A stretch of 64,000 nucleotides of DNA from Fundidesulfovibrio magnetotacticus. Its GTDB lineage: Bacteria > Desulfobacterota > Desulfovibrionia > Desulfovibrionales > Desulfovibrionaceae. Below, one piece after another: positions 1 through 64,000 of this stretch. Within the stretch, counting starts at the first letter, position 1. Each line of letters opens with the position of its first letter. Below the pieces are notes generated by a model. That model saw nothing but the letters and a program-made list of their open reading frames with translations, made no database searches and was not told the origin of the DNA. The translations under genes were made by a program, and so were the position numbers. Where the stretch lies: assembly GCF_013019105.1 (NCBI RefSeq), contig NZ_BLTE01000014.1, positions 1 to 64,000 on the forward strand. Reading direction: 5' to 3'.

Positions 1-730
1 CCGGAAAGTCTTCCGGGAACAGGGCCTTTGCCTTGCCCGCCACGCCCTCGGCTTCATCCAGCTTGTCTTGCGACAGCAGGACGTTCGTCAGGCCAATCCA
101 GCCATTTGTCTTGTCGGGATATCTATCGATGATGATCCTGAAGATTCTTTCGGCGTAGCAGTGCATTCCTTTGCGGTGCAGCGTGTGCGCGAATCTTTCC
201 AATACAGAATACTCGCCTGGAAACAGTATGATTGCCTCGCCCGCAACCATCTCCGCGTCGCTGATCTTGTCTTGCGACAAAAGAACGTTCGTCAGGCCAA
301 CCCAAGCTTGCGCCTTGTCTGGAAACCTGTCGATGATGCTTTCGTAAGACTTTTGGGCTTCACGGTGCATGCCCTTGCGAAACTGCACGTCAGCCACTCT
401 TTCAAGGATGGAGAACTCCTTGTGGAACAAGGTCATAGCATCATTAGCGACGCTCTCGGCGTCCATGATTTTGCCTTGCAACAGCAAAGTATTTATCAGG
501 CCGATCCAGGCATGAATCCTGTCGCGAAATTTTGAGATGATTGCTTTGTAATTTTGTTCGGCATCAAAGTATTTTTCTCTGCGCAATTGTACATGTGCGA
601 GTCTTTCGGCTATCGAGTAATTTTGAGGAAATATCCTGGTTGCTTCCGTTGCAAGCGTCTCTGCTTCGTAAAGCTTGCAATGTAGCAGGAGGTTGTTGAT
701 CTGGTCGTAAATTTGCTTCGCATCGTTCAT
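1..730 (-). CDS. TPR-repeat protein, C-terminus cut by window edge
   Basis: An open frame reads from the ATG at 730 (MNDAKQIYDQINNLLLHCKL) to the left edge without a stop, giving 243 visible residues. The protein is a tandem array of degenerate tetratricopeptide units of about 34 residues arranged as 68-70-residue double repeats; the motifs WIGLTNVLLSQDK and WVGLTNVLLSQDK recur and are nearly identical at DNA level. TPR solenoids bind peptides or partner proteins; no catalytic domain is visible. GC content is visibly lower (about half) than the next genes and codons such as AAA, ATA and TTT are frequent, which suggests acquired DNA. A GGAG lies 14 bases before the ATG, so the start is only moderately sure. 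The specific role is unknown. Confidence 0.75.
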   Translation of the reverse strand, partial: MNDAKQIYDQINNLLLHCKLYEAETLATEATRIFPQNYSIAERLAHVQLRREKYFDAEQNYKAIISKFRDRIHAWIGLINTLLLQGKIMDAESVANDAMTLFHKEFSILERVADVQFRKGMHREAQKSYESIIDRFPDKAQAWVGLTNVLLSQDKISDAEMVAGEAIILFPGEYSVLERFAHTLHRKGMHCYAERIFRIIIDRYPDKTNGWIGLTNVLLSQDKLDEAEGVAGKAKALFPEDFP

Positions 731-886
731 GGCGATCAGTTCTCCAGATGATACACTTCTTAACTGCGTCCATGTTGTGGGGAAAGTCAAGTCGGCATGC
801 CCTGTGGTTTAGCGCCCAGGCCGCCACGGCAGAATGTGACATGGCCAGGGCTTCGGTCCGGGATGTAATGTGGGCGGGTAAAGGAA

Positions 887-916
887 AAGGGCCGACGGAT
901 CACTCCGTCGGCCCTT
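887..916 (-). terminator. Rho-independent terminator of the initiator tRNA
   Basis: A perfect 13-bp stem (887-899 with 904-916) closes a TCAC loop. On the minus strand it is followed by TTTTCCTTT. It lies just 3' of the tRNA gene, so it should end that transcript. Confidence 0.8.
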
Positions 917-923
917 GGCTCCT

Positions 924-1000
924 TGGTTGCGGGGGTGGGATTTGAACCCACGATCTTCGGGTTATGAGCCCGATGAGCTACCGGTCTGCTCCACCCCGCG
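924..1000 (-). tRNA. tRNA-fMet (CAT), initiator
   Basis: The minus strand folds as a 77-nt cloverleaf with an encoded 3' CCA. The anticodon loop is CTCATAA (anticodon CAT), flanked by the GGG/CCC stem pairs characteristic of initiator tRNAs. The first base is C facing A72, the unpaired 1-72 position that distinguishes initiator from elongator tRNA-Met. It has its own promoter upstream and a terminator downstream, so it appears to be a single-gene transcript. Confidence 0.95.
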
Positions 1001-1012
1001 TCGGGAAGACAG

Positions 1013-1041
1013 TATTTATGCTCGTTGCGGCGTGCTGTCAA
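1013..1041 (-). promoter_or_regulatory. Sigma-70 promoter of tRNA-fMet
   Basis: The minus strand shows a perfect -35 TTGACA (1036-1041), a 17-bp spacer and a -10-like TAAATA (1013-1018). This places the start point a few bases before the mature tRNA 5' end at 1000. Confidence 0.6.
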
Positions 1042-1068
1042 CGATTAATTGAAAGAACGCGAAAAAAC

Positions 1069-1566
<498 letters not shown>

Positions 1567-1570
1567 GGGT

Positions 1571-3040
1571 TCACCATCCGGTCAAATAACGTTCTACGGG
1601 TGCGTATTCATCGGTAAGGACCAGCGCGCCGGAGAGGTCCGGCGGCGGGATCCGGCGGTCCAGGCGTCCGGCCATCGCGGGATCGGCGCTGGTCCAATCC
1701 CTGGGGGCGTCGGTCTTGAAGCAGACCAGCAGGAGGTTCTGCGGGGCATCCTCCGCGCCGCCGCTCCAGGTTCGGACCGCGTGGACCTGCGGGAAGGCCT
1801 GGGAGTATGTGGCCGCGAAGGATTTGTAAAGCCTTGCGCGCGGCCCCTGGAGCGCGCCGATGGTGTTCACGATGAGCACCCCGTCGTCCGCCAGGGCCAG
1901 GGCCAGGCGGCGCACGGTCTCCACCGTGGCCAGGTGGAAGGGGATGGAGGCCGCGGAGTTGAACACGTCCACCACGATCACGTCGTAGCGTTGCGTGTTG
2001 GCGTTGAGGAAGGTCCGGGCGTCCTCGTGGCGGATGGTCAGGCGCGGGTCATCTGGCAGGAAGAAGTGCGCGCGGGCCAGGGCCGTGATGCCGGGGTCGA
2101 GCTCCACCACGTCCACGTCGGCGGCCGGGTGGCTGCGCAGCACGTACTTGGGGAAGGCGTAGGCCCCGCCGCCCAGCACCAGCACGCGGCGCATGCCCGG
2201 GGCGAAGTGCGAGGCCAATGGCAGGAACCGCGTGTAGTTGAGGGCCAGGGCCTCGGGCTCGTCGGGGTAGACGCCCCCCTGCACGCCCTCGGGGCCGGTG
2301 CTCAGGGCCACGATGGTCCGGCCGGTGGTGTAGTCGCGCGAGGGGTAGACCATGGCGCGCTGGTAGGGGGTGTCCACGTCCACCACGCCCTTTGCGGTCA
2401 GGGCGGCGGTCTGGGAGGCGCTGAAGAGGTAGAGCCCCACGCAGGCCAGGGCGGCCAGGGCCTTCAGGGGCCAGCGCCCGGCGTGGCACAGGGCCGAGGC
2501 CCCGGCCAGCACGGCGGCCGTCAGGAAGAGGATGGCCGAGCTGCCGAAGTAGGCGATGAGGAAGAAGCCCCCCGCGAAGACCCCCACGATGGAACCCGCC
2601 GTGGAGAGGGCGTAAAGCCGTCCCACGGTGCGCCCGGCCGTGGCCGTGTCCGTGAGCCGGATGCGCGCGGCGAAGGGGGCGATCATGCCCAGCAGCGTGG
2701 ACGCCGGGCCGAAGAGGCAGGCCACCGCCAGGAGCGACGAGGCGTGCAGCCCCGTGCCCGAGGCGCGGATCATCTCCACCACGAAGGTGTTGGAGAAGCC
2801 GATGGCCGCCGTGCAGGCGGCGGCGGCCAGGATCACGCCCGAGAGGGCCTTGCGCGAGGGGTTGCGGTCGGCCAGGCGCCCGCCCCACCAGTAGCCCAGG
2901 GACAGGGCCGCCAGGATGACCCCGATGACGCTGGTCCAGACCACCGTGGACGTGCCCAGGTAAGGAGCCAGGATGCGCGTGGCGGCCAACTCGATGACCA
3001 TGACCACCGCGCCGCAGAGGAAGACGACGATCTCCAGCAT
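1571..3040 (-). CDS. Fused membrane / spermidine synthase-like protein
   Basis: This 489-residue protein has about seven hydrophobic segments over residues 1-205 (starting [20 protein letters not shown]), then a soluble Rossmann domain like spermidine synthase ([43 protein letters not shown]). This is the architecture of fused MFS/spermidine synthase-like proteins. The aspartate of the active-site strand is present, but the second acidic residue typical of SpeE (DSTD-like) is replaced by VFNSAAS. Aminopropyl transfer is therefore uncertain; another membrane-linked decarboxylated-SAM or SAM reaction is possible. It lies 15 bp downstream of prmC and just upstream of the YchJ-like gene. Confidence 0.75.
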
Positions 3041-3055
3041 GGGGGCTCCTTGCGC

Positions 3056-3925
3056 TCAGCCGGGCTTGCGGCCCAGGACCGCGCGGTCCAGTCCGGCGAG
3101 GTCCTTGAGGACGCGCACCTGGGTGAAGCCGTGTTCCGGGGCCTCGAAGAGGTCCTTGACGGCCTGGCCCTGCTTCCAGCCGATCTCGGCCAGCAGCGCG
3201 CCCCCGGCGGCCAGGCGGTCCCTGGCGGCGGCGAGCACCGCAGGGTAGGCCTCCAACCCGGTGGGGCCGGGGGTGAGGGCCTGGCGGGGCTCGAAGCGGG
3301 CCACCTCGGGCGAGAGCTCCGCGTATTCCTCCCGGCTTACGTAGGGCGGGTTGGAGACCACCAGCTGATACCCGCCGGGCGCTTCCGGGAGCCCGGAGAA
3401 GTCGGCCTCCACGAATTCCGTGCGGTCTTCCACGCCGTGGCGCAGGGCGTTGGCGCGGGCCACGGCGAGGGCCTCGGGGCTCGAATCCAGGGCGGTGACG
3501 CGCGCCAGGGGCAGATGGAAGGCCAGGCACACGGCCAGGCAGCCCGAGCCGCAGCCCAGGTCCGCCGCATGCAGGGGGGCGTCTTTGGGAAAGAGTCCCA
3601 GGGCCGTCTCCACGATCAGCTCGGTCTCGGGCCGGGGCACCAGCACTCCGGGGCCCACCTGGAAGGTCAGGCTGTAGAATTCGCGCTCGCCCAGGATATA
3701 GGCCGTGGGCTCTCCCCGGCCGCGCCGGGCCACCAGGGGGCGCAGGGCGTCCAGTTCGGGATGGGACAGGGGCCGGTCCAGGTCGAGGATGAGGGCCATG
3801 CGGTCGATGCCCAGGCCCTTGGCCAGCACGAGCTGGGCCGAGAGGCGGGGCGAGTCCACGGCCTTTTCGGAAAAGTAGGCCTCGGTCTTCTGGAGGATTT
3901 CCCGGATGGTGGGCTGTCGGGACAT
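3056..3925 (-). CDS. prmC: Peptide chain release factor N5-glutamine methyltransferase
   Basis: This 289-residue protein is the usual PrmC/HemK length. It has an N-terminal helical release-factor-binding domain (about residues 1-90), the SAM-binding loop DLGCGSGCLAVCLA near residue 125 and the catalytic NPPYVS motif near residue 190. PrmC methylates the glutamine of the GGQ loop in RF1 and RF2, which speeds peptide release. In many bacteria it sits with prfA; here prfA is not in the window and the downstream neighbour is the spermidine-synthase-like gene. The ATG at 3925 begins MSRQPTIREILQ. Confidence 0.93.
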   Translation of the reverse strand: MSRQPTIREILQKTEAYFSEKAVDSPRLSAQLVLAKGLGIDRMALILDLDRPLSHPELDALRPLVARRGRGEPTAYILGEREFYSLTFQVGPGVLVPRPETELIVETALGLFPKDAPLHAADLGCGSGCLAVCLAFHLPLARVTALDSSPEALAVARANALRHGVEDRTEFVEADFSGLPEAPGGYQLVVSNPPYVSREEYAELSPEVARFEPRQALTPGPTGLEAYPAVLAAARDRLAAGGALLAEIGWKQGQAVKDLFEAPEHGFTQVRVLKDLAGLDRAVLGRKPG

Positions 3926-3966
3926 GGGACGATGATGCTACCTGCGCCGGGCGGCGATGCCAAGCG

Positions 3967-6900
3967 CTATTCGCGCGTCCGCGCCGCGCCGGGCTGGCCG
4001 ACGCGGCCCAGGCAGCGGACAAGGGTGGCGTAGAGGGTCTCGGGAAGCACCGGCTTGGTGAGGTAGCCGTCCATGCCCGCCTCCAGGCAGCGTTCGCGGT
4101 CGCCGGCCATGGCGTGGGCGGTGAGGGCCACGAGCACCGGGCGCGTGCCGTCCTGGCGTTGCCGGATGGCCCGGGCCAGCTCGTAGCCGTCCATGACGGG
4201 CATCTGCACGTCCAGGAGCACGGCGGCAAAGGATTCGTTTTCCAGCCGTTCCAGGGCCTGGCTGCCGTTCTCCGCGACGGACGGGACCATGCCCGCCATG
4301 CGCAGGAGTTCGGAGGTGAGTTCGCGGTTGAGGGCGTTGTCGTCCACCACGAGGATCTTCACGCCGCGCAGGGTGGAGTGGTCGCCGCGCGGCAGGGCGT
4401 CGTGCAGGGCGCTGTCGCGGTCCACGCCCAGGGTGGCCCGGAAAGTGAAAGTGCTGCCCCGGTCGGGTTCGGTGTCCACGGCAACGTCACCCCCCATCAT
4501 GTCGGCCAGGCGGCGCACGATGGAGAGGCCCAGCCCCGTGCCGCCGAAGCGGCGCGAGGTGGAGCTGTCGGCCTGCTCGAAGGGGTTGAAGATGCGCGCG
4601 GCCTGCTCGAGGGTCATGCCGATGCCGGTGTCGCGCACGGTGAACACGGCCTCCACGGCGTCGGGGGTGACGCGCCCGGCGCTGACGCTCAAGGACACCT
4701 CCCCGTGCTCGGTGAACTTGAGGGCGTTGCCCACCAGATTGATGAGCACCTGCTCCAGGCGCAGGCTGTCTCCCACCAGGGCGCCCGGCATGTCGGGGGC
4801 TTTCTGGATGGTGAAGTGCAGACGCTTTTCCTCGGCCTTGTCCGTGAAGATGTCGCGCACGGAGTCCAGCACGGAGGAGAGCCGGAAGGGGGCCGGCACC
4901 AGTTCCAGCTTGCCGGCCTCGATCTTGGAGAGGTCGAGCAGGTCGTTGATCAGGCCCTGGAGCATGCGCCCGGCGGTGGTGACCTTTTCGAGGTTGACGC
5001 GCAGCTCGGGCGGCGGGTTCTGGTGCAGGGAGATGTCCGTGAGGCCCAGGATGGCGTTGAGGGGCGAGCGGATCTCGTGGCTGACGTTGGCCAGGAAGTC
5101 GCTCTTGGCCTGGTTGGAGGCCTCGGCGCGCTCCCTGGCCTCGATGAGTTCGGTTTCCAGGCGCTTGCGTTCGGAGATGTCTGCGAAGATCCACAGAACG
5201 CTGGGCTCGTTGAACACCTCGATGAGCGCCGCGGAGCACAGGGCGGGCAGGGGGGCGCCGGGCCCCTGGCGGTGGTGCAGGGCGATTTCGCGGTTGAGCA
5301 CCACCCGCCGGGCATTCAGATCATCCAGGATGGCCTTGCGATCGGCCAGGTTCGCCCACAGGCCCAGCTCCAGGCCCGGGACGCCCATGACCTCCTGGGC
5401 GTCGTGCCCGGTGAGGGCGCAGAAGGCCCGGTTCACCTGGATGACGCGCCCGCCGCGCAGGGAGGAGATGGCCACGGCCACGGGGCTGTACTGGAAGATG
5501 GCCTGGAAGCTTTGCTGGCTGTCGCGCAGGTCTTTTTCGGCGCGCACGCGTTCCTCGATCTCGTGGCGCAGCGAGGCCACCTGGCGCGAGACGGTCTCTT
5601 CGAGCTCCGCGCGCCGGGCCTTGAGCGCGGCCAGCCGCCACGTGTAGAGGCCCCAGAGCGCGGCTGCGGCCGCCGCCAGGCAGAGGGTCTTGAACCAGAC
5701 CGTGCGCCACACAGGCGGCGTGACAACAAGCGAAACCGAAAGGACGGGCCCCCAGAGCCCTTCGTCGTTGGCCGAGCGGGCCTGGAAGGTGTAACGGCCG
5801 GGATCGAGGTTGGTGTAGGTGGCGTGGTTGGCCGTCTGGCCTTCCACCCAGTCTGTGTCGAAGCCTTCGAGGCGGTAGGCGAAGTGATTTTTCTGGGGGT
5901 TGGCGAAGTCCAGCGAGGCAAATTCGAAGGAGACGCTCAGGTCGCCGGGAGAGAGGGTCACCACGGGCTCGGCCGCCGGGACATCCAGCGGGCGGGGGTG
6001 GTTGTTCACCTTGAGCCCCGAGAGGGCCGTCCGGGGAGCGTGGGTGTTGGGTTCCACAAGGGAGGGATCGAATTCGTTGACGCCCGAGAAGCCGCCGAAA
6101 ACCATGTTCGCCCCGGCGCCTTTGTGGAAGGCGTTCATATAGTATTCGAGCCCCGCCAGGCCGTCGCCCCTGGCGTAGTTCCGGATGGCCCCGGTCTCGG
6201 GGTCGAGCCGGGAGATGCCCTTGAAGGTGCTCATCCAGACGCGGCCCTGGGCGTCCAGCGCCAGGCCCTGGATGCCGTCGTCGGTGAGTCCGTCGCGCTC
6301 AGACCAGCGCCTGCACTCGCCGGTGGCGGGATCGAAGAGGTTGAGCCCGCCGTCGGTGCCCACCCAGAGCTTGCCAGTGGGGGCTTCCACGATGGGGGTG
6401 ACGCGGTCGTTGGAGAGACTTTTGGGGTCGCGCGGGTCGTTGCGCCAGTGGCGGAAGACGCCTGTGTGCGGGTCGAAGCGGTTGATGCCGCCGTTGGTGC
6501 CGATCCAGAGCGCGCCGTCGCGCGTCTGGATGATGTGGCGCACGCGGTCGTGGCTGATGGAGTCGGGGTTGGCGGGGTCGTTCTGGTAGCGGGTCACCTT
6601 GCCCGTGTCGGGGTCGATGCGGTTGAGCCCGCCCTTGCTGGTGCCGGCCCAGACGATGCCCGAGTGGTCCTCGAAGAGCCACCAGATCTTGTCCTGCGAG
6701 AGGGTGTTCGGGTCGTCGCGGTCGCTTCGCAGGTGGGTGAAGGTGTTGGTGGAGCGGTCGAGGATGCTGATGCCCTTTTCCACCGTGCCCACCCAGATGC
6801 GCCCCCGGGAGTCTTCCATGATGCAGTTGATCATGTCGTCTCCAAGGCTGGTGGGGTCGGCCGGGTTGTTGCGCCAGGCCTTGTCCAGACGCCGCGAGGC

Positions 6901-8094
6901 GTCCAGGCGGACCATGCCCTCGTAGCGCAGGCCGATCCAGAGGCCGCCTTCGCGGTCGAGGCGCACCGCGCCCACCTCCTTGCCGGGGAGGCCTCCGGGC
7001 TCGCCCGGGGTCTGGCGGTAGACCGCGAACCAGCGCGACCCGGGGATGAGCTTGCTCACGCCCGCCGAGTAGGTGCCGAACCAGAGGATGCCCGACTCGT
7101 CTTCCAGGATGGAGATCACGTCGCTCTGGCTGACGGAGTCCGGCACGTAGGGGTTGTGGGGGAAGAATTCGAAGGACCTGGCCCCGTCCTGCTCCACGAG
7201 CCTGCCCACGCCCGCGCTGGTGGCGGCCCAGAGCATGCCGCGGCGGTCGCGCAGGATGCGGAAGACCCCCACGGAGGGGATGTAACGTTCCAGGGTGCGC
7301 TCGGCAGTGTCCAGGCGCAGGATGCCCACGCCGTCGGTGGCTATCCAGAGCACGGAACCGCCGTCGGGGTGGAGCGCGTTGATCTGGGCCTCGGAGAGCA
7401 GCCTTGTCAGCTCCGGCCATTCGGGAGCCTCCAAAACGCCGCGCTTGCCGTCAAGGAGCAGGAGCGCCTTGCGCGAAGCGGCCCAGACCTGTCCCGAGGC
7501 GTCCTGGGCGATGGCCACGATGTCGGCGTCTTTGGACGCCGCCGCCTCGGCCTGCCCGATGCGCCGGAAGCGGCCCGTGGTCCGGTCCATTTCGGCCAGG
7601 CCGCCCCCCGTGCCGACGCGCAGGATGCCGGAGGCGTCTTCGTGGATGGCGTGCACCTCGTTGCTGGGGATGCTCGCCGGGTTGTCCGGGTTGTGGGAAT
7701 GGACTTCGAAACGCCCCGTGGTCCTGTCGCGGTGCAGCAGGCCCGCGCTGCGTGTGCCGGCCCAGAGGTCGCCTTTGGCGTCCACGGCCAGGGAGCGGAT
7801 GTTGGCGTCGGGCAGAATGTCGGAGGAGAAGATGGTGAAGGAACGGCCGTCGAAGCGGTTCAGGCCGGAGTAGGTGCCGATCCAGAGGAAGCCCTCGCGG
7901 TCCTGCGCCATGCACACGGCGGAGGATTGGGAAAGGCCCTCGTCCACGCCGAAGCTCTGGAAGCGCGGCTGGAAACGGGGGGCCGCCAGGGCGGAGCAGG
8001 GCGCTTGCGCCGCCATGAAGAACAGGACGAACAACGTCGCCAGGGTCTGTGGGAGGCCCGGTCGGAGCGAGGGCCGTCCGTCGGGGCGGATCAT
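3967..8094 (-). CDS. Propeller-type hybrid sensor histidine kinase
   Basis: A 1375-residue periplasmic-sensing hybrid kinase. In order: a signal peptide (hydrophobic LATLFVLFFMAAQA, cleavage near ALAA), about 14 Reg_prop propeller repeats (recurrent WIGT, WVGT and LWFGT motifs) to about residue 690, a Y_Y_Y domain (YTNLDPGRYTFQARSANDEG), a TM helix near 790, a coiled linker, a PAS domain, HisKA (HEIRSPLN), HATPase_c (NALKFTEHG, GGTGLGLSI) and a C-terminal receiver with phosphoacceptor DVQMPVMDG and switch LTKP. This resembles Bacteroides hybrid two-component sensors but without the AraC output, so phosphate should pass on to an unlinked Hpt or regulator. Start: ATG 8094; an in-frame TTG at 8109 is the alternative. 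Ligand unknown. It is divergent from the receiver-TPR gene. Confidence 0.9.
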   Translation of the reverse strand: MIRPDGRPSLRPGLPQTLATLFVLFFMAAQAPCSALAAPRFQPRFQSFGVDEGLSQSSAVCMAQDREGFLWIGTYSGLNRFDGRSFTIFSSDILPDANIRSLAVDAKGDLWAGTRSAGLLHRDRTTGRFEVHSHNPDNPASIPSNEVHAIHEDASGILRVGTGGGLAEMDRTTGRFRRIGQAEAAASKDADIVAIAQDASGQVWAASRKALLLLDGKRGVLEAPEWPELTRLLSEAQINALHPDGGSVLWIATDGVGILRLDTAERTLERYIPSVGVFRILRDRRGMLWAATSAGVGRLVEQDGARSFEFFPHNPYVPDSVSQSDVISILEDESGILWFGTYSAGVSKLIPGSRWFAVYRQTPGEPGGLPGKEVGAVRLDREGGLWIGLRYEGMVRLDASRRLDKAWRNNPADPTSLGDDMINCIMEDSRGRIWVGTVEKGISILDRSTNTFTHLRSDRDDPNTLSQDKIWWLFEDHSGIVWAGTSKGGLNRIDPDTGKVTRYQNDPANPDSISHDRVRHIIQTRDGALWIGTNGGINRFDPHTGVFRHWRNDPRDPKSLSNDRVTPIVEAPTGKLWVGTDGGLNLFDPATGECRRWSERDGLTDDGIQGLALDAQGRVWMSTFKGISRLDPETGAIRNYARGDGLAGLEYYMNAFHKGAGANMVFGGFSGVNEFDPSLVEPNTHAPRTALSGLKVNNHPRPLDVPAAEPVVTLSPGDLSVSFEFASLDFANPQKNHFAYRLEGFDTDWVEGQTANHATYTNLDPGRYTFQARSANDEGLWGPVLSVSLVVTPPVWRTVWFKTLCLAAAAAALWGLYTWRLAALKARRAELEETVSRQVASLRHEIEERVRAEKDLRDSQQSFQAIFQYSPVAVAISSLRGGRVIQVNRAFCALTGHDAQEVMGVPGLELGLWANLADRKAILDDLNARRVVLNREIALHHRQGPGAPLPALCSAALIEVFNEPSVLWIFADISERKRLETELIEARERAEASNQAKSDFLANVSHEIRSPLNAILGLTDISLHQNPPPELRVNLEKVTTAGRMLQGLINDLLDLSKIEAGKLELVPAPFRLSSVLDSVRDIFTDKAEEKRLHFTIQKAPDMPGALVGDSLRLEQVLINLVGNALKFTEHGEVSLSVSAGRVTPDAVEAVFTVRDTGIGMTLEQAARIFNPFEQADSSTSRRFGGTGLGLSIVRRLADMMGGDVAVDTEPDRGSTFTFRATLGVDRDSALHDALPRGDHSTLRGVKILVVDDNALNRELTSELLRMAGMVPSVAENGSQALERLENESFAAVLLDVQMPVMDGYELARAIRQRQDGTRPVLVALTAHAMAGDRERCLEAGMDGYLTKPVLPETLYATLVRCLGRVGQPGAARTRE

Positions 8095-8341
8095 GCTGGA
8101 CTGCGACAAGAAAATCCCCGTGGTGTTCAGTAAGGAACTGAATCAGAAACATAATCAGGAATTATGCCAGGAGTAAAGGACCTTCCGGGGTGTTCCGGGG
8201 GGCGTTTCGTGGGGCGTTCTGTCCAAATCTCGGGACTTCCGACGGTACGACGTGCAATCTGCGGGTCCCCGTTGACATCGGGGCGTGCATGGATCAATTC
8301 AGATAATCCAGGCGTTCATCAAGCATTCAAGGCGGCCTTTC

Positions 8342-9421
8342 ATGCGATTTGACCCCAGCAGCCTCTCGGTGGCCATCCTTTCGGGCGACGTGCGCCACGC
8401 CGCCCTGGACAAGAACACCCTGCTGCGCATGAGGTTTCAGGATGTCCGGGCCTTCCAGTCGCTCCAGCAGTCGCAGGGCCACCTGGAGTCGGGCAACGCA
8501 AGCATCGCGCTCATCGACTCCGCCCTGGCCGACATGGACGGCATCGCCTGCCTGCGCCAACTGGCCAAGGGCAGGCGTACCTCCGTGAAGGCCCTGGTGA
8601 TGGTCACCAGCGAGAGCCAGCAGGAATACGTGATGGACGCCGTCTCCGCCGGATGCTCGGGCTATGTGATCCGTCCGTATTCCCTGGAGACCATGGAGAA
8701 ACACATCCGCGCCGCCTGGAACTCGCTCTCGCCCGGAGAGATCGAGGAGGAGATGCTTCAGAGCGCCCAGGACGCGCTGCGTCGCCAGGACTTCGACGCC
8801 GCCATCAGCGAATTCGAGGAAATGGTCTCCGAGGAGAACGAGGCCCTCAAGTATTTCAACCTGGGCATGGACTACCTCCGGGAGAAGAAATACGGCAAGG
8901 CCATCCTCTCCTTCAACAAGGCCGTGGCCCTCAACGAACTCTACGCCGAGGCCCATCGGGGGCTGGCCTACGCCCACAAGGGCAAAGGCGACGATTCGGC
9001 CTACCAGGAGCATCTGCGCCGCGCCGCCGACCTCTTCGCGCTGCAGGACAAGCTCGCGGAACTCAAGGAAGTGTTCGTGGAGATTCTGCGCGACGACCCG
9101 GAAGCCGTGAACCCCTACAACACCCTGGGGGTGAAGCTCAGGCGCTCCGGGGACTACCTGGGCGCGCTCCATGCCTACAATCAGGCCCTCTCCGTCACTC
9201 CGGAGGACGAAAACCTCCACTACAACATCGCCAAAGCCCACATCTACGCGGGAGACACCGACCGCGCCCTGGATCACCTGCGCCAGGCCCTGGTCCTGAA
9301 GCCGGACTTCTCGGAAGCGGGCCAGCTGGCTCGCCGACTCGAACACGGCGAGTCCGCCGGGGCAGACCCCAAAGACGCGACTCCGGCCAGGGCAAGCGCC
9401 GGAGGGCTCCTCCTCGACTGA
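8342..9421 (+). CDS. Receiver domain-TPR protein (paralogue 1)
   Basis: A 359-residue protein with an N-terminal CheY-like receiver (about residues 1-125) and five or six TPR units after residue 150. The phosphoacceptor is intact (ALIDSALADMDG, with Asp at the right distance from DG), and the usual Lys of the KP switch is Arg (YVIRPYSLET). TPR signatures include YFNLGMDYLREKKYGKAILS and AHRGLAYAHKGKG. The ATG at 8342 follows AAGGCGG; an upstream in-frame ATG at 8285 has no comparable site, and the paralogue at 46.8 kb begins the same way (MRFEP). The stop overlaps the next ATG (TGATG). It is probably a phosphorylation-gated scaffold; target unknown. Confidence 0.85.
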   Translation: MRFDPSSLSVAILSGDVRHAALDKNTLLRMRFQDVRAFQSLQQSQGHLESGNASIALIDSALADMDGIACLRQLAKGRRTSVKALVMVTSESQQEYVMDAVSAGCSGYVIRPYSLETMEKHIRAAWNSLSPGEIEEEMLQSAQDALRRQDFDAAISEFEEMVSEENEALKYFNLGMDYLREKKYGKAILSFNKAVALNELYAEAHRGLAYAHKGKGDDSAYQEHLRRAADLFALQDKLAELKEVFVEILRDDPEAVNPYNTLGVKLRRSGDYLGALHAYNQALSVTPEDENLHYNIAKAHIYAGDTDRALDHLRQALVLKPDFSEAGQLARRLEHGESAGADPKDATPARASAGGLLLD

Positions 9422-10200
9422 TGGAGCACGCCGCCGCCAAACTCCACGGCATCTTCTCCCAGGAGACCGCCGTGACCCTCGGCACGGGCGCCACCCGGCG
9501 CAAAACCGTCACCAGGACCTACTGGTTCGCCCGGGAAGTCCAGAACGGCAAGGTGGAGATGCGCAGCCTCGACGTGGATTTCCAGCTCCAGGGCACGCTC
9601 CTCCTGCTGGACCGCGAAGATGTGCTCACCGGCTACATGCCCGAGGCCCAAACCACCTACCAGTACCTGAGCCGCCCCCTGATGCAGGGCGACGCCTACC
9701 GCGAGGTCGGCAATCACCCCGGGGCCGTGCGCGAATACGAGAAGGTGCGCCGCATCGACGAAGCCAACGTCCGCGCGGCCTTCGGCCTGGGCATCTCGCT
9801 GCTGGCCCTGGGGCTCACGGACAAGGCCGTGCACGTCTTCGACAACCTCCTGGAACTCGACGAGGCCTTCGAAGACGAACACAAGCACCTCTTCAACGAA
9901 CTGGGCATCGCGCTGCGCAAGCGCGGCCTTCTGGACCAGACCCTGCGCTACTACTTCCGCGCCCAGGAGATGACCTTCCTGGACGAAAACCTCCAATTCA
10001 ACATCGCCAGGGCCTACCTCGAAAAAAACGATCTGGACAACGCCCTGAAACATCTGCTCAATGCCCTGGACATCAACAGCTTCTTCGGAGAGGGGCTTCA
10101 GTTCGCCCGGTACATCCTGGACAGAGGGCTCCTGAACGAGGACGACAAGCGCCGCCGCCAGCTTCACCAGACGCTGCGCGCGGCAGGATATCTGGAGTGA
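9421..10200 (+). CDS. TPR protein with novel GTGAT-type N-terminal domain, copy A
   Basis: This 259-residue protein has an N-terminal region of about 85 residues with the pattern GIFSQE-x4-LGTGATRRKTVTRTYWFAR followed by a K-V-E-M strand, then five TPR-like units (YEKVRRIDEANVRAAFGLG, FNELGIALRKRGLLDQTLRY, FNIARAYLEKNDLDNALKH). I do not recognise the N-terminal domain. It recurs in the next gene, which makes it a real module. There is no signal peptide or TM segment, so it is probably cytoplasmic. The start ATG overlaps the stop of the receiver-TPR gene by one base (TGATG), so the two are almost certainly translationally coupled and likely act together. Confidence 0.8.
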   Translation: MEHAAAKLHGIFSQETAVTLGTGATRRKTVTRTYWFAREVQNGKVEMRSLDVDFQLQGTLLLLDREDVLTGYMPEAQTTYQYLSRPLMQGDAYREVGNHPGAVREYEKVRRIDEANVRAAFGLGISLLALGLTDKAVHVFDNLLELDEAFEDEHKHLFNELGIALRKRGLLDQTLRYYFRAQEMTFLDENLQFNIARAYLEKNDLDNALKHLLNALDINSFFGEGLQFARYILDRGLLNEDDKRRRQLHQTLRAAGYLE

Positions 10201-10242
10201 GCGCCCCGGAATTACGCATGCCGGAGGGCGCGGGGAGGGTGT

Positions 10243-10956
10243 ATGCCCCTGCAGGATGACGCGCCCAGGGCGCTTGGCGTCTACGCACGCAGCGTGGAGA
10301 GCGAGATCGGCACCGGCGCCACCGCCGGAACCCGCGAAACCGTCACCTGGTGGTACGCGCGTCTGGCGTCGCCCGGCCGGGTGGAACTGCAGCCCCTCAC
10401 CAGCGCGGGGCTGCCCTCGGGCATCGTCTCGCGCATGGCCCTGGCCGAATTCCTGAAAGTCCACCGCCCGGAGCCCTTCTACTACCGGGAGAACCCCTCC
10501 CAGGCCCTGGACGCCCTCTGCCAGGCGCTCCTCGATCCGCGGGGCGGCGGGCTCCCCGCCCTGGGCGCGCGGGAGCGCAAGACGCTCGCGGCCTTCGTGG
10601 GGGCCGAGCCCCCTGCCGGGGAGGACCCGGAATACATGGCCCAGGCCCGCCAGACCCTGGAGACTCTGCGCTGCACCGCCCCGGACGCCCTGGAGGAACA
10701 CCGCGCGAGCCTCAACCATTTCGCCGTGAGTCTGCGCAAGGAAGGCCATTTCAACGAGTCCATCGGCTTCTACGAGAAGGCCGTGGAGCTTGAAGGCAAC
10801 GACGAGAACGTCTTCTTCAACCTGGCCCGGGTGCACTACGACAAGGGCGACCGGGACGCCTGCCGCGAGGCCCTGGAGCGCGCCCTGTCCATCAATCCGG
10901 GCTTCATGGAGGCCATCCGCTTCCTGCGCTTCCTCTCCGGGAAGAAGCTCGCCTAG
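10243..10956 (+). CDS. TPR protein with novel GTGAT-type N-terminal domain, copy B
   Basis: A 237-residue paralogue of the preceding protein: GVYARS-x4-IGTGATAGTRETVTWWYAR lines up with the upstream copy, and two or three TPR units sit at the C-terminus (ASLNHFAVSLRKEGHFNESI, FFNLARVHYDKGDRDACREA). The middle (about residues 90-150) has no recognised motif and diverges from copy A. A GGAGGG 6-7 bases before the ATG at 10243 supports this start. It is 42 bp downstream of copy A and on the same strand, so it is probably the third gene of the receiver-TPR operon. Function unknown. Confidence 0.75.
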   Translation: MPLQDDAPRALGVYARSVESEIGTGATAGTRETVTWWYARLASPGRVELQPLTSAGLPSGIVSRMALAEFLKVHRPEPFYYRENPSQALDALCQALLDPRGGGLPALGARERKTLAAFVGAEPPAGEDPEYMAQARQTLETLRCTAPDALEEHRASLNHFAVSLRKEGHFNESIGFYEKAVELEGNDENVFFNLARVHYDKGDRDACREALERALSINPGFMEAIRFLRFLSGKKLA

Positions 10957-11066
10957 TCCGGGGCCGGGAGCGCCGGGGCGCGCGCCATTCCCTTGCGCCC
11001 GCGAACGTGCTAGGAAATCGTCGCCGCCGCGCCCCGCGCGGGCCATCCCGGCGGCCAAGGCCAGAC

Positions 11067-13214
11067 ATGATCCAGCTGCTCCCACGCGTCTTCGCCCTCG
11101 CGGCGCTCATCACGTGCCTGGCCGTCCAGGCGGCGTGGGCCGCTCCCAGGCAGCGCGTGCTCCTGCTGCACTCCTACCACCAGGGACTCAACTGGACCGA
11201 CGGCGTGGACGCGGGCATCCGCTCCGTGCTGGCGGGGCTGCCCGGGGTGGAACTCTACACCGAATACCTGGACGCCAAGCGCCTGCACGCCCCCGAGGAC
11301 GCTCCGGCCCTGGCCGGTCGCCTCCAGGCCAAGTACGCCCGCGTGCCCATGGACGTGGTGGTGGCCTCCGACGACGACGCCTTTCAGTTCCTGCTGGGCT
11401 GGCGCGCCAAGGTGTTCCCCGGGGCGCGGGTGGTGTTCTGCGGGGTGAACTTCTTCGACGAGGCCATGCTGGGGGCCGAAAAGGACCACGTGACCGGCGT
11501 AGTGGAAGACTTCGACGTGCGCGGCACCCTGCGCGCGGCCCTTTCCATGCTGCCCTCCACCTACCGCGTGGTGGTGGTGAACGACCGCTCCAGCACGGGC
11601 CTGGCCAACGCCAAGGCCCTGGCCGAGGTGATGCCCGAGTTCGAGAAGAAGGTGGCCGTGGCCACTCTGGACGACCTGACCATGGACGAACTCCTGGATC
11701 GCGTGGAGGCCCTGTCCCAGGGCGACCTGATCCTGCTCATGACCTTCAACCGCGACCGCGCCGGGCGCACCTTCGATTACGACGAATCCATCGCCCTCAT
11801 CGCCTCCCGGGCCAAGGCCCCCATGTTCGGCGTGTGGGATTTCTACCTGGGCCACGGCATCGTGGGCGGGCTGCTCACCAGCGGGTTCAACCAGGGCGAG
11901 GTGGCGGGGCGCATGGCCCAGCGCCTGCTCGCGGGCGAGAGCGTGGCCGACGTGCCCGTGCGCAAGCAAAGCCCCCACCGCTACATGTTCGACTACGCCC
12001 AGCTGCGCCGCTTCGCCATTCCCCTCTCGGCCCTGCCCGAGGGCAGCGAGGTGGTCAACCGCCCGGCCTCCTTCTACGACGAGCACCAGGGCAAGGTGCT
12101 TTCCGTGGCCGCCGCCTTCCTGGTGCTCCTGGGCATGGTCATGGCCCTGTGGGTGAACATCCAGGGCCGCAAGAAGACCGAAGCCAGCCTGCGGGAATCC
12201 GAGGAGAAGTTCGAGCGCATCTTCCGCCACAGCCCGGACTGGATCGCCATCCTGCGCCTGAACGGCGGCATCTACCTGGACGTGAACGAGGCCTTCGAGA
12301 AGGTCACGGGCTTTTCCCGGGCGGAAGTGCTGGGGCGCACCTCCATGGACATCGGCATCTACGCCAACCCAGACCAGCGCTACGAGCTCGACGACGAATT
12401 CCTGCGCACCGGCAGCACCCAGAACCAGGAGCTGCAATACCGCACCAAGTCCGGCGAGGTGATCACCGTCGAGCGCTCCGGCGAGCTGGTGGAGATCGGC
12501 GGGGAGCGCTGCATCGTCTCCATCGTGCGCGACATCACCCAGAAACGACAGGCGGAACAAGCCCTCCTGGAGTCCGAGAGGCAGAAGAAGCTGCGTACCG
12601 AGGCCGAGATCAAGATGCTCCAGGCCCAGATCAATCCGCATTTCCTCTTCAATGCCATCACGTCCATCATGCACTACATCCGCACCGACCCGGACACCGC
12701 ATCCGACCTGCTGGTGAAGCTGGGCGACTTCTTCCGCAAGAACATCAAGCCCGGAGGCTCCAGCATCCCCCTGGCCAAGGAGCTGGAGCACTGCGAAGAC
12801 TACCTCTCCATCGAGCGCGCCCGCTTCGAGGAGCGCCTGCGCGTCTCCTACGCCGTGGACCCCGCCGTGCTGGAGTGCCCCGTGCCGCCCCTTATCCTCC
12901 AGCCCCTGGTGGAGAACGCCCTGCGCCACGGGCTCATGCCCAAGGAGGAGGGCGGGGAGATCCGCATCGAGGCCGCCGCCGTGGAGGGCGGCGTGCGCAT
13001 CTGCGTGCGCGACGACGGCGTGGGCATGGACCAGGCCGATGCCGAGCCGCTCCTGGCGGGCGACGTGTCCCGCGCCCGGCCCAAGGGCTCGGGCCTGGCC
13101 CTGGGCAACGTGCAGGCCCGGCTCGTGGGCATCCATGGCGTGGGCCACGGCCTGTGCATCGAAACGGCCCCGGGCAGGGGCTTCACCGTGTGCTTCACCA
13201 TCCCGCGCCCATGA
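11067..13214 (+). CDS. LytS-type histidine kinase with substrate-binding-protein-like sensor
   Basis: A 715-residue membrane sensor. A signal peptide (MIQLLPRVFALAALITCLAV) is followed by a periplasmic ABC-substrate-binding-like domain (VLLLHSYHQGLNWTDG, to about residue 310), a TM helix near 355 (VAAAFLVLLGMVMALWV), a PAS domain (about 390-500) and a His_kinase domain with NPHFLFN as the phosphorylated histidine box, then HATPase_c (VENALRHG). This kinase class works with LytTR-type regulators, and one follows with a 4-bp ATGA overlap. The start at 11067 (after CCAAGG) is preferred over 11007 because it puts the signal peptide at the N-terminus. Ligand unknown, probably a small extracytoplasmic solute. 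Confidence 0.88.
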   Translation: MIQLLPRVFALAALITCLAVQAAWAAPRQRVLLLHSYHQGLNWTDGVDAGIRSVLAGLPGVELYTEYLDAKRLHAPEDAPALAGRLQAKYARVPMDVVVASDDDAFQFLLGWRAKVFPGARVVFCGVNFFDEAMLGAEKDHVTGVVEDFDVRGTLRAALSMLPSTYRVVVVNDRSSTGLANAKALAEVMPEFEKKVAVATLDDLTMDELLDRVEALSQGDLILLMTFNRDRAGRTFDYDESIALIASRAKAPMFGVWDFYLGHGIVGGLLTSGFNQGEVAGRMAQRLLAGESVADVPVRKQSPHRYMFDYAQLRRFAIPLSALPEGSEVVNRPASFYDEHQGKVLSVAAAFLVLLGMVMALWVNIQGRKKTEASLRESEEKFERIFRHSPDWIAILRLNGGIYLDVNEAFEKVTGFSRAEVLGRTSMDIGIYANPDQRYELDDEFLRTGSTQNQELQYRTKSGEVITVERSGELVEIGGERCIVSIVRDITQKRQAEQALLESERQKKLRTEAEIKMLQAQINPHFLFNAITSIMHYIRTDPDTASDLLVKLGDFFRKNIKPGGSSIPLAKELEHCEDYLSIERARFEERLRVSYAVDPAVLECPVPPLILQPLVENALRHGLMPKEEGGEIRIEAAAVEGGVRICVRDDGVGMDQADAEPLLAGDVSRARPKGSGLALGNVQARLVGIHGVGHGLCIETAPGRGFTVCFTIPRP

Positions 13215-13975
13215 GCCTCACCGCGTTCATCATCGACGACGAGGGCCCCGTGCGCCGCGAGCTGCGCCACCAGCTGGGCCGCATCGAGGACGTGGCCGTG
13301 GTGGGCGACGCCGCCAGCGCCTCCGCCGCCATGCCCCAACTGCGCGCCCTCCAGCCCGACTTGGTGTTCCTGGACATCCAGATGCCCGGCGTCTCGGGCC
13401 TGGAGCTCACCTACCTTTTCGGCTCCATGCCCAAGAAGCCGCTCCTGGCCTTCGTCACGGCCTACGAGGAGCACGCCGTGGCGGCCTTCGAGCTGGAGGC
13501 CCTGGACTACATCCTCAAGCCCTTCACCCTGGACCGCCTGAAAAAGACCGTGGACCGCGCCCGGCGCGCCCTGCGCCTGGACGAGCCCCAAGGCGGCGCG
13601 TCCGCGCAGGCCCAGGCCCAGCCGCAGGACCCCCAGGCCCCCGAACGGCGCATCCCCCTCTACGACGGCGAGCGCATCGTGCCCACGCTGCCCAGGCATG
13701 TCTTCTCCGTCTCCAGCGAGGACGGGCGCATCACCGTGCACACCGTGCACGGCCGCTACACCGCCAAGGCCACCCTCTCCGAACTGGAGGAGCGCCTGGC
13801 CCCCCACGGCTTCTTCCGCGCCCACCGCAGCCATCTGGTGAACCTGGCCCACGTGGCCGAGATCATCCCCTGGACCGGCGGCAGCTACAAGCTCGTCCTG
13901 AGCGACCGCGAACGCTCCGAGATCGTGGTGAGCCGCTACAACGTCAAGGACCTCAAGGCCCACTTCGACATCTGA
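13211..13975 (+). CDS. LytTR-family response regulator
   Basis: A 254-residue regulator with a CheY-like receiver (FIIDDEGPVRREL; phosphoacceptor LDIQMPGVSG; switch ILKPFT) joined by a Gln/Ala/Pro-rich linker (about residues 120-140) to a C-terminal LytTR DNA-binding domain (FFRAHRSHLVNLAHVAEI, SRYNVKDLKAHF). Its ATG overlaps the kinase stop as ATGA, so kinase and regulator are made together. LytTR proteins bind direct repeats upstream of target genes; the immediately downstream Ntn hydrolase gene is one candidate target, but no repeat was identified. Confidence 0.92.
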   Translation: MSLTAFIIDDEGPVRRELRHQLGRIEDVAVVGDAASASAAMPQLRALQPDLVFLDIQMPGVSGLELTYLFGSMPKKPLLAFVTAYEEHAVAAFELEALDYILKPFTLDRLKKTVDRARRALRLDEPQGGASAQAQAQPQDPQAPERRIPLYDGERIVPTLPRHVFSVSSEDGRITVHTVHGRYTAKATLSELEERLAPHGFFRAHRSHLVNLAHVAEIIPWTGGSYKLVLSDRERSEIVVSRYNVKDLKAHFDI

Positions 13976-13999
13976 AGCGCCCCCGCGAACGACGCCCCC

Positions 14000-14926
14000 A
14001 TGCCCTCACGCCTCCTCGCCGTCCTGCTGCCCGCGCTGCTGCTCTGGGCCGGAAACGCCCCGGCCTGCACCCTCTGGGCGCTCCAGGGGGCGGACGTGGC
14101 CGGGGGCGGGAGCATCCTGGTGAAAAACCGCGACTTCGCCCCGGACCACCCCACGCGCTTCGCGCTCCTCGCGCCGCGCGGGGGCTACCGCGTGGCGGCC
14201 ATGCTCTCCGTAACGCCCGAGGGCCGCACCATGGTGGTGGGCGGGGTCAACGAGAAGGGGCTGGCCGTGGTCACGGCCACGGCGGGCACCATCCCCCGCT
14301 CCCTGCGGCTGGAGCGCATCCGCGAGGGAGGCCTCGTCGGCGCGGCCCGGACCCTCCTGTCGCGCTGCGCCTCCGTGGACGAGGTCTTCGCGGACAAGGA
14401 GACCCTGGCCCGCCTGGCCCCGGCCTTCGCGCTGGTGGCCGACGCGCGCCGTGTGGCCGTGCTGGAGTGCTCGGGCACGGGATATGCCCTGGAGCCCGTG
14501 CCTGCCGGGGCGTTCGCCGCGCACACGAACCACCCCGAGCTACCAGGCGGCCCGGAGGACCTGCGCCAACGCCCCGACGCTCCGGGCAGCGTTGCGCGCC
14601 TGGAGCGCATCCGCTCGCTGCTGGCCCAGGCCAGTCGGCCTCTGGTTCTGGATTCCGCCGCGTCCTTCTCCCGCGACTCGGTCGCCGGGCCGGACCAGTC
14701 CATCTTCCGCACGGGCTCCAAACCCTCCAGCCCGCGCACCCTGGGCATGCTGGCCGTCTGGCTGCCGCCGGGCGGCGCGGCCCCCGTGCTGCTGGCGCGC
14801 ACCAGCAACCCCGGTGAGCCGGAGGAAGAACGCCGTCTGGTGCTGGACGAAGCCTTCTGGCGTTCCGCACCGGCCCCGGGCGGCTCGCAGCCGTTCCCGG
14901 GCTTCGGCGCGGTTCCGGCACACTGA
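14000..14926 (+). CDS. Secreted C45/acyltransferase-type Ntn hydrolase
   Basis: A 308-residue protein whose signal peptide (MPSRLLAVLLPALLLWAGNA) ends APA, directly before Cys23 (CTLWALQG). In this family an N-terminal cysteine exposed by processing is the nucleophile. Downstream motifs fit the isopenicillin-N acyltransferase / carcinine hydrolase (peptidase C45) group: VKNRDFAPDH, VVGGVNEKGLAVV and AHTNHPELP. It should cleave a linear amide bond in the periplasm; the substrate cannot be read from sequence. It lies 24 bp after the LytTR regulator on the same strand and may be its target or a co-transcribed gene. APAC is a poor lipobox, so cleavage by signal peptidase I is more likely. Confidence 0.8.
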   Translation: MPSRLLAVLLPALLLWAGNAPACTLWALQGADVAGGGSILVKNRDFAPDHPTRFALLAPRGGYRVAAMLSVTPEGRTMVVGGVNEKGLAVVTATAGTIPRSLRLERIREGGLVGAARTLLSRCASVDEVFADKETLARLAPAFALVADARRVAVLECSGTGYALEPVPAGAFAAHTNHPELPGGPEDLRQRPDAPGSVARLERIRSLLAQASRPLVLDSAASFSRDSVAGPDQSIFRTGSKPSSPRTLGMLAVWLPPGGAAPVLLARTSNPGEPEEERRLVLDEAFWRSAPAPGGSQPFPGFGAVPAH

Positions 14927-15363
14927 GCGCGACCGCGCCGCCTTGCGCTCCCGGGGATCTCCCGCGCCGGTTGTTCACTTTGCCCGCACGCGCATCTCCC
15001 GACCGTCGGCCGTCTGGCCGCTGATGATCAGGCTGCCCGTCCGCCGTCCTCGCCATGCGCCTCTTTCAGGCAGCCATTGAGCCCCCGCGGCGCGCCATTG
15101 GGCGGCGTCCGTCCTGCATTCGCGGCGGAGAGCGTCTGGCAACATGCCGAAATAACGGGAACTTGTCTGTCGGCATTGTCCGCAGGCTCCTGCCGTCTCC
15201 ATTGAGCCCCCGAAAACAGCCATTCAGCCCCGCCAGAGTGTTTTTCAACTTTCTGCTCCCGATTTCTCCTCATCAGGTCTACATGGTCCGCACACGGCCG
15301 TGCCAGCGCGGCCAGGGAAACGGGCGGACTGACCGGCCGCCCCCAATCAGGAGGACCTCCCAC
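14927..15363 (+). other. 437-bp gap upstream of the lactate genes
   Basis: No convincing gene. It holds short degenerate repeats (15071-15233) and should contain the promoter of the lactate-oxidation operon, which I could not place. An AGGAGG site (15349-15354) precedes the first ATG at 15364. A minus-strand 82-codon frame (14975-15223) looks like a by-product or a remnant. Confidence 0.5.
15071..15233. repeat. Short dispersed repeats CAGCCATTGAGCCCCCG
   Basis: Three close matches share CCATTSAGCCCC: 15071-15087, 15199-15212 and 15217-15233 (the last with CATTCAGCCCC). A weaker copy (CGCCATTGGGCGGC) lies near 15093-15106. They lie 130-290 bp upstream of the lactate operon. They may be operator sites or relics of a repeated element. 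Confidence 0.5.
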
Positions 15364-15915
15364 ATGTTCGACCTCTTCAAAGCCAAAGCCGAGGCCGTGA
15401 GCGCCGAGGTGCATCGCTTCCCGGCAAAAGGCCCCGCCCTGGACTTCATCAAGGAGACCTTCCGCAAGGAAGGCGTGGCCGACGCCCCCCAGGCCTACGC
15501 CGTGTGGGTGGACTGCCCCTTCCTGGAAGGCGTGGACAAGGACGCCCTGGCCGGCGAGTTCCCCGGCCTCACCTTCAACGTCACCCGCGACAAGGCCGAG
15601 CAGTCCCGGATTGGCGTCACCCAGATGCACTGGGGCATCGCCAACACCGGCACCGTGGCCCAGAACTCCACCGACCCCAAGGAGCGCCTGGCCTCCATGC
15701 TGCCCTGGCTGCACATCGCCATCGTGGGCACGGACGCCATCCTCCCGGACCTTCCGGCCCTGCTGGAAACCGTGCACCCCAAGGACTGCGCCTACCTGGC
15801 GCTGATCTCCGGCCCCAGCCGCACCGCCGACATCGAGCGCGTGCTGACCATCGGCGTCCACGGGCCCGAGCGCCTCATCATTGTCTGCATCGACGACCTG
15901 GGAGGGCAGAACTAA
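15364..15915 (+). CDS. lutC: LUD-domain lactate utilization protein (LutC/LldG-like)
   Basis: A 183-residue protein that is essentially one LUD domain (residues about 50-180: NTGTVAQNSTDPKERLASML, ALISGPSRTADIERVLTIG). LutC is the small partner of the LutABC L-lactate oxidising complex, which turns lactate into pyruvate on iron-sulfur clusters; Desulfovibrio calls the set lldEFG. A strong AGGAGG at 15349 fixes the ATG at 15364; the longer upstream frame is not coding. The TAA stop overlaps the next ATG (TAATG), so stoichiometric synthesis with the fused iron-sulfur subunit is expected. Confidence 0.85.
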   Translation: MFDLFKAKAEAVSAEVHRFPAKGPALDFIKETFRKEGVADAPQAYAVWVDCPFLEGVDKDALAGEFPGLTFNVTRDKAEQSRIGVTQMHWGIANTGTVAQNSTDPKERLASMLPWLHIAIVGTDAILPDLPALLETVHPKDCAYLALISGPSRTADIERVLTIGVHGPERLIIVCIDDLGGQN

Positions 15916-18053
15916 TGGCCACCACCGAATTCAAGGAATCCATCGACAAGGCCCTCCACGACGCCAACCTGAGCGGCGCGCTGGGCCGCTTCTCCGAGGC
16001 CTACGCCGTGGCCCGGGCCAAGGCCTACGAGGGCATCGACTTCGAAGCCCTGCGCGGACGCATCGCCGCCATCAAGGGCTACGCCGCCGAGCACATGGAC
16101 GAGCTGGCCGCCCAGTTCACCAAGTCCGCCGAGGCGCGCGGGGCCAAAGTGTTTCGCGCCAACTCCCCCCAGCAGGTGAAGGAGTACATCGCCAACCTCT
16201 GCCGCGAGAAGGGCGTCAAGCGCATCGTCAAATCCAAGTCCATGGCCACCGAGGAAATCCACCTCAACAAGCACCTCCAGGCCCAGGGCGTGCAGGTCAA
16301 CGAGACCGACCTTGGCGAGTGGATCATCCAGCTGGCCGGACAGACCCCCTCCCACATGGTCATGCCCGCCATCCACATGACCCGCGACGAGGTGGCCGAC
16401 CTCTTCAGCAAGGAAGTCAACGAGCGCCTCACCAACGACATCCCCAAGCTCGTCAAGGTGGCCCGCAAGGAGCTGCGCGAAAAGTTCCTCCAGGCCGACA
16501 TGGGCATCTCCGGCGGCAACATGGCCATCGCCGAAACCGGCACCATCGCCCTGGTGACCAACGAGGGCAACGCCCGCCTGACCACCAGCCTGCCCAGGAT
16601 CCACGTGGCCGTGGTTGGCCTGGAAAAGCTCATCCCCACCTGGGCCGACGCCGCGCCCATCCTGGTGGCCCTGCCCAAGAGCGCCACCAGCCAGCAGCTC
16701 ACCAGCTACGTGAGCCTGATCACCGGCCCCACCCAGAACGACGACGGCTCCATGAAGGAGATGCACATCATCCTCATGGACAACCGCCGCACCGAGATGG
16801 CCCGCGACCCCATCTTCAAGCAGGCTCTCCAGTGCATCCGCTGCGCCTCCTGCCTCAACGTGTGCCCGGTCTACCGCCTGGTGGGCGGCCACGTGTTCGG
16901 CAAGGTGTACACCGGCGGCATCGGCACCATCCTCACGGCCTGGTTCGACGAACTCAAGAAGAGCGAGGACATCCAGGGCCTGTGCATCCAGTGCGGCAAC
17001 TGCAAGCAGGTCTGCCCCGGCCAGATCGACATCCCGGCGCTCATCCTGGAGATTCGCCGCAGGCTGGCCAAGGAGCAGGGCCAGGGTCCGGTGCAGAAGG
17101 CCATCTTCACCGTGGTGAACAACCGCAAGCTGTTCCACGCCATGCTGCGCACGGCCTCCAAGACCCAGGGCCTCGTGGGCGCCAAGGACGGCTTCATCCG
17201 CCACCTGCCGCTCTTCCTCTCCGGCCTGGCGGACTTCCGCAGCCTCCCGGCCATCGCGGACAAGCCCTTCCGCGACGTGTTCGACACCATCCGCCAGCCC
17301 GCCCTGCAGAAGAAGGTGGCCTTCTACTCCGGCTGCCTCATCGACTTCGCCTATCCCGAGATGGGCGAAAAGCTCGTGCGCCTGTTCAACAAGGCCGGCT
17401 ACAACGTCACCTTCCCCAAGGAGCAGACCTGCTGCGGCGCGCCCGCGCGCTACAACGGTGCCTACGAGGTGGCCGCCGGAAACGCCACGGACAACATCAA
17501 GGCCCTGCTCTCCGACGACGTGGAATACGTGATCAGCGCCTGCCCCACCTGCACCGGCGCGCTCAAGCACGAGTTCATCGAAACCTACGAGAGCCTGGGA
17601 CAGCGCGACATGCTCCCCAAGGCCCGCCGCCTGGCCACCAAGACCGTGGACTTCTCCACCTTCGTCAAGCAGCTGGTGGACGAGGGCAAGCTCTCCTTCA
17701 AGGAAGGCCAGACCCTGGGAAGCATCACCTACCACGACTCCTGCCACCTCAAGCGCACGCTCCACGCCGAAAAGGAGCCCCGCGAACTCTTGACCAAGGC
17801 CGGTTATGAGATCAAGGAGATGTTCGAGTGCGACATGTGCTGCGGCATGGGCGGCTCGTATTCGCTCAAGTTCCCCGAGATCTCCAAGCCCATGCTCACC
17901 CGCAAGCTCGCCAACATCAAGGCCACCGGGACCTCCACCGTGGCCATGGACTGCCCCGGCTGCGTCATGCAGATCAAGGGCGGCTTCGACAAGGACGGAA
18001 CCCGCGTGACCGTGAAGCACACCGTGGAGCTTCTGGCCGACCAGTTGAAGTAG
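15915..18053 (+). CDS. Fused lactate dehydrogenase iron-sulfur subunit (LutB-LutA / LldEF)
   Basis: A 712-residue fusion. The N-terminal half is LutB-like: a LUD domain (about 60-295: AETGTIALVTNEGNARL, LITGPTQND) and a ferredoxin part with two CxxCxxCxxxC motifs (CIRCASCLNVCP, CIQCGNCKQVCP). The C-terminal half is LutA/heterodisulfide-reductase-like, with two cysteine-rich CCG domains (FYSGCLIDF, TCCGAPARY, SACPTCTG; DSCHLKR, CDMCCGMGG, CPGCVMQIKGG). In Bacillus these are separate proteins; the fusion is typical of sulfate reducers. It should oxidise L-lactate to pyruvate and pass electrons to the menaquinone pool or a ferredoxin/Hdr carrier. No lactate permease is in the window. Confidence 0.9.
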   Translation: MATTEFKESIDKALHDANLSGALGRFSEAYAVARAKAYEGIDFEALRGRIAAIKGYAAEHMDELAAQFTKSAEARGAKVFRANSPQQVKEYIANLCREKGVKRIVKSKSMATEEIHLNKHLQAQGVQVNETDLGEWIIQLAGQTPSHMVMPAIHMTRDEVADLFSKEVNERLTNDIPKLVKVARKELREKFLQADMGISGGNMAIAETGTIALVTNEGNARLTTSLPRIHVAVVGLEKLIPTWADAAPILVALPKSATSQQLTSYVSLITGPTQNDDGSMKEMHIILMDNRRTEMARDPIFKQALQCIRCASCLNVCPVYRLVGGHVFGKVYTGGIGTILTAWFDELKKSEDIQGLCIQCGNCKQVCPGQIDIPALILEIRRRLAKEQGQGPVQKAIFTVVNNRKLFHAMLRTASKTQGLVGAKDGFIRHLPLFLSGLADFRSLPAIADKPFRDVFDTIRQPALQKKVAFYSGCLIDFAYPEMGEKLVRLFNKAGYNVTFPKEQTCCGAPARYNGAYEVAAGNATDNIKALLSDDVEYVISACPTCTGALKHEFIETYESLGQRDMLPKARRLATKTVDFSTFVKQLVDEGKLSFKEGQTLGSITYHDSCHLKRTLHAEKEPRELLTKAGYEIKEMFECDMCCGMGGSYSLKFPEISKPMLTRKLANIKATGTSTVAMDCPGCVMQIKGGFDKDGTRVTVKHTVELLADQLK

Positions 18054-18163
18054 ACAAGATCATGCCCGGACGTCGCGAGCTGGTCGCGGCGTCCCGGGCT
18101 GGGAGAGACTTCGGGCGTCGCGCGGGCGTTTCCGCGCGGCGCCTGCCCTCTCCCGGTCGAGGC

Positions 18164-18198
18164 GGCCCCGGCGGGACATCGGTCACCCCGCCGGGGCC
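18164..18198 (+). terminator. Hairpin terminator after the lactate operon
   Basis: GGCCCCGGCGGG (18164-18175) pairs perfectly with CCCGCCGGGGCC (18187-18198). The tail is only modestly T-rich (GTCGTTCGTCC), so termination efficiency is uncertain. Position about 110 bp after the stop fits. Confidence 0.5.
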
Positions 18199-18407
18199 GT
18201 CGTTCGTCCGGCCTCCCGGCCTTGGTTCGAGGCGTGCGGTGCGGTGGACCAGGGCGCGGCGCGCGGACGTTCGGCCCGGGGCGCGGGGAGTGCCGCATGG
18301 GCGTTCGGCCCAGGGCGCGCGCCGTGAAGCGGGTGATGCGCGCCGTGGGCTGTGGGTCGCCGGGCGCTCGGGATCGTTGCGATCGCCCGTCCCCGTCAAA
18401 AAGGAAA

Positions 18408-18437
18408 CCCCGGAAGCGGATGCATCCACTTCCGGGG
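18408..18437 (-). terminator. Terminator of the small secreted protein gene
   Basis: CCCCGGAAG and CTTCCGGGG arms enclose a second palindrome (GGATGCATCC), making a long hairpin. On the minus strand it is followed by TTTCCTTTTT, a good T-run, about 60 bp after the stop at 18497. Confidence 0.75.
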
Positions 18438-18496
18438 CTCGATTCCTTCGCGGAGGCATCCGGAGCGCCCCCGCGAATCCGATGGAAAAAACAGGA

Positions 18497-18733
18497 CTAC
18501 TTCTTGCCTTTCTTGGCCTTGGGGGCGTCCTTGGCGGGTCCGGGGTAGTTCATGACCAGGCCGCCCTTCTTGAGGCATTCGTCGATGGAGGCGGTCATCA
18601 CTTTGGTGTCGCCCATGGAGCATTCCCACTTCTTGGGGGCTTCTTTTTTGGGGGCTTTAGCCTTGGCGGCGAAAGCGGCGCCAGCGGAAAGGGACATGGC
18701 GAAAACCAGGCCGACAACGAGCAGCTTTTTCAT
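18497..18733 (-). CDS. Small secreted lysine-rich protein
   Basis: A 78-residue precursor: signal peptide MKKLLVVGLVFAMSLSAGA ending AFA, then a mature peptide of about 56 residues that is Lys-rich at both ends (AKAKAPKKEAPKKWEC, AKDAPKAKKGKK). The core is WECSMGDTKVMTASIDECLKKGG with two cysteines 16 residues apart, which could form a disulfide. The ATG at 18733 follows AAAGGAG; a frame starting at 18757 begins inside the leader. It has its own promoter and terminator, so it is a monocistronic gene. I do not recognise the family; a small periplasmic protein is likely. Confidence 0.75.
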   Translation of the reverse strand: MKKLLVVGLVFAMSLSAGAAFAAKAKAPKKEAPKKWECSMGDTKVMTASIDECLKKGGLVMNYPGPAKDAPKAKKGKK

Positions 18734-18766
18734 GGCAGACGGCTCCTTTAGGAACAATTTTCCGGC

Positions 18767-18795
18767 ATGTTAGCCAAGCGACTGCACTCGGGCAA
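18767..18795 (-). promoter_or_regulatory. Sigma-70-like promoter of the small secreted protein gene
   Basis: On the minus strand TTGCCC (18790-18795), a 17-bp spacer and TAACAT (18767-18772). This predicts a leader of roughly 25 bases before the ATG at 18733. Both hexamers match consensus in four of six positions. Confidence 0.5.
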
Positions 18796-18831
18796 GTGGT
18801 TTCATGAATTAATTTCCATGTTACAAATCGG

Positions 18832-20283
18832 TCATGGATTCCCACTGTTTCCAGGCATGCCCTCGGCGTCCCAGCCGCCCCCCAGGGCCTTGTAGAGGGC
18901 GATAAGGCCCGCAATCTCCGCCGCGCGGCATTTGACGAGGCTCTCGCTGGCCTCCAGTAGGGCCTTCTCCCCCGTGAGCACGTCCAGGAAGCTGGTGAGT
19001 CCCTTGCGGTAGCGCTCCCGCGCCAGCTCCAGGGCGTCTGCGGCGGCCGTCCGGGCGCGGAGCAGGTCCGCCTTACGCCTGTTCTCGGCATGCACGGTCG
19101 TGAGGGCGTTCTCCACCTCCTCCAGGGCCGTGTGGTAGGCCTGCCGGTAGGCCGCCAGGGACTCCTCCCAGGCCGCGCGCCGGGCGCGCACCTGGGCGCG
19201 GGCCTTGCCCCCGTCCAGCACGGGGGCGGCCAGGGCCGGGAGCACGCTCCAATACCAGTTGGCCAGCCCCAGAAAGCGCGAGAGCACGTTGCCCTGCACG
19301 CCAAGGCCCATGGTCAGGTCGATGGAAGGGTATTGGGCGGCGGCCGCCACGCCGATGCGCGCGCTGGCGGCCGCCACGCGGCGTTCGGCCCGGCGCAGGT
19401 CCGGGCGGCGCTCCAGGAGCTGCGAGGGCAGGCCCGGGGCGTAGGATCCGCCCGGGTCTGGGAGCGGGGCGGCAGGGGACAGGCGCTCCAGCAGCGCCCC
19501 CGGCGCCTGGCCGCAAAGCACGGACAGACGGTGCACGCTCTGGCGGGCCTGGGCCTCCAGGGAGGGGATTTCGGCGTCGGCCGAGGCCTGTTGGGTTTCG
19601 GCCTGGGACACGTCCAGGTGGCTGGAGAGGCCCACCCGGAAACGCTCCCGGGTGATGTCGGCGTTGTCGCGGCGCGAGCGGGCGGCCTGGCGGGCCACCT
19701 CGAGGCGGGCCTGGGCCGAGCGCAGGGAGACGTATCCCGTGGCCACGTCGGCCAGGAGCGCCAGCGTCACGGCGCGGGCGTCCTCCTCGGAGGCCTGGGC
19801 GTCCGCCCGGGCGGCTTCCTCGGCGCGGCGCAGGCCGCCGAAGAGGTCCAGCTCCCAGGAGGCCGTGAACCCGGCCGTGTAGACCGTGGAGGCGGCCAGG
19901 TCCGGCGTGCCCTGGACGGCCTGGGCGTCGGTGGCGGCCGGGTCCGAGAAGCTGGACGCGGAGGACGTGCCCAGGGAGAGCCCCGGGAGCCTCGCGGCCC
20001 GCGCCTGGTCCGTGACGGCCCGGGCCTGGGCCACGCGGGCCTTGGCCTGGGCCGTGTCCGGGCTTTGGGCCAAGGCCTCGGCCATGAGCTGGTCCAGGAG
20101 CGGGTCGTTGAAGCGCTTCCACCAGGCGGCCTGCTCCAGCCCGTCCAGGGGGGCGTCCGGCGTCTGGCGCGGCGCGCTGAAACGCTCCGGGGAGTCCAGG
20201 CGGGGCCGCACGTGGTCTGGCCCGGCGCTCACGCAGCCCTGCAGGAGCGACGCCGCGAGGAGCAGGGCGAGGGCGCGCCTCAC
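18832..20283 (-). CDS. Outer-membrane efflux factor, NodT/OprM-type lipoprotein
   Basis: A 483-residue TolC-family protein. The leader ends in the lipobox LLQGC, so it is lipidated on Cys16. Two OEP repeats follow, with the family signatures WWKRFNDPLLDQLMAEAL, long coiled regions rich in Ala/Arg/Glu, and RRPDLRRAERRVAAASARIG. It forms the trimeric outer-membrane exit duct of a tripartite pump. The GTG start at 20283 overlaps the stop of the membrane-fusion gene (GTGA), so it is the last gene of the permease-ATPase-fusion-OMF operon. Confidence 0.9.
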   Translation of the reverse strand: MRRALALLLAASLLQGCVSAGPDHVRPRLDSPERFSAPRQTPDAPLDGLEQAAWWKRFNDPLLDQLMAEALAQSPDTAQAKARVAQARAVTDQARAARLPGLSLGTSSASSFSDPAATDAQAVQGTPDLAASTVYTAGFTASWELDLFGGLRRAEEAARADAQASEEDARAVTLALLADVATGYVSLRSAQARLEVARQAARSRRDNADITRERFRVGLSSHLDVSQAETQQASADAEIPSLEAQARQSVHRLSVLCGQAPGALLERLSPAAPLPDPGGSYAPGLPSQLLERRPDLRRAERRVAAASARIGVAAAAQYPSIDLTMGLGVQGNVLSRFLGLANWYWSVLPALAAPVLDGGKARAQVRARRAAWEESLAAYRQAYHTALEEVENALTTVHAENRRKADLLRARTAAADALELARERYRKGLTSFLDVLTGEKALLEASESLVKCRAAEIAGLIALYKALGGGWDAEGMPGNSGNP

Positions 20284-21242
20284 GAGCCATCCCCCCCTGC
20301 CTGGGCCGCCGCGCGGTCCTCGATGAACACGTCCACCTGCTGGCCCACGTAGCAGGGCAGCTGGGCCGGGTCCACGCTGTAGACCGCCTGGAGCACGCGG
20401 GTGTCAACGCGTTCGGTGCTGCTTCCGGTGAGCGAGGTCTTGGCCGTGAGGCAGGGCTCCAGATACTCGAAGCGCAGCTCGGCCCGGCGGTCGCGGTTGC
20501 CGCGCAGGGCGGCCACGCCGCGCGCTCCGGCGGCGAAGCGCCAGGCGTCGTTTTCGTCGAGGTCCACGCGCACGTGCAGGCGCGAGAGGTCGCCCAGGAG
20601 CATGAGCGGCGTGGAGAGGCTCCCCGTGGCCGCGAACTCTCCGGGGCGAACGTTCACCTGGAGCACCTCCCCGGTGATGGGGGCGCGCACGGTCAGGCGT
20701 TCCAGGGCGGTGGCCGCCGCCGCTACCGCCGCATCGGCGGCCGCGACCGCCGCCTGGGCGCTCTCCAGCCTGGCCTTGGCCAGGGCCAGGGCGTTGCGGC
20801 GTTTCTCCACCTCGTCGGAGCTCACGGCCCGGCGGTCGCGCACGCCGGAGACCATGGAGAACTGCGCGCGGTAGTCGTCCAGGGATGCCTTGGCCTCACC
20901 CAGGGCGGCCCGGGCCTTTTCCAGGTCGGCCCGCTTCACGGCCAGCTCGGCCCGGGCCTCGCGGGGGTCGATCTCGAAGAGCGTCCGGCCCGCCTCCACT
21001 TTGTCGCCCACGCGCACGGCCACCCGGGAGACCACCCCCGGCACGTGCGCGCCCACGGCGATGTTCCGGGATGCGGCCTCCACCAGCCCGGCCCCGCCGA
21101 TGTAGGCCTCGAAGGGCGCGCGGGGGGGGAGGGCGGCGGGGCGCGCCTCCTGGCGGGGGGCCTGGCCGCGCAGGGCCGTGGTAACGGCCAGCAGCAGGCC
21201 CGCCAGGGCCAGGGCCGGGAGCAGCAGGGCGCGGGGTTTCAT
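20280..21242 (-). CDS. DevB/HlyD-type membrane fusion protein
   Basis: A 320-residue periplasmic adaptor. An N-terminal membrane anchor (PALALAGLLLAVTTAL) is followed by a lipoyl half-motif (VGAHVPGVVSRVAVRVGDKV), an alpha-helical hairpin of about 100 residues (ALAKARLESAQAAVAAADAA), the second lipoyl half (LTVRAPITGEVLQVNVRPGE) and a beta-barrel domain. It links the inner-membrane ABC unit to the outer-membrane factor. The ATG at 21242 overlaps the ATPase stop (ATGA). Gene order and the permease type make it DevB-like rather than RND-pump-associated. Confidence 0.85.
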   Translation of the reverse strand: MKPRALLLPALALAGLLLAVTTALRGQAPRQEARPAALPPRAPFEAYIGGAGLVEAASRNIAVGAHVPGVVSRVAVRVGDKVEAGRTLFEIDPREARAELAVKRADLEKARAALGEAKASLDDYRAQFSMVSGVRDRRAVSSDEVEKRRNALALAKARLESAQAAVAAADAAVAAAATALERLTVRAPITGEVLQVNVRPGEFAATGSLSTPLMLLGDLSRLHVRVDLDENDAWRFAAGARGVAALRGNRDRRAELRFEYLEPCLTAKTSLTGSSTERVDTRVLQAVYSVDPAQLPCYVGQQVDVFIEDRAAAQAGGDGS

Positions 21243-21970
21243 GGGGTGACTCCTTGTGCGGACGCGGGAACCTCCACGCGCAGGATGCGCCCGTCGTCCA
21301 TGTGGGCCATGCGGTCGGCGTAGCCGAACACGCGCGGGTCGTGGGTTACGATGACGAGCGAACAACCGCCGCCCGTGGCGAGGTTCTTGAGCAGCTCCAT
21401 CACGGACTGGCCCGCGGCGTGGTCCAAGGCGCTGGTGGGCTCGTCGCAGACCACCAGCCCGGGGGAGTGGACCAGGGCGCGGGCTATGGCCACGCGCTGC
21501 TGCTGCCCGCCCGAGAGGTCTCGGGGGCTTCGGGCGTCGAGCCCGGCCAGGCCCACGGACTCCAGCATGCGGCAGGCCTCCTGCAGGGCACGCACGCGGG
21601 GGACACCGGCGATGAGCAGGGGCAGGCCGACGTTCTCGGCCACGCTCAAGGCCGGAAGCAGGTTGAAGGCCTGGAACACGAAGCCGATGTTGCGCCCCCG
21701 GAAGGCGGTGCGCTCGCGGGGCGAGAGGGCGGCAAGGTCCTGCCCCAGCAGCTGGCAGGCCCCTTCGTCCTGGTTGAGGATGCCGGCCATCACGGAAATG
21801 AGGGTGGTTTTGCCGCATCCGGAAGGCCCCACCAGCATGAAAAGCTCGCCCCGGCGCACGTCCAGGTCCACGCCGCGCAGGGCCTGTGCGCGGGCCGCGC
21901 CCTCGCCGTAGGATTTGACCAGCCCCCGGCAGCGCACGGCGGCCTGGGCGTCCGTCATCGCGCCGCTCAC
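21239..21970 (-). CDS. ABC transporter ATP-binding protein, DevA/LolD-like
   Basis: A 243-residue ATPase with Walker A GPSGCGKTT, Q-loop FQAFNLLPALS, signature LSGGQQQR, Walker B LVVCDEPTSALD and H-loop VTHD. Sequence and context place it with the LolD/MacB/DevA group, which powers mechanotransmission-type export rather than substrate passage through the membrane pore. The ATG at 21970 overlaps the permease stop (ATGA); MTDAQ at 21958 is a possible alternative start. Confidence 0.9.
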   Translation of the reverse strand: MSGAMTDAQAAVRCRGLVKSYGEGAARAQALRGVDLDVRRGELFMLVGPSGCGKTTLISVMAGILNQDEGACQLLGQDLAALSPRERTAFRGRNIGFVFQAFNLLPALSVAENVGLPLLIAGVPRVRALQEACRMLESVGLAGLDARSPRDLSGGQQQRVAIARALVHSPGLVVCDEPTSALDHAAGQSVMELLKNLATGGGCSLVIVTHDPRVFGYADRMAHMDDGRILRVEVPASAQGVTP

Positions 21971-23124
21971 GGCTTGAAAACCGCGCCCGGCTCAAGCCTG
22001 CGCACCTTGCGGATGCTGACCAGGGCCGCCAGGCACACGATCAGCAGCACCGCCGCGCCGCTGCCCGCCAGGATGTGCCAGGTGATCTTGGGCTGCGGCC
22101 CCATGCCCCCGGCGGCCGCCGCCACCTGGAGCACGCTTGCCCCCGCGCCCAGGCCGAAGCCCACGAAGCCCGCCAAGAGCGCCTGGACCAGGATCATGCC
22201 CGTCAGTGCCGCATCCGAAGCGCCCATGGCCTTGAGCACGCCGAAGTGGCGCAGGTTGTCCAGGGTGAAGTTGTAGAACACCTGCCCCGTGACGGCCGCG
22301 CCTACCGCGAAGCCGATGAGCACCACGAAGCCCAGGTTCATGAGCATGTTGGTGTGCTTGAGGATGTGCTCCAGGGAGACCTCCTTGAATTCCTCGGAGG
22401 AATAGGCCTTGAGCCCGGTTTCTCGCTCGATGCGCCGGGCCACGGCCTCGGGCGCTTCGCCCAGGCGGGCCTTGGCCAGCACGAAGGAGAGGAGCTTGCG
22501 TTCGCTCACGGCGTAGGTCTTGGCGCGGGTGTAGGTGGTGAAGAGCACGGGCTGGGACATGAAACTCGGCGTGGAGCGGGCCACACCCACCACCACGGCC
22601 CGGCGCTCGTTGAGCTCCAGCACGTCGCCCACGCCCAGGGGTCGCGTCCCGCCTTGCGGCAGGCGCACGGCGAGGCGGCCCTTGGCCCCGGCCTCGTCCA
22701 CCACCACGGCGTCTGGGATGCGCAGGTCTTCCAGGCGGCCCTGGACCATTCCCGGAGGCCCGCCGATGAGCGTGGCGTCGTCGAGTCCTTTGAGCTGCGC
22801 CTGGGTGGTCTCGCCGTCTTCCAGGCGCACCTTCTGGCCGCCCCGGAAAAAGGGAACGGCCCAGTCCACGCCGCGCACGCCGCGCACCCGGTGGAGCTGG
22901 GTGTCCCGCAGGGCGCGGTTCTCCTCGGCGGAGCGCACGGAGGGGTCCATGACCCAGATGTCGGGCAGGCCGATGTCCGTGATGGCCCCGGTGGTCTGGG
23001 CCAGCATGTCGGCCAGCATGGCGGGCTGCTGGATCATGATCACCGAGGACAGGGCGATGGCGGTGACAATGCCCAGGTATTTGGCCTTGTCTCCGAGAAG
23101 CATGGTGAGGGCGATGCGCAGCAT
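21967..23124 (-). CDS. ABC transporter permease, DevC/MacB-like
   Basis: A 385-residue permease with one N-terminal TM helix (YLGIVTAIALSSVIMI), a periplasmic domain of about 220 residues (MacB_PCD-like) and three C-terminal TM helices (LGFVVLIGFAVGAAVTG, ILVQALLAGFVGFGLGA, GSGAAVLLIVCLAALVS), the FtsX/MacB fold. DevC-type units export glycolipids, siderophores or drugs directly from the periplasm. I place the start at MLRIALTML (23124); an upstream in-frame ATG at 23196 gives a Pro/Arg-rich extension and is unlikely. The Shine-Dalgarno site is weak. It is the first gene of the four-gene exporter operon. Confidence 0.85.
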   Translation of the reverse strand: MLRIALTMLLGDKAKYLGIVTAIALSSVIMIQQPAMLADMLAQTTGAITDIGLPDIWVMDPSVRSAEENRALRDTQLHRVRGVRGVDWAVPFFRGGQKVRLEDGETTQAQLKGLDDATLIGGPPGMVQGRLEDLRIPDAVVVDEAGAKGRLAVRLPQGGTRPLGVGDVLELNERRAVVVGVARSTPSFMSQPVLFTTYTRAKTYAVSERKLLSFVLAKARLGEAPEAVARRIERETGLKAYSSEEFKEVSLEHILKHTNMLMNLGFVVLIGFAVGAAVTGQVFYNFTLDNLRHFGVLKAMGASDAALTGMILVQALLAGFVGFGLGAGASVLQVAAAAGGMGPQPKITWHILAGSGAAVLLIVCLAALVSIRKVRRLEPGAVFKP

Positions 23125-23536
23125 GGGGAGGTCCGGGTGAGCCTGGTCGGGCGGATGTCCGGCGACGGACGCGGGGGAACGTCCGGTGCGGCACACAGGG
23201 TAGAGGCCCCGGGAGGGTGGCGGGTTACGCGGCGCGGAGAAAAAGTTAGGGGACGAAGGATATGGCGGCGAAGCAAAAGGCCGTGAAGGGCAAGGCCAGC
23301 CGGGAGAACGGCTGAAGATGGGAACTCCGGCACAAACCGGCAGTGGCGGAGACGGATGCGGATGCGTGGCGCTTCAACCGGAAGCGGGGGGAGATTTCTC
23401 TCCCCCCGCACGGTTGGGCCAGCCGGCAGGGTTGGGCAGCGTGGTGAGGCTCGCGGCTCTAGGGCGGGGTGTGGTGGGGCGATGCCGCGAGGGGTGGCTG
23501 CCAGCCGGCCCGAGGGCCGTCATTTGGGATGTCTCC

Positions 23537-23566
23537 CTTATAACAATTATGGGAAACGTTTGTCAA
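23537..23566 (-). promoter_or_regulatory. Sigma-70 promoter of the DevCAB-OMF exporter operon
   Basis: The minus strand has a perfect TTGACA (23561-23566), an 18-bp spacer and TATAAG (23537-23542); TTATAA at a 17-bp spacing is an equally good reading. It is directed at the permease gene and sits in the only AT-rich patch of the area. Confidence 0.6.
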
Positions 23567-23574
23567 TTTGTAAA

Positions 23575-23607
23575 GCCCCCGGGCGCGAATTTCTTCGGCC
23601 CGGGGGC
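23575..23607 (-). terminator. Rho-independent terminator of the por operon
   Basis: GCCCCCGGGC (23575-23584) and GCCCGGGGGC (23598-23607) form a strong stem. On the minus strand it is followed by TTTACAAATT. It lies just after the pyruvate oxidoreductase stop and immediately before the exporter promoter. Confidence 0.75.
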
Positions 23608-23618
23608 GCGTTTACGGG

Positions 23619-27287
<3,669 letters not shown>

Positions 27288-28355
27288 TTAGAGCCCGAGA
27301 CCCTTCTTGACGGCGGCCACGTCCACGTGGGCCGCCACCAGCTGGGATGCCTGTTGGTATTTGCCGGGGTCGCGCAGCTTGTGTCTGGCGATGAGCGACT
27401 CCATGCGTTTCGCCACGGAATAGGTGTCGTCCCGAACGACCATGATGGGCACTTCCGCATGTTCGGCGCGCGCCAGGATGATGTCGTTGGGGTAGAGGTT
27501 GCCGGTGAGGATCAGGCAGGCGGGGCGTCCCTCGATGGCCACCAGTTGGAGGTCCGAGCGGTCGCCGCCCAGGATCACCGCCGCCTTGGGGTGCTTGCGG
27601 AAGTGGGTGAGGAAGTTCTCCACCTGCATGGCTCCGATGATGAAGCTCTCCGCCGAGTCCTGGGCCTTGGCCGCGCCGGAGATGATGGTGGCCCCCAGGC
27701 GCTGGGCCAGGGACTCCACCGTGACGGAGTTGAGCAGCCTGTCGTGGGGGATGACGCCCAGCACCTTCACGCCGCGCCTGGCCAAAAACGGGGCCAGCAC
27801 GGAGCTCACCTCCTCCATGTAATGCCCGGGCACGTCGGAGAGCACGCAGCCGATCATCCTGTCGCCCAGGCGCTCCTTGATGGAGAGCAGGATGTCGTAG
27901 TTGAGCTCGAAGGCGCAGCGGTCCACGATGAGCACGGGCAGGTCCAGGGCCTGGGCCACGGTGGGGCCGTCCAGGCAGGCGTAGAGCCCAGAGGTGAGGA
28001 AGCCGCCGGAGCCGCCCACCAGGGTGACGTCCTTGCCGGAGGAGACCTTCTTGTAGGCTGCGGCGATGGTTTTGGTCCTGTCCTGGCAGGGGGCCTGGGA
28101 GAAGGCCTTGTGCATGAAGTCCTGGGTGACGAGCACGGGCGTGGCCAGCTCGGGGGCGGTGTCCAGGCCCAGGGCCTGGCAGACGGCCCTGGCGTCCAGG
28201 TCGCCCCAGGCGTCGCCGATCTTGGCGGCCTGCGCCCCCACGGGCTTGAAGTAGCCCACGGAGTGGCCCTCCCTGCGCAGGGTGAGCCCCAGGCCCAGGC
28301 AGAGGGTGTTCTTGCCCGAGTAGGGGGCGGTGGAGCCGATGTAGAGTCCTGGCAT
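27288..28355 (-). CDS. Phosphotransacetylase-like P-loop/DRTGG protein without catalytic domain
   Basis: A 355-residue protein matching only the regulatory N-terminal half of long phosphate acetyltransferases: a dethiobiotin-synthetase-like P-loop domain (YIGSTAPYSGKNTLCLGLG, about 1-210) and a DRTGG domain (IISGAAKAQDSAESFIIGAM, about 215-330). The PTA_PTB acetyl-transfer domain is absent. Standalone copies occur in archaea and sulfate reducers beside acetate-energy genes; a nucleotide or metabolite-sensing regulatory role is inferred. It lies 18 bp after the acetyl-CoA synthetase and 36 bp before por, so it is the middle gene of the operon and may tune the flow from pyruvate to acetate. Confidence 0.85.
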   Translation of the reverse strand: MPGLYIGSTAPYSGKNTLCLGLGLTLRREGHSVGYFKPVGAQAAKIGDAWGDLDARAVCQALGLDTAPELATPVLVTQDFMHKAFSQAPCQDRTKTIAAAYKKVSSGKDVTLVGGSGGFLTSGLYACLDGPTVAQALDLPVLIVDRCAFELNYDILLSIKERLGDRMIGCVLSDVPGHYMEEVSSVLAPFLARRGVKVLGVIPHDRLLNSVTVESLAQRLGATIISGAAKAQDSAESFIIGAMQVENFLTHFRKHPKAAVILGGDRSDLQLVAIEGRPACLILTGNLYPNDIILARAEHAEVPIMVVRDDTYSVAKRMESLIARHKLRDPGKYQQASQLVAAHVDVAAVKKGLGL

Positions 28356-28373
28356 GGCGGTCGCTCTCCTTGT

Positions 28374-30470
28374 CTAGCGCGGCAGCAGCATGAGGCGTGC
28401 GTCCGCGATGACGGCGCGCTCGTTGTTCACGAGGACGGGGCTTAGATCGGCCTCGTAGATTTCGGGGAAGTCCAGGGCCAGCTGGGAGAGGCGGATGGCC
28501 AGGTCCTCCAGGGCCTCGATGTTGGCGGGGGGCTCGCCGCGCACGCCCGTGAGGAGCATGTAGGCGTCGATCTCGCGCACCAGCTGGCGGGCGTCGCCCA
28601 TGGAGATGGGGGCCAGGCGGTGGGACACGTCGCCCAGCACGTCCACGTAGACCCCGGCCAGGCCGAAATGCAGAAGGGGGCCGAAGTTGTCGTCGCGCTT
28701 GAAGCCCATGACCACTTCCTTCATCCCGGCGGGGGCCTGCTCCTGGATGATGCACCCCGAGACGTGGGCGTCGGGCCTGAGCACCTTCACGTGGCCGGTG
28801 ATTTCCAGGAAGGCGGCCTTGAGTTCCTCGGGGGTGCGCACGTTCAGGGCCACGGCCCCTGCGTCGGCCTTGTGGGCGATCTGGGGGGAGGCCACCTTGC
28901 AGACCACGGGGTAGCCGAGCTTGGCGGCGGCGGCCAGGGCCTCGTCGGAGGTGCGCGCCAGGCGGGCGCGGGCCACGGGGAGGTCGTAAGCCTTGAGGAC
29001 GGCCTGGGCGCCCTCGGTGGGGATGTCGGTCATGCCCAGGGCGCGGGCCTCCTTGATGGCCTTGCGCACGAGGTCCTTGCGGCCTTCCACGCTGGCCATC
29101 ACGGGCGAGGGGCGCGAGCGGCGCACGCCGTGGCGGTACATGGCCTCCAGGCAGGTGACGGCCTGCTCTGGGAAGGGGTAGCAGGGGAAGCCCGATTCCT
29201 TGAGCAGGCGCGCGCCGTCCTCCATGAGGGCCTTGCCCATGAAGCAGCAGAGCACGGGCTTGTGGGAGCCGGTGGCCGCCCGGACCACGGCCTGGGCCAT
29301 GGCCCGGGGGTCGGTGAAGGCGGTGGGGGCCACCAGCACCAGCACGGAGTCGGCCATGGGGTCGTCCAGGACCACGGAGAGGGTGCGTTCCAGGCGCTCG
29401 GGGTCGGCCGAGGCCATCATGTCCACGGGGTTGTACACGCTGGCGGCGGCTGGGAGGTCCGCCTTCAGGGTGTCCACGGTCTGGGGCGTGAGGGCCGCCA
29501 TGGACAAGAGCGAACGGCCCACGGCGTCGGCGGCCAGGATGGCCGGGCCGCCGGCGTTGGTGACCACGGCGAGGCGCGGTCCTTGAGGCAACGGCTGGCA
29601 GGAAAAGGCCTGGGCCAGGTCGAACATTTCGGAGACGGTGTGGGCGCGCAGGATGCCGGTCTGGCGGAAGGCCGCCTCGTAGGCCGGATCGGAGCCGGTG
29701 ATGGACCCGGTGTGGGCCGAGGCGGCCTTGGCCCCGGCGGGGGTGGAGCCGCCCTTGAGCATGATCACGGGCTTGTCGCGCGAAATTTTGCGGGCCATGC
29801 GCAGGAAGGCCTCGCCGTGCTCCACGTTCTCCACGTAGCCAAGGACGACCTTGGTCTCGGGGTCCTGGGAGAGGGCGTAGAGCATGTGGGTTTCGTCCAC
29901 CACGGCCTTGTTGCCCAGGCTCACGAACTTGGAGATGCCGATGGATTCCCCGATGGCCCAGTCCAGGATGGCGGCGCACAGCGCGCCGGACTGGGAGAAG
30001 AAGGCGATGTTGCCCCTGCGGGGGAAGCCCGGCGCGAAAGAGGCGTTGATGCCGTCGGTGGTGGAGAGCACGCCCAGACAGTTGGGGCCGATGAGAGCGA
30101 TGTCGTGGTCGCGGCAGATGCGGGCCACCTCGCCTTCCACCTTGAGGCCCTCGCGGCCGGACTCGCGGTAGCCCGCCGAGACCACCACGGCGCAGCGCAG
30201 GTGGTGTTTGGCCAGGGCCTTGAGCGAGGCGGGCACCTGGTCGCGGGGGACGGCCAGCACGGCCAGGTCCAGCGGGGTGGGCAGGTCGTCGACGGACTTC
30301 ACGGCCGCAAGCCCCAGGACGCTCTCGGCGTTGGGGTTCACGGGGAAGAGTTCGCCCGCATAGCCTGCCTCGATCATGTTCTTGAGGATGGTGTGGCCGA
30401 TCTTGCCCGGGGTCCTGGATGCGCCGATCACGGCCACGTTCTTCGGGCTGAACAGCGCGTCAAGATGCAT
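28374..30470 (-). CDS. acd: Acetate--CoA ligase (ADP-forming), fused alpha-beta
   Basis: A 698-residue single-chain enzyme that turns acetyl-CoA, ADP and phosphate into acetate, CoA and ATP. The CoA-binding domain is at residues 1-130 (FSPKNVAVIGASRTPGKIGH), followed by the succinyl-CoA-ligase-like domains with the phosphorylated histidine in SAHTGSITGSDPAYEAAF and IGPNCLGVLS, and the C-terminal ATP-grasp domain (PVVCKVASPQIAHKADAGAV). Start MHLDALFSP at 30470 follows GGAGAAAAG; a 48-residue upstream extension of the frame is not protein-like. It is the first gene of acd-DRTGG-por and completes substrate-level phosphorylation from pyruvate. A propionyl or broader acyl-CoA specificity cannot be excluded. 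Confidence 0.9.
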   Translation of the reverse strand: MHLDALFSPKNVAVIGASRTPGKIGHTILKNMIEAGYAGELFPVNPNAESVLGLAAVKSVDDLPTPLDLAVLAVPRDQVPASLKALAKHHLRCAVVVSAGYRESGREGLKVEGEVARICRDHDIALIGPNCLGVLSTTDGINASFAPGFPRRGNIAFFSQSGALCAAILDWAIGESIGISKFVSLGNKAVVDETHMLYALSQDPETKVVLGYVENVEHGEAFLRMARKISRDKPVIMLKGGSTPAGAKAASAHTGSITGSDPAYEAAFRQTGILRAHTVSEMFDLAQAFSCQPLPQGPRLAVVTNAGGPAILAADAVGRSLLSMAALTPQTVDTLKADLPAAASVYNPVDMMASADPERLERTLSVVLDDPMADSVLVLVAPTAFTDPRAMAQAVVRAATGSHKPVLCCFMGKALMEDGARLLKESGFPCYPFPEQAVTCLEAMYRHGVRRSRPSPVMASVEGRKDLVRKAIKEARALGMTDIPTEGAQAVLKAYDLPVARARLARTSDEALAAAAKLGYPVVCKVASPQIAHKADAGAVALNVRTPEELKAAFLEITGHVKVLRPDAHVSGCIIQEQAPAGMKEVVMGFKRDDNFGPLLHFGLAGVYVDVLGDVSHRLAPISMGDARQLVREIDAYMLLTGVRGEPPANIEALEDLAIRLSQLALDFPEIYEADLSPVLVNNERAVIADARLMLLPR

Positions 30471-30574
30471 CTTTTCTCCAATCGCCCCAGGCCTCGTCCG
30501 GGGCCGGACCCTGTGAGTGTTAATGGCCTCGGATCTTCCGGAAGACCCGCTTCGTGCCGTCGAAAGTATGCGGA

Positions 30575-30591
30575 TACAACTTTCGTTCCAG
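30575..30591 (-). promoter_or_regulatory. Sigma-54-like (-24/-12) promoter for acd-DRTGG-por
   Basis: The minus strand reads CTGGAACGAAAGTTGTA, matching the RpoN consensus TGGCACG-N4-TTGCW except for A for C in the -24 box and T for C in TTGC. GG and GT are exactly 10 bases apart as required. Start would be near 30563, about 90 bases before the ATG. Confidence 0.45.
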
Positions 30592-30633
30592 TTGGACCAA
30601 GGCAAGCAAAACAAGTGGTTAGGCTGAATGAAT

Positions 30634-30716
30634 CTGTCCGGTCCGCCGGATTGGCGGGGATAGTCCGATAAAGCGGACGGCGGGGGGAGGAGAGCGCCGT
30701 CCTGGGATTCGGACAG
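30634..30716. promoter_or_regulatory. Inverted repeats, candidate enhancer sites
   Basis: GTCCG-N6-CGGAC at 30663-30678 is perfect. A wider pair, CTGTCCG (30634-30640) and CGGACAG (30710-30716), flanks it. They lie 40-130 bp upstream of the sigma-54-like promoter, the range used by bacterial enhancer-binding proteins. Confidence 0.4.
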
Positions 30717-30935
30717 AGGCTGGCAGGCTTTCCCTGCCTATGCCCCATCGGGGGCGGCGCGTCAATGCGGCGTGAAGCAAATGCCCGGCGCATCCCGGAA
30801 TGTGGGCATGTTGTCACGTTATTTCGGAAGGTTGGCCAATGCGGCGGGGAGGGAAATCGCAAAAATGCCGGACGCGGGGGGGCGAAACAAGGCCCTCCGG
30901 CAAATTGGAAAAAAGCCCGCCCCGCGTCCGGCGGA

Positions 30936-31334
30936 TCAGGGGGCCGGATTTTCCTGGTTTTTATCCAGGGTGAGGCCCGGCAGCACCAGCAGGGTGCGCC
31001 TGGCCTTGCGCTTGCGGCGCTCGAAGATTTCCGGGCGCGAACCCAGGCGGAAGCGCCACAGGGGGCAGGGCTCGAAGGGGGGCTTGCAGGCGGGGGAGGC
31101 CGAACAGGCGCGCACGCGTTCGCGGTCTTCGCAGCAGCAGGCCAGGCACTGGCGGCGCACGGCGCGCACCGGCGGGCGCGAAACGCCCTCCTCGACGCTG
31201 CCCATGCGGTAGCCGTGCAGGGGGCAGGCCGTCTCTGGGCACTGGGCCACCATAAGGTAGGAGCCGCCCATGCAGGCCACGCAGAACTTGCGGATGGACT
31301 CCAGGGGGTGCTGCTTTCGCGTGTTCTGGCTCAT
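30936..31334 (-). CDS. Cysteine-rich, probably metal-binding protein
   Basis: A 132-residue soluble protein with 13 cysteines in clusters: KFCVACMGG, QCPETACPLHGYRMG, RQCLACCCEDRERVRACSAS, ACKPPFEPCPLWRFRLG. The pairs look like zinc- or iron-sulfur-binding knuckles. The CPLHGYRMG / CPLWRFRLG halves resemble each other, which suggests an internal duplication. The start MSQNTRKQHP at 31334 has only a weak ribosome site. I do not recognise a named family; similar small proteins are, to my recollection, common in Desulfovibrio. It is divergent from the diguanylate cyclase gene. Confidence 0.65.
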   Translation of the reverse strand: MSQNTRKQHPLESIRKFCVACMGGSYLMVAQCPETACPLHGYRMGSVEEGVSRPPVRAVRRQCLACCCEDRERVRACSASPACKPPFEPCPLWRFRLGSRPEIFERRKRKARRTLLVLPGLTLDKNQENPAP

Positions 31335-31528
31335 GGCATGGCTCGCGCGTTGTTGGTCGTCGGCCGGTTTCAAGCCTCCCCCTGGCCCAATCGGGCCGAA
31401 AAGGCAAGGCCGGAAGCGCACGGGGACGGGAAGATGGAGCAAATGGCCCATGGAACGCCTTTCGCAAGGCCGTCGTGTTGCCCATCACTTCGAACTGTGG
31501 CAGGGAGTGAAACCAAGGTGTCCGCAAC

Positions 31529-33316
31529 ATGAGTCATCAGAACAATCCGCCCGACCAGGCGCACTCCGTGTGCAGCACGCTGGGGGACATCCTCACTCCC
31601 GGGGTGCTGGGGGTCCCGGCCGGGTCCACCATGCGCGCGGCCCTGGAGCGAATGCGCGAAGCCCGCATCAGCTCCGTGGTGGCCCTGCGCAGGGGGCGTC
31701 CCGTGGGCATCCTCACCGAGCGAGGGGTCATCGCGGCCATGGTCCGGCACGGCAAGGAGCTCCTGGCGCGCAAGGTGAGCGACGTGATGAGCTCCCCCGT
31801 GCTCACCGCGCCCTCGCACATGCCCATCCCCGAGGCCTTTTCCATGCTTCTGGAAAAGGGCATCCGCCACCTCGTGGTGGTGGACGCGGCCGGGCGCGCC
31901 CTGGGCATGGTCACCCAGACCAACATGGTGCGCAATCTGGGCGTGGAGTATTTCGTGGAGGTCAAGCGTATCGAAGCCATCATGGTGCGCGAGGTGGCCA
32001 CCCTGGACACCGGGGAAAGCCTGGCCGCCGCGCTGGAGCTCATGGTGCGCGGGCCCTACAGCTGCGTGCTGGCCCTGCGTGACGGCGAAGCGGCAGGCAT
32101 CGTCACCGAGCGCGACATGGTGGGCTTTCTGGCCCGGGGCGTGGACCTCTCCGGCGTCATCCTGGAGCGCGTGATGTCCTCCCCCGTGGTCACGGCCCAC
32201 CGGGACACCCCCGTGCACCAGGCCGCCGCCCTCATGAGCGAGCGCGGCATCCGTCGCCTCGTGGTGGTGGATTCCGATGGCCGCCTGGCCGGGATGCTCA
32301 CCCAGTCCGACATCGTCAAGGGCATGGAGGCCCGCTACGTGGAGATGCTCAAGGACGTGATCCGCGAGAAGGACCATCTCCTGCGCCAGGCCGTGGCCGA
32401 GGCCGCCCGGAAGACCGTCTATCTGGACACCATCCTGAACACCTCCGTGGACCTGGGCATAGCCGCCACCGACGGCGAGACCATCGCCTTCGTGAACCAG
32501 GCCGCCCTGTCCCTGCTGGGGCTCGACGAAAACCAGGCCATCGGCCAGGACGTGGAGGTCTTCCACAGATGCCTGGGCGTCCCCCAGAGCAGGATGCGCA
32601 AGGCCGTCTCCCAGGTCCGCAAGGGCGGCGTCCACCATTTCCGCGCCACCGTGAGCCCCAACGGCTCCGAACGATTCCTGGACGCCCGGGTGAGCGGCAT
32701 TCGCGACGCCCAGGGCGGCGTCACGGGCTACGTGGTCATGCTGCGCGACGTCACCGAGCGCCGCCTAGCCGAGGAGACCATCCGGCGCATGGCCTACCAC
32801 GACGCCCTCACCGGCCTGCCCAACCGTTTTCTCGTGGCCGACCGTCTGGAGCAGGGCCTCAACCAGGCCAAGCGGCGCGGCTGCCTGCTGGCCGTGATGC
32901 TCCTGGACCTGGACGGCTTCAAGGTGGTCAACGACAACCTGGGGCATTCCACGGGGGACCTGCTGCTCAAGCAGGTGGCAGGGCGCATCGCGGGGCTTCT
33001 GCGCCGTTCGGACACCGTGGGCCGCATGGGCGGCGACGAGTTTCTCGTGGTGCTCCCCGAGGTGAAGACCCCCGAAGGCGTGGCCGCCGTGGCCTCCAAG
33101 ATGCTCAGGGCCGTGGGGCAGCCCGTGGAGTTGCAGGGCGCGCAGGCCAGGGTGAGCGCCAGCATCGGCCTGGCCCTCTATCCCTGGGACGGGGCCACGG
33201 GCGAGGCGCTCATCCAGCGCGCCGACGCCGCCATGTACGAGGCCAAGGCCGCCGGGCGGGGCACCTACCGCTTCGCGGGCAAGGCCGCCCGGGAGCTGGA
33301 CCTCAACCATCCGTAA
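31529..33316 (+). CDS. CBS-PAS-GGDEF diguanylate cyclase
   Basis: A 595-residue cytoplasmic signalling enzyme. Four CBS motifs form two Bateman modules over residues about 15-275 (SVVALRRGRPVGILTERGVI; RHLVVVDAAGRALGMVTQTN; SCVLALRDGEAAGIVTERDM; RRLVVVDSDGRLAGMLTQSD), then a PAS domain (about 300-410) and a GGDEF domain (HDALTGLPNRF; MGGDEF). The active site is canonical, and an RxxD inhibitory site (RRSD) lies five residues before GGDEF, so product-inhibited c-di-GMP synthesis is expected. CBS pairs bind adenosine nucleotides, so the enzyme may link energy state to c-di-GMP. There is no EAL domain and no TM segment. Confidence 0.92.
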   Translation: MSHQNNPPDQAHSVCSTLGDILTPGVLGVPAGSTMRAALERMREARISSVVALRRGRPVGILTERGVIAAMVRHGKELLARKVSDVMSSPVLTAPSHMPIPEAFSMLLEKGIRHLVVVDAAGRALGMVTQTNMVRNLGVEYFVEVKRIEAIMVREVATLDTGESLAAALELMVRGPYSCVLALRDGEAAGIVTERDMVGFLARGVDLSGVILERVMSSPVVTAHRDTPVHQAAALMSERGIRRLVVVDSDGRLAGMLTQSDIVKGMEARYVEMLKDVIREKDHLLRQAVAEAARKTVYLDTILNTSVDLGIAATDGETIAFVNQAALSLLGLDENQAIGQDVEVFHRCLGVPQSRMRKAVSQVRKGGVHHFRATVSPNGSERFLDARVSGIRDAQGGVTGYVVMLRDVTERRLAEETIRRMAYHDALTGLPNRFLVADRLEQGLNQAKRRGCLLAVMLLDLDGFKVVNDNLGHSTGDLLLKQVAGRIAGLLRRSDTVGRMGGDEFLVVLPEVKTPEGVAAVASKMLRAVGQPVELQGAQARVSASIGLALYPWDGATGEALIQRADAAMYEAKAAGRGTYRFAGKAARELDLNHP

Positions 33317-33345
33317 AGGGACGCGTCCGCTCCCCGCGGTTTATT

Positions 33346-35574
33346 TCATCGCGCCGGGCGAACGGCCATGGAGAGGATCTCCATGGAGATGAGACGACCG
33401 CTGGCGCTCGTCCCCGTCAGGCTGAGCGGCGCGGGAGCGAGATGCTCCAGGCGCACGGCCGCGAGCCCCCTGCCGCGCTCCAGATGGGCGCGGGGCACGC
33501 GCAGGGTCACGGACTGCTCCGCGCCGTCGCGGATCTCGCGGCGCAGCGACGATCTGCCGCCGTCATCCCGCTCGAGGCACGCCTCCAGCACCTGGGCGTC
33601 GTGACGCCCGGGCATCACGAAGAAGCGCGCCCTGATCTCCACCTCCAAGTCGCCCTCCGGCAGAGGGTCCATCCGGAAGACCAGGCGCGAGAGCCGTCCG
33701 GCCGCCCACACGCCGCCCGGGTGCGGCTCGTGCCAGCCGTCGGCCAGGTGCACGTTGCCGGGCTCGCCGGACCCGAAGGGCGTCGTTTGCCCTTGCGCCA
33801 CGTCCACGCGCGCCAGGGCCGCGCTCCTGCCCGTCTCGTCCAGGGCGGGCCAGTGGGCGCGCGGTCCCGGCGAGCCGACGCCGTCCGGCGTCCGGCCGGG
33901 CGAGCCGGGGCTGTCGGGGGCTTGTTCGCGCCCGGCGGTCGGCCCGGGCACGAAGACGCGCAGACCGTCCACCACCCCCGCGAAGCCGGCCTGCCCGGCG
34001 TTCAGGAGCCCCGCCCAGAGCGCCTCGTTGTGGAAGACGTTCACTGAGCCCGCGCGCAGGCTTCCGGCCAGGGCCTGGTCGGCCAGGGTGCGGGCGAAAT
34101 GGAGGAGTTTCGCTTCGCTCACGCGGGCGAAGACGCCGTAGTTGGTCTTCATGGAGTGGTCCATGGCGAACAGAGAGAAGGCGATCCAGTCGTCCGGAAG
34201 GTTCTCGGGCGGGATGCGCAGGAGCCTTCCCCCGGGCCGGGCGGCCTCCTCCCAGAACGGCGAGCGCAGGGGCGTGGCGAAGGCCGGGGGCGTGGCGAAG
34301 CGCTCGTCCAGGGAGGCCAGCCCGGGGCGCAGGTCCGCGACCTGGAGGGCCAGCAGCAGCGCCAGGGCGGTGCGCGCCGCCCGGGGGGGCAGGGCCGTGG
34401 CGACGCGGGCCAGGGAGAGGGCCAGGAGCGCGTAGAAGGGGACCCAGAAGAAACGCCCCGAACTGCGGAATGTGGCCCCCAGCTTCTCCAGGAGCGCGGG
34501 CAGGGGGATGTGCAGCAGTTCCGTGCGGCCCAGGGCCACGCGGTCCGAGAGGGCGAAGAGCGTGAGAAGCGCGCAGAGCGCGGCCAGGGGGACGAGGGGC
34601 GGCAGGCCGACCCGGGAGCCGCGCGCCAGGCGCAGCCCCAGGGCCAGGGCCAGGGCGGCCATCCCGCCCAGGCCCAGGTAGTTGAAGCCCTCGAAGTCGC
34701 CGTAGCCGTCCGCCAGGCGGGGAAGGTAGGCCGACCAGCGGTCCAGGGGGTTGAAGAGAGCGTTGAGATTCAGCCGGAAGACGCCGAATCCCCCGGCCCC
34801 GCTCTCGCCCGCCGCGAAGTAGCCCACCAGGGCCATGAGCGCCGCCGTCAGGCCGAGGGCCGCCGCCAGGGTCCAGGCCAGCCGCCCGGCCCGGGCCTCG
34901 CGCCGAAGCGCCCGGCGGGCCAGGTCGGCCAGGAACACGGCGAAGACCATGGCGAAGAGGTAGGCGTGCGTGAGCAGCGCGGCCGCGAGCAGCGCAAGCC
35001 AGCGCGCGGGCCGGAAGGCGCGGCCCAGGTGCAGCAGGAGCGCGGCCAGCAGGAGCCACTGCCCGGCCAGGGCCATGTGCCCCTGGAGCCGGAAGAGCAG
35101 GGGCGGGGCCAGGGCGAAGAAGCCAGCGCCCAGCACGGCGCAGGGCCTGTCCGCGCCCAGCAGGCGCAGGAGCCTGGCCCCCAGCAGGGCCTGGAGGAGC
35201 AGGCAGCCCAGCGTCCAGAGCCCGAAATACTGGAAGTGCCGGGGCAGCCAGCCCGAGACGGCCTTGAAGGCCAGGGCTAGCAGGGGGATGGAGTCGGTGA
35301 AGACAACGGTGCTGCCGATCGTAAGGCCCCAGTTGTCGTTGCGGCCCAGGGGCAGTTGCCAGAAGGGCGTTTCGCGGAAGAACTGCCAGCCCAGCCAGTG
35401 CTGGGCGAAGTCGCCCTGGAGGAGCCAGCCCGTGCCGGAGGGGTCCAGGATGCGCCAGCCGCCCAGGGCGGCCCAGGCCAGGAGCCCGGCGGCCAGGGCC
35501 AGGAGGGTTCCGGCGATGCCCAGGGGGGCGTCCCGGTCCGAGGGGGTGGGAGTGACGGCGTTGGCGTGGGACAT
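33346..35574 (-). CDS. DUF6311-like polytopic membrane protein
   Basis: A 742-residue protein with about ten TM helices over residues 20-430 and a long C-terminal extracytoplasmic part. The motif WLLQGDFAQHWLGWQFFR near residue 50 is typical of DUF6311 proteins, thought to be GT-C-like glycosyltransferases. A low-complexity Pro/Gly/Ser segment (PDSPGSPGRTPDGVGSPGP) separates the membrane part from a beta-rich C-terminal domain. The ATG at 35574 lacks a clear ribosome site. It converges with the diguanylate cyclase gene 30 bp away. Substrate unknown; a role in surface glycan assembly is inferred. Confidence 0.75.
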   Translation of the reverse strand: MSHANAVTPTPSDRDAPLGIAGTLLALAAGLLAWAALGGWRILDPSGTGWLLQGDFAQHWLGWQFFRETPFWQLPLGRNDNWGLTIGSTVVFTDSIPLLALAFKAVSGWLPRHFQYFGLWTLGCLLLQALLGARLLRLLGADRPCAVLGAGFFALAPPLLFRLQGHMALAGQWLLLAALLLHLGRAFRPARWLALLAAALLTHAYLFAMVFAVFLADLARRALRREARAGRLAWTLAAALGLTAALMALVGYFAAGESGAGGFGVFRLNLNALFNPLDRWSAYLPRLADGYGDFEGFNYLGLGGMAALALALGLRLARGSRVGLPPLVPLAALCALLTLFALSDRVALGRTELLHIPLPALLEKLGATFRSSGRFFWVPFYALLALSLARVATALPPRAARTALALLLALQVADLRPGLASLDERFATPPAFATPLRSPFWEEAARPGGRLLRIPPENLPDDWIAFSLFAMDHSMKTNYGVFARVSEAKLLHFARTLADQALAGSLRAGSVNVFHNEALWAGLLNAGQAGFAGVVDGLRVFVPGPTAGREQAPDSPGSPGRTPDGVGSPGPRAHWPALDETGRSAALARVDVAQGQTTPFGSGEPGNVHLADGWHEPHPGGVWAAGRLSRLVFRMDPLPEGDLEVEIRARFFVMPGRHDAQVLEACLERDDGGRSSLRREIRDGAEQSVTLRVPRAHLERGRGLAAVRLEHLAPAPLSLTGTSASGRLISMEILSMAVRPAR

Positions 35575-35684
35575 GGGGAGCGCATAGCCCCGGCCGGGGC
35601 GCGCGTCCAGCGTTCCGGGCGCGCGCCTGGGGGGAGCTGGCCCGGTCAGGCCCGGTCGGGGCCAGCCGGGCAGGCCGGGCCGGA

Positions 35685-36818
35685 TCAGTCCAGGGTCTGG
35701 CGGTAGCGCTTCACGGCCACGGTCATCATCACCACCAGGAAGGCGGCCATGGGCCACAGCTCCGGGGCGATGTCCGCCAGGCCCGAGCCCTTGAGCACGA
35801 TGCCGCGCACGATGCGCAGGTAGTGGGTGAGCGGCAGCACGGAGCCCAGCCACTGCGCCCACTCGGGCATGCCCCGGAAGGGGAACATGAATCCCGAGAG
35901 CAGGATGGAGGGCAGGAAGAAGAAGAACGCCATCTGCATGGCCTGGAGCTGGTTCTGGGCCACGGTGGAGAAGGTGATGCCCACGGCCAGGTTGGCCGCG
36001 ATGAACAGGATGGACACCACCAGCAGCAAGGGCAGGCTGCCCAGCACGGGCACCTGGAAGATCACCCGGGAGGCCAGGATGATCAGGCCCATCTGGATGT
36101 AGCCCACCACGATGTAGGGCAGGATCTTGCCCGCCATCACCTCGAAGGGCCGCACGGGGGTGCACAGAAGGTTCTCCATGGTGCCGCGCTCGCGCTCGCG
36201 GGTGATGGCCAGGGCGGTGATGATCACCATGGTCATGGTGAGCACCACGCCCATGAGGCCGGGCACGATGTTGTACTTGGTCTCGATCTCCGGGTTGTAG
36301 AGCCTGTGGATGCGCAGGTCCACGGGGCCGGGCGACGGGCGCAAGGGGAGCAGCGGCCCGATGAGGTCGCGGTTGAGGGCGTCCCGGAAGAGGGCGTCCA
36401 GCGCGCCCAGCGCGAAGCCGGTGGCCGAGGGGTCGGCGGCGTCGGCCTCCACGAGCACGGTGGGCCGGTCGCCCCGGGCCACGAGGCGTCCGAAGTCCTG
36501 GGGGATGGTGAGCACGAACTGCACGCGCCCGGTGTCCAGAAGCTGGCGGGCCTCGGCCTCGGTGGAGATCACGTCGGTGACGCGGTAGTAGCGGCTGTTC
36601 TGGAGCGCCGCCGTCAGGGTGCGCGAGAACTCGGACTGGTCGTTGGAGAGCACGGCCAGGGGCAGGTTCTGGGGGTTGGCGTTGATGGCGAAGCCGAAGA
36701 GGATCAGCTGCATGAGCGGGATGCCGATCATCATGGCGAAGGTCAGGCGGTCGCGCCGCATCTGCACGAATTCCTTGACCACCATGGCCCAGAAGCGCCG
36801 GGGGCTGAAGCGGGTCAC
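35685..36818 (-). CDS. ABC-2 type permease (YhhJ/YbhS-like)
   Basis: A 377-residue permease: one TM helix near residue 30, an extracytoplasmic domain of about 140 residues, then five TM helices (VPGLMGVVLTMTMVIITALA; ITRERERGTMENLLCTPVRP is the conserved linker; LPSILLSGFMFPFRGMP). It pairs with the ATPase and HlyD protein upstream as a drug-type exporter. The GTG start at 36818 overlaps the ATPase stop (GTGA), which explains the absence of an ATG. It is the last gene of the TetR-controlled operon. Confidence 0.9.
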   Translation of the reverse strand: MTRFSPRRFWAMVVKEFVQMRRDRLTFAMMIGIPLMQLILFGFAINANPQNLPLAVLSNDQSEFSRTLTAALQNSRYYRVTDVISTEAEARQLLDTGRVQFVLTIPQDFGRLVARGDRPTVLVEADAADPSATGFALGALDALFRDALNRDLIGPLLPLRPSPGPVDLRIHRLYNPEIETKYNIVPGLMGVVLTMTMVIITALAITRERERGTMENLLCTPVRPFEVMAGKILPYIVVGYIQMGLIILASRVIFQVPVLGSLPLLLVVSILFIAANLAVGITFSTVAQNQLQAMQMAFFFFLPSILLSGFMFPFRGMPEWAQWLGSVLPLTHYLRIVRGIVLKGSGLADIAPELWPMAAFLVVMMTVAVKRYRQTLD

Positions 36819-37849
36819 GGCTTCTTCCCCTTCAGGGACTGGTCCATGAGGCTGATGAACACCTCTTCGAGGCTCGTGGGCACCCTGGCGAAGCTCCAGG
36901 CCCCTCCGCGGAGGGGCGCGAGGGAGCGCTCCAGCAGGGCCGGATCCGGGCCGCTGACGTGCAGGGTGTTGCCGAAGTGGGCCACCTGCTCCACGCCCGG
37001 CAGGGGGCGCACGTCCCGGGCCAGGGCGTAGAGGTCGCCCCCGGTGGCCTCCCAGGTGGCCAGGCCGCGTCCGGCCACCACCTCCTCCACCGTGCCCTGC
37101 ACGAGCAGGTCGCCATAGGCGATGTAGGCCAGGCGGTGGCAGCGCTCGGCCTCGTCCATGTAGTGGGTGGAGATGAGCGCCGTGAGGCCCTGTCCGGCCA
37201 GTTCGTGCACTTCGTCCCAGAAGTCCCGCCGGGCCTTTGGGTCCACGCCTGCGGTGGGCTCGTCCAGCAGCAGGAGCTCCGGGCCGTGGATCAGGCTCGC
37301 GGCCAGGGCCAGGCGCTGCTTCCAGCCTCCCGAGAGGTTCTGGGCCAGCTGCCCGGCGAAACGGCCCAGGCCCATGCGATCGATCATGCGCTCCACGGCC
37401 TCGCGGCGCTCCGGCACGCCGTAGACCCTGGCCATGAAATCCAGATTCTCGCGCACCGAGAGGTCGCCGTAGAGGCTGAAGCGCTGGGCCATGTAGCCCA
37501 CGCGGGTCTTGATGCGCTCGGCGTCGCGCGTCAGGTCCAGGCCCAGGCACGTTCCCGCGCCCGCGTCGGGCCTGAGCAGGCCGCAGAGCATGCGGATGAA
37601 GGTGGTCTTGCCCGAGCCGTTGGGACCGAGGAACCCGAAGATCTCGCCCTTTTCCACGCGCAGCGAGAGGTTGTTCACCACCACCTTGCCCGAAAAGGCC
37701 TTGGTGACGCCCCGCACGTCGATGGCCGGGGCGGACCCGGGCCGAGCAGCCTGGAGCCCCGCCGCCGAGGCGGCGGAGGCCTGGGCGGTCTGTGCGACAG
37801 CGGTCCGCCCCGTCGCGGCGGACGTAGGCCCGGCGGCGCGGGCGCTCAC
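36815..37849 (-). CDS. ABC-2 transporter ATP-binding protein
   Basis: A 344-residue ATPase with Walker A GPNGSGKTTF, Q-loop YMAQRFSLYGDLS, signature NLSGGWKQR, Walker B LLLLDEPTAGVD and switch histidine ISTHYMDEAE. The GTG start at 37849 overlaps the stop of the HlyD gene (GTGA) and adds an Ala/Thr-rich N-terminal extension of about 45 residues that is unusual for the family and probably disordered. The longer upstream frame is a shadow of the HlyD gene. It energises the permease encoded next. Confidence 0.9.
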   Translation of the reverse strand: MSARAAGPTSAATGRTAVAQTAQASAASAAGLQAARPGSAPAIDVRGVTKAFSGKVVVNNLSLRVEKGEIFGFLGPNGSGKTTFIRMLCGLLRPDAGAGTCLGLDLTRDAERIKTRVGYMAQRFSLYGDLSVRENLDFMARVYGVPERREAVERMIDRMGLGRFAGQLAQNLSGGWKQRLALAASLIHGPELLLLDEPTAGVDPKARRDFWDEVHELAGQGLTALISTHYMDEAERCHRLAYIAYGDLLVQGTVEEVVAGRGLATWEATGGDLYALARDVRPLPGVEQVAHFGNTLHVSGPDPALLERSLAPLRGGAWSFARVPTSLEEVFISLMDQSLKGKKP

Positions 37850-38892
37850 TTCGCCGCTCCCAGGGCCACGCTCACCGGCTGGCCGGGCTTGAGGCCCTTG
37901 GATGTCTCGGGGTCGAAGCGCGCCTCCACCATGAACACCAGCTTCTCGCGGAAGCTCTGGCTGAAGATCACCGGGGGGGTGTACTCCACCTGGGGGAACA
38001 CGAAGCTCACGCGGCCCTCCAGCACGGCGGGGCAGCCGTCGCAGGCCACGCGCACCGCGTCGCCCAGGTTCACCCTGCCCAGCTCGGCCTCGGGCAGGAA
38101 GAAGCGCACCTTCACGTTGCCGGGCGGCAGGAGCTTCACCACCGGGCTGCCAGCGGCCACCCACTCGCCCTTGTAGTGGAGCAGGTCGAAGACCAGGGCC
38201 TCCAGGGTGGCGGGCACGAGCTTCTGGTCGAGCATCCAAGCGGCCTGGTCCAGTTCGGCCTGGGCGGCGCGGACCTGGGCCTGGGCGGCCAGTATCTGGT
38301 CCACGCGCGAGCCGAGCTTTCCCGTGGCCAATTGGGCTTTCACGTCTGAGAGGCGTCCCTGGGCGTTGAGGAAGGCCGTGCGGGCGCGGTCGTAGTCCTC
38401 CTTGGCCACGGAGCCCGAGGAGAGCAGCGCGCCCCTGCGGTCCATCTCCAGCTTGGCCAGGGCCAGCTCGGCCTCGGACTGGGCGATGCGCGCCAGGATC
38501 TGGTCGATCTCCTCGGGGCGCAGGCCCTTCTTGAGGTCGTTCACGGTGTCCTGGGCGCGCCGGAGGTTGGCCTGGGCCTTGTCCACGCCCTGCTGCTCCA
38601 GGGCGTGCTCCAGGGTGAAGAGGCGCTGGCCCGGCCGCACACGGTCGCCCCGGGCCACGGGGAGATCGTCCAGGCGTCCGGCCAACTGGGTGGCCACGTA
38701 GACGAACTCGCCCTCCACGTAGCCCTGGTAGGGCATGGCGTCGGAGCGGGAGCAGGCGGCGCAGGCCAGGGCGGCCAGCAGGGCCAGGAACGGCGCGACG
38801 GCTCGCGGCGCGCCCCGCCGGGAGGGGCTGTCGGCGACGGAGCGCTCGATCGGCGCGGTCTGGAGGCAGGGGAACGTCGAGCGGCGGTTCAT
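37846..38892 (-). CDS. HlyD-family membrane fusion protein (YbhG/YhiI-like)
   Basis: A 348-residue adaptor with an N-terminal membrane segment (APFLALLAALACAACS, possibly a lipobox, CAACS being atypical), lipoyl half (YVATQLAGRLDDLPVARGDR), a long helical hairpin with ALEQQGVDKAQANLRRAQDT, and the beta-barrel part. ATG at 38892 follows GGGGAGG and overlaps the TetR stop (ATGA). No outer-membrane factor is encoded in this operon, so it must borrow one, possibly the NodT-type factor at 18.8 kb or another TolC. Confidence 0.88.
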   Translation of the reverse strand: MNRRSTFPCLQTAPIERSVADSPSRRGAPRAVAPFLALLAALACAACSRSDAMPYQGYVEGEFVYVATQLAGRLDDLPVARGDRVRPGQRLFTLEHALEQQGVDKAQANLRRAQDTVNDLKKGLRPEEIDQILARIAQSEAELALAKLEMDRRGALLSSGSVAKEDYDRARTAFLNAQGRLSDVKAQLATGKLGSRVDQILAAQAQVRAAQAELDQAAWMLDQKLVPATLEALVFDLLHYKGEWVAAGSPVVKLLPPGNVKVRFFLPEAELGRVNLGDAVRVACDGCPAVLEGRVSFVFPQVEYTPPVIFSQSFREKLVFMVEARFDPETSKGLKPGQPVSVALGAAK

Positions 38893-39500
38893 GCGTCCTC
38901 CCCTAGGGCTTTGCGGTAAAGTGTTTTCAGGTAGCTGGCCATGTCGGCCACGCCCGCGCTCCCGGCGGAGGGGGGGAAACCCTGGCCGCTGCGGGCCAGG
39001 CGCGCGCGCAGGGGCTGGGTGAGCCCCACGAGCACCAGAGGCCCCGCCAGCGAGAAGTAGGCGAGCACCGGGTCCAGCCCGGCGCGTCCGGCCACTCCGG
39101 CCACGGCCCCCATGATGCGCCCCAGGAGCGGCGTGACGCACGCGGGCAGGTTGCTCCCGCCCGAGGCCAGCTCCCAGGCCATGATGCGCGGCAGGCGCGG
39201 GTCGCGCTGGAAGGCTTCCGTCACGGCGTCGAGCACGGCCTCCAGGCGTTGGGCGTGTGAGCCGGGACGGGCCGTGCCCTGCTCGATGGAGCGGGCCAGG
39301 GCCTCGAACTGGGCCTGGAGCGTCAGTTCGTAGAGCCGGGCCTTGTCGCCCACGCGGTAGTAGAGCATGGCCTTGTTGAGCCCGGCGGCCCTGGCGATGG
39401 CCTCCACCCTGGCTCCGGCGAAGCCATGGGCCGCGAAGACGGTGGCGGCGGCGTCCAGGATGGCGGCCTCGGGGGCCTGGGGGGCTTCCTGCTGGGTCAT
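38889..39500 (-). CDS. TetR-family repressor of the ABC-2 exporter
   Basis: A 203-residue regulator with an N-terminal helix-turn-helix (ILDAAATVFAAHGFAGARVE, IARAAGLNKAMLYYRVGDKA) and a C-terminal ligand-binding domain that fits the CecR/YbiH type of TetR regulator (DAVTEAFQRDPRLPRIMAWE). It is the first gene of the tetR-hlyD-ATPase-permease operon, and a palindrome sits in its own promoter, so autorepression relieved by an exported compound is the likely logic. ATG at 39500 has GGAACC just upstream. Confidence 0.9.
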   Translation of the reverse strand: MTQQEAPQAPEAAILDAAATVFAAHGFAGARVEAIARAAGLNKAMLYYRVGDKARLYELTLQAQFEALARSIEQGTARPGSHAQRLEAVLDAVTEAFQRDPRLPRIMAWELASGGSNLPACVTPLLGRIMGAVAGVAGRAGLDPVLAYFSLAGPLVLVGLTQPLRARLARSGQGFPPSAGSAGVADMASYLKTLYRKALGEDA

Positions 39501-39538
39501 GGAGGTTCCTTGGCGTTTAACCGTATCGCTTACCGGAC

Positions 39539-39567
39539 TGTTTAACCAGATGGTTAACTGGTGTCAA
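39539..39567 (-). promoter_or_regulatory. TetR-operon promoter with embedded operator
   Basis: On the minus strand TTGACA (39562-39567), 17-bp spacer, TAAACA (39539-39544). The perfect palindrome TTAACCA-GA-TGGTTAA (39542-39557) fills the spacer and touches the -10. A further GTTTAACC half-site repeats at 39515-39522. Repressor binding here would block RNA polymerase. Confidence 0.65.
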
Positions 39568-39772
39568 GAGCAGATGACAAGGGCCGGAGGAGCGCCCCGG
39601 GGGGGGCGTCGGCCTCGGGGCGGGGCCATGCGCGGCGACTCCCCGCAGGCCGCGTTGCAAGGGGCAAGTCCAAGGCCTCGCGCATGGGCCGGCGGCTCCG
39701 CGCGTGGCTTGTCCCTGCCCCTGTCGGAGGGATTTGATCAGGCGGCGGGAGGCGACCGTAGCGGCGAGCCGT

Positions 39773-40162
39773 CTAGACCTTCACCTCGTAGCCCAGGTCC
39801 ACCTGGTCGGCGCGCTGGCCGCCCCGGATGCCCCAGTTGTGGCGGGGCTCCTCGGCCACGTGCACGAACACGTCCCCGGCGGGCACGCCCAACTTGCCCA
39901 GGCGTTCCACCACGGCGGCGTAGAGCCTGCCTTTGGCCTCGGGGCTGCGTCCCTCGAAGGCCTTGACCTCCACCAGCGTGTAGCGCTCGCCCTTGCCGGG
40001 CGGCACAAGCCACTCGTCGGGGGCGAAGTGCTGGATGCGGATGTTGTGGTCGTGCGCGGGGATGCCGAAGGCCTCCACAAGGGCCAGATGCACGGCTTCC
40101 ATGAGGTCCCGCTTTTCCTGGTGCTCGCGGGGGCCGATGACGCTGACGAGGACGAGAGGCAT
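39773..40162 (-). CDS. Tautomerase-superfamily protein
   Basis: A 129-residue protein with Pro directly after the initiator Met (MPLVLVSVIGPREHQEKRD), the catalytic N-terminal proline of 4-oxalocrotonate tautomerase and MSAD-type enzymes. The length fits the fused two-repeat members (about 130 residues) rather than the 60-residue type. The C-terminal motif FVHVAEEPRHNWGIRGGQRA matches the tautomerase_3-like group. The physiological substrate is not evident. It lies 16 bp downstream of the coiled-coil gene on the same strand. Confidence 0.8.
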   Translation of the reverse strand: MPLVLVSVIGPREHQEKRDLMEAVHLALVEAFGIPAHDHNIRIQHFAPDEWLVPPGKGERYTLVEVKAFEGRSPEAKGRLYAAVVERLGKLGVPAGDVFVHVAEEPRHNWGIRGGQRADQVDLGYEVKV

Positions 40163-40178
40163 GGGCGCTCCTTATGGA

Positions 40179-40700
40179 TTATTGCACGCGGTCCAGGCGG
40201 CGGGCCTCCTGCTCCGGGGTGGGGATGGCCCCCCGGGGCACGTCGGTGGGGCCGCCGGGGCGGGCGGGTTCGGGATCGGCCGCGGGGGGCGCGGCGGGCT
40301 GGGGGGCGGCGTCTCTGGGTGGTTGCTGGTCCGAAGGGGCAGGGGGCGCGGTGGCCTGCGCGGCCTGTCTCTCCTGGAGTTCCGTGAGGCGTTTCTGTAA
40401 GGTATTCATGTTGGCGGAAAGCTCCTGGAGCAGTGCCTGGCTTTCGCCCCGGCAGGCCTCCAGCTGGGCGCGTTCGGAGGCCAGCAGGGCGTCCAGCCCG
40501 GCCTGCACGCGCTCGCGGTCGAGCCGCAGGGCGGTTTTTTCCGCTTCCAGACGTTGGCGCTGGTGCTGGACCTCCTCCATCTGATAGCGTAGCTCCACCA
40601 GCTCCTTTTCCAGGGCGAAATAGCGCGTGGCCACCAGGGTGGAGAGCGCGGCGGCGGCCGCCGTGACCACCGCGAAGAGGACGAAAGCGACTGTTTTCAT
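40179..40700 (-). CDS. Membrane-anchored coiled-coil protein
   Basis: A 173-residue protein with one N-terminal TM anchor (VAFVLFAVVTAAAAALSTLV), a continuous coiled coil of about 80 residues (EKELVELRYQMEEVQHQRQR and onward) and a Pro/Ala-rich disordered tail ending PEQEARRLDRVQ. No enzymatic motif. ATG at 40700 follows GGGAGGG, which rejects the longer frame from 40748. It is divergent from rlmI. Function unknown; an envelope or division-linked scaffold is possible. Confidence 0.7.
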   Translation of the reverse strand: MKTVAFVLFAVVTAAAAALSTLVATRYFALEKELVELRYQMEEVQHQRQRLEAEKTALRLDRERVQAGLDALLASERAQLEACRGESQALLQELSANMNTLQKRLTELQERQAAQATAPPAPSDQQPPRDAAPQPAAPPAADPEPARPGGPTDVPRGAIPTPEQEARRLDRVQ

Positions 40701-40781
40701 GACCCTCCCATAGCCCGGCGGCGCGCAGGGCTCAAGCGCTTGTTGCAAACCCGGCCCGGAAGGCCTACAGGACCCCCTCTT

Positions 40782-41990
40782 ATGGACCTACCTATCCTGC
40801 ATCTCAAGAAACACGAGGAACGCCGCCTCCTTTCGGGACACCTTTGGGTGTTCTCCAACGAGGCGGACACGGCCCTAAGCCCCCTGAACTCCTTCCAGCC
40901 CGGCGACCACGCCCTGGTGATGAGCGCGCGCGGCAAGCCCATGGGCGTGGCCTACGTCAACCCCGCCTCGCTCATCCTGGCGCGCCTCTGCGACCGCGAC
41001 CCCAAGGCCGTGCTCGGGCGCGACTGGCTACGCGCGCGGCTCACCGAAGCCCTGGCCCTGCGCGAGCGCTTCTTCGACCAGCCCTATTACCGCCTCTGCC
41101 ACGGCGAGGGCGACCATCTGCCCGGCCTGGTGGTGGACCGCTACGGCGCGACCCTCTGCGTGCAGCTGCTCACGGCGGGCATGGAGCGTCTGCGCCAGGA
41201 GGTGCTGGACGTGCTCGACGAGTTGGTGCGCCCCGACGCCGTGCTCCTCAAGGGAGACGTGTCCGCGCGCTCCGTCGAGGGCCTGCCCCGCGTCAACGAG
41301 ACCGTCCTGGGCGTCGCGCCCGACACCGTGGAGGTGCCCGAGGGCGAAGGCGTCTACCGCGCCAGCCTGGAGGCCGGGCAGAAGACCGGCTGGTTCTACG
41401 ACCAGCGCCCCAACCGCCTGGGCCTCCTGCCCCTGTGCCGCGAAGCGAGCGTGCTGGACGTGTTCAGCTACGTGGGCGCGCTGGGCGTTGGCGCGGCCCT
41501 GGCCGGGGCCTCCGAGGCCGTCTGCGTGGACTCCTCCCAGGCCGCCGTGGACCGCGTGCTGGAGAACGCCCGCGTCAACGGCGTGGAGCCCCGCGTGAGC
41601 GCCCTCAAGGGCGACGCCGCCGAGGTCATGGAGTCCCTGATCCAGGAGGGCCGCCGCTTCGACGTGGTCAGCCTGGACCCGCCCGCCCTGGTCAAGCGCA
41701 AGAAGGACCTGGAGGGGGCCATCGGCGGCTACCACAAGCTCAACAAGCTGGCCTCGCGCCTGGTGGCGCCCGGCGGCTTCCTGCTCACGGCCTCGTGCTC
41801 GCAGCACATGGAGGCCTGGCAGTTCACCCGCGTGACGGGGCAGGCCGTCTCCGGGCGGCGCAAGGCGCAGCTGGTGCGCCGGGGCGGCCAGGGGCCGGAC
41901 CACCCGGTGCACCCGGCCATGCCCGAGACCGACTACCTGAAATCGCTGCTTTACAGGCTGACCGCTTCACAATTCCGGGAAAAGGATTAA
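40782..41990 (+). CDS. rlmI: RlmI-like class I SAM-dependent rRNA methyltransferase
   Basis: A 402-residue protein with an N-terminal PUA domain (LSGHLWVFSNEAD, PGDHALVMSARGKPMGVAYV), an EEHEC-like linker and a Rossmann methyltransferase domain (GWFYDQRPNR, VLDVFSYVGALGVGAA, VVSLDPPALVKRK). Architecture and motifs fit RlmI (YccW), the 23S rRNA C1962 m5C methyltransferase; TASCSQHM provides the catalytic cysteine region. It is about 10 bp upstream of mlaE and on the same strand, so it may be the first gene of that transcript. Confidence 0.85.
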   Translation: MDLPILHLKKHEERRLLSGHLWVFSNEADTALSPLNSFQPGDHALVMSARGKPMGVAYVNPASLILARLCDRDPKAVLGRDWLRARLTEALALRERFFDQPYYRLCHGEGDHLPGLVVDRYGATLCVQLLTAGMERLRQEVLDVLDELVRPDAVLLKGDVSARSVEGLPRVNETVLGVAPDTVEVPEGEGVYRASLEAGQKTGWFYDQRPNRLGLLPLCREASVLDVFSYVGALGVGAALAGASEAVCVDSSQAAVDRVLENARVNGVEPRVSALKGDAAEVMESLIQEGRRFDVVSLDPPALVKRKKDLEGAIGGYHKLNKLASRLVAPGGFLLTASCSQHMEAWQFTRVTGQAVSGRRKAQLVRRGGQGPDHPVHPAMPETDYLKSLLYRLTASQFREKD

Positions 41991-41999
41991 AAGACCGCC

Positions 42000-42809
42000 A
42001 TGGTCACGGACCCAGAGGCTCCCCCAGCCAATCCCGTCACGCGCCTGGGCGCGGCAAGCCTGGACGCCGTGGCGTCGCTGGGTTCCTACGCCGTGTTCAC
42101 GGCGCGGGGGCTGTGGCACATGGTCAGCCTGCCGTGGCAATGGTCCAAGGTGGTGCGCCAGGTCTACTTCGTCGGGGTGAAGTCCGTGCTGGTCATCGCG
42201 CTCATCGGTCTGTTCACGGGCATGGTGCTGGGGCTCCAGGGCTACTACACCCTGGTGAAGTTCGGGGCCGAGGGGCTTCTGGGCGCGGCGGTGTCGCTTT
42301 CGGTGATCCGCGAACTGGGGCCGGTGCTCACGGCCATCATGGTGGCGGGCCGCGCGGGCTCCTCCATGGCGGCGGAGCTCGGCATCATGCGCATCTCGGA
42401 GCAGATCGACGCCCTGGACGCCATGGACGTGGACCCCGTGCGCTACCTGGCCGGGCCGCGCTTCGCGGCCGCGCTGGTCAGCTTCCCGCTGCTCACGGCC
42501 ATGTTCGACGTGATCGCCATGATCGGCGGCCACCTGACGGGCGTGACGCTCCTGGGCGTGGGCCCCGGCGTCTACTGGGGCCGCATCCACGACAGCGTGG
42601 TGCTGGAGGATGTGACGGGCGGTTTCGTGAAAGCGCTGGTGTTCGCGCTCCTGGTGGCCTCGGTCTCCTGCTGGCAGGGCTTCTACGCCCACCGCAGGCC
42701 CGGTGGCTTCGGGGCGCGCGGGGTGGGGCTGGCCACCACGTCCGCCGTCGTGGCGTCGTGCGTGGCCATCCTGGCCGGGGATTACGTCCTGACCAGCTTC
42801 CTGATGTGA
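42000..42809 (+). CDS. mlaE: Phospholipid transport permease MlaE
   Basis: A 269-residue permease with the conserved MlaE cores VKSVLVIALIGLFTGMVLGL, SVIRELGPVLTAIMVAGRAG, EQIDALDAMDVDPVRYLAGPR, and about six membrane segments. With MlaD and the ATPase MlaF it forms the inner-membrane complex that moves phospholipids between inner and outer membranes. It leads mlaE-mlaD-mlaC-mlaA here. No mlaF lies between or beside these genes. Confidence 0.93.
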   Translation: MVTDPEAPPANPVTRLGAASLDAVASLGSYAVFTARGLWHMVSLPWQWSKVVRQVYFVGVKSVLVIALIGLFTGMVLGLQGYYTLVKFGAEGLLGAAVSLSVIRELGPVLTAIMVAGRAGSSMAAELGIMRISEQIDALDAMDVDPVRYLAGPRFAAALVSFPLLTAMFDVIAMIGGHLTGVTLLGVGPGVYWGRIHDSVVLEDVTGGFVKALVFALLVASVSCWQGFYAHRRPGGFGARGVGLATTSAVVASCVAILAGDYVLTSFLM

Positions 42810-42854
42810 GCCCGGGTTGATTTGCCCGGCGATGAGGCATAGTGGGTGGGGAAC

Positions 42855-43310
42855 ATGCGGAATCGGGGCGTGGAATTTGCAGTCGGACTCTTCGTGCTGG
42901 CCGGGCTTTTGTGCACGGCGTGGCTGGCGGTCCGGCTGGGCAAGATGGAAGCCGTGGGCGGCGAAGGCTACCCCGTGCAGGCGCGCTTTCTCGACGTGAC
43001 GGGCCTCAAGGCAGGCTCCGCCGTCGAGATGGCGGGCGTGCGCGTGGGCCGCGTGGAGTCCATCGGGCTCTCTCCGGAGAAGCGCGCCGTGGTGACCATG
43101 CGCATCGACAAGGGCGTGACGCTCACCGACGACGCCATCGTCTCGGTGCGTTCGTCGGGGCTCATAGGCGACAAGTTTTTGAAGATCACCCCCGGAGGGG
43201 GTGACCCGGTCAAACCGGGCGCGCTGCTGACGGAGACCGAATCCTCCGTGGACATCCAGGAGCTGATGGGCAAATACGTCTTCGGCGGCGTGAAGGAGGA
43301 AAAGAAGTGA
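42855..43310 (+). CDS. mlaD: MlaD-type MCE-domain protein
   Basis: A 151-residue single-MCE-domain protein with one N-terminal TM helix (FAVGLFVLAGLLCTAWLAV) and the MCE signature AGSAVEMAGVRVGRVESIGL, RSSGLIGDKFLKITPGG. It forms the hexameric periplasmic ring on MlaE. ATG at 42855 (after GGTGGGGAAC) is chosen; an in-frame GTG at 42846 is possible. The TGA overlaps the next ATG (TGATG). Confidence 0.92.
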   Translation: MRNRGVEFAVGLFVLAGLLCTAWLAVRLGKMEAVGGEGYPVQARFLDVTGLKAGSAVEMAGVRVGRVESIGLSPEKRAVVTMRIDKGVTLTDDAIVSVRSSGLIGDKFLKITPGGGDPVKPGALLTETESSVDIQELMGKYVFGGVKEEKK

Positions 43311-43888
43311 TGGCATCCAGAATCGCGGCGTTCGCGCTGGCGTGGACTTTGGCGCTTTCGGGGATGGCCCTGGCCGGACAGGCGCAGGACACCCTGAAAA
43401 CCAGCGTGGACGAGGTGCTCCGCGTGCTTTCGGCCTCCAAGCCGGGCTCTCCCGGCCGCGCCGAGGCTCTCTACAAGGCCGTGAGCAGCGTGTTCGACCC
43501 GGAAGAGCTGGCCCGGCGCACCCTGGCCACCAACTGGGACGCCTTCAAGCCCGAGGAGCGCGAGCGCTTCACCAAAGCCTTTCTCAAACTTCTGGAGCGC
43601 ACCTATCTGCGCCGCATCGAGGCCTATACCGACGAGAAGGTGCTCTTCCTGGGCGAGGCCCCACTGGCTGACGGACGTGTGGAGGTCTCCACCAAGATCG
43701 TCACGTCCACCAAGGAAGTGCCCATCGTCTACCGCCTCATCCACAAGGCGGACTGGAAGGTCTACGACGTCGTCATCGAGGGCGTGAGCCTGGTGCAGAA
43801 CTACCGCAACCAGTTCAGCCAGATTCTCGCCAAGGAAACCCCCGCCCAGCTCATCGCCCGGGTGGAAACCATGGGGAACGCCAGCTAG
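43310..43888 (+). CDS. mlaC: MlaC-type periplasmic phospholipid-binding protein
   Basis: A 192-residue secreted protein: signal peptide (IAAFALAWTLALSGMALAG), then the Ttg2D/MlaC fold (EELARRTLATNWDAFKPEER, FTKAFLKLLERTYLRRIE, WKVYDVVIEGVSLVQNYRNQ). It ferries phospholipid between the outer-membrane MlaA complex and MlaFEDB. ATG at 43310 overlaps the mlaD stop and follows GGAGGAAAAGA; the GTG at 43307 is an alternative. Confidence 0.92.
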   Translation: MASRIAAFALAWTLALSGMALAGQAQDTLKTSVDEVLRVLSASKPGSPGRAEALYKAVSSVFDPEELARRTLATNWDAFKPEERERFTKAFLKLLERTYLRRIEAYTDEKVLFLGEAPLADGRVEVSTKIVTSTKEVPIVYRLIHKADWKVYDVVIEGVSLVQNYRNQFSQILAKETPAQLIARVETMGNAS

Positions 43889-43965
43889 TTCAGGTGGCGC
43901 ATCTGGGGCGGTTCTACCGCCGGACGCCGTCCGGCGCGGCCATGCGCGAACAGGATAGGTGAGCT

Positions 43966-44766
43966 TTGAAAGCAGATCGCACTCGCAGGTTGTTCCAGGC
44001 CATGATGCTCGTGCTTGCCCTGGCGCTTGCCGCCCAGGGCTGCGCCCGCAAGCAGGCCGCGGCCCCGCTCGACCCCGAGGACGCCCCGTCGGCCCAGATC
44101 GCGGACCCCGCGGAGCCCTGGAACCGCTTCTGGTTCGGCTTCAACGACGTGTTCTTCACCTACCTGGGGCAGCCCTTCAGCAAGGGCTACAAGGCCGTGC
44201 TGCCCCAGTATGCGCGCGACCGCATCGAGAACATCTACTCCAACGCCCTCTTCCCGGTCAGGTTCCTCAACGCCGTGTTCCAGCTTCGTCCGGACAAGGC
44301 CTCGCGGGAGCTGGGACGCTTCATCGTCAACTCGTCCTTCGGCCTGGGCGGCTTCCTGGACCTGGCGGCCTCCGACAAAAAGCTCCAACCCCAGTCGCTG
44401 GACTTCGGCCAGACCCTGGGCGTCTGGGGCGCGGACCACGGCTTCTATCTGGTGCTGCCCATCCTGGGACCCTCCTCCCTGCGCGACGGCTTCGGCATGG
44501 CCGTGGACGCCACGCTTCAGCCCACCACCTACGTGGACGTGCCCTACCTGCTCACGGCCGGACTCTACGGAGCGGGCCGGGTGAACCGCCTGCCCGAGAT
44601 GATCGACCTCTACATGGAAATCAAGCGCTCCGCCGTGGAGCCCTACACCGCCGTGCGCGACGCCTACGCCCAGCTGCGCGAGCGCCAGGTGCGCCAGGCC
44701 CTGGCGGGCGCGTGGTACGCTCCCCAGGCGGGCGAGCAGGCCCCGGCCGCCCCCGCCGCTCCCTGA
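43966..44766 (+). CDS. mlaA: MlaA/VacJ outer-membrane lipoprotein
   Basis: A 266-residue lipoprotein (lipobox LAAQGC) with the VacJ signatures EPWNRFWFGFNDVFF, NIYSNALFPVRFLNAVFQ, GFYLVLPILGPSSLRDGFG. MlaA removes misplaced phospholipids from the outer leaflet and hands them to MlaC. The start is probably TTG at 43966 (after AGGTGAG), because the next ATG (44002) would remove the positively charged signal-peptide head. The C-terminal tail is Ala/Pro-rich. Fourth gene of the mla set, 77 bp after mlaC. Confidence 0.92.
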   Translation: MKADRTRRLFQAMMLVLALALAAQGCARKQAAAPLDPEDAPSAQIADPAEPWNRFWFGFNDVFFTYLGQPFSKGYKAVLPQYARDRIENIYSNALFPVRFLNAVFQLRPDKASRELGRFIVNSSFGLGGFLDLAASDKKLQPQSLDFGQTLGVWGADHGFYLVLPILGPSSLRDGFGMAVDATLQPTTYVDVPYLLTAGLYGAGRVNRLPEMIDLYMEIKRSAVEPYTAVRDAYAQLRERQVRQALAGAWYAPQAGEQAPAAPAAP

Positions 44767-44790
44767 GGCAAGGCCCTTTCCGGACAGCAA

Positions 44791-44830
44791 CGAAGAGCCC
44801 CGGCGCGCATGTGCGCGCCGGGGCTCTTCG
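44791..44830. terminator. Long perfect palindrome between convergent genes
   Basis: A 19-bp perfect stem (44791-44809 with 44812-44830) with a TG apex (effective loop larger). It lies between mlaA (+) and the EamA gene (-), so it can end both transcripts. Neither side has a real T-run. Confidence 0.65.
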
Positions 44831-44846
44831 ACGTTCCCGGGATGGG

Positions 44847-45779
44847 TCAGGCCGTCTGGCCCCTCCCGCGCCGGTTCAGGTAGGGCCACGTCTCGGAGAG
44901 GAGCATCCCCCCCAGCATGAGCCCGCACCCGAGCATGCCGCGCGGCGAGAGCACCTCGCCGATGAGCGCCCACCCGGCAAGAGCGGCGAACACCGACTCC
45001 AGGCTCAGGATGATGGCCGCGTGGGAGGGGTCTGCGTCGCGCTGGGCCACCAGTTGGAGCGTGTAGGCCACGCCCACCGAGAGCAGGCCGCTGTAAAGGA
45101 TGGGCACGGCGGCGTCCCACAGCCCGGCCGGGGCGAAGGATTCGCCGAGGAACAGCGCCACGCAGAGGCTCAAGGCCGAGCAGACCACATACTGCCCCAC
45201 CGCCAGGTGGATGGGATTCATGCGCGGGGCGAACCACGCGGCCACCAGAACGTGTCCGGCCCAGAAGGCCGCGCCGACGAGTTCCAGGAGGTCTCCCCGG
45301 TTCACGGAGAAATCCTCCCCGATGGAGAGCAGGTACATGCCCCACACCGCCAGGAGCGCGCCCAGCCACGTGCCCAGCGGCGTGCGCCCGCCCAGGAAGG
45401 CCGCGAAGATGGGCACCAGGATCACGTAGAGGCAGGTGATGAACCCGGCCTTGCCAGCCGTGGTGTAAACGAGCCCGATCTGCTGGAGGCTGGCCCCCAG
45501 GGTGAGCACCGCGCCCGCGCAGAGGCAGCCCAGCCATGCCGGGGCCTGCATGCCCGGCGCGGGGCGCATGGACCGGCCGGAGCGCAGGGCCAGGGGCAGC
45601 AGGGCGGCCGCGCCGATGGCGAAGCGCACGCCGTTGAAGGTGAACGGCCCCACGTGCTCCATGCCCACGCGCTGGGCCACGAAGGCCATGCCCCAGATGA
45701 GCGCCGTGACGAGGAGCAGCACGTCGGCCTTCAGTTTGTGAAGATCGCCTTTTCCGGAATTCTGGAGCGGTTGGGTCAC
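44847..45779 (-). CDS. EamA/DMT-family transporter
   Basis: A 310-residue protein with ten predicted TM helices in two EamA repeats (ADVLLLVTALIWGMAFVAQR; HLAVGQYVVCSALSLCVALF), the drug/metabolite exporter fold of RhaT/YdcZ-type proteins. Substrate unknown, often amino acids or metabolites. A GTG start at 45779 with AAAGG upstream gives the expected short N-terminus; the alternative ATG at 45833 would add a Pro-rich stretch. Confidence 0.88.
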   Translation of the reverse strand: MTQPLQNSGKGDLHKLKADVLLLVTALIWGMAFVAQRVGMEHVGPFTFNGVRFAIGAAALLPLALRSGRSMRPAPGMQAPAWLGCLCAGAVLTLGASLQQIGLVYTTAGKAGFITCLYVILVPIFAAFLGGRTPLGTWLGALLAVWGMYLLSIGEDFSVNRGDLLELVGAAFWAGHVLVAAWFAPRMNPIHLAVGQYVVCSALSLCVALFLGESFAPAGLWDAAVPILYSGLLSVGVAYTLQLVAQRDADPSHAAIILSLESVFAALAGWALIGEVLSPRGMLGCGLMLGGMLLSETWPYLNRRGRGQTA

Positions 45780-46012
45780 GGGTGCGCCTTTCTGAAGGTG
45801 TGGCTTCGGCACGCTGGCCGGGAGGGAGGGCATAACCTCGCGGCGGGGTCGTGGCAACTGTTCGGCGCGTCAGGAGAAACGGCCCGGGCTTTGCAGCATG
45901 GCCCTCGTGGGGGGGCAGGCGGGGCACATCCCTCGCCGGGCAGGGCCCCCGGAAGGGCTCCCCCCAAGGATCTTCAGGAAGCGCGCGACCGCGAGGCGCG
46001 CGGGAGGCGACC

Positions 46013-46645
46013 ATGGACACCACGACGCCAAACGCCCGGAGAGGGCATGCAGAATCAGGACGTGTCGGGCCGGAGGGCGTCGCGCCTGCCGCCGTCGAGC
46101 GGCGGCCGTACCAGCCCGGGCGAAAGGCCTCCGGGCGCGCCGCGCCGGAGCGCACCGTGCCCGACCGCACGGCCCGGGCGGCGCTCCTGGAGCAGACCCG
46201 GCTGGCCCGGGGCATGGACTGGCGGTCCCTGCTGGTTCTCGGGCAAAGCATGACATATCGTGAAGTGTCTGCCGGAAGTTTCCTCTACCAGGAGGGCGAG
46301 CCCGGCGAGGAGCTGGCGGTGCTCCTGAGCGGGGTGCTCACGGTGGTGAAACGGGACTCCGAGGGCCAGGACGCGCGCGTGGGCGAGATCCACGCCCGGG
46401 CCGTGGTGGGGGAAATGTCGCTGCTGGACGGGGGGCCGCGTTCGGCATCGGTCTACGCGCAGACCCCGGCGGCGCTCCTGGCCTTGAACCGGCGGGCGCT
46501 GGAACGCCTCCTCGAGGCGCATCCCCGCGTGGGGACGCGGCTTCTGGCTGCCCTGGCCGCCGAGGTGAGCCAGCGCCTGCGCCTGGCGACGGGACGCCTG
46601 GCCAGACGGGGCGGCGGCGACGCCTTCGCCCTGGAGGACGTCTGA
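46013..46645 (+). CDS. Cyclic nucleotide-binding domain protein
   Basis: A 210-residue protein with a disordered Arg/Pro-rich N-terminus (to about residue 75) and one cNMP-binding domain (SAGSFLYQEGEPGEELAVLL, ARAVVGEMSLLDGGPRSASV: the phosphate-binding cassette GEMSLLDGGPRSA is well kept). The Crp-type helix-turn-helix is absent; the C-terminus is only a short helix. It is therefore not a CRP transcription factor; it may be a c-NMP-responsive partner of another protein. ATG at 46013 follows GGGAGG at good spacing. Confidence 0.8.
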   Translation: MDTTTPNARRGHAESGRVGPEGVAPAAVERRPYQPGRKASGRAAPERTVPDRTARAALLEQTRLARGMDWRSLLVLGQSMTYREVSAGSFLYQEGEPGEELAVLLSGVLTVVKRDSEGQDARVGEIHARAVVGEMSLLDGGPRSASVYAQTPAALLALNRRALERLLEAHPRVGTRLLAALAAEVSQRLRLATGRLARRGGGDAFALEDV

Positions 46646-46774
46646 GCGTCCGGCGGGAGGAGAGCCGGGCGCGTCCGGGTCGGGATTCCGCCGATCCGGC
46701 GGGAAACGGCCCGCGGCCGGGGCGGACCGCCTACCGGAAGCGGGGAACGTCAGGCCCTGCGCGGGGGCGGCCTG

Positions 46775-47800
46775 TCAGGCCTGGGTCTTTCCCTCATGGG
46801 GCAGGGTGGCCAGCAACGCGCCCGCCTCATGGAAGTCCGGGCGTATCTCCAGGGCGCGGCGCAGGTGCGAGGCCGCGCTGTCCAGGCGGGAGGCGTGCTG
46901 GTAGGCCTTGGCGATGTTGTAGTGGAGGTTCTCGTCGTCGGGGGTCAGGTCCAGGGCACGGGTGTAGGCGTGCAGGGCCCCGGAGAGGTCTCCCGAGCGG
47001 CGAAGGCGCACGCCCAGGGTGTTGTAGGGGTTCACGGCCTTGGGATCGTGGGTGAGAATCTCCACGAAAAGTTCCTTCAGTTCCTGGAGCTTGTCCTGCA
47101 TGGCCAGGATGTCGGCCGAACGTTTCAGGCAGTCCAGGTGCTTCTCCAGGTCCCCCTGGCCCTTGTGGGCGTAGGCCAGGCCCCTGTAAGCCTCCGCGAA
47201 AAGCGTGTTGGCGGCCAGGGCCTTGTTGAAGCAGACGATGGCCTGGCCGAATTCCTGGATCCGCAGGTGCTCCAGGCCCTTGTTGAACCATTCCACGGCT
47301 TCGTTCTCGCCGGTTGCCACCTGGGAGAGCACGCGCACGGCCTCCCCGAAGTGCCCGGTGAAGGCCAGGCGCTTGCCCTCGTCCAGCAGGGCCTGGCTCT
47401 CCTCGTCCGGCCGGGAGCTCTCCCAGGCGGCCTTGAGGTGCCTGGCGAAGGTCTCCAACTGGTAGGGCCTGAGCACGTAGCCCCCGCAACCCGCCGCGAT
47501 GGCGCGCATCACGCGTTCGCGCCGCCCGTCGGAGGAGACCATCACCACGGCTTTGTCCTTGAGTTCCGGGTCCCGTTTGAGCATTCTCGCGCACTCGAAC
47601 CCGGTGAGGCCTCCCGTCTGGTCGGCCACCAGCACCAGATGGATCGAGGGCTCGGGCAGATAGCGCCTGGCCTCCTGGTAGTCCGGGAAGGCGTGGACCG
47701 AGGCGAAACCCAGGCGGGCCAGGCTCTGGCGGTCCCTAGCGGCCTGGGCCGGTTCGGCGTTGATCAGGGCCACGCCGATCTGGGCTGGTTCGAAGCGCAT
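46775..47800 (-). CDS. Receiver domain-TPR protein (paralogue 2), phosphoacceptor lost
   Basis: A 341-residue paralogue of the protein at 8.3 kb: a receiver-like N-terminus, then TPRs with near-identical blocks (AEAYRGLAYAHKGQGD, VEILTHDPKAVNPYNTLGVR, DDENLHYNIAKAYQHASRLD). By alignment, LVLVADQTGGLTG puts Ala where the other copy has the phosphoacceptor Asp, and the next residue is Asp; the switch is LRPY as in the other copy. So this copy may be a non-phosphorylated pseudo-receiver. No GTGAT-type partner lies beside it. Start MRFEPAQ (47800) is chosen by homology; an ATG two codons earlier is possible. Confidence 0.82.
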   Translation of the reverse strand: MRFEPAQIGVALINAEPAQAARDRQSLARLGFASVHAFPDYQEARRYLPEPSIHLVLVADQTGGLTGFECARMLKRDPELKDKAVVMVSSDGRRERVMRAIAAGCGGYVLRPYQLETFARHLKAAWESSRPDEESQALLDEGKRLAFTGHFGEAVRVLSQVATGENEAVEWFNKGLEHLRIQEFGQAIVCFNKALAANTLFAEAYRGLAYAHKGQGDLEKHLDCLKRSADILAMQDKLQELKELFVEILTHDPKAVNPYNTLGVRLRRSGDLSGALHAYTRALDLTPDDENLHYNIAKAYQHASRLDSAASHLRRALEIRPDFHEAGALLATLPHEGKTQA

Positions 47801-47871
47801 CGGCATCGTATAGGGAGGCCCGCGGCGGCTGGCAAGGCCCGGGCGGGCCGGAGCGGAAAGGAGAAACAAGC

Positions 47872-48579
47872 ATGGCGGGCAGGACGGCGAAGCGGACGGC
47901 GGTGTTGCTGGCGGTGGCGGCGGGCATCGGAGCGTTCTTCTGGCTGGACGGGCCCAAGCACCTGAACCTGGAGGCCCTGAAGGCCTCGCGCCAGGGCTTG
48001 GCGGACCTCTACGCCGCGCGTCCGGTCCTGATGCTCGGGGGGTACTTTCTGCTCTACGTGGCGGTGGCCGGGCTGGCCCTGCCGGGAGCGGCGGTGCTCA
48101 CCCTGGCGGGGAGCGCGGTGTTCGGTTTCTGGGCGGGGCTGGCGGTGGTGTCGCTGGCATCAACGGCCGGGGCCTCGCTGGCCTGCCTGCTGGCCCGCTA
48201 CGTGCTGCGCGAGTGGGTGGCCGCGCGCTTTCCCCAGGCCCTGGACCGGGTGGACCGGGGCATGGCCGGGACCGGGGCGGGGGTCTGGTACCTCTTTTCG
48301 CTGCGCCTCGTGCCGGTGGTCCCGTTCTTCCTGATCAACCTGGCCATGGGGCTCACGGCCATGCCGCTGCGCACGTTCTGGTGGGTGTCGCAGCTGGGGA
48401 TGCTTCCGGGCACGGCGGTGTACGTGTTCGCCGGGGTGGAGCTTGGGCGCGTGAACACCCTGGGCGACGTGGTGTCGCCCGGGATGCTCGCCGCCTTGTG
48501 CCTGCTGGGGGTGTTCCCCCTGGTGGCCCGGTGGGCGCTTTCGCGGCTGGGGCGCGCGCGCGGCCGGGGCGCGGCCTGA
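47872..48579 (+). CDS. TVP38/TMEM64 (DedA-related) membrane protein
   Basis: A 235-residue protein with five to six TM helices and the VTT/SNARE-assoc core: LPGAAVLTLAGSAVFGFWAG, SLACLLARYVLREWVA, FSLRLVPVVPFFLINLAMGL, then GMLPGTAVYVFAG. These proteins are linked to lipid scramblase or undecaprenyl-phosphate handling activity; the precise role here is unknown. The ATG at 47872 follows GGAAAGGAG. It is divergent from the receiver-TPR gene. Confidence 0.85.
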   Translation: MAGRTAKRTAVLLAVAAGIGAFFWLDGPKHLNLEALKASRQGLADLYAARPVLMLGGYFLLYVAVAGLALPGAAVLTLAGSAVFGFWAGLAVVSLASTAGASLACLLARYVLREWVAARFPQALDRVDRGMAGTGAGVWYLFSLRLVPVVPFFLINLAMGLTAMPLRTFWWVSQLGMLPGTAVYVFAGVELGRVNTLGDVVSPGMLAALCLLGVFPLVARWALSRLGRARGRGAA

Positions 48580-48658
48580 TTCCACGCGCCAGTCTGTCGC
48601 CGGACGGCTCCCGCGCCCTGTCCAGGGTTTTCGGCCGGCCCCCCCCCGGGGGCGCGGG

Positions 48659-48925
48659 TTATTGGCCCGCGCCCGCCTGTTGCAGGCGGCGTTGCATCTC
48701 CAGGATGGTGCGGTCGAGAATTTCGCGCAGGCGCAGGGCGTTGGCCGGGGTGAGCACGATGCGGTTGCTCACGCGCACCTGGCCCTGGGTGGAGCGGTTC
48801 ACGTTGCCGAATTCCAGCACCACGTCGTCGGGTCCGGCGAAGACGGTGAAGAAGTCGCGGTAGTGGTATTCCAGGTCGGCCGGGGTCTGTATCTGCACCT
48901 GCTGGCTGGGATCGGCTGGGTTCAT
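48659..48925 (-). CDS. DUF3467 family protein
   Basis: An 88-residue protein with the DUF3467 pattern: YHYRDFFTVFAGPDDVVLEF, RVSNRIVLTPANALRLREIL. The family is small, cytoplasmic and of unknown function. The N-terminus is Gln/Pro-rich. The upstream sequence has no strong ribosome site. It is 55 bp from the stop of the hybrid kinase (48981) on the same strand, so it may be the distal gene of that transcript. Confidence 0.8.
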   Translation of the reverse strand: MNPADPSQQVQIQTPADLEYHYRDFFTVFAGPDDVVLEFGNVNRSTQGQVRVSNRIVLTPANALRLREILDRTILEMQRRLQQAGAGQ

Positions 48926-48980
48926 GGCTTGGGCCTTTCCGGGCGAGCCCGGGCTTTTGGCGCGCGGTGGCTGCCTGGTT

Positions 48981-50936
48981 TCAGTGCGTCCTGGCCGAGA
49001 GGGCCTTCTCGATGGCCAGGGCCAGGTCTTCGGCCTCGAAGGGTTTGGGGAGCAGGGCGTCCATGCCTTCGCGCAGCAGGCGGATGCGGTCGCGGTCGCT
49101 GGCGTAGGACGTGAAGGCGATGATGGGGATGTGGCGGTCCACGCCGGGCAGTTCGCCGTTGCGGACCATGCGCGTGGCGGTGATGCCGTCCATGACGGGC
49201 ATCTGGATGTCCATGAGCACCACGTCGCAGGCGTGGTCGCGCAGGGCCTTGAGGGCCTCTTGTCCGTCGGAGGCCTCCACCACGTGGTAGCCCATGCGGG
49301 CCAGCATGAGCCCGGCCATCACGCGGGTGACCTGCTCGTCCTCGGCCAGGAGCACGCGGGCGCCCGAGCAGCCCGGCGCGGGCGCGCGGGGGGCCGGGGA
49401 TGTCTCGGCGTGTTCGGACTGGGTCCAGAAGGATGCGGTGAAGTGGAAACGGCTGCCCTGTCCCGGCGCGCTGGTGACCCAGATGCGTCCCCCCAGCAGT
49501 TCCACCAGGCTGCGCGCGATGGCCAGCCCCATGCCCGCGCCGCTGCGGGTTTTCGTGCGGGTGTCCTCGGCCAGGGTGAAGCTCTCGAAGATGTGCGGGA
49601 GCTTGTCGGGGGTGATGCCCACGCCCGTGTCCTCCACCATGAAGAGCAGGCTCAGGCCGCCAGCGCAGGTGATGGCCCCCGGCTTGCGCAGGTGTTCCTC
49701 GTCCACGAGGCTCACGCTCAAGAGCACGCTGCCGCGTTCGGTGCAGGCAAGGGCGTTGGCCAGGAGGTTGGCCAGGATTTTGCGCAAGCGGAACTCGTCT
49801 CCGGTGACCATGCCGGGAATGCTCTCCTCGAATTCAACCAGCAGGTCCAGGTTCTTGAGGCGTGCCTGCACCTCGAAGCTGCGCGCCACGGAAGCCGCAG
49901 CCCGGCGCAGGTCGAAGGGCCGCATGACCGGCTGGAGCGCGTGGGAGCTGATGTCGGCCAGGTCCAGGAGCGAGTTCACGGACCTGAGCAGGCGTTCGCC
50001 CGATTCGCGCACGATGCCCCAGAGTTCGCGCTGCTCCTCGTCGAGAGCGTCGTCCTGGGAGAGCTGGACCGCGCCGAGGATGCCGTTGAGGGGAGTGCGC
50101 AGTTCGTGGCTCATGTTGGCCAGGAACTGGGTCTTGGCCTCGAAGGAGGCCTCGGCCCGCTGCCTGGCCTGGAGCAGGGCCTGCTCCATGTGCTTGCGGT
50201 CGGTGATGTCCTTGGAGAACGAGGCCAGGTGGGTCACGCGTCCTTCCTGGTCCAGTACGGGGTAGATGCTCACCCAGTAGGTGCGTCTCTGGCTGTTCTC
50301 CTCGTATTCCACCGGGGTGCGCGAGGCCAGGGCCTTTTCGGCCATGGCGCGCCGGAAGCGTGCGGCGTCGGGGTCCATGTGCCGGTAGAGGGACTTGCCG
50401 GTCAGCTCCTGGACGCTTTTGCCGCGCCGCCGCGCGGCCTCTTCGTTCATGAGCACGAAGCGGCCGTCTGGATCCAGGAGCACCACGGAGTCCTGCGTGG
50501 CGTTGAGCAGGGCCAGGGTGCGCTGCTGATCGTCGCGGCGGCTCTGCTCCAGTTCCACCCAGCGGGTCACGTCCTCGCGGATGACCACCACGCCGCCGGC
50601 CAGTCTGCCGCTCTTGATGCCGGAGGCCCGGATGGTCTGGTAGCCGGACTGGCCGCCGCTGAACTCGGCCGTGAAGAGCTTTTCGATGAAAACGTCCTTG
50701 CCCTCCAGGGCCGGACGCAGCACCTCGACGGCCCCGCTGCTGGCGATGCCCGGCAGGGAGAGCAGATGCCGGCCCAGGAAGAAGGTCCGGTCGTGCTGGC
50801 CGCGCGCGAAGTGCTGGAGGTGCCAGTCGTTGACGAAGCAGACGATGCCTTCGCGGTCCGCGTACATGATGGAGACAGGCGCTTTCTGCGCCAGCTCTTC
50901 GAATTCGCAGGGGATGTCAGAGAGAGGAGATGCCAC
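48981..50936 (-). CDS. Cytoplasmic PAS hybrid sensor histidine kinase
   Basis: A 651-residue kinase without TM segments: PAS (about 10-120), PAS (about 135-255), HisKA (SHELRTPLNGILGAVQLS), HATPase_c (NALACTERG, GAGMGLAIARSLVELLGG) and a C-terminal receiver (VLLAEDEQVTRVMAG; VLMDIQMPVMDG; LPKPF). Both PAS domains could bind a cofactor or small ligand. There is no adjacent response regulator, so the receiver probably relays to an Hpt protein. The ATG at 50936 is the only in-frame start near the PAS domain. Confidence 0.93.
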   Translation of the reverse strand: MASPLSDIPCEFEELAQKAPVSIMYADREGIVCFVNDWHLQHFARGQHDRTFFLGRHLLSLPGIASSGAVEVLRPALEGKDVFIEKLFTAEFSGGQSGYQTIRASGIKSGRLAGGVVVIREDVTRWVELEQSRRDDQQRTLALLNATQDSVVLLDPDGRFVLMNEEAARRRGKSVQELTGKSLYRHMDPDAARFRRAMAEKALASRTPVEYEENSQRRTYWVSIYPVLDQEGRVTHLASFSKDITDRKHMEQALLQARQRAEASFEAKTQFLANMSHELRTPLNGILGAVQLSQDDALDEEQRELWGIVRESGERLLRSVNSLLDLADISSHALQPVMRPFDLRRAAASVARSFEVQARLKNLDLLVEFEESIPGMVTGDEFRLRKILANLLANALACTERGSVLLSVSLVDEEHLRKPGAITCAGGLSLLFMVEDTGVGITPDKLPHIFESFTLAEDTRTKTRSGAGMGLAIARSLVELLGGRIWVTSAPGQGSRFHFTASFWTQSEHAETSPAPRAPAPGCSGARVLLAEDEQVTRVMAGLMLARMGYHVVEASDGQEALKALRDHACDVVLMDIQMPVMDGITATRMVRNGELPGVDRHIPIIAFTSYASDRDRIRLLREGMDALLPKPFEAEDLALAIEKALSARTH

Positions 50937-51064
50937 GGACCACTCCAGACGCCGGATGGTGATACTGCTTGGAACCCGGCGAAGCCGGAAACGTTTTCAA
51001 GCAATACGGCAAGGCCGGATGCGAGTCCAGTCCGGCGCTCGTTGTTGTTGTCCCGTGTGACCGG

Positions 51065-51427
51065 TCAGCCTCCCGAGAGCTTGGCGGTGTGCCCCAGGGC
51101 CTTGAGCTCCTGGAGCAGGGCCTCGCGGTGGTCGCCCTGGATCTCGATCACGCCGTCCTTGACCGAGCCGCCCGTGCCCAGGCGCTGCTTGAGCTTCTTG
51201 GCCAGGGATTCCAGCCCGGCCTGATCCAGCGGCAGCCCTGTGACCAAGCACACGCCCTTGCCCTTGCGGCCCTTGGTCTGGCGCTGGATGCGCACTCCGG
51301 GGCCTGCCGGAGCCTTGGCCGGACGCGCGGCGGAGCAGGCGCAGGACTCGACGGGGCGGCGGCACTCCGGGCAGAGGCGGCCCTGTTCGGTGGAATAGAC
51401 GGGGCGGGAATCCTTTGCGTTACCCAT
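51065..51427 (-). CDS. SUI1/YciH-type translation initiation factor homologue
   Basis: A 120-residue protein with a zinc-knuckle-like N-terminus (RLCPECRRPVESCAC) and a SUI1/eIF1 domain (RKGKGVCLVTGLPLDQAGLE, LKQRLGTGGSVKDGVIEIQG; GTGG is the family core). Bacterial YciH proteins resemble eukaryotic eIF1 and can affect initiation fidelity in vitro. ATG at 51427 follows AAGGAG. The longer open frame upstream is a shadow. It is 128 bp upstream of the hybrid kinase on the same strand. Confidence 0.9.
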   Translation of the reverse strand: MGNAKDSRPVYSTEQGRLCPECRRPVESCACSAARPAKAPAGPGVRIQRQTKGRKGKGVCLVTGLPLDQAGLESLAKKLKQRLGTGGSVKDGVIEIQGDHREALLQELKALGHTAKLSGG

Positions 51428-51644
51428 GGGGGAAACTCCTTGGCGGGACGGGCGTCCGGGGGCGGGTCTACTCCAAAGGCCCGGCGCGGTAAACCGTCGC
51501 GCGGCAGGGGGGCGTTTGCCGTCGAAATTCCGGATGTCTTGCCAGGCAGGAGCCAATCCGTGTAGCCAGACGGTCGTCCCCGGGCGAAGAGCTTTGCGGA
51601 CGTCCCGCAACGGCCGGAGCGACGCGCGCGCAGGGGGGAGGGCG

Positions 51645-51851
51645 TCAGGCCGCGCCGTGCCCGGTCGTGTCCGGCCCGGGGTCGAACTTGGCCTCGAACT
51701 CGTCGCGGTCGCGGGTGCAGACGAAGTCCGGCCGGTCCTGGGGGCAGTAGACCACCACGGGGCGTCCGTCGCGGGCGTTGGTGCAGTCCACGGCCAGATG
51801 GAGCACGCGGTAGAGCTTGCCGTTTTTTCTGTTGCGGTACAGGGAGTGCAT
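51645..51851 (-). CDS. DUF1653-like small protein
   Basis: A 68-residue protein with the pattern LYRNRKNGKLYRVLHLAVDC and VVYCPQDRPDFVCTRDRDEF, similar in layout to DUF1653 (a short beta-rich fold of unknown function). Family assignment is from memory of the pattern and only moderately sure. Start is the ATG at 51851; the longer frame from 52031 has shadow-like composition. Confidence 0.6.
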   Translation of the reverse strand: MHSLYRNRKNGKLYRVLHLAVDCTNARDGRPVVVYCPQDRPDFVCTRDRDEFEAKFDPGPDTTGHGAA

Positions 51852-52033
51852 GACGCCAGGATGCGCCGGACCGGGGCGGGCGTCAAGGGCGTGGTGGCTG
51901 GAGCGGACCCCCCGCGAGCAAATGATGGCTGACCCCTTGCGGTCGGAGCATGACGTGCAACGAGGCAGGCAGGTAATCCAATCAACGCGCCGTCTGCTGT
52001 CATGACCGGCCAATCCATCGCCACGGAGCATTC

Positions 52034-52819
52034 ATGACCGAATCAGGCCAGGCAGGGTCCCGCCTTGCCACCAAGCGACGCTTCTCCTTCGCATCCGGCG
52101 TCAGCTTTGAGGCGCGCATTGATCCGCCGGACGGATTGGTGACGTTTGTCGATGTGCTGCCGGATATCTATTCGATATCGGACGAGCTGGTCTCCATGTC
52201 GGTCAAAGACCAGGCCGCCAGGGGGCAGCATGTTTCCTGCGCGAGAGGGTGCACGCTCTGCTGTAGACATCTGGTCGCCGTTTCCGACCACGAAGCAATT
52301 CTTCTCGCACACATCATCAACAACATGCTTGAAGGGGACGAGAAGCAGAGCCTGCTCAGGCGACTCGGCAAAATCGTCTCCATCCTGGAACGCACGGGCC
52401 TGCTGTCGGAGATGATCGACAGTCATGCGAACGCATTCGCGGACAGGGGGCGGATCATCAATGCTCAGCGAAGATACTGGGAGATGCAGATTCCGTGTCC
52501 ATTTCTTGTGTCGGATTCCTGCAGCATCTATCCCTACCGTCCCTTTCTCTGCAGGCAGTATCTTGTGAGCTCCCCGCCTGTCTCTTGCGAAGGAAGCTTC
52601 AAGGCGGACCATCTCGTCCGGAAAGTAACCGTAAAATACGACCTGGCGAGCGCAGCAGCCTCGTTCGACGGCTGTGAGGCCAAATCCACCATGGCGATCC
52701 CGTTGCCTGCGATCAATATCGTCAATGGCTTGCTGAGCAATTTCCGCAGGCCAAAAGCTCCCGCTGACGTCATGATCGCTGCTTTTCTCAGGCATGCCGA
52801 AACGCACTTTTCGGGATGA
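52034..52819 (+). CDS. YkgJ-like cysteine-cluster protein
   Basis: A 261-residue protein with the zinc/iron-chelating CxxxCxxCC motif (SCARGCTLCCRHLV) and a second cluster (CPFLVSDSCSIYPYRPFLCR) typical of YkgJ/UPF0153 proteins. It is longer than usual, with an added C-terminal helical region. Base composition is lower in GC and codon use more mixed than its neighbours, and it opens the 52-54.3 kb lower-GC patch, so it is probably acquired. ATG at 52034 follows GGAGC. Function of the family is unknown. Confidence 0.8.
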   Translation: MTESGQAGSRLATKRRFSFASGVSFEARIDPPDGLVTFVDVLPDIYSISDELVSMSVKDQAARGQHVSCARGCTLCCRHLVAVSDHEAILLAHIINNMLEGDEKQSLLRRLGKIVSILERTGLLSEMIDSHANAFADRGRIINAQRRYWEMQIPCPFLVSDSCSIYPYRPFLCRQYLVSSPPVSCEGSFKADHLVRKVTVKYDLASAAASFDGCEAKSTMAIPLPAINIVNGLLSNFRRPKAPADVMIAAFLRHAETHFSG

Positions 52820-52939
52820 CACCCTGAGACGGCATGCAGCCTTCCTGCGCTCCAAGACGAGGAACAGCCTACGTCCCCAAAGTCGGTTTGGTTGCTCCCT
52901 GCGCGCGCTGGCCGTTCAGCTGGCGCAACCGCCCATTAA

Positions 52940-53358
52940 ACCGGGGGCAGGATAGGAATCGCCCGGGCAATCCTGGAGGAACAACTGGCCTGGGCGGCGG
53001 CGGCCTTTTCCGACAGCCCTTATGTGTTCCCCGGCAGAGGCGGCGTACTAAGCATCGACTCCAGCGCCGTGGACCGAATCAAGGCGACCGCGCGGCTTCC
53101 CAAATCCTTCCGCATTCTTCACGGCCTGCGCCATCATTTCGCTGTGACCCTGGCCAACTCCGGAGAATTCACACTGGACATGATCGGTGAACTTCTTACA
53201 CACAAATCAACGGCCATGACCCGGCGCTACGGGCATTTCTCCCTGACGCCAAGACGCGAGCCAGCGACAAGGCTGCGGGATTGCTGGCCAGCCACGCAGG
53301 GCTTGACGCGAAGCCTGCCAGGGGCAAGAAGGTGGTCAAGACCGGGGGAGGGGAGTAA
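52940..53358 (+). pseudogene. Decayed tyrosine recombinase (phage integrase C-terminus)
   Basis: Only the last part of a tyrosine recombinase survives. In one frame: SDSPYVFPGRGG, then HGLRHHFAVTLAN (the H-x-x-R box), LLTHKSTAMTRRYGHF (the H/K and catalytic Tyr box, Tyr at 53228-53230). The first catalytic Arg and the whole N-terminal domain are missing, and no start precedes it (stop at 52937-52939). After FS the frame shifts by one base near 53243: the natural tail continues as DAKTRASDKAAGLLASHAGL to the TAA at 53356-53358. So it is 5'-truncated and frameshifted, and cannot be active. Confidence 0.85.
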
Positions 53359-53361
53359 CCA

Positions 53362-53628
53362 ATGCCCGTCATTTGCCGGTTCTATGGAGTCATTATCCGC
53401 ATGAATTACAACGAGAGCGGGCACCACACGCCTCATTTTCATGCGTACTACGGCAAGCACGTCGCCTCGATAGCTATTGACTCAGCCGCTGTCCTTGCTG
53501 GACAACTTCCGTTGCATGCGGAAAGATTTGTCCTGGAATGGGCCGCACTGCATCGGACGGAGCTTACGGACAACTGGCGACGGGCATCCATGCATGAATC
53601 CCTTTTGGCCATCGAGCCGTTGGAATAG
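53362..53628 (+). CDS. DUF4160 protein, probable toxin-antitoxin component
   Basis: An 88-residue protein with the DUF4160 pattern: VICRFYGVIIRMNYNESGHH, TPHFHAYYGKHVASIAIDSA. The ATG is 4 bases past the end of the relict integrase tail, and its ribosome site (GGGGAG) lies inside that tail. It is followed by a DUF2442 gene, its usual partner. The pair is widely distributed on mobile DNA and is suspected, but not firmly shown, to be a toxin-antitoxin module. Confidence 0.85.
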   Translation: MPVICRFYGVIIRMNYNESGHHTPHFHAYYGKHVASIAIDSAAVLAGQLPLHAERFVLEWAALHRTELTDNWRRASMHESLLAIEPLE

Positions 53629-53638
53629 GAGAAAAGCC

Positions 53639-53902
53639 ATGGTGGATCATCTCATTCAGGCGCGCGGCGTGCTGCATCTTGGCGGTTTCCGGCTTCGTGT
53701 GCTCTTCAGTGACGGCGCGGTTCGTGACGTGGACCTGGAAAAGGAACTCTGGGGGCCGGTGTTTGAGCCCCTGAAGGACGTGGCCTTTTTCGCCCAGGCC
53801 TATGTTGACTCCGAGACCTGGACGGTATGCTGGCCCAACGGGGCGGACATCGCCACGGACACCCTGTATGAAATCGGCGTCCCGGTGGCGGCAGCGGCGT
53901 AA
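53639..53902 (+). CDS. DUF2442 protein, partner of DUF4160
   Basis: An 87-residue protein matching DUF2442: LRVLFSDGAVRDVDLEKELW, GPVFEPLKDVAFFAQAYVDS, WTVCWPNGADIATDTLYEI. ATG at 53639 follows AGGAGAAAAGCC. 10 bp after the DUF4160 stop, so the two are co-transcribed. DUF2442 proteins are usually small DNA-binding-like or antitoxin-like proteins; the exact role is not known. Confidence 0.88.
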   Translation: MVDHLIQARGVLHLGGFRLRVLFSDGAVRDVDLEKELWGPVFEPLKDVAFFAQAYVDSETWTVCWPNGADIATDTLYEIGVPVAAAA

Positions 53903-53921
53903 GCCTACAAGAGAGAAACGC

Positions 53922-54167
53922 ATGGGCCCTGTTCGTGACTATGACGACACTCTGAAAAAGCTGCTGCACGACCCGGAACAGGCGGCGCACTACTTGCGGG
54001 CCGCCTTGGAGGAAGAGGACCCCCACGCCCTGGCCTTGGCGATCCAGGATGTGCTTCACGCCGTCCGGCCCGAGCCCGTGGAGGACGCCGAGACGGAGGC
54101 TCTGTGCCGTGCCCTGACCGGACTGAAACGCGCCGGGGTGTCCGTGGATTTCCTGGCCGGACGGTAG
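53922..54167 (+). CDS. Addiction-module-antidote-like protein lacking the HTH
   Basis: An 81-residue protein. The first half (DDTLKKLLHDPEQAAHYLRA, ALEEEDPHALALAIQDVL) matches the N-terminal module of HigA2/YbaQ-like antidote proteins, which normally continue into an HTH with a RESLYRAL-type recognition helix. Here the region after residue 45 is PEPVEDAETEALCRALTGLK followed by a short tail, so the canonical HTH is missing or replaced. ATG at 53922 follows GAGAGAAACGC (weak site). It completes a three-gene group with DUF4160 and DUF2442. Confidence 0.65.
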   Translation: MGPVRDYDDTLKKLLHDPEQAAHYLRAALEEEDPHALALAIQDVLHAVRPEPVEDAETEALCRALTGLKRAGVSVDFLAGR

Positions 54168-54291
54168 ACCGTGAGGAGTGCCAGCGGATTTGGTTGCCGC
54201 TCGCGTTTTGTGGGCGGAATACCGGAGGCGGCTCGATGAACCTTCTTCCATATGTGCTGTCTAGGTTTGGGTATCACTAGGGTGTCACAAG

Positions 54292-54322
54292 AAAAAAAGG
54301 CCGCAGTGCTTGCACTGCGGCC
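54292..54322 (-). terminator. Rho-independent terminator of tRNA-Ala
   Basis: GGCCGCAGTGC (54299-54309) and GCACTGCGGCC (54312-54322) form an 11-bp stem with a TT loop. On the minus strand it is followed by a run of seven T (54292-54298). Confidence 0.9.
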
Positions 54323-54330
54323 CTTGTTTT

Positions 54331-54406
54331 TGGTGGAGGCGATGAGGATCGAACTCACGACCTCAGCGTTGCGAACGCTGCGCTCTCCCAGCTGAGCTAC
54401 GCCCCC
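54331..54406 (-). tRNA. tRNA-Ala (CGC)
   Basis: A 76-nt cloverleaf with encoded 3' CCA. The anticodon stem CAGCG/CGCTG encloses TTCGCAA, giving anticodon CGC (reads GCG codons). The acceptor stem contains the G3-U70 wobble pair that is the main alanine identity element. It has its own promoter and terminator. It borders the lower-GC patch with the decayed integrase, a common integration context. Confidence 0.95.
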
Positions 54407-54418
54407 GTGGAAACGTCG

Positions 54419-54447
54419 CCTTTATGCCTTTCGCGCGGCGCGGTCAA
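54419..54447 (-). promoter_or_regulatory. Sigma-70 promoter of tRNA-Ala
   Basis: On the minus strand TTGACC (54442-54447), 17-bp spacer, TAAAGG (54419-54424), with start about 54412. The -35 overlaps the stop region of the glycosyltransferase gene (54444-54446). Confidence 0.55.
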
Positions 54448-55916
54448 GGGATTATCCGCTCCAGCATGGCCGCAACCCGGCGGCGGTAGGTGTGCTCCCG
54501 GGCGATCAGCTCCCGCCAGGCCGGGGTCAATTCGTCCCGGCGGCGCGTCAGGGCTCCGATCCGGTCCGGAATTTCGCCCGGCGACGCGAAGCGCATGGGC
54601 TCAGTCAGTTCCCGGGGGAAGATCGAGAGGCCGGGCGTGGCGTCCGAGAGCAGGAGCCCCCCGGCCGCCCACACGTCGAAGTGCCGCTGCGTGAGCCCGT
54701 GGGGCAATAGCGGGCTCGTGGGGCCCAGCACGCAGCGCGCCGAGGCGTACATCCCGGCCAGGGGGCCGTAGTAGTCCACGGGCGGGCGCAGCTCGAAGGG
54801 CGCGTCCACCAGGGTTTTCCAGTCCGCGTCGCCGTACGCCACGAGGCGTCCGGCCCGGGCGGCGTGCGCGAGCACCGTGGCCCGCCAGGCGCGCCCGCAC
54901 TCCTCGGCCCCAAGGCCGGGACGCCGTGCCGCCCGGCCCGGCCAGAGCGTCTCCACGCCCAGTTCTCGCGCCCACCATGCGAAATCCGGCCGCTCCCCGG
55001 CGGCGAACATCTCCCGCGCGCGCTCCAGAAGCTCCGGCGGCACGCTCACGCCCGAAAAGAAGAGCCCCTTGTCCGGGAAGGCGCTGCGCCCCACGAAGAG
55101 CAGGGCGTCGGAGAGTTCCGGCGCGTCGGGCGCGGCCCGGAAGAAGTCCGGGTTGGCTGCCAGGGGCAGGTGGTGCACGCTCAATGCCCCGTGGGCCTTC
55201 AGAGGCTCCACGAACCAGGAATCCGTGACAAAAAGGTGCAGGGAACGCCACTGCACGGTTTTGAGCCCCGACAGGGCGTGGAAGGGGTTGTCCACCAGCC
55301 AGGCCGCCACGGGAACCCCGGCGCGCGCCAGCAGGGCGTGCTCCAGGCCGTAGGCCCCCTTGCCCCGGAAATTCACCGAGACGAACACGTCGGGCCTGCC
55401 CTGTGCCAGCAGCGCCGCCACGCCGCCCTCCGGCACGTCCAGCACCTCGTAGCCCTCCTGGGCCAGGGCCTGGGAGAGTTCGCGCGCGATAAGGCCGTCT
55501 CGCGAGCCGGGCACCACGGCCGTTCGGCCGGAGCGACGGGGCAGGGCGTCCGGCCTGGGCAGGGCCAGGGCTGCCAGCACCGGGCTCCAGAAGGAGGGGA
55601 AAAGCCGGGCCGAGCCCTCGTGCACCAGCACACCGGAGGCCGTCGCGGGGTCGAAGGCCTCCAGCCGCGTCCAGCCCCGGGGCACGTGGGATGCCAGCCA
55701 GTCGCGCCCGGTCTGTTGGAGGAAGGCCGGGCATTCCAGCCAGGCCACGCGCGCCCCCGGGGGGAGCTTGGCGGCCAGGGATGCCGGGTCCGGCCCCAGG
55801 CCCAGCACGGTCCAGTCGTTTCTGACGGCGGGGCGCGCCAGGGCGTGGCCGGGCTGGAGGGTCTTGGCCTGGCCCAACTCGTCGGTCAGGCGCAGGCGCG
55901 GGGGAGGGCTTGGCAT
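54444..55916 (-). CDS. CgeB-like glycosyltransferase
   Basis: A 490-residue protein with a GT-B layout. The N-terminal domain contains [20 protein letters not shown], and the C-terminal part has the spore-maturation CgeB/glycosyl-transferase motifs: [40 protein letters not shown] and a C-terminal helix with RERTYRRR-like character. No TM segment. Sugar donor and acceptor are unknown; protein or envelope glycosylation is likely. The ATG at 55916 follows AAAGG at 9 bases. It is divergent from rlmE. Confidence 0.8.
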
Positions 55917-55955
55917 GGACGCGTGGCCTTTGGTAGAGGTACGGGCGGGGGGGCC

Positions 55956-56567
55956 ATGAAAAAACTGCACGATCACTACTTCCACCGGGCCAAGCAGGAG
56001 AACTATCCCGCGCGCTCGGTCTACAAGCTCCAGGAGATGGACGCCTCCTTCAAGTTGCTGCGCCCGGGCCTGAAGGTGCTGGACCTGGGCGCGGCCCCGG
56101 GCTCCTGGACGCTCTACGCGGCCAAGAAGGTGGGCCCCTCGGGCAGGGTGCTCGGGGTGGACCTGCAGGCCACCGACACGGCCTTCCCGGAGAACGCCAC
56201 GTTCCTCCAGGCCGACGCCTTCGACCCGGGGCCGGAGTTCGCGGCGCACCTGGAGCGCCTTGCGCCCGTCGACCTGGTGATCAGCGACATGGCCCCGCGC
56301 ACCACGGGCCAGCGCGTGACCGACCAGGCCCGCTCCCTGGAGCTGGTGGAGCAGGCGCTTGCCCTGGCCGGGTCTTGCCTGATACACGGCGGCCACTTCG
56401 TGGCCAAGGTGTTCATGGGGCCAGACGTCAAGGCGTTCACGGACTCCATGCGCGGGGCCTTTGAAAAGGTCAAGACCGCCAAACCCAAAAGCTCCCGCCC
56501 GGAGAGCTTCGAACAGTTCATCATAGGCCTTGGATTCAAAGGCCTTCCACATCACGCGGAGGAGTAG
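55956..56567 (+). CDS. rlmE: 23S rRNA 2'-O-ribose U2552 methyltransferase
   Basis: A 203-residue FtsJ-family protein of normal length. The SAM motif [16 protein letters not shown] and the catalytic K-D-K-E tetrad are recognisable: the N-terminal Lys in [10 protein letters not shown], Asp in DLVISDMAP, Lys in [10 protein letters not shown], and the C-terminal Glu region [12 protein letters not shown]. It modifies U2552 in the A loop and supports 50S assembly. It ends directly at the yebC start (TAG then ATG), an operon-like junction. Confidence 0.94.
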
Positions 56568-57314
56568 ATGGCCGGACATTCGAAATGGAAGAACATCCAG
56601 GTGCGCAAAGGCGCGCAGGATGCGAAGAAAGGCAAGGTTTTCACCAAGGTGACCAAGGAGCTCATGCTGGCCGCCAAGGCCGGCGGGGGCGACCCCGGCA
56701 CCAACGCGCGCCTGCGCTCCGCCATCGCGGCGGCCAAGGCCGTGAACCTGCCCAAGGACAAGATCGAGACCGCCATCAAGAAGGGCACGGGCGAACTGGC
56801 GGGCGGCAACTTCGACGAGATCACCTACGAGGGCTACGGCCCCGGCGGCGTGGCCATCCTCATTGAGGCCGCCACGGACAACCGCAACCGCACCGTGGCC
56901 GACGTGCGCGCCATCATGAGCAAGAACGGCGGCCAGTTGGGCGAGGCCGGGTGCGTGGGCTGGATGTTCGACAAAAAGGGCGTTCTCGAGCTGGACAAGG
57001 CCAAGTACACCGAGGACCAGGTGATGGAGGCCGCCCTGGAGGCCGGCGCGGGCGACGTGCTGGGCGAAGCAGACGTGTGGGAGGTGCACACCGCTCCCGA
57101 AGACTTCGAGGCCGTGCGCCAGGCCCTGGAAGAAGCGGGCATGGAGCTTCTCTCCGCCGAGATCTCCATGCTGCCCAAGACCACCGTGGACGTGGACGCC
57201 GAGACAGGACGCAAGCTCATGAAGCTCATGGACCTCCTGGACGACTACGACGACGTCCAGAAGACCCACTCCAACTTCGAGCTGCCCGAGGAACTGCTGG
57301 CGGAGCTGGGCTAG
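56568..57314 (+). CDS. YebC/PmpR family transcriptional regulator
   Basis: A 248-residue YebC-family protein starting [20 protein letters not shown], with [20 protein letters not shown] and [20 protein letters not shown]. In bacteria the family is DNA-binding (PmpR, quorum-sensing repression), and mitochondrial TACO1 homologues aid translation; recent data also link YebC to relieving ribosome stalls. It often sits next to ruvC, as it nearly does here with two genes between. Confidence 0.95.
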
Positions 57315-57321
57315 CACCGAG

Positions 57322-59253
57322 ATGACGGCGGACAGAGACGGCCGCGACCGCGCGGCGGAACTCGTCGCGCTGGGGGGCGCGATCCTCGTGGGGGGATGGC
57401 TCAGGTTCCATCACCTGGGCGTCCCCTCCTTGTGGTGGGACGAGATCATCGTCCCGCTGATGTCGCGCTTCCCGACGCTCACCATCCTGGAGTGGTCGGC
57501 CACCCGGGAGATCCATCCTCCGCTGTATCATCTCTTCACCAAACTTCTGGTCTGGCTGGGCGGTTCGGAAGCGCTCATCCGGGGGCCTTCGGCCCTGTTC
57601 GGGACGGCCAGCATCGCGCTGACGCATCTGTTCTGCGCACGTTTCTTCTCCTGGCGCGCGGGGGTGCTGTGCGCGGCCCTTCTGGCCGTGAACCCCCTGC
57701 ACATTCTCATCTCCCGCCAGGGCAGGCCCTACGCGGTGGTGCTGTTCCTGCTGGTGTGCGCCGCATGGAAGCTCCTGGACTACGCCCGAGGCGGCCGTCG
57801 CGGGCAGCTGTTGGCCCTGGCCGGGTGCAACGCCCTGGCCGTGGCCCTGCACTACAACGCCATACTCTTCATGGCGGCCCAGGCCTGCTGGATGTGGGGC
57901 CGCGCCCTGCTGCCCCCCGGGCGCGACCGGGCGGTCCGGGCGCTGGTGCACACGCTGTCCTTGGGCGCGTCCTTCGCGCCGGTGGCCTGGTTCTTTCTGC
58001 TGGGCACCTTCACGCGGCGCGACGTGGTGGGCAGCAACGTCTCCTTCCTGGACGTGCTGTGCAGGCTGCCGCGCCTCTACCAGGACATGATCCTATATTT
58101 CGACGGCTACGTCCCCGGCCTGGAAGCGCCCCTGCTGGGCCTTGCGGTCGCGCTTGGGCTCGTCGGGCTGTGGCGGGGGCTGCGGGAGAACCGGGCGGCC
58201 GCGACGCTGCTGCTTGCGATGGCCGTGGTTCCGGTGGTCGTGGTCGTGGCAGGGCGTGCCACGTTTCTGTTCGCCCGCTACATCTTCCTGGTGCACGTCT
58301 GCCTGCTGATGCTCCAGGGCGTGGGGACGGCTTGGCTGCTACGGGGCAGGGCGCTGCCCGCCGCCGCGCTCGCCCTGGCCGTGTCCGTTGGCGGCGGGGC
58401 CTACTGCCTGGAACGCTACGGCAGGCATTTCTACGAGCCCGACAGCTACAACTGGTTCGGCCCGGGCGGCAACTACGCCCAGGTGGCCGACGTCCTGGAT
58501 CCGTGGATGGTTCCCGGACGCGTTTTCTTCTTTGAAAGCGAGGGATTGCGCCAGAGCCTGCGGTGGGGTCACACGCGGTCGCTGGCGGCCTCGCGCTGGG
58601 ACGCACAGTCCATCGTCCCCGAGGATTCACGCGTGGAGTTGGGCTTCGTCACCTCCGGAACCCCGGCCCACCTGGCCCAGGATGAGGCGGGGCTCGTGCG
58701 CCGCTTCGGGGAGCCCTCCCGCATCGACAGGCCCTTCGGCATGACTGTCTATACCTGGACAGTGGCGCGCAACCCCGTGCACCGAACGGACGGACGCCCC
58801 GTGAGCTTCCTCTTCGAGCCCGAGCCCATCCATTTCGTCCGGGACGTCTACCGGGCCGACCATGTGCAGCTCGATCCCCTCTGGCGCGGGGCCGTCATTC
58901 CCACGGCCAACGACCAGCCCGGCATCATCGAGTTCGTGGTCGAGAATCCTGACAACGTATGGTACTACCACGTCTACGTGGAACTGCTCCTGGCCAACAT
59001 CGGGCAAGGCAACACCTTCGACGCCTGGGCCGTGTTCGACGATGCCGAGGTCCATCTGCTGGCCAGCAGGGGGCCGGATTCCCGGGGACTTGCGAAGTTC
59101 TCGGTTTTCAGGGAGAAGCCATTCAAACGCTTCACGCTGCGTCTGCGAATGACTTGCACCACGCGGACGCCCAACTACCCCGGGTCCAATCTGGAATACG
59201 TCAAGTTCAAGAAGTGCCTCCTGGAGTTTCGCTGCCCCATGCGCAAGGATTGA
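57322..59253 (+). CDS. GT39-like membrane glycosyltransferase
   Basis: A 643-residue GT-C protein with about ten TM helices over residues 15-390 and a periplasmic C-terminal domain. The first extracellular loop has the family's acidic pair after LWW (VPSLWWDEIIVPLMSR), then EIHPPLYHLFTKLL, the PMT/ArnT-like motif. It probably transfers a sugar from a polyprenyl-phosphate donor to a lipid or protein. The start ATG is 7 bp after the yebC stop. It is unusual for yebC and ruvC to be split by such genes. Confidence 0.82.
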   Translation: MTADRDGRDRAAELVALGGAILVGGWLRFHHLGVPSLWWDEIIVPLMSRFPTLTILEWSATREIHPPLYHLFTKLLVWLGGSEALIRGPSALFGTASIALTHLFCARFFSWRAGVLCAALLAVNPLHILISRQGRPYAVVLFLLVCAAWKLLDYARGGRRGQLLALAGCNALAVALHYNAILFMAAQACWMWGRALLPPGRDRAVRALVHTLSLGASFAPVAWFFLLGTFTRRDVVGSNVSFLDVLCRLPRLYQDMILYFDGYVPGLEAPLLGLAVALGLVGLWRGLRENRAAATLLLAMAVVPVVVVVAGRATFLFARYIFLVHVCLLMLQGVGTAWLLRGRALPAAALALAVSVGGGAYCLERYGRHFYEPDSYNWFGPGGNYAQVADVLDPWMVPGRVFFFESEGLRQSLRWGHTRSLAASRWDAQSIVPEDSRVELGFVTSGTPAHLAQDEAGLVRRFGEPSRIDRPFGMTVYTWTVARNPVHRTDGRPVSFLFEPEPIHFVRDVYRADHVQLDPLWRGAVIPTANDQPGIIEFVVENPDNVWYYHVYVELLLANIGQGNTFDAWAVFDDAEVHLLASRGPDSRGLAKFSVFREKPFKRFTLRLRMTCTTRTPNYPGSNLEYVKFKKCLLEFRCPMRKD

Positions 59254-59255
59254 CC

Positions 59256-59723
59256 ATGCTCCGCAAGGTGCTGCCCGCCCTCCTGCTGATGCTCGCCGCC
59301 TGCAAACCGGACGGCCCCCCATTCACCAACGTGGACCTGATGGCCATGCTGCAGCAGGAGGATATCTACCTCCAGGAAGGGCTCGCCCCCCTGGAACAGC
59401 AGGACCTCTCCCCCGCCATCCTGCGCAGGGGACTCTGGCCCATCACGCTGGTGATGTTTTTCGCGGCCGATGAGTTCCCCGTGCAGCTGAACCTGGAAAT
59501 CGACGGCACGAGGCCGGGCGTGCGCGTGCAGCTGGACGTGAACGGACAGCGCGTGCTGGAAAACCTGCCCGTCGCGGGCCGGGTGGAAACGCCTTTCAGA
59601 ACCCAGAAGGGCCTCAACGTGCTGGCCGTGCGCTATGCGACGCCCCAGGACGCCCCCAGGCCGGGGCACGGGGAGCCGGTGACGGGCTTCAAGGTGTTCG
59701 AGGTGGTCCGGCGTGGAGGATGA
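59256..59723 (+). CDS. Small lipoprotein of unknown function
   Basis: A 155-residue lipoprotein: leader MLRKVLPALLLMLAACKPDG with lipobox LAAC, then a beta-rich domain (ITLVMFFAADEFPVQLNLEI, VRVQLDVNGQRVLENLPVAG). The ATG is 2 bp after the stop of the GT39-like gene, so it is probably its partner in the periplasm. No family is recognised. Confidence 0.72.
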   Translation: MLRKVLPALLLMLAACKPDGPPFTNVDLMAMLQQEDIYLQEGLAPLEQQDLSPAILRRGLWPITLVMFFAADEFPVQLNLEIDGTRPGVRVQLDVNGQRVLENLPVAGRVETPFRTQKGLNVLAVRYATPQDAPRPGHGEPVTGFKVFEVVRRGG

Positions 59724-59753
59724 GCGCGCGTCCGCCGCGGAGCGGGACAGCCC

Positions 59754-60257
59754 GTGAGCGGCTCCTGCTGCGTGCTGGGGCTGGACCCGGGTTCGCGCAA
59801 CACGGGCTTCGGAATCGTGCGCGAGGAGTCGGGCGTGCTCTCCCTGGTGGATGCGGGCGTGATCCGCGTGGAGCGCCTGGGCGACATGGACGTGCGCCTG
59901 GGGGCCATCTACGAGGCCCTGGCGGAGCTTCTGAGTCGGCACAAGCCCGGCGAGGCCGCCCTGGAGGACGTGTTCGTCTCCAGGAATCCGGCCTCCGCCC
60001 TCAAGCTGGGCCAGGCCCGGGGCGCGGCCATGGCCGCTTGCGCCGTGGCCGGGGTGCGCGTGCACGCCTACGAGCCCTCGCTGGTCAAGAAGAGCCTGGT
60101 GGGCACGGGCCGGGCCGAAAAGACGCAGGTGGCCTTCATGGTCGCCCAGGTGCTGGGATGCCGAAAACCTTTGGCCGTGGACGCCACGGACGCGCTCGCC
60201 GTGGCCGTGTGCCATCTCAACCAGAGACGCTTCAGGCGTCTGGCGGGGGAGCCGTGA
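59754..60257 (+). CDS. ruvC: Holliday junction resolvase
   Basis: A 167-residue RuvC with the four catalytic acids visible: Asp in LGLDPGSRNTGFG, Glu in AALEDVFVSRNPAS, and the two Asp in VDATDALAVAVC. RuvC cleaves four-way junctions moved by RuvAB. The GTG start at 59754 is set by the reading frame and the overlap that follows; the C-terminus ends in an Arg-rich stretch. GTGA overlap with ruvA. Confidence 0.97.
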   Translation: MSGSCCVLGLDPGSRNTGFGIVREESGVLSLVDAGVIRVERLGDMDVRLGAIYEALAELLSRHKPGEAALEDVFVSRNPASALKLGQARGAAMAACAVAGVRVHAYEPSLVKKSLVGTGRAEKTQVAFMVAQVLGCRKPLAVDATDALAVAVCHLNQRRFRRLAGEP

Positions 60258-60859
60258 TCGCCTACCTGCGCGGAGAAATCCTCGAAAAGACCGACAAGAG
60301 CTGCGTGGTCCTCACGGCCTCGGGCGTGGGCTACGAGCTGTCCGTGGGCGCGCCCACGGCTGCCGGGCTGCCCGCGCGCGGCCAGGAGGCCGGGCTGTGG
60401 GTGCACGCCCAGACAGGCGAGGACGGCACGCGCCTCTTCGGCTTCCCCGACGCCGAGGCCCGCCGCGCCTTCCGCGCGCTCATCGAAATCCCCAAGCTCG
60501 GCCCCAAGACCGCCCTGGCCATGCTCTCCTGCTACCAGGTGGCGGAACTGGCGGGCATCGCCGCCCGCGAGGACGTGGCCGCGCTTTCCCAGGTGCCGGG
60601 CATCGGCAAGAAGAGCGCCCAACGCCTGATCCTGGAGATCAAGTACGCCCTGGCCCATGTGGCCGCCGGACCCTCCGCCGTCCCCGTCGGGCGCGCGGGC
60701 TCCGTGCTCTCCGACGCCCTAGCCGCCCTGACCAACCTGGGCTACGCCGAGGCCCAGGCCGGACCCGTGCTGCGACAGGTCCTTGACGACGAGCCCGACC
60801 TCGACGTGGCCCAGGCCATCCGCGCCGGGCTCAAACGCATCGCCGCCGCCAAGTCATGA
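60254..60859 (+). CDS. ruvA: Holliday junction branch migration protein RuvA
   Basis: A 201-residue protein of normal RuvA length: N-terminal OB-fold ([20 protein letters not shown]), helix-hairpin-helix pairs ([35 protein letters not shown]) and the C-terminal three-helix RuvB-contact domain ([20 protein letters not shown]). GTG start inside the ruvC stop, and ATGA overlap with ruvB. Confidence 0.97.
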
Positions 60860-61818
60860 CCCACCAGCCCGACGACACCATCCGCCCCAGACGCCTGGCC
60901 GACTTCATCGGCCAGGACGAGATGCGCGCCAACCTCAAGGTCTACCTGGGCTCGGCCCTGGAGCGCGGCAAGGCCCTGGACCACACCCTCTTCTACGGCC
61001 CGCCGGGCCTGGGCAAGACCACCCTGGCCCAGATCATGGCCGCGGAGCTCGGCGTGAACCTGGTGACCACCTCCGGCCCCGTGCTGGAGCGCGGCGGCGA
61101 CCTGGCCGCCATCCTCACCAACCTGGGCCGCCACGACATCCTCTTCATCGACGAGATCCACAGGATGCCTCCGGCCGTGGAGGAGATCCTCTATCCGGCC
61201 CTGGAGGACTTCAAGCTGGACCTGATCATCGGCCAGGGCCCCGGGGCGCGCACCGTGAAGATCGACCTGGAGCCCTTCACGCTGGTGGGGGCCACCACGC
61301 GCATCGGGCTGCTCACCTCGCCCCTGCGCGACCGCTTCGGCGTGATCTTCCGCCTGGACTTCTACTCTTCGCCCCAGCTGGCCGACATCGTCACGCGCGG
61401 GGCGCGCATCCTGGGGGTGAACCTGACGCCCCAGGCCGCCCTGGAGATCGGCAAGCGCTCCCGGGGCACGCCGCGCATCGCGGGCAGGCTCCTGCGCCGC
61501 GTGCGCGACTTCGCCGTGGTCTCCGGCAGGGAGATCATCGACGAGGAGCTGGCCCGCGAGGCCCTCTCGCGCATGGACGTGGACCCCCACGGCCTGGACC
61601 AGATGGACCGCAAGATCCTCTCCTGCCTCATCGAGCAGTTCGGCGGCGGCCCCGTGGGCGTGAAGACGCTGGCCGTGGCCTGCTCCGAGGAGGTGCGCAC
61701 CCTTGAGGACATCTACGAACCCTTCCTGATCCAGTGCGGGCTCATCAAGCGCACGCCGCGCGGCCGCGTGGCCACGGCCAAGGCCCACCTGCACCTGAAA
61801 TCCCAACCCCTGAGCTGA
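60856..61818 (+). CDS. ruvB: Holliday junction branch migration helicase RuvB
   Basis: A 320-residue AAA+ motor with Walker [10 protein letters not shown], Walker [10 protein letters not shown], sensor motif GATTRIGLL and arginine-finger region PLRDRFG, followed by the winged-helix DNA-binding domain ([20 protein letters not shown]). With RuvA it drives branch migration. Its N-terminus is about 10-15 residues shorter than the usual 335. It completes ruvCAB. Confidence 0.97.
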
Positions 61819-61821
61819 ACC

Positions 61822-62550
61822 ATGCCCGCAACGCGCCTCGACGTGGCCCTTCTGGCCTACACCCCGGAGCCCCTGGCCCTGGTCTACGCGGCCTTTCGTC
61901 AATGCTATCACGCGGGCTTCGTGGCCGACATGTGGCCCCGGCTCCTGGCCGGGGAGATCAGCCGCGAGAAGCAGGCAGAGTTCGTGGCCGGGGTCATCTC
62001 CTCGGGCCACGTGAGCCCCATCGAGCACGTGAGCTTCACCTTCGCCGTGGAGGGGGTCTCCCGGGCGCTGACGCACCAGCTGGTGCGCCACCGCATCGCC
62101 AGCTACTCCCAGCAGTCCCAGCGCTACGTGGACGCATCGAGCTTCGACTACGTGCTGCCCCCGGCCATCGCCCGAATCCCCGAGGCCAAGGCGCGCTACG
62201 AACACTTCATGGCCCAGGTTGCCGACGCCTACCGCGACCTGAAGGACATCCTGGAGACCAACGGACGCGGCACCAAGGCCAAGGAGGACGCGCGCTTCGT
62301 GCTGCCCCAGGCCGCCGAGACGCGCATCGTCGTCACCATGAACTGCCGCGCCCTCTTCAACTTCTTCGAGCACCGCTGCTGCGCCCGCGCCCAATGGGAG
62401 ATCCGCGCCCTGGCGGACAAGATGCTCGCCCTGTGCCGCATGACCCTGCCCGAGGTCTTCACCACGGCCGGGGCCAAGTGCGAGCGTCTGGGCCACTGCC
62501 CCGAGGGAGCGAAATTCACCTGCGGGAAATACCCCCCGGCCAAGAGCTGA
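61822..62550 (+). CDS. thyX: Flavin-dependent thymidylate synthase
   Basis: A 242-residue ThyX with the signature RHRIASYSQQSQRY near residue 92, which forms the dUMP/FAD site. It makes dTMP using methylenetetrahydrofolate and FADH2. ATG at 61822 follows the ruvB stop by 3 bp, so it is the tail gene of the ruvCAB block. ThyX commonly replaces ThyA in anaerobes; it is an essential nucleotide-pathway enzyme if no thyA exists elsewhere. Confidence 0.95.
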   Translation: MPATRLDVALLAYTPEPLALVYAAFRQCYHAGFVADMWPRLLAGEISREKQAEFVAGVISSGHVSPIEHVSFTFAVEGVSRALTHQLVRHRIASYSQQSQRYVDASSFDYVLPPAIARIPEAKARYEHFMAQVADAYRDLKDILETNGRGTKAKEDARFVLPQAAETRIVVTMNCRALFNFFEHRCCARAQWEIRALADKMLALCRMTLPEVFTTAGAKCERLGHCPEGAKFTCGKYPPAKS

Positions 62551-62800
62551 ACGGCAGGCTTTCCGCCTCCCGGAATCTTGTCATCGGTACGCCGTGCGGG
62601 TAATCGTGCGGTTCTGCGCGCGTCGGCCGTGGGTCTCTCGATCGCGCCGAAGGGCGACGGCCTCTTTGCGGTGTCGGTGGCGGCAGTCCCTCTGCAACGG
62701 GGAAGGGCGTGCCGCTGGCCTCCTCGCCGGGAGCCAACGGGTGCAAGGCCTGTTCGGCTCTCTTCGCGCCCTGCTCGGGCCAGGACAAGGAGTGTGGGGA

Positions 62801-63226
62801 ATGCAGGAAGACATCCGCTGGAAGCAGCGCTTCGACAATTACCTCAGGGCATTGCGAACATTGCGTCGAGGCGTGGAACTGGCTGAGACGCGCGACCTGA
62901 CCGAACTGGAACAGCAAGGATTGGTGCAGGGTTTCGAGTTCACCCATGAGCTGGCCTGGAATGTTCTGAAGGACTATCTGGAGGATGCGGGCGTGTCAGG
63001 CGTCATCGGCTCGAAAGGGGCCACCCGGGAGGCGTTCAGCAACGGCCTGATCGAAGACGGCGAGGCGTGGATGGACATGATCAGGGCCCGCAACCTCAGT
63101 TCCCATACCTACAACACGGAAACGGCCGAGGAGATCGTCGCGGACGTGCTGGCGCGTTTTTTTCCGGCATTCGAGCAGCTTGCCAGGAGGTTTGCGGCCC
63201 TGGCCGAGCAAAGCGGAACGCATTGA
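62801..63226 (+). CDS. HEPN toxin, HepT/HI0074-like
   Basis: A 141-residue all-helical protein of the nucleotidyltransferase-substrate-binding (HI0074/HEPN) type: WKQRFDNYLRALRTLRRGVE, FEFTHELAWNVLKDYLEDAG. The Rx4HxY motif is intact (RNLSSHTY near residue 102), which is the RNase active site and the tyrosine modified by the MNT antitoxin in HepT/MntA systems. ATG at 62801 follows AAGGAG. The next gene starts directly after its stop. Confidence 0.85.
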   Translation: MQEDIRWKQRFDNYLRALRTLRRGVELAETRDLTELEQQGLVQGFEFTHELAWNVLKDYLEDAGVSGVIGSKGATREAFSNGLIEDGEAWMDMIRARNLSSHTYNTETAEEIVADVLARFFPAFEQLARRFAALAEQSGTH

Positions 63227-63580
63227 ATGCGCTACGGCCTGAGCCAACAAACCATTGACCGGATCTGCGGAGTGTTCGCCGCGCATCCTTCCGTTGAGAG
63301 GGCCGTGTTGTACGGCTCGCGGGCCAAGGGCAATCACAGGCCAGGGTCGGACATCGATCTCACCCTCCACGGCGAGACCCTGACCTCTCGGGAGTTGGGC
63401 GATCTTGCCGAAGAGTTGGACGATCTGCTTCTGCCTTACCGGATAGACCTCTCGGCGTTCAACCGGATCGGCCATGCGGAACTGAGGGCACATATCGAGC
63501 GGGTTGGGGTGGATTTCTATCGGCGACAGCCCGGGAACAACCCCGCGCCGTCCGGCGGGAGCGACGGGCGAGGCCCCTGA
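63227..63580 (+). CDS. MNT-domain nucleotidyltransferase antitoxin, MntA-like
   Basis: A 117-residue minimal nucleotidyltransferase with the GSx10DxD motif complete (YGSRAKGNHRPGSDIDLT), followed by RIDLSAFNRIGHAELRAHIE. In HepT/MntA modules it adds AMP to the toxin tyrosine and neutralises it. The ATG directly abuts the TGA of the HEPN gene, so they are cotranslated. The C-terminal 20 residues are Gly/Ser/Pro-rich and extra to the usual length of about 97. Confidence 0.88.
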   Translation: MRYGLSQQTIDRICGVFAAHPSVERAVLYGSRAKGNHRPGSDIDLTLHGETLTSRELGDLAEELDDLLLPYRIDLSAFNRIGHAELRAHIERVGVDFYRRQPGNNPAPSGGSDGRGP

Positions 63581-63751
63581 TCGGCTGCCCGTAGCCGCGG
63601 ACGTGCACGGGGGCCGCCGCCCGCGAGCGCCTCATCCGTCGGGGGGGCTGCAGGTTGCTCTGCAAGACCCACCCGAAAAATATCCGCCGACCCGGCCGGG
63701 GCGGCGACGACGCGGAGCTTGCGCTCCCCGCAAGGGGAGGGACAAGACGAA

Positions 63752-63787
63752 ACGGCCGCACCCGGGAAGGGCGCGGCCGTCTTTTTT
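63752..63787 (+). terminator. Terminator hairpin between mntA-like gene and hemerythrin
   Basis: ACGGCCGC (63752-63759) pairs with GCGGCCGT (63773-63780), with an inner CCC/GGG stem. The plus strand continues CTTTTTT, so it is a good terminator for the plus strand; the minus side has a weaker T-rich tail, so it may serve both. Confidence 0.75.
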
Positions 63788-63808
63788 GCGGAAGAGCGGG
63801 GCGGGCCT

Positions 63809-64000
63809 TCAGCGCGGCAGCGCCTTGGCGGCGACGCGCACGCCCGGGGTGGGCGCCAAGCCGTTGTCCAGGAAGAACCTGGCGTAGCGCTTGTCGGTCT
63901 TGACGATGTGTGTCTCCAACCATTCCTTGAGGAACTCCATGAGGTCCATGGAGATGGCCGCCTGCCCGGACTTGTACTTGCCGATGAAGTCCACCACCTT
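63809..64000 (-). CDS. Hemerythrin-domain protein, N-terminus cut by window edge
   Basis: The C-terminal 63 codons of a minus-strand gene continue past the right edge. The segment MEFLKEWLETHIVKTDKRYA carries the His-x4-Asp motif (H then T-D) that supplies two of the di-iron ligands in bacteriohemerythrin. The tail after FFLDNGLAP is longer than a bare hemerythrin. It probably binds O2 and could be stand-alone or fused to a signalling domain; the rest lies outside the window. Confidence 0.75.
   Translation of the reverse strand, partial: KVVDFIGKYKSGQAAISMDLMEFLKEWLETHIVKTDKRYARFFLDNGLAPTPGVRVAAKALPR

Follow-up and report, generated by a model that had tools for sequence, protein, structure and literature searches.

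The analysed window, a stretch of 64,000 nucleotides from Fundidesulfovibrio magnetotacticus, contains at positions 52034-54330 a YkgJ-like gene, the last third of a tyrosine integrase, a DUF4160 gene, a DUF2442 gene and an 81-aa antidote-like gene. The GC content of this patch is 59.4%, against a mean of 68.8% (sd 2.7%) for 2297-bp segments, the lowest of which away from the patch has 61.6%, and the lower-GC patch reported in the preliminary description was thus confirmed. The same description placed the end of the patch at tRNA-Ala(CGC), and this gene indeed begins at the next position (54331-54406); it lies on the minus strand, so that its 3' end faces the patch. The YkgJ-like gene (52034-52819, plus strand, GC 57.0%) encodes a CxxCxxCC protein of 261 aa, with a score of 24.8 bits against PF03692 (cut-off 23) in a Pfam profile search. 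It had been counted as part of the island, but homologs at 49-50% are present in two sister species in core-like neighbourhoods, where we take their neighbours to be recA- and mscL-like genes. A role as element cargo was not upheld, the relatives examined sitting in core-like regions.

The integrase remnant (52958-53358, plus strand) was delimited by DNA alignment to the intact 401-aa integrase of a sister species, with 325 of 403 aligned DNA columns identical (81%). It corresponds to residues 269-401, with the first two thirds missing and one net frameshift near residue 362, in agreement with the decayed integrase first proposed. The open frame at 53024 scored 27.1 bits against the Phage_integrase profile, exactly at the cut-off, and a purine-rich, Shine-Dalgarno-like run is found within the last codons of the remnant, ahead of the toxin gene. 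In each of the eight closest intact integrases (that of the sister species G002 and seven with 73-81% identity to it), a toxin-antitoxin (TA) gene begins 3-6 nt past the stop codon. This slot is occupied by a DUF4160-DUF2442 pair, resembling DhiT/DhiA, in six of the eight and by an HI1419 toxin with a short antidote in two; one of the eight, G286, has a GTG and an apparent frameshift near the DUF4160 start. The junction in the window is of the same kind, with 3 nt between the integrase stop and the ATG of the toxin gene. When the G002 integrase was compared with phage records, all matches (262 records) fell below 60% identity.

The DUF4160 gene (53362-53628, plus strand, 88 aa) encodes a putative DhiT-like toxin and the DUF2442 gene (53639-53902, plus strand, 87 aa) a putative DhiA-like antitoxin. 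Both passed the Pfam cut-offs, with 64.4 bits for DUF4160 (cut-off 23) and 50.0 bits for DUF2442 (cut-off 23.9), and both failed the NCBIfam equivalog cut-offs (DhiT 71.5 of 100 bits, DhiA 21.4 of 200 bits), so that the pair is a relative of DhiTA rather than the same protein pair; the DhiA model has 160 positions, of which the 87-aa protein matches only 10-71. According to the accessible part of the report on DhiTA of Dickeya dadantii 3937, this is a type II TA system of DUF4160 and DUF2442 proteins, the second of which counteracts the growth inhibition caused by the toxin, in Dickeya and in E. coli (PMC8198452). From the same text, the two systems share the toxin-first order, DUF4160 then DUF2442, whereas the pair in the window sits behind an integrase and has a foreign antitoxin downstream. 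Similarly, a Persistence Enhancing Module of DUF4160 and DUF2442 has been described on Thermus thermophilus plasmids; in the available part of that report, a plasmid lacking the first ORF gave transformants in T. thermophilus and one lacking the second gave none, while in E. coli no effect of the pair was seen (PMC12724237). As far as that text goes, the module matches the window in gene content and in its place on a mobile replicon, where it follows rep, a gene central to the replicon; it differs in belonging to a plasmid and a rep gene rather than an integrase, and in that no swap is described. Toxicity of the DUF4160 protein, co-transcription and a present function of the genes in the window are regarded as putative. 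The structure model of the DUF4160 protein was of high confidence (pLDDT 93.1), with no Foldseek match at E ≤0.001 and no Z ≥5 in a second structural comparison; the sequences of solved structures gave no useful match (best E 0.79, 0.089, or none). A double-RNase system (PMC10714953) was considered as a parallel and set aside, being BrnT-like, with DUF4160 not named in the part of the source available. A defence-system reading was also rejected, since none of the five proteins tested had a PADLOC hit at E 0.5. Spread on plasmids or in phages was another rejected reading; positions 52000-54330 had no match in plasmid DNA.

The third gene (53922-54167, plus strand, 81 aa) had been called antidote-like, and its weak resemblance to antidotes was upheld while a family assignment was not, with 17.6 bits against PF21716 (cut-off 27) and 18.7 of the 53.7 bits set for TIGR02684. 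The matches are confined to positions 8-43 of 90 (PF21716) and 8-41 of 89 (TIGR02684), the HTH half being absent, and the structure model was poor (pLDDT 56.5). At the DNA level the gene is 92.7% identical to an antidote paired with HI1419 in a sister species, and against G002 its dN (0.057) is lower than its dS (0.14) over 18 changes. In the HI1419/HI1420 addiction modules (TIGR02684), a Gp49-like toxin is paired with an HTH antidote; the third protein is related to the N-terminal half of HI1420 and differs in lacking the C-terminal HTH, and its partner toxin has been reduced to twelve codons. The HI1419 toxin gene directly precedes the homologs of the third gene, and in the window only its last 12 codons, stop included, remain as a scar (53903-53938, plus strand). 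It joins the DUF2442 stop without a gap and runs into the beginning of the third gene. The peptide read from this scar, AYKRETHGPCS-stop, corresponds to AYKGEKYEPYS-stop in G002. Outside the overlap with the antidote, 15 of 19 nt match G002, the site being the best of all 127964 positions scanned on both strands of the window (next-best position 13).

Since the last 12 HI1419 codons lie between DhiA and the antidote, the DhiT/DhiA-like pair appears to have replaced an HI1419 toxin whose antitoxin stayed in place. The comparison with relatives shows, at the level of sequence, that the pair has taken the place of most of an HI1419-type toxin gene; in the sister species G002 the HI1419 pair still occupies the slot. 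The three genes previously read as a TA trio are therefore better described as a DhiT/DhiA-like pair followed by the leftover antitoxin of an HI1419 toxin. Four loci, including the window, contain both antitoxin genes, whole or as remnants, with at most one full toxin gene: G030 has DhiT-DhiA and an antidote containing a stop, G093 has an HI1419-antidote pair and a whole DhiA, and G163 has the 3' part of HI1419, the antidote and a fragment of the window-type DhiA. The four mosaics are not independent events, as G030, G093 and G163 share a genus. A working three-part operon, in which the 81-aa protein would serve the DUF4160 toxin and its DUF2442 antitoxin as a regulator or a further antitoxin, would account for three intact, co-directional genes with gaps of 10 and 19 nt, for the same gene order once present in G030 and for the excess of dS over dN in the third gene (0.14 and 0.057, 18 changes). 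This reading is nevertheless improbable, because DUF4160-DUF2442 elsewhere forms a two-gene unit: no third gene turned up in 28 of the 29 other DUF4160 loci fetched (from 44 other matches listed), the exception being the integrase slot of G030, where the third gene is broken by a stop and DhiT and DhiA are whole; moreover, the family of the third gene normally follows an HI1419 toxin, the tail of which precedes it here. It counts against the replacement reading that DUF2442 was not found at E 0.001 in four of the 29 loci (L152, L174, L176 and L177), which shows that such toxins can stand without any recognisable antitoxin. Antitoxins kept without their toxins are known as orphan antitoxins, for which an anti-addiction role has been proposed in the accessible portions of PMC7192599 and PMC12548467. 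By the same portions, the window resembles these cases in retaining an antitoxin whose toxin is gone; it differs in that the replacement is visible, the incoming pair lying in the old toxin's place with the old toxin tail kept. In literature listings on integrase-tail TA genes or replaced toxins, no description of such a case was recognised.

At the other end of the patch, an arm-type direct repeat (GGGTATCAC-TA-GGGTGTCAC; 54269-54288, plus strand, located by pattern match) marks a probable right border of the element, and a terminator-like hairpin with a T tail (54296-54325, minus strand) lies behind the tRNA gene, in the same place as in relatives. The pattern was chosen after the repeat had been spotted by eye in the window; the repeat has one mismatch to the G002-type pattern, a match equalled in none of 40 simulated windows, and with up to three mismatches the pattern is matched somewhere in 16 of 100 shuffled windows. 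Among the arms compared, its letters are closest to those of the G002 element (17, 16 and 15 of 20; others ≤13), and the exact family arm is present at the tRNA-Ala of another sister species, G005. The repeat lies 42 nt from the tRNA, against 47 nt from the tRNA 3' end for the arms of relatives, a spacing seen at tRNA-Met in six of six far ends of the integrase clade and also at tRNA-Ala(CGC) in four loci. The far end of G002, on another contig, was assigned by its arm and whole tRNA, and a third tRNA-Met copy in G030 (L131), which ends a further element and has a flank without an arm, was kept outside the count of six. Because the arm-type repeat of an integrase element lies close to the distance from the tRNA seen in intact relatives, the patch is most likely the relic of a mobile element at tRNA-Ala(CGC), and the preliminary view of a relic that kept its TA genes and lost most of its integrase gains support from the border. 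The tRNA is the likely integration site, its 3' end coinciding with a synteny breakpoint: the tRNA-Ala locus was found in five sister species, and the DNA match stops there in all five. The empty site that had been suggested as a check was not found.

The right end of an island, an arm-type repeat and a hairpin before the tRNA 3' end, is hence present in the window; the intact tyrosine integrase of the other end is not (residues 269-401 of 401 only, frameshifted). A direct repeat of the tRNA 3' end had been predicted near 52.0 kb and is absent, the single match in the window being the tRNA itself; intact relatives have two copies of the 3' half. A DNA search of the same genome for the tRNA half recovered the site with its inverted hairpin and, on a different contig, one stretch 80% alike, and nothing else. 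Direct repeats at 51.4-54.9 kb were dismissed as short two-copy families, for which no connection to the element was found. The left att half-site is missing, and for this reason the element limits and the identity of the integrase at this site are not provable. The absent direct repeat and the lone weak Pfam match, exactly at its cut-off, would suit a native low-GC region resembling an integrase by chance, yet this is extremely improbable in view of the 403 columns that align to an intact integrase at 81% DNA identity, the conserved integrase/TA junction, the arm repeat at the tRNA border and the variability of the locus among sister species, and it was dismissed as refuted by sequence comparison. 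The patch is thus read, with a probability of roughly 0.75, as a wrecked tRNA-integrating element of the Desulfovibrionaceae in which DhiT/DhiA replaced an HI1419-type toxin and the old antitoxin was kept.

The closest relatives of the integrase use tRNA-Met, not tRNA-Ala, so a switch of target or a composite element must be assumed. A tRNA-Met(CAT) half lies upstream of all eight closest intact integrases and tRNA-Ala upstream of none. In a tree of 30 integrases, labelled by anticodon-loop words (Met 15, Met+Ala 1, Ala 4, Pro 7, none 3), the remnant groups with the tRNA-Met users (support 100/99), with the G002 integrase as its nearest neighbour, and the tRNA-Ala users found form a separate clade. 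An ARAGORN check of the Ala label identified a whole tRNA-Ala(CGC) in three of nine loci, the rest being halves or changed copies; the Pro label rests on loop words, with one tRNA-Pro(CGG) about 9 kb from one Pro-labelled integrase. The clustering of the relic with tRNA-Met users could indicate two elements, an older one at tRNA-Ala that left the arm and a broken integrase-TA piece of tRNA-Met type that arrived later. Stacking does happen, as the G167 integrase has tRNA-Ala and tRNA-Met halves upstream, and the tRNA-Ala flank varies among the sister species examined. Two elements are still rather unlikely, given that arm, hairpin and tRNA are ordered as in a normal right end, that no second integrase piece was seen in the patch, and that the arm in the window is nearest to that of G002, whose integrase is also nearest to the relic. 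The dS to G002 is 0.76 for the integrase fragment and 0.14 for the third gene (dN/dS figures exclude G191, whose rows were not gap-aligned), a mismatch that implies that the locus probably recombined more than once.

The length of the antidotes was related to their position. Five loci combine an intact toxin with a short antidote (79-83 aa), and in four of them, from three integrase groups, the pair adjoins an integrase; among 40 loci with long antidotes (98-113 aa) there is no such case. The fifth short-antidote pair, in G011, is intact with an open toxin frame and does not adjoin one. All these loci were fetched from longer match lists, and the contrast carries the bias of the queries; L196 gave no antidote, L212 (74 aa, toxin absent) was left out, and four long-antidote loci without a toxin were dropped to give the 40. 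The short antidote of G002 had one weak match on plasmids and none on viral contigs, where the search sees only loci fitting two peptide patterns. A promoter scan of 51900-54450 found none, with 0.7 expected by chance. It is tentatively suggested, at less than even odds, that integrase-tail TA cassettes form a distinct architecture, in which autoregulation is handed to the integrase and the slot is swapped toxin by toxin, with antitoxins left behind.

In the proposed course of events, an element of the Desulfovibrionaceae would have integrated at the 3' end of tRNA-Ala(CGC), carrying the two-gene TA cassette directly behind the integrase stop codon that is standard for its clade. The cassette may have been translated from an integrase-toxin-antitoxin message, with the ribosome-binding site of the toxin gene supplied by the integrase tail; for this reason the short antidotes could have dispensed with their autoregulatory DNA-binding half. 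DhiT/DhiA would then have taken over the stretch that begins just past the integrase stop and ends twelve codons ahead of the HI1419 toxin's stop. The old antitoxin was presumably retained because loss of the toxin is survivable and loss of the antitoxin first would not be, and perhaps because copies of that toxin carried by other elements could still be neutralised by it. Later deletion would have taken away the left att site, the 5' two thirds of the integrase gene and the remaining element, while the DhiT/DhiA pair and the orphan antitoxin survived.

TA modules are common on mobile elements, and the turnover of one module into another is seldom seen at the nucleotide level. At this locus the junctions can be read directly: the new pair begins at the old toxin start and stops 12 codons short of the old toxin end. 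The old antitoxin left whole suggests a testable rule of turnover, in which toxins go and antitoxins stay, as well as a link, likewise open to test, between addiction and the expression of the integrase. Additionally, the arm repeat, hairpin and tRNA 3' end are suggested as a footprint for decayed elements that have neither an integrase nor a direct repeat. If the proposed architecture holds, the tail of such an element would be a layered record of past addiction modules, protecting the element against them.

The patch at 52034-54330 has a GC content of 59.4%, compared with a mean of 68.8% (sd 2.7%) for windows of equal size, the lowest of which away from the patch reached 61.6%, and the low-GC patch of the preliminary description was therefore confirmed. 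On the plus strand it carries a YkgJ-like gene (52034-52819), a piece of a tyrosine integrase gene (52958-53358), the putative toxin gene DUF4160 (53362-53628), the putative antitoxin gene DUF2442 (53639-53902, stop codon at 53900-53902) and an antidote-like third gene of 81 aa (53922-54167, start at 53922). As had also been described, it stops at tRNA-Ala(CGC) (54331-54406, minus strand), whose 3' end faces the patch. The integrase is indeed decayed: the piece corresponds to residues 269-401 of the intact 401-aa integrase of a sister species (G002), with 81% DNA identity and one net frameshift near residue 362, and the first two thirds of the gene are absent from the window. In a tree of 31 rows, the piece grouped with the eight closest intact integrases, with support of 100/99.

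In all eight of these intact integrases, a toxin-antitoxin gene begins 3-6 nt past the integrase stop codon. This slot is occupied by DUF4160-DUF2442 in six (G030, G064, G067, G073, G153 and G286, the last with a DUF4160 apparently frameshifted near its start) and by an HI1419-type toxin with a short antidote in two (G002 and G093). The window shows the same junction, with 3 nt between the integrase stop and DUF4160, and a purine-rich run in the last integrase codons, at the position expected for the Shine-Dalgarno sequence of the toxin gene, may serve as such. A promoter scan of the patch is uninformative, with none found where chance alone would give 0.7. HI1419-type pairs were also found behind two integrases of other groups, 2 nt past the stop codon in G191 and, at a second G064 locus, with the integrase stop overlapping the start of the pair as ATGA. 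Farther out in the integrase family, the slot is mostly taken up by other genes. Six of the 59 DUF4160 loci fetched (29 from the class of the window and 30 from viral contigs) abut an integrase detected by profile, and all six belong to the integrase clade of the window. At two loci of other families (L171 and L176), an ORF with an apparently FtsK-like end is followed after about 11 nt by the start of DUF4160, a further example of the pair downstream of a larger gene. In G030, a long CRISPR-looking repeat array lies within the 33.9-kb element just behind the slot (L041, 9200-11600).

The three genes had been regarded as a single toxin-antitoxin trio, which the comparison contradicts. The third gene shares 92.7% DNA identity with the antidote of the HI1419 pair in G002, and it was found in only one of the 29 other DUF4160 loci fetched (G030); by sequence, it belongs with the HI1419 pair, not with DUF4160-DUF2442. 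The gap between the DUF2442 stop and the antidote start is filled by the tail of an HI1419 gene, a 36-nt scar (53903-53938) reading AYKRETHGPCS* where G002 has AYKGEKYEPYS*. Outside the antidote overlap, 15 of 19 nt match the G002 tail, the best of 127964 window positions on both strands (runner-up, 13 matching nt). Since this tail remains after DUF2442, DUF4160-DUF2442 occupies the place of most of the former HI1419 gene.

The literature describes DUF4160/DUF2442 as DhiTA, shown to act as a toxin and antitoxin pair in Dickeya and E. coli (PMC8198452), and as a pair that raises the persistence of Thermus plasmids without any apparent effect in E. coli (PMC12724237). The Thermus pair is located behind a rep gene, whereas that of the window follows an integrase piece. 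Orphan antitoxins are reported to be common and possibly to counter addiction (PMC7192599, PMC12548467). In the literature searched, largely without full text, no description was recognised of a scarred toxin swap behind an integrase or of short antitoxins at integrase tails. The fold of DUF4160 was predicted well, and the toxin target is not deducible from it.

At 79-83 aa, the third gene and the sequences closest to it match only the first half of HI1420 profiles, whereas the usual antidote form has 98-113 aa, with a second half that we take, from its profile label, to be helix-turn-helix. Beside an intact toxin, the short antidote adjoins an integrase stop in four of five loci (the exception being G011) and the long one in none of 40, counts for which the loci were collected by a query built on short antidotes, one row of which was G002, and the profile detects only recombinases resembling the query integrases. 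Because of these biased choices of query and profile, the contrast calls for an unbiased survey. It suggests that antitoxins at an integrase tail can do without repression of their own promoter.

Intact elements with integrases of this clade occupy tRNA-Met(CAT), a 44-nt half of which is repeated at both element ends (G064, 32.8 kb; G073, 32.6 kb; G067, 26.6 kb; G030, 33.9 kb; G153, 50.9 kb). An integrase arm-type repeat such as GGGTAGGAATAGGGTAGGAA, followed by a hairpin, lies 47 nt ahead of the tRNA-Met 3' end in six of six far ends, those of these five elements and G002. Another clade of the same integrase family is arranged identically in tRNA-Ala(CGC), with the arm again at 47 nt (G034, 29.4 kb; G190, 19.0 kb; element end also in G033 and G167). 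The window carries GGGTATCACTAGGGTGTCAC at 54269-54288, 42 nt from the tRNA-Ala 3' end, the sole match in 64 kb at up to three mismatches to the G002-type pattern, which was picked after the repeat had been noticed (expected, 0.17; found in 16 of 100 shuffled windows). It has one mismatch, a level reached by none of 40 simulated windows, and among the arms compared those of G002 were closest (17, 16 and 15 of 20). The sister species G005 has an exact family repeat at its tRNA-Ala and, because both sites carry the arm, the best reading of each is a relic of an element in tRNA-Ala. The arm thus supports the relic proposed earlier for the window, where the left half-site is lost. Given that the relatives of the integrase piece in the tree use tRNA-Met, either a switch of integration target or the stacking of two elements has to be assumed, the latter being seen in G167. 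There (C47; L186, L100), a tRNA-Ala half lies about 180 nt from an ARAGORN-called tRNA-Met stretch before one integrase, an arrangement of stacked or nested elements. A lone tRNA-Met in the sister species G003 (L120), with a family-like arm 46 nt from its 3' end, is apparently another relic without direct repeat. The tRNA-Met(CAT) of the window (924-1000), which the closest intact elements use as their target, has one match in its own genome and therefore seems empty; the DNA to its left, on its 3' side, is low in GC, at 52% (1-1000).

For five sister species, DNA similarity to the window begins at 54323-54329, the tRNA 3' end, with differing ORFs beyond; a sixth, with a genome 66% complete, gave no DNA match. 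In G005, both flanks are retained (44.9-50.9 kb and 54.3-57.3 kb) and enclose 3.3 kb with no match to the window. Other element types seem to use tRNA-Ala(CGC) too, which in G002 adjoins presumably phage-like genes with a threefold TGTGCCACA repeat (L035) and in G003 has a 24-nt copy of its 3' end about 9 kb away (L036). Adjoining the patch is a yciH/SUI1 gene (51065-51427), whose homolog is located elsewhere in six sister genomes; within 20 kb around each, only yciH matches window 44-64 kb. It appears to have been displaced in the genome of the window.

Mosaics of the two modules occur in three relatives: in G030, DUF4160-DUF2442 is accompanied by a stop-broken antidote (95.8% DNA identity to that of G093), in G093 a whole DUF2442 comes after the HI1419 pair, and G163 retains the HI1419 3' part and the antidote together with a window-type DUF2442 fragment (84% DNA identity over 164 nt). 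By the established logic of addiction, a toxin would have to go before its antitoxin can be lost. The window and these three loci, which are not independent as three of the four are in one genus, hold both antitoxins, complete or as remnants, and no more than one whole toxin, as would be expected under that order of loss; running counter to it, four of 29 DUF4160 loci showed no DUF2442 at E 0.001. Relative to G002, dS is 0.14 for the antidote and 0.76 for the integrase piece, and the locus has therefore probably gone through more than one exchange.
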